Both the position numbers and the translations under genes were made by a program. Of a DNA stretch of 9,601 nucleotides, positions 1 through 9,601 are shown piece after piece (the stretch's first letter is position 1; each line of letters opens with the position of its first letter). The stretch comes from Bacteroidota bacterium (GTDB lineage: Bacteria; Bacteroidota; UBA10030; UBA6906), in NCBI GenBank assembly GCA_016844425.1, contig JAERML010000115.1, positions 1 through 9,601 of the forward strand, in the 5' to 3' direction. Below the pieces are notes generated by a model. The model did no database searches, was not told the origin of the DNA, and was given only the letters and a program-made list of their open reading frames with translations.

Positions 1-635
1 AGAAGGAGAATCCCCGCCGCATCAATACCTATGCTCCAAAGCACCACCACACCTCCACATTCGAGCAAACGGGCCGCGAGATTCACTTTCGCCGAAAGAC
101 CAGTCTTAAGCTGGGCAACCAAAACCATCGTCGCAATCGACGCCAGAGACCTCACTGCAGCGTAGCCAACCAGCAGCCAGAGATATCCGACCGCAAAATT
201 TGTCGCAGGACTCCAGAGATTCCATGCGATTCCAAACATTCCCAAAGAACAGAACACCACAAGTCCAAAGCGGACAAGCAAGACCCGGCGAACCAGATAT
301 CGAAGACGAGCTGCCCGGTTCTCTTCAGGCAGCTGGGGAATGTGCTTGTTCAATGATGTTTCGAGTCCGAAAGACGCAATCACCATCAACAACTGGGAAA
401 TACTGATAAGGCTGGCGAACGTCCCGTTGCCTTCCACTCCAAGCGAACGGGCGATCAGAACGGACGTGACATAGATGAGGAAGTATTCTACCACGCGGCC
501 GGCGTGATTCCAGAGGGCACTCTTGAACATTGCGCTAGGTTCGGACATACCGGTGGAGTGGTGAAAATCGCAGACTGTGTGGAAGAATATAAAACGTTTT
601 GTCCCAATATCAAAGATTGCCGCAATGCGCTTCAT
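1..635 (-). CDS. Polysaccharide/oligosaccharide flippase (Wzx/RfbX-like, MOP superfamily), N-terminal part, runs off the window
   Basis: The minus strand is open from 635 to the window edge (about 211 codons). From an internal Met at 548 it reads MSEPSAMFKSALWNHAGRVV and continues through hydrophobic segments typical of lipid-linked sugar flippases: YFLIYVTSVLIARSLGVEG and FASLISISQLLMVIASFGLE, then a basic loop (EENRAARLRYLVRRV) and further membrane helices. The family moves undecaprenyl-linked oligosaccharides across the inner membrane for polysaccharide assembly. I prefer the start at 635 (ATG AAG CGC) because GGGAGGA lies six bases upstream (642-648, read on minus). The internal ATG at 548 has no Shine-Dalgarno but is where family-like sequence begins, so the first 29 residues are uncertain. 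The call rests on hydrophobicity and the N-terminal ARxLGVxGNG-type motif. It is transcribed divergently from the tRNA-Ser/GIY-YIG unit. Confidence 0.75.
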   Translation of the reverse strand, partial: MKRIAAIFDIGTKRFIFFHTVCDFHHSTGMSEPSAMFKSALWNHAGRVVEYFLIYVTSVLIARSLGVEGNGTFASLISISQLLMVIASFGLETSLNKHIPQLPEENRAARLRYLVRRVLLVRFGLVVFCSLGMFGIAWNLWSPATNFAVGYLWLLVGYAAVRSLASIATMVLVAQLKTGLSAKVNLAARLLECGGVVVLWSIGIDAAGILL

Positions 636-781
636 TGCATTTCCTCCCTGATCTTTGTATATTTTTGCCACCGAACACTCCAGATCATTTGGAATGCTTG
701 AGTCAAGCCGTACGCATAATCACCGGCGAGGGCAATTTCAAATGAACCTTTTACTGTGCCTGGAGAGGTGCAAGAGTGGTT

Positions 782-811
782 TGAGCCAAAGGCTCATGCG
801 CCTCCGGCGCA
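782..811 (+). repeat. Twin-hairpin insertion 1 (30 bp) in the D loop of the tRNA-Ser copy
   Basis: Two adjacent perfect hairpins: TGAGCC-AAA-GGCTCA (782-796) and TGCGCC-TCC-GGCGCA (797-811). The intact tRNA reads GGTTGAATT at this point, so the insertion sits cleanly between GGTT and GAAT, with no target duplication and no alignment ambiguity. It has the same plan as the insertion at 862-891. Confidence 0.85.
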
Positions 812-861
812 GAATTGGCCACCCTGGAAAGGTGGTATACCGGCAACGGTATCGTGGGTTC

Positions 862-891
862 TGCGCCAAAAGCGCATCCGCCTCCGGCGGG
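862..891 (+). repeat. Twin-hairpin insertion 2 (30 bp) in the T loop of the tRNA-Ser copy
   Basis: Two adjacent hairpins: TGCGC-CAAAA-GCGCA (862-876) and TCCGCC-TCC-GGCGGG (877-891). They match insertion 1 in length, order and loops (AAA, then TCC) but differ in stem sequence mostly by paired changes. The intact tRNA reads GGGTTCGAATCCC here, so the insertion lies between GGTTC and GAAT, almost the same target as insertion 1. Confidence 0.85.
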
Positions 892-919
892 GAATCCCAT
901 CCCGATCAAATGATGAGTC

Positions 920-1177
920 ATGTTCTACGTCTACATCTTGTGGAGTTACAAACTGCAGAAGCGTTATGTTGGCTGCACCAAAGATGTAGAACGTCGTCTA
1001 GCTGAACACAACAACGGAAGAAATCGATTCACCAAGGGGGGAATTCCTTGGAGCATAGTTCATTCTGAAGAGTTTTCAGATTTGTCGGCGGCGCGGAAAC
1101 GAGAAACATTCTTGAAGACCGGCGCTGGCAGATCGTGGTTGAAGCAAAATCTCCCTCAATACACACGGGAACAGTAG
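920..1177 (+). CDS. Small GIY-YIG nuclease family protein (YhbQ/UPF0213-like)
   Basis: An 85-residue protein that is essentially one GIY-YIG domain. The GIY part is YVYIL at residues 3-7 and the YIG part is YVG at 16-18. The catalytic helix carries Arg25/Arg26 and the conserved His30-Asn31, and Glu62 in RKRETFLKTG fits the metal-binding glutamate. The length matches stand-alone members. The start at 920 is fixed by two in-frame TGA codons at 911-916; no strong Shine-Dalgarno is visible. The gene begins 12 bases after the broken tRNA-Ser copy and ends 9 bases before the intact tRNA-Ser, so it is wholly enclosed by the two copies. GIY-YIG enzymes cut DNA, and some are homing endonucleases. The arrangement suggests, but does not prove, an element tied to tRNA-Ser. 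The cellular role of small YhbQ-like members is otherwise unclear. Confidence 0.85.
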   Translation: MFYVYILWSYKLQKRYVGCTKDVERRLAEHNNGRNRFTKGGIPWSIVHSEEFSDLSAARKRETFLKTGAGRSWLKQNLPQYTREQ

Positions 1178-1186
1178 TCAGCATCT

Positions 1187-1273
1187 GGAGAGGTGCAAGA
1201 GCGGTTGAATTGGCCACCCTGGAAAGGTGGTATACCGGCAACGGTATCGTGGGTTCGAATCCCACCCTCTCCG
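1187..1273 (+). tRNA. tRNA-Ser (anticodon GGA)
   Basis: A complete class II tRNA. Acceptor GGAGAGG (1187-1193) pairs with CCTCTCC (1266-1272), and the discriminator is G1273. The D stem is CAA/TTG. The anticodon stem is CCACC/GGTGG around loop CTGGAAA, with anticodon GGA at 1221-1223 reading UCC/UCU. The long variable arm has stem TACCG/CGGTA, and the T arm is GTGGG-TTCGAAT-CCCAC. CCA is not encoded. It starts 9 bases after the GIY-YIG stop and could be cotranscribed with that gene. Confidence 0.97.
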
Positions 1274-1350
1274 CGAGAAGATTCTCCTCAAACACCTGAG
1301 GATGCCTGCCCCATTTCAAGCCCGCTTCGTTGCGAGCGAGGAGCTTTGCC

Positions 1351-2637
1351 TTGAACCGTACCGTCGCACGCCTTCTGTTTCCTCTCTTCTTTGTTCTCGC
1401 CTGCTCTGCATTCGCGCAGACCGTTCACGTCGTCACTATTGACGGCACCATCAATCCGGCTAGCGCGGACTATCTCCACGAGGGGATCGCCAACGCTACC
1501 AACGCGGGAGCAGAGTGCCTGGTTGTTCGACTCAACACGCCGGGGGGGCTCCTGAAATCCACACGCGTCATGGTGTCCGATCTTCTCACCGCGAAAATCC
1601 CCGTAGTTGTCTACGTCTCCCCTTCCGGGGCACAGAGCGCCTCGGCCGGCGTTTTCATTACCCTGGCGGCACATATCGCGGCTATGGCACCCGGCACGAA
1701 CATCGGCGCTGCGCACCCGGTGGGTATGCAAGGCGGGGAAAAGGATTCGATCATGAACGAGAAAGCCACCAACGATGCTGCCGCATTCATTCGAACCATC
1801 AGCGAAAAGCGCCACAGGAATGTCCGGTGGGCGGAAGATGCTGTCCGCAAAAGCATCTCCATTACTGAGACAGAGGCCCTTCGGGACAGTGTGATTGATC
1901 TCGTCGCATCGTCGCTCGATGAGCTGTTGAAGGAAATAGATGGACGCGAAGTGGCCATCGATGGCACCATGCATTCACTCAGCACCGCCTCCGCAGATAT
2001 CATTGAGCGTGAGATGGATTGGCGGCACCAAATCCTCAATGTTCTCAGTGATCCCAACATTGCTTATATCTTTTTTCTTCTCGGCATTTATGGCCTCATG
2101 TTTGAACTCTACAATCCCGGCACTATTCTCCCCGGCGTTGTCGGGGCCATCTCTTTGATCCTCGCCTTTTACTCGCTCCACACACTCCCAATCAACTATG
2201 CGGGACTTGCGTTGATCGTCGTCGGCATCATCCTGTTTATCCTGGAGATCAAAATCACAAGCTATGGCCTTCTCTCCCTGGGGGGTATTGTCGCACTGTT
2301 CCTTGGCTCAATCATGCTGGTTGACTCCGATTCTTCCCTCGAGTTCATCTCAATTTCATGGGGGATTATCGTCCCGGCTGTGTTGCTAACTGCGCTGTTC
2401 TTTGCCGTGGCCATCGGCTTTGGCATCAAAGCACAACGAAGGAAACCAACCACCGGTGTGGAAGGAATCGTCGGAGAAATCGGCGAGGCACTCTCCGACC
2501 TGAATCCGGAGGGTCGGGTGCGCGTTCACGGTGAGATCTGGGCCGCAACAAGCGCTGAAGGAAAGATCAAGAAAGGGACGAAGGTCAAGATTCATCAGAT
2601 CCACGACCTCCGCCTTACCGTCGTCAAGAACATCTAA
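1351..2637 (+). CDS. nfeD: NfeD-family membrane-bound serine protease (long form, ClpP-like domain)
   Basis: A 428-residue long-form NfeD protein. A signal peptide (residues 1-22, ending CSAFA) precedes a ClpP-class protease domain (about 25-235). Ser98 in PSGAQSASAG and Lys138 in NEKATNDAAAF match the Ser/Lys dyad known for the archaeal homologue. Several membrane helices follow (about 240-345), then a C-terminal OB-fold NfeD domain (about 365-428, GVEGIVGEIGEAL onward). In characterised relatives the protease cuts the hydrophobic tail of its stomatin partner, which is encoded next here. I chose TTG 1351 because AGGAG at 1339-1343 lies seven bases upstream and the signal peptide then starts MNRTVARLLF; the in-frame TTG at 1330 lacks such a site. 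A weak CCTCA/TGAGG hairpin lies between the tRNA and this gene but has no T run. Confidence 0.92.
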   Translation: MNRTVARLLFPLFFVLACSAFAQTVHVVTIDGTINPASADYLHEGIANATNAGAECLVVRLNTPGGLLKSTRVMVSDLLTAKIPVVVYVSPSGAQSASAGVFITLAAHIAAMAPGTNIGAAHPVGMQGGEKDSIMNEKATNDAAAFIRTISEKRHRNVRWAEDAVRKSISITETEALRDSVIDLVASSLDELLKEIDGREVAIDGTMHSLSTASADIIEREMDWRHQILNVLSDPNIAYIFFLLGIYGLMFELYNPGTILPGVVGAISLILAFYSLHTLPINYAGLALIVVGIILFILEIKITSYGLLSLGGIVALFLGSIMLVDSDSSLEFISISWGIIVPAVLLTALFFAVAIGFGIKAQRRKPTTGVEGIVGEIGEALSDLNPEGRVRVHGEIWAATSAEGKIKKGTKVKIHQIHDLRLTVVKNI

Positions 2638-2658
2638 CCTAACACCGAAAGGAAGCAC

Positions 2659-3423
2659 ATGGAAGCTATGAGCGCTGTGTTCGTCGTCGTCATCATCTTC
2701 GCCGTTATCATTCTCGCGAATGCGATCCGTATCCTGCGTGAGTATGAACGGGGTGTGGTGTTCCGTCTCGGACGTTTGATCGCCGTAAAGGGACCGGGAC
2801 TTATCCTTCTCATTCCGCTTGTGGACAAGCTTGTAAAGGTCAGCCTCCGGACGGTGGTGATGGATGTGCCACCGCAGGACGTCATCACCAAGGACAACGT
2901 CTCCATCAAGGTCAATGCCGTTCTGTATTTCCGCGTGGTACAGCCGGACAAGGCGATCGTCGATGTGGAGAACTATCTCTTTGCAACCTCTCAACTTTCC
3001 CAGACCACACTCCGCAGTATTCTCGGGCAATCGGAGCTGGATGAACTCCTGGCCCAGCGGGACAAGATTAACGCGGAACTGCAAAAGATTATCGACCACC
3101 AAACGGAGCCGTGGGGGATCAAGGTGTCAAATGTCGAGGTGAAACACATCGACCTGCCGGTCGAAATGCAACGGGCGATGGCCCGTCAAGCCGAGGCAGA
3201 GAGGGAACGACGCGCAAAGATCATTCACGCGGAAGGCGAGTACCAGGCTTCCCAAAGACTCGCGGACGCTGCGAAGATCATCGAGAGCCATCCCATGGCA
3301 CTCCAGCTCCGGTACCTGCAGACCCTCACGGAAATCGCGTCTGAGAACAATTCTACCACCATCTTCCCTATCCCGATCGACTTGATCGCGCCCTTCCTGG
3401 AGAACTACACCAAGAAGAAATAG
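2659..3423 (+). CDS. Stomatin/slipin-family SPFH (band 7) membrane protein
   Basis: A 254-residue protein with an N-terminal membrane anchor (residues about 5-24), then the SPFH core with the slipin signatures [13 protein letters not shown] and [19 protein letters not shown]-like [13 protein letters not shown], and the helix [20 protein letters not shown] that precedes the C-terminal oligomerisation region. Such proteins form membrane microdomains and act as partner and substrate of NfeD proteases. It starts 21 bases after nfeD, with AAAGGA just upstream of the ATG, and its stop is 8 bases before the polymerase start, so an operon is likely. Length and domain order are normal for the family. 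Confidence 0.93.
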
Positions 3424-3431
3424 CGGGAGCA

Positions 3432-5450
3432 ATGAATCCCTTACTCTACGGTCACAACAACGACCAGCGCATCGTCGCCGTTCACCCACAGGATGACAGC
3501 ACGATGCGCCTCTATTTTCGGGAACGCGGCGGGGTGCGGTTCGTGGATGATAGGTTCTTCCCGTTCTTCTTCCTTGCTGAGAAACGGTTCATTGATGGAT
3601 TCTCCAGAAAGCACTGGATCAAGAAACTGGATGGCGATGGCTTCTACCAGTATCTCTGCGCATTCGAGGAGTGGACGACACTCTGGGAGGCGGTGCGTTA
3701 TATTCTTGAGCAATACAACCGCACCGCGATTACGAAAGCTGAAAGCTACACCAACCTTGACATTCTGTATCTTTTTTCCGACCCCGTTACGCAATATCTC
3801 CTACAGTCCGGACGGACATTGTTCAAAGGGATGACGTTCGATGAGGTCCACCGACTCCAACTGGATATTGAGACATATACTTCTCCCCGATTCCGCTTTA
3901 GCAATGCAGGCAGGGCCGGTGACAGGATCATCCTGATTGCGCTTTCCGACAACCTGGGGTGGGAACACGTCATCGATGGCAAGAAGATGAACGAGCGCGA
4001 GATGTTGCTTGAACTCCGCCGGATTATCCTCGAGAAGAACCCTGACGTCATCGAAGGACACAACATCTACAACTTCGACATTCCCTATATCCTCAAGCGA
4101 TGCGAACTTCACAACGTAGCCCTGACCGTAGGGAGAGACGGTTCCGCACCACGAACGTATGATACCCGCACATCCTTTGCCGAGCGCTCTTTTGAGTATA
4201 CCCTCACAGAGATCGCCGGACGCCATGTGGTCGACACCTATATGCTGGTGCAGAATTATGACACCGGCAAACGTGATATGGAAAGCTACGGCCTGAAATA
4301 CGCCGCCCGCTACTTCGGCATCGCCGCACCCGAACGGACCTACATTGCAGGCGACAAGATCTCGTGGCACTGGGACCACGACGTTGAGCCGCTGATGCGG
4401 TATGCACTCGATGACGTGACTGAAACCCGCAGACTCAGTGAACTGCTCTCCGGTTCATCGTTCTATCTCACGCAGATCGTTCCTTTCGGGTACGCACAAG
4501 TTGTTCGGAGTGGATCGGCGATCAAGATCGAGAGTCTGATGGTACGCGAGTACCTTCGAGAGAAGCATTCCCTTCCCAAACCTTCCGAGGGAGTGCAGAC
4601 GACTGGCGGGTACACCGATGTGTTCGTCGCTGGCATCGTGGGGCCGGTACTGCATGTCGATGTGGAATCTCTGTATCCATCCATCATGCTAAGTCGTGCA
4701 ATTGCTCCTGCCTCAGATGTAAAAGGCATATTTCAGGAGCTGCTGCGAAACTTCACAACGATGCGTCTGGACACCAAACGAAAGATGAAAGGAGAAACCG
4801 ACCCCCGCGAGAAATCCCGTCTGGATGCCATGCAATCGTCTCTCAAGATTGTGATCAACTCGTTTTACGGCTACCTGGGATATGGTCGAGCTATTTTCAA
4901 CGACTATGCTCAGGCCGATGTTGTGACCAGGACAGGCCAGGAGTTGTTACGACAGATGATGGCGTATATACAGCAGCGAGGGGGGAAGGTCATTGAGGTG
5001 GACACGGATGGCGTTTTCTTTGTCCCCCCGGAAGGGATCGAGGAAGAGCGTGACCAACAGAACTTCGTTGAGGAACTCTCCCGTCAGATGCCGCAAGGCA
5101 TCACCGTGGCCCTGGATGGCCGGTACCAGAAGATGCTCAGCTATAAGAAGAAGAATTACGCTCTCTTGGGTTACGACAACAAAATCAAAACCAAAGGATC
5201 TTCCCTTACATCCCGCAGCATGGAGCGCTTTGGGCGGCACTACATTTTGCAGTGCATTGAGTGTTTGTTGAACAATAACATAGAGGGACTTCACACACTT
5301 TACACGGGACTCCACCGCACCATCGAAGAGCATAAACTGGATGTTAAGGACTTCTCACGAATCGAGGCGCTCAAAGACCCCCTTGAACGGTACCGGTTGG
5401 ATGTGGAATCGGGCAAGAGGAACAAGAGTGCAGCGTATGACCGGCAATGA
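3432..5450 (+). CDS. polB: Family B DNA polymerase, main part (exonuclease, palm, fingers), ends at a frameshift
   Basis: This 672-residue frame carries the polymerase core. The 3'-5' exonuclease motifs are Exo I LQLDIETY (Asp145, Glu147), Exo II GHNIYNFDIPY (Asp216) and Exo III YALDD (Tyr324, Asp328). The polymerase motifs are A (Asp410, VESLYPSIML), B (Lys472, INSFYGYLGY) and C (VDTDGVFF, Asp524 and Asp526), followed by KKKNYALLGYDNKIKTKG. Motif C has Gly where most family B enzymes have Ser. GGGAG (3425-3429) precedes ATG 3432. The frame stops abruptly after RNKSAAYDRQ, while typical C-terminal sequence of this family continues in another frame from about 5437. The gene is therefore probably broken or carries a consensus error. 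All catalytic residues lie upstream of the break, but thumb function may be lost. Confidence 0.92.
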   Translation: MNPLLYGHNNDQRIVAVHPQDDSTMRLYFRERGGVRFVDDRFFPFFFLAEKRFIDGFSRKHWIKKLDGDGFYQYLCAFEEWTTLWEAVRYILEQYNRTAITKAESYTNLDILYLFSDPVTQYLLQSGRTLFKGMTFDEVHRLQLDIETYTSPRFRFSNAGRAGDRIILIALSDNLGWEHVIDGKKMNEREMLLELRRIILEKNPDVIEGHNIYNFDIPYILKRCELHNVALTVGRDGSAPRTYDTRTSFAERSFEYTLTEIAGRHVVDTYMLVQNYDTGKRDMESYGLKYAARYFGIAAPERTYIAGDKISWHWDHDVEPLMRYALDDVTETRRLSELLSGSSFYLTQIVPFGYAQVVRSGSAIKIESLMVREYLREKHSLPKPSEGVQTTGGYTDVFVAGIVGPVLHVDVESLYPSIMLSRAIAPASDVKGIFQELLRNFTTMRLDTKRKMKGETDPREKSRLDAMQSSLKIVINSFYGYLGYGRAIFNDYAQADVVTRTGQELLRQMMAYIQQRGGKVIEVDTDGVFFVPPEGIEEERDQQNFVEELSRQMPQGITVALDGRYQKMLSYKKKNYALLGYDNKIKTKGSSLTSRSMERFGRHYILQCIECLLNNNIEGLHTLYTGLHRTIEEHKLDVKDFSRIEALKDPLERYRLDVESGKRNKSAAYDRQ

Positions 5451-5733
5451 CCCGAGTCCGAGGTCGTTCGAGAACTGCAAACCGGCGGAAGATTGGGACC
5501 CGAACTTTCCCGATGAAAATGTGCCTTTCTACCTCCGACGACTTGATGAGTTTTCAGAGAAGTTCAAGCCCGTCTTCCTCCCCCAGGACTTCCGCTCGGT
5601 TTTTTCAGCAGACGACCTTTTCCCGTTCAGCCCAACAGGAATCACGCTTCTGACCCTCGATCTCCCGGCGGACAGCAGCGCCGCTGGAACAGACGACGAA
5701 CCCGCCCAGCCTGGCATATGGCTCGAGGAATAA
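5437..5733 (+). pseudogene. Displaced C-terminal segment of the family B DNA polymerase
   Basis: This frame encodes 98 residues from ATG 5437, overlapping the end of the upstream polymerase frame by 14 bases. The sequence TGNDPSPRSFENCKPAEDW, then PDENVPFYLRRLDEFSEKF and PQDFRSVFSADDLF, matches my memory of the extreme C-terminus of bacterial family B polymerases rather than an independent protein. The tail (from about residue 75) is Ala/Asp/Pro rich. Family members normally have roughly 20-25 residues between the KSAAYEL-like helix and YYVTG, which appear to be missing here; that suggests a small deletion plus frameshift, though this is from recall. Translation could reinitiate at ATG 5437 to make a split polymerase, but no Shine-Dalgarno is evident. 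Confidence 0.7.
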
Positions 5734-5910
5734 CGTAGCTTGCGTTTCTCAAAACCGTTTGTTAACATTCCCACACAATTTACGGAACACCGTCTGTTTC
5801 AAGAGCGAGGCTGCTCGAGTTACAGAGTGCTGCGCGTGGAATCCGATGACCGGATGAGCAGGAAGGAAGGTGTCACATTCACTTCATCATCGAAGAAAGG
5901 GTGCACGCGT

Positions 5911-6111
5911 ATGGAAAAAGGTACTGTGAAGTGGTTCAACAACGCGAAGGGGTACGGCTTCATCACGCGAGAGAGCGGTGAAGATCTCTTTGTGCACTTC
6001 AAGTCGATCGCCGGCGACGGGTACAAGAGTCTCACGGAGGGAGATACGGTGCAGTTCGACGTAGAGCAGGGTGCGAAAGGATTACAGGCCGTCAACGTTG
6101 CAAAGGTGTAG
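5911..6111 (+). CDS. Cold-shock protein (CspA family)
   Basis: A 66-residue single cold-shock domain starting [18 protein letters not shown], with RNP1-like KGYGFI and RNP2-like LFVHF, the standard nucleic-acid-binding motifs. It binds single-stranded RNA/DNA and acts as an RNA chaperone in the cytoplasm. The open frame extends upstream to 5740, but the translation there has no family character. The family start is ATG 5911, with GAAAGG at 5895-5900 as a somewhat distant ribosome-binding site. About 177 bases separate it from the polymerase remnant, long enough for its own promoter and a leader of the kind often found on cold-shock genes; I see no convincing -35/-10 pair. A strong hairpin follows at 6147-6172. 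Confidence 0.95.
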
Positions 6112-6146
6112 CCGCCTATTGCCTTCAGCCATAACCAAGAATGCGA

Positions 6147-6172
6147 ACATCCCTTCCGCAAGGAAGGGATGT
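6147..6172. terminator. Hairpin between convergent csp and B12-subunit genes, probable bidirectional terminator
   Basis: A perfect 11-bp stem (6147-6157 with 6162-6172) is closed by a GCAA tetraloop of the stable GNRA type. It lies 36 bases after the csp stop and 27 bases beyond the end of the minus-strand gene. The flanking T runs are weak on both sides (CTGCTTTC on plus), so termination strength is uncertain. Confidence 0.65.
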
Positions 6173-6198
6173 CTGCTTTCAGGAGGCATTGAATCGAA

Positions 6199-6603
6199 TC
6201 AGTTTCTGTGTTCCTCCACCCACTTCGTGATATACTCGATGATGGATGTCGTCGAGGCGCCCGGTGTGAAGATGGCTCCTATGCCAAGCTTGTCCAACTC
6301 CAAGATGTCCTTGTCGGGAATAATACCCCCCCCGAACAAGAGAACATCGTCCAGCCCTTTCTGCTTCAACAGATTCAGGATTTTTGGAAACACCGTCATG
6401 TGTGCGCCACTCAGGATGCTCACGCCAATTGCGTCGACGTCCTCCTGAAGTGCAGCCTCCACAATCATCTCGGGCGTCTTGCGAAGCCCCGTGTAGATCA
6501 CTTCCATTCCCGCGTCGCGCAGGGCCGCAGCTACCACCTTTGCACCCCGGTCGTGTCCATCGAGGCCGACCTTTGCAACAAGCACTCGAATTTTTCTTGA
6601 CAT
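6199..6603 (-). CDS. Cobalamin (B12)-binding subunit of a methylmalonyl-CoA-mutase-type enzyme
   Basis: A 134-residue stand-alone B12-binding domain. It shows the base-off/His-on signature: DGHDRG (Asp15-x-His17-x-x-Gly20), SILSG (Ser62, Leu64) and the glycine-rich GGGIIP (91-96). The length matches the C-terminal domain of methylmalonyl-CoA mutase or the small subunit of split mutases. It would bind adenosylcobalamin for a radical carbon-skeleton rearrangement such as succinyl-CoA/methylmalonyl-CoA interconversion, with a separate catalytic subunit that is not in this window. The start lies five bases after the maf stop, so translation is probably coupled. Other acyl-CoA mutases (for example isobutyryl-CoA mutase small subunits) have the same fold, so the substrate is not certain. 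Confidence 0.9.
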
Positions 6604-6608
6604 GGCTC

Positions 6609-7208
6609 TCAGCCCTTATCAGAACTCAATTGCGATTGAAACTCTACAAGTTGTGTATAGAACCTCGACAGAGGAAAACCTACCACGTTATAGAAACATC
6701 CTTCTATCCGTGACACGAACACCGCGCCGTAATCGTCCTGGATTCCATATGCGCCGGCTTTGTCCATGGGGGAGCCCGTTGCCACATACGCTTCGATCTC
6801 ACTGCGTGGCAGGTTCCGGAATGTCACAATGGTTGTTTCAACGTCCACCACGTAGCGGTCGGAAGGACGATCAAGGAGTGCAAACCCGGTATGCACGACG
6901 TGTGTCCGCCCGCTGAGCAGTTCCAGCATTCGTATGGCATCTTCGGGGTCGGTTGGTTTTGCCAACACCTGGTCCGCGAGAACAACCGTGGTGTCGGCGC
7001 CAACGACGAGAGCATTTTCAAGCCCTCGCCCCACCTCCTGTGCCTTTTCCAGTGCGAGGCGTTTCGTGTTCTCTGCCGCAGTCAGCAAGGGATCAAACTC
7101 TTCAGAAATGCGGCTGGGAATCACATCGGGATGCAAACCGATCTGCTTGAGGAGCGCGATCCTGCGTGGCGACTGCGACGCGAGAACAATCGGCTTAAGA
7201 AGCTGCAC
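6609..7208 (-). CDS. maf: Maf-family nucleoside triphosphate pyrophosphatase
   Basis: A 199-residue Maf/YhdE protein. Conserved motifs in order are LASQSPRR (9-16), VVGADTTVV (68-76), KPTD (84-87), [11 protein letters not shown] (98-108), [14 protein letters not shown] (144-157) and [12 protein letters not shown] (168-179). The family hydrolyses dTTP/UTP or modified nucleotides to monophosphate plus PPi in the cytoplasm. The start is GTG 7208, chosen because the family motif begins a few residues later; no Shine-Dalgarno is visible. A terminator ends only 14 bases upstream, leaving little room for a conventional leader. It is followed closely by the B12-binding subunit. Confidence 0.95.
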
Positions 7209-7222
7209 ACGAAACCGGCAAC

Positions 7223-7250
7223 AAAAAAGGCGACACTACAGTATCGCCTT
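7223..7250 (-). terminator. Rho-independent terminator of the secreted FN3-like gene
   Basis: Read on the minus strand, a 7-bp stem AAGGCGA/TCGCCTT (7250-7244 with 7233-7227) is followed by six T residues (7228-7223). It lies 35 bases beyond the stop of the FN3-like gene and ends 14 bases before the maf GTG. Confidence 0.8.
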
Positions 7251-7285
7251 GGAATGCAGATAAACTCAGCTTCATCAAACCGGCC

Positions 7286-7696
7286 TCAGCGGAACATTGC
7301 TTTAATGCTGCCCCACGTCTTCCGGACATTATTCACAGTATGGCTCACGCTGATGGGACCAAAGTACAACGACGACCCGTCAGCAAAAACTACCTTAATG
7401 CGGTACTGGTACAGTGTCTCTGTCGTCACCCTGAATGCTGCGTCGTCAACGTAGTCATACGAAGAATTATCTCCTCTTGGAGCGATCTGAACCAACAGGA
7501 AGAACTGTCCGTTCACTCCTGCTTTCCGTTCTAGCTCGTAGCGGACAACACCGGCCTCCTGTTCACTGAGCCAACGAATGACGATATTCTCGCCATTGCT
7601 GCTCGCAGAGAATGTCCCCTCCTTGACGACTCCACCAAGCGCAACGGTGGAAATGAGAAGGGTCAGAAGAAAAACCGATAAGAATCGAGTGGGCAT
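7286..7696 (-). CDS. Secreted protein with a fibronectin-III-like domain, function unknown
   Basis: A 136-residue protein from ATG 7696. A signal peptide (residues about 1-21, MPTRFLSVFLLTLLISTVAL) leads a single beta-sandwich domain with the FN3-like pattern IVIRWLSEQEAGVVRYELER, then LYQYRIKVVFADG and a short C-terminal tail ending TWGSIKAMFR. Similar domains are common in exported proteins of Bacteroidota/Ignavibacteria. The open frame extends to a TTG at 7753, but that codon is part of a -35 box, so the start at 7696 downstream of the promoter is preferred. It has its own promoter and terminator and so forms a single-gene unit. I cannot name a function; export and a structural or binding role are inferences. 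Confidence 0.75.
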   Translation of the reverse strand: MPTRFLSVFLLTLLISTVALGGVVKEGTFSASSNGENIVIRWLSEQEAGVVRYELERKAGVNGQFFLLVQIAPRGDNSSYDYVDDAAFRVTTETLYQYRIKVVFADGSSLYFGPISVSHTVNNVRKTWGSIKAMFR

Positions 7697-7724
7697 TGGA
7701 ATAGAACTGGAGATATGCTGTAAG

Positions 7725-7753
7725 AATATAAAGCGCGACCCCCATAAAGTCAA
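7725..7753 (-). promoter_or_regulatory. Sigma-70-type promoter for the FN3-like gene
   Basis: On the minus strand TTGACT (7753-7748) and TATATT (7730-7725) are separated by exactly 17 bases. Each box is one mismatch from consensus. The expected transcription start near 7718 gives a leader of about 20 bases before ATG 7696. Confidence 0.7.
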
Positions 7754-7881
7754 GCTCTTTTTGGGATTTTTACCATTCCGACCACCCTTGCGAACAATGA
7801 GTCGACATACGTAGCCTTACCGGTTTCACAAACGGGCGGATAATCTCCAATGTTTTCAATAGTGTTTGACGATTCCCTCAC
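7750..7881 (-). other. Open stretch in a shifted frame, possible lost C-terminus of the CMD-like gene
   Basis: Starting at GTG 7881 (minus, overlapping the end of the upstream gene), this frame reads VRESSNTIENIGDYPPV, then TGKATYVDSLFARVVG and ends at TGA 7752-7750. It joins the upstream frame if a two-base TG in GTGTGAG is removed. The original frame beyond the TGA also reads plausibly for a while (RQTLLKTLEIIRPFV), so more than one lesion may be present. It may instead be plain intergenic sequence. Confidence 0.35.
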
Positions 7882-8375
7882 ACGTTAGCAACACCCTTCA
7901 AATGAGACTCCAATTGTCTCAGCCAACCACCGGCTGCAAGCACTCCGACAGCAATGAGTTCGCGCTCAAGCAATGTGAGTCCGGGCCTCGCCAGGACTTT
8001 CCCGTATCCATCAATGATCCACCGGGCCAGGTCCGGGTGGAGGCACTGCATGTTCTTCATCAGCTTTTTGAAGTTCTCGCCATATACTTGACGGCATACC
8101 TTCACCCCCCTTTCGTAGTATAACTTTCGTGTGCTTCGGTCTGGACGTGTCTTCTGTGCTTTCCCTAGAGGACACTGGCGCAAGAGAATCAAAGCCTCAA
8201 TGGCCGCAGGGAACCCAGCAAAGAGGTGAATCTCGAGAATTGTCTGTGCGATTTTGGGGAAAGGAAGCCGCTGGAACCGAGATCTTAGCATAAGATCTCG
8301 CGACCTCTTGAGGTCGCCGGCAGAAGCGTGGATCGCAAGAAGAATCAGGTTACGGGGCATGTCTTGAGCGGCCAT
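7878..8375 (-). CDS. Carboxymuconolactone decarboxylase-like (AhpD-like fold) protein, C-terminus probably truncated
   Basis: A 165-residue, largely helical protein. Residues 45-64 (TILEIHLFAGFPAAIEALIL) resemble the conserved core helix of the CMD family, and residues 133-161 (LTLLERELIAVGVLAAGGWL followed by RQLESHLKG) resemble the other conserved half, which in relatives continues past the ANV-like segment. No CxxC redox pair is present, so peroxidase-type AhpD activity is not supported. The frame ends at TGA 7878-7880 just after HLKGVANV, where family members usually run on, and protein-like sequence continues in shifted frames to 7750. The start at 8375 has no clear Shine-Dalgarno. A striking twin palindrome lies within the coding sequence (8278-8317). 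The reaction catalysed is unknown. Confidence 0.65.
   Translation of the reverse strand: MAAQDMPRNLILLAIHASAGDLKRSRDLMLRSRFQRLPFPKIAQTILEIHLFAGFPAAIEALILLRQCPLGKAQKTRPDRSTRKLYYERGVKVCRQVYGENFKKLMKNMQCLHPDLARWIIDGYGKVLARPGLTLLERELIAVGVLAAGGWLRQLESHLKGVANV
8278..8317. repeat. Twin palindrome inside the CMD-like coding sequence
   Basis: Two abutting perfect inverted repeats. The first has arms CGAGATCTTA (8278-8287) and TAAGATCTCG (8291-8300) around GCA. The second has arms GCGACCTC (8300-8307) and GAGGTCGC (8310-8317) around TT. Counting the second stem from 8301 to 8316, the pair spans 39 bases (13 codons) and is read through in frame as DLKRSRDLMLRSR. The layout recalls the twin-hairpin insertions near 782-891, but the sequence is unrelated. 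Confidence 0.75.
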
Positions 8376-8400
8376 AGATATGGGCTACATGCTGCACAAA

Positions 8401-8437
8401 AGACAGAAAAGCCTCGATGGAAAAACAATCGAGGCTT
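8401..8437 (-). terminator. Rho-independent terminator after tRNA-Leu
   Basis: On the minus strand a stem of 8 bp (10 with flanking A-T pairs), GCCTCGAT/ATCGAGGC (8435-8428 with 8418-8411), encloses a 9-base loop and is followed by TTTTCTGTCT. It lies a few bases downstream of tRNA-Leu and just before the CMD-like gene, so it probably ends the DUF3098-tRNA transcript. Confidence 0.8.
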
Positions 8438-8442
8438 GCGAG

Positions 8443-8525
8443 TGCGGAAGGCGGGACTTGAACCCGCATGCCTTGTGGGCGCCACCCCCTCAAGATGGTG
8501 CGTCTGCCAATTTCGCCACTTCCGC
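8443..8525 (-). tRNA. tRNA-Leu (anticodon GAG)
   Basis: A class II tRNA on the minus strand. Acceptor GCGGAAG pairs with CTTCCGC, and the discriminator is A. The D arm GCGAAATTGGCAGACGC is typical of Leu. The anticodon stem is CCATC/GGTGG (one T-G wobble) around TTGAGGG, giving anticodon GAG. A variable arm is present, and the T arm is GCGGG-TTCAAGT-CCCGC. CCA is not encoded. Confidence 0.96.
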
Positions 8526-8592
8526 GTATATCACCATTCCATACGAAACTGTTACTTGCTTAGTGACCGCAAGTAAGTGAGGGAATCAATCG

Positions 8593-8664
8593 TGAGCGTG
8601 GGTGGGCTCGAACCACCGACCCTCTGCTTAAAAGGCAGATGCTCTACCCCTGAGCTACACGCCC
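8593..8664 (-). tRNA. tRNA-Lys (anticodon TTT)
   Basis: A standard 72-base class I tRNA on the minus strand. Acceptor GGGCGTG pairs with CACGCTC (one G-T wobble), and the discriminator is A. The D arm is GCTCAGGGGTAGAGC, the anticodon stem is TCTGC/GCAGA around CTTTTAA (anticodon TTT), and the T arm is GGTGG-TTCGAGC-CCACC. CCA is not encoded. It lies between DUF3098 and tRNA-Leu on the same strand. Confidence 0.96.
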
Positions 8665-8692
8665 GCGCAATGGGTTACTCCGGATTCCGCTG

Positions 8693-8980
8693 TCACTCCT
8701 GTCCGGATGTCTGGCCAGCCGACGGCTCGTTCGACTTAATATAAGACTTTTTGTACAAAATTCCCAAAGGAATAATCACGCAGTAACCGAGCACGAGCAA
8801 GATCGGTGCAAGAACAACGGGGAGGAATCCTTCCACTGGTTGCTTGTACATCGCGAGGTATCCTGCGATGATCACGACCAGCCCGATCCCCATGATGACA
8901 AAATTTGTCTTCGTGAGCGGGATGTGTTCATCGCTAAATGCCTTGCGCTTTGCTTCTCGTCGCCGGATTGGCTTCGCCAT
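8693..8980 (-). CDS. DUF3098-family small membrane protein
   Basis: A 95-residue protein. A basic N-terminus (MAKPIRRREAKRKAF) is followed by TNFVIMGIGLVVIIAGYLAM (first membrane helix, residues about 26-44), a short loop, then GFLPVVLAPILLVLGYCVII (second helix, about 51-76) and a polar tail. The NFxxMxxG and LAPxxLxxGY patterns match DUF3098, a family of unknown function found mainly in Bacteroidota and relatives. The start at 8980 is supported by AGGAGG at 8985-8990, five bases upstream. The preceding transcript begins at a promoter near 9136-9163 and must read through a strong terminator-like hairpin to reach this gene. No function can be assigned beyond an inner-membrane location. Confidence 0.85.
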   Translation of the reverse strand: MAKPIRRREAKRKAFSDEHIPLTKTNFVIMGIGLVVIIAGYLAMYKQPVEGFLPVVLAPILLVLGYCVIIPLGILYKKSYIKSNEPSAGQTSGQE

Positions 8981-9045
8981 TCGTGCCTCCTACCGTTGTT
9001 CATCTAGGATACAACGAGCCGCCGAAATCAACGAGGGCTCATGGT

Positions 9046-9131
9046 GAAAACAAAAGCCCAGCGTTGGGGGGAACGCCGGGCTGGACCCTTTGCTTACAAC
9101 AGTCAGGGGAGAAACTGTCGTAAAGGTCTGT
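9046..9131 (-). ncRNA. Small structured RNA or transcription attenuator upstream of DUF3098
   Basis: From the predicted start near 9129 the minus-strand transcript would be about 84 bases. Hairpin 1 is a 10-bp stem (9123-9114 with 9103-9094, one G-U) with loop TTCTCCCCTG. A linker containing AAAGGGT follows. Hairpin 2 is an 11-bp terminator stem with a CCCCCC loop and a T tail. CCCT in loop 1 could pair with AGGG in the linker to make a pseudoknot. I recognise no known riboswitch. It could be a free small RNA or the leader controlling DUF3098. Confidence 0.55.
9047..9082 (-). terminator. Strong Rho-independent terminator (attenuator position) before DUF3098
   Basis: On the minus strand AGCCCGGCGTT pairs with AACGCTGGGCT across an 11-bp stem (9082-9072 with 9065-9055) with loop CCCCCC, followed by TTTTGTTTTC. 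The single non-Watson-Crick position is G-U on the minus strand but A-C on the plus strand, so the structure favours minus-strand RNA. It lies between the promoter at 9136-9163 and the DUF3098 start. Confidence 0.85.
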
Positions 9132-9135
9132 TGTA

Positions 9136-9163
9136 AATTTACACAAATCCCAGCCATTGTCAA
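9136..9163 (-). promoter_or_regulatory. Sigma-70-type promoter of the small RNA/DUF3098 unit
   Basis: On the minus strand a perfect -35 box TTGACA (9163-9158) is followed after 16 bases by TAAATT (9141-9136), a moderate -10 box. The expected start is near 9129-9131, just before the first hairpin. Confidence 0.65.
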
Positions 9164-9215
9164 GTAAAATCTTAGTGGAGTCAGTTGCAGGATAGTATGA
9201 GCAGCCTGCCGCCAA

Positions 9216-9601
9216 CTATGAAGTTTGTATCACTCCATCCTGAATCCGGACTACGCGATCGGCCTTCTTTGCAAGAGATTCGTTATGCGTTACCACAATG
9301 AATGTGGTTTCCAACTTCCGGCTCAAATCCCAGAGCAGGTCGTGTAGAAGCTGAGCATTGGCCGTATCGAGGTTCCCCGTGGGTTCGTCAGCAAGAACGA
9401 CCCGGGGTGCATTCATCAGAGCCCGGGCGACCGCAACCCTCTGCTGTTCTCCCCCGGAGAGTTTGGTGGGCTTTTGACCTTCTTTCCCTTCTAGACCGAT
9501 CTCCTGGAGCAATTCTCCAGCCCTGGGCTTCACCTGCGCAAGCTTTTTTCCCATAATCAGGGCGGGCATGGCAACATTCTAAAGAGCAGTGAATTCTGGC
9601 A
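9216..9601 (-). pseudogene. lolD: LolD-type ABC transporter ATPase, C-terminal two-thirds, with an in-frame amber codon; runs off the window
   Basis: Read on the minus strand from the edge, the frame gives PEFTAL, then TAG (9581-9579), then NVAMPALIMGKK and a normal ABC ATPase tail. From Met 9569 (117 residues) it carries the signature [15 protein letters not shown] (37-51), Walker [13 protein letters not shown] (57-68), and the switch histidine in IVVTHN (91-96). In LolD-type ATPases the motif before the proline is LTALENV, so TAG replaces the conserved Glu codon (GAG to TAG, one base). The family powers lipoprotein release from the inner membrane; MacB- and FtsE-like relatives are possible. 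Walker A lies outside the window. Reinitiation at 9569 would lack Walker A and could not hydrolyse ATP. Confidence 0.8.

Follow-up and report, generated by a model that had tools for sequence, protein, structure and literature searches.

The locus

The window analysed here is a stretch of 9,601 nt from a Bacteroidota bacterium (contig JAERML010000115.1), in which a split copy of a tRNA-Ser gene is followed by a GIY-YIG gene and then by an intact tRNA-Ser gene. The features of interest, with the analyses that identified them, are:

762..902, + strand: broken tRNA-Ser(GGA) copy, from the 5' end to the T arm, with two splits and without the 3' acceptor strand (alignment)
782..811, + strand: double-hairpin element A, 30 nt, in the D loop, GGTT^GAATT (alignment, folding)
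862..891, + strand: double-hairpin element B, 30 nt, in the T loop, GGGTTC^GAATCC (alignment, folding)
920..1177, + strand: stand-alone GIY-YIG nuclease gene, 85 aa, catalytic domain only (PF01541, AlphaFold2 model, fold comparison)
1187..1273, + strand: intact tRNA-Ser(GGA), apparently the functional copy (ARAGORN, Rfam)
1330..2637, + strand: nfeD gene, a marker of the chromosomal locus, outside the element (sequence match, comparison with relatives)

After the SPFH/NfeD pair, the window also contains a family B DNA polymerase gene (PF00136, PF03104; 3432-5450, + strand), which we take to be unusual for a bacterial chromosome.

Positions 755-920 were aligned with 1180-1280, and a chained alignment was made in addition, in which nucleotides 1-20 of the intact tRNA-Ser correspond to 762-781 (19/20 identical), 21-70 to 812-861 (50/50) and 71-78 to 892-899 (8/8). 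This reproduces the 77 of 78 identical bases up to the T stem reported in the first-pass annotation, as well as its two interruptions, each exactly 30 nt long (D loop, 782-811; T loop, 862-891); at neither insertion point of the alignment is a tRNA base missing or repeated. The chain score is 61, compared with at most 14 for shuffled tRNAs (170 trials, all loci). The end of the copy had been placed at 908, somewhat too far, because the match to the intact tRNA fades at about 902. Two insertions had been described as independent; two are present, but they are not independent in kind, being 82% identical to each other over 34 nt and belonging to one dispersed repeat family, a double hairpin of TnnGCCnnnGGCnnA taken twice, with covarying stems. 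Each insert forms two hairpins (folding z -3.8 and -2.4; those of A are adjacent and perfect, with 6 bp each), and both are placed between TT or TTC and GAA.

ARAGORN and Rfam call the tRNA-Ser(GGA) of 1187-1273 and neither calls a tRNA at 762-908; Rfam detects no intron family there or elsewhere in the window; with the acceptor strand missing as well, we rejected the assignment of 762-908 as a complete or intron-bearing tRNA. An Rfam match to mir-H2 at 785-888 (E 0.77, 26 bits against a gathering score of 92) was taken as chance. The core of insert B has no match in viral contigs (exact search, 0 matches), and nowhere did we see the same bases inside a longer unrelated element.

The GIY-YIG protein

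The 85-aa product matches PF01541 with an E-value of 1.5e-13 (51.3 bits, cut-off 22.6), and its AlphaFold2 model is a bare GIY-YIG domain (pLDDT 94.4). The nearest folds are Slx1, UPF0213 and the I-TevI catalytic domain (Foldseek E 1.5e-3 at best), and the nearest PDB sequences are 1ywl and 1zg2. Residues Y5, Y16, R26, H30 and E62 are invariant across 13 aligned sequences and presumably map to the I-TevI active site. Purifying selection acts on the ORF in every pair with an estimable dS (8 of 14), at dN/dS of 0.03-0.19 (the other 6 are not estimable, and some dS values exceed 1.8). GIY-YIG homing enzymes have a separate DNA-binding domain after the catalytic domain; here the catalytic domain fills the whole protein and no separate DNA-binding part is visible. 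In being a small stand-alone GIY-YIG domain, the protein resembles the UPF0213/YhbQ type, for which we know of no link to tRNA genes. The ORF does not lie within a self-splicing intron or intein: Rfam finds no intron family in the window, and at two relatives group I introns sit in the tRNA and do not surround the ORF.

A phage origin of the ORF was considered and rejected: it has no PHROG match at E 0.01, its phage matches are weak (13 records, best identity 46%, none covering 80%) and 2 relative loci were confirmed in viral contigs. In the plasmid search, the 8 records listed of 79 matching ones span the intact tRNA region only. Two weak matches to a library of defence systems (E 0.0017 and 0.0084) were not accepted as membership, and the single NCBIfam match is below the cut-off (18.1 of 56 bits).

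Relatives of the nuclease adjoin tRNA genes

Genome contigs were searched with the alignment of 13 protein sequences, and the best 80 of 478 relatives were kept; nearly all named records among the relatives are metagenome assemblies, although cultured genera such as Mucilaginibacter and Terrimonas also have relatives. The best 80 span Ignavibacteria, Bacteroidota, candidate-phyla bacteria, Omnitrophota, Caldithrix, Stahlbacteria, Margulisbacteria, Acidobacteria, Chloroflexota and others. In 62 of these 80 loci an intact same-strand tRNA gene is found no more than 100 nt from the ORF, and in 68 no more than 400 nt from it; an opposite-strand tRNA was found near the ORF in 2; the density of same-strand tRNAs is 1.38/kb within 400 nt and 0.024/kb farther away. 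The adjoining tRNAs comprise 11 isotypes. A second sample, from a class-wide search and sharing some genomes with the first set, has a tRNA within 600 nt in 28 of 30 loci. In a third, 17 of 20 fetched stretches carry a same-strand tRNA, the farthest at 490 nt, one has a tRNA on the opposite strand and two have none. The class-wide samples add the isotypes Cys, Met, Pro and Ala.

As a control we took six GIY-YIG genes that are presumably of the UvrC type (frames of 606-676 aa); none of the six is tRNA-adjacent. Short GIY-YIG genes collected with the general Pfam model have a tRNA within 500 nt in 14 of 23 cases (adding Asp, so that the isotypes beside nuclease relatives number 16 over all samples), and the four weakest matches to the model of the window nuclease have none (0/4). 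Together these counts indicate that the tRNA link is specific to a subfamily and not to GIY-YIG genes at large; it is a property of this nuclease subfamily, though an imperfect one.

Twelve of the 80 loci have no tRNA within 400 nt. Seven of them are near a contig end, and in six the tRNA is truncated, fragmentary or interrupted by an intron; one locus belongs to both groups. L012, L037, L040, L049, L063, L067 and L079 have less than 120 nt of contig on one side (in L079 a tRNA-Asn lies 501 nt upstream), and in L033 one flank measures 422 nt. From our reading of the sequences, the contig end truncates the tRNA in L012 and L033, and L018 and L048 retain T-arm tails and pieces of tRNA-Arg, respectively. 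In L026 (3298-3590) and L076 (3361-3582), a group I intron occupies the anticodon loop of a tRNA-Asn directly 3' of the GIY-YIG gene. In L001, L003, L012, L037 and L063 the distance to a contig end is 130 nt at most. Relatives near contig ends are to be expected if tRNA duplicates break assemblies.

On a tree built from 80 columns, ORF lineages group by the isotype of the adjoining tRNA, with 26 label changes against 48.0 in shuffled data (0/200 as low), and a supported clade of 24 ORFs (23 Ser, 1 Leu) crosses several phyla. By itself, the isotype clustering fits host kinship and target fidelity alike.

Dead tRNA copies and the position of their inserts

The adjacent tRNA of each locus was aligned to the flanks with long gaps free; in 170 shuffles, the 99% level of the scores was 11.3 and the maximum was 14. 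For the recount, every tRNA called by ARAGORN was masked and a score of at least 15 was required. A dead piece of the adjacent tRNA is present in 58 of the 68 tRNA-bearing loci; the 10 without one at this threshold include L074, because ARAGORN calls its split copy a tRNA. The first-pass annotation had regarded insertions in conserved tRNA loops as beyond random decay and had looked to recurrence beside GIY-YIG genes for support. Both points are borne out by the comparison, in which D-, anticodon- or T-loop-split copies of several isotypes recur in other genomes beside GIY-YIG relatives.

We mapped 47 inserts of 15-50 nt from 42 loci, including the window: 22 in the D loop, 11 in the T loop, 6 in the anticodon loop, 3 at junction 8-9, 4 in stems and 1 elsewhere. 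Stems are avoided (4 inserts observed against 19.8 expected; 43 of 47 lie outside stems), and every T-loop insert is at TTC^RA (11/11). Most inserts fall in two size classes, 30-32 nt (29 of 47) and 19-22 nt (14 of 47), of which the 30-nt form prefers TTY^RAA. A second palindrome of 20 nt, CCTGCCTGCCGGCAGGCAGG and its variants, mostly has the target A^G and occurs at comparable tRNA/nuclease loci (L054, L062, L066, L074, L021 and L065). L047, from a candidate-phyla genome, repeats the design of the window, with inserts of 32 nt in the D loop and 31 nt in the T loop. A strict T-loop split is seldom met: in a phylum sample of 395 genomes it occurs at 14 places in 7 of them, with 0 for the reversed-pattern control.

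In the seven upstream copies split in the T loop (L001, L004, L046, L047, L057, L075 and the window), the match ends 8-12 nt past the insert, about at the end of the stem of the arm. The 3' acceptor strand, degraded according to the first description, is lost in the window, and since all seven copies (7/7) end in this way, the loss belongs to a recurring pattern. In copies split in the D loop, the match ends after 8-18 nt or continues to another insert, and copies with the 20-nt form often match for longer. Dead tails downstream of the gene (L002, L014, L146) start near the T stem and reach the 3' end of the tRNA. Over 50-70 nt, the sequence of the dead copy is often 100% identical to that of the intact one.

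Occupied and plain loci, and repeated units

The nfeD gene served as the marker in a survey of 70 upstream stretches (30 + 40; none was available for L174 and 132 nt for L218). A tRNA-Ser(GGA) on the same strand lies within about 510 nt of nfeD in 17 of the 70; five of these 17 loci also carry the nuclease gene and 12 are plain. In the occupied loci the nuclease gene is upstream of the tRNA in three and downstream in two, one of the latter (L183) having its nuclease in two pieces with an in-frame stop between them. A full-length match of at least 90% to the tRNA-Ser of the window occurs once each in G002, G007, G516 and G517; of the other genomes compared, six have weaker or partial matches and two have none.

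Some loci contain units in series; tandem units of the element measure about 316-450 nt. In L017, two successive units of tRNA nucleotides 1-21, hairpins, tRNA nucleotides 22-30 and ORF are followed by one intact tRNA. L275 has six nuclease genes spaced 450 nt apart after a tRNA-Leu(CAG), and a 3' fragment of the tRNA precedes each of them, the first fragment being the own end of the intact gene; as its units are nearly identical in sequence, tandem amplification would fit as well as repeated insertion. ORF-less tails follow a tRNA-Ser(CGA) in L153. L156 has five tandem ORF-less units of 140 nt after a tRNA-Val(TAC), each made of a T arm, a double hairpin and a tRNA 3' end.

Double hairpins elsewhere in the genomes

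The double-hairpin pattern used for searches fixes the T/A ends and GCC/GGC and leaves four pairs free. In 98 distinct double hairpins, Watson-Crick pairing is found at 374 of 392 free pairs, compared with 185 ± 9 (maximum 208) after shuffling. The repeat is dispersed, being present in 11 of 15 genomes of one set; its strict form occurs in 39 of 197 genomes, at 1-25 places each, and the reversed-pattern control gives 0. A nuclease match was found in 157 of the 197 genomes, including all 39 with the strict double hairpin (Fisher p 7.9e-5, kinship ignored). The strict form is absent from all 40 nuclease-negative genomes of the 197, again with kinship ignored, and also from 118 of the 157 nuclease-positive ones. 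In 30 of the 39 palindrome-bearing genomes the nuclease match has an E-value of 1e-20 or better; in the other nine the best match is weaker (down to 1.6e-4) and so may be another kind of GIY-YIG protein. Most dispersed hairpins are distant from the nuclease gene, which is present in 7 of 60 fetched palindrome stretches.

These 60 stretches hold 64 distinct sites, 57 of which were set apart as non-tRNA-like by a rough rule; a stricter set of 52 sites was obtained by leaving out ten stretches with a tRNA arm or nuclease. The dispersed target reads TY^RA, with T at 40, Y at 47, R at 47 and A at 39 of the 52 sites, and the score of the target core over these sites is 3.98, against 2.10 ± 0.15 (maximum 2.60). 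There is no general target-site duplication at the dispersed sites, with two look-alikes at k=8. Hairpins inserted genome-wide do not clearly favor the loops of other stems (mean flank stem 3.14 vs 2.97 ± 0.13), which suggests that the preference for tRNA loops is better explained by a TTC^GAA-like target.

Open frames of at least 150 codons hold 23 of the 57 dispersed sites, nine of them in phase 0 (L085, L089, L090, L093, L094, L097, L101, L122 and L134). The phase-0 palindromes are read as SA.GGSA.GG or close variants and add ten residues (SARGGSAFGG, for example); most lie close to the C-terminus of the protein, which presumably resembles a sorting domain.

A proposed homing-type element in tRNA genes and the alternatives

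A free-standing GIY-YIG homing endonuclease located beside tRNA genes and cleaving inside them is reported from phages T4/T6, namely SegB (PMC13096335, published in 2026). Its reported preferred motif, RAWTSGAAC, is found at 23 of 83 cleavage sites without being strictly required, and recombination gives tandem amplification of nuclease and tRNA (PMC13096335). The reverse complement of this motif, GTTCSAWTY, is the T arm where our inserts are found, and on this basis we propose that the window contains an element of the homing type. We think it probable that this element is mobile and lives in tRNA genes, leaving one copy intact, with REP-like palindromes alongside.

According to this proposal, the small free-standing nuclease would cut tRNA genes at TTC^GAA-like loop sequences, the foremost presumed target being GGTTC^GAATC of the T loop, which is common to most tRNAs. 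Repair from an element-bearing copy, the presumed direction of transfer, would bring in the nuclease gene along with a second copy of part of the tRNA gene, and the outcome in the window would be the whole gene at 1187-1273 and the dead fragment at 762-902. The dispersed REP-like palindromes (about 20-32 nt), which have a similar target, may enter at breaks made by the nuclease, and a palindrome at the presumed cut site would destroy that site. Several observations count against the proposal or fit other processes as well. The intact tRNA-Ser keeps the presumed cut site, and the proposal gives no account of self-avoidance; the protein consists of the catalytic domain alone, and no DNA-binding part can be seen in it; and identity of 100% between dead and intact copies over 50-70 nt would be expected from local duplication or gene conversion no less than from homing. 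Several of the counts given here also weigh against it: 118 of 157 nuclease-positive genomes lack the strict double hairpin, the genome association ignores kinship, strict T-loop splits are found in 7 of 395 genomes, most dispersed hairpins are distant from the gene, 10 of 68 tRNA-bearing loci have no dead piece at the threshold used, short GIY-YIG genes collected with the general Pfam model adjoin tRNAs in 14 of 23 cases, and the SegB motif is reported at 23 of 83 sites.

The element may work in analogy to SegB-type free-standing homing. Like SegB, as far as the latter is described in the available text, the GIY-YIG gene of the window adjoins tRNA genes, and its T-arm site overlaps the SegB motif. 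Unlike SegB, the nuclease of the window is a bare domain of 85 aa from bacterial genomes, with weak phage matches and no PHROG match, and the element leaves split tRNA copies with palindromes, a feature that sets it apart from SegB as reported in the accessible part of PMC13096335. An identity with SegB is not established, because there is no viral family match, the two were likened by description, and the protein has no room for a second domain.

A more far-reaching version of the homing proposal, which we put forward tentatively as possible, is a two-part system in which the GIY-YIG nuclease is the engine and the palindromes are non-autonomous riders that insert with no target duplication. 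The nuclease would again cut TTC^GAA-like sites; autonomous copies would enter and rebuild tRNA genes, and the palindromes would spread, as REPs do through RAYT, both between genes and into coding sequence in frame. REP sequences, which go with RAYT (TnpA_REP) transposases, are short dispersed palindromes, some of them within genes (PMC3733652), and in these respects the palindromes of the window type are alike. They differ in the candidate partner enzyme, a GIY-YIG protein and not a tyrosine transposase, and in having the consensus TnnGCCnnnGGCnnA and tRNA-loop sites in place of GTAG/CGTC tags.

It is rather unlikely, in our view, that two unrelated parasites share the tRNA genes, i.e. a homing GIY-YIG gene and REP- or MITE-like palindromes that are moved by another enzyme and accumulate in dead copies. 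Such independence would agree with the presence of the nuclease gene in 7 of 60 fetched palindrome stretches, with the lack of the strict 30-nt form in 118 of 157 nuclease-positive genomes and with the 20-nt palindrome that uses A^G at comparable loci. It is at odds with the count of 0/40 strict double hairpins in nuclease-negative genomes (kinship ignored), with the dispersed target TY^RA, which matches the T-loop site and, through it, the reported SegB motif, and with the termination of T-loop-split upstream copies 8-12 nt past the palindrome in 7/7.

Still less probable, and in fact very unlikely, is a system at the RNA level, in which the nuclease would be a toxin-like RNase acting on tRNA loops and the dead hairpin copy a transcribed decoy or antitoxin. 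Avoidance of stems by the inserts and covariation of the hairpins are features that a structured RNA might show, and in many loci the dead copy lies directly 5' of the gene; however, dead copies also lie 3' of it and are as short as about 25-30 tRNA bases (L002, L014, L146), ORF-less tails occur, and the same palindromes are found in frame within open reading frames. The nearest folds also speak against it: Slx1 and I-TevI cut DNA. A working split or intron-bearing tRNA gene, whose inserts are removed, retains hardly any credibility, since despite the retention of all tRNA bases up to the T arm the copy lacks the 3' acceptor strand, as do the other T-loop-split upstream copies, matches no intron family and is accompanied by an intact tRNA-Ser about 290 nt downstream. 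Tandem duplication of tRNA genes is common in bacteria, but ordinary duplication followed by random decay is just as implausible, given that several isotypes and many phyla share this anatomy, that the inserts have few fixed sizes and lie mainly in loops, and that 77 of 78 bases are retained.

Other systems bear a partial resemblance to the homing-type element proposed here. Rickettsia palindromic elements are palindromes that lie in frame within protein genes, as do the nine phase-0 cases of the window-type repeat; they differ in their hosts and apparently in sequence, and to our knowledge have no association with tRNA or GIY-YIG genes. The double-hairpin elements of Allomyces mitochondrial DNA are reportedly GC-rich paired hairpins regarded as mobile; they are mitochondrial, unlike those of the window, and were likened by description and not by sequence. 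Certain mitochondrial mobile genes are said to replace the end of their target gene and to leave the old end downstream. The resemblance lies in insertion, a rebuilt target gene and a stranded fragment, and the difference in the targets, which are tRNA genes here and protein genes there.

Among the matches listed from the open PMC literature (subscription papers and preprints lie outside it), we found no bacterial GIY-YIG/tRNA element with palindromes. As far as the available text of a phylogenomic study of GIY-YIG nucleases goes (PMC1564403), "tRNA" occurs three times and never with regard to tRNA-gene neighbors, and the word is absent from the main text, as available, of a paper on rRNA insertions in CPR bacteria (PMC11270868).

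Implications

Transfer RNA genes are classic landing sites of large integrating elements. If our proposal is true, a minimal element inside a tRNA gene that leaves an intact copy would represent a different way of inhabiting an essential gene. Pseudo-tRNAs, tandem tRNA fragments and assembly breaks that lack an explanation may be due to such an element. Its association with palindromes would also allow a test of what disperses REP-like repeats where a genome has no obvious transposase, and the overlap of the insertion site with the reported SegB motif (PMC13096335) leads to a direct biochemical prediction. The occurrence of relatives beside tRNA genes in many phyla points to a little-noticed family of selfish elements living in tRNA genes.
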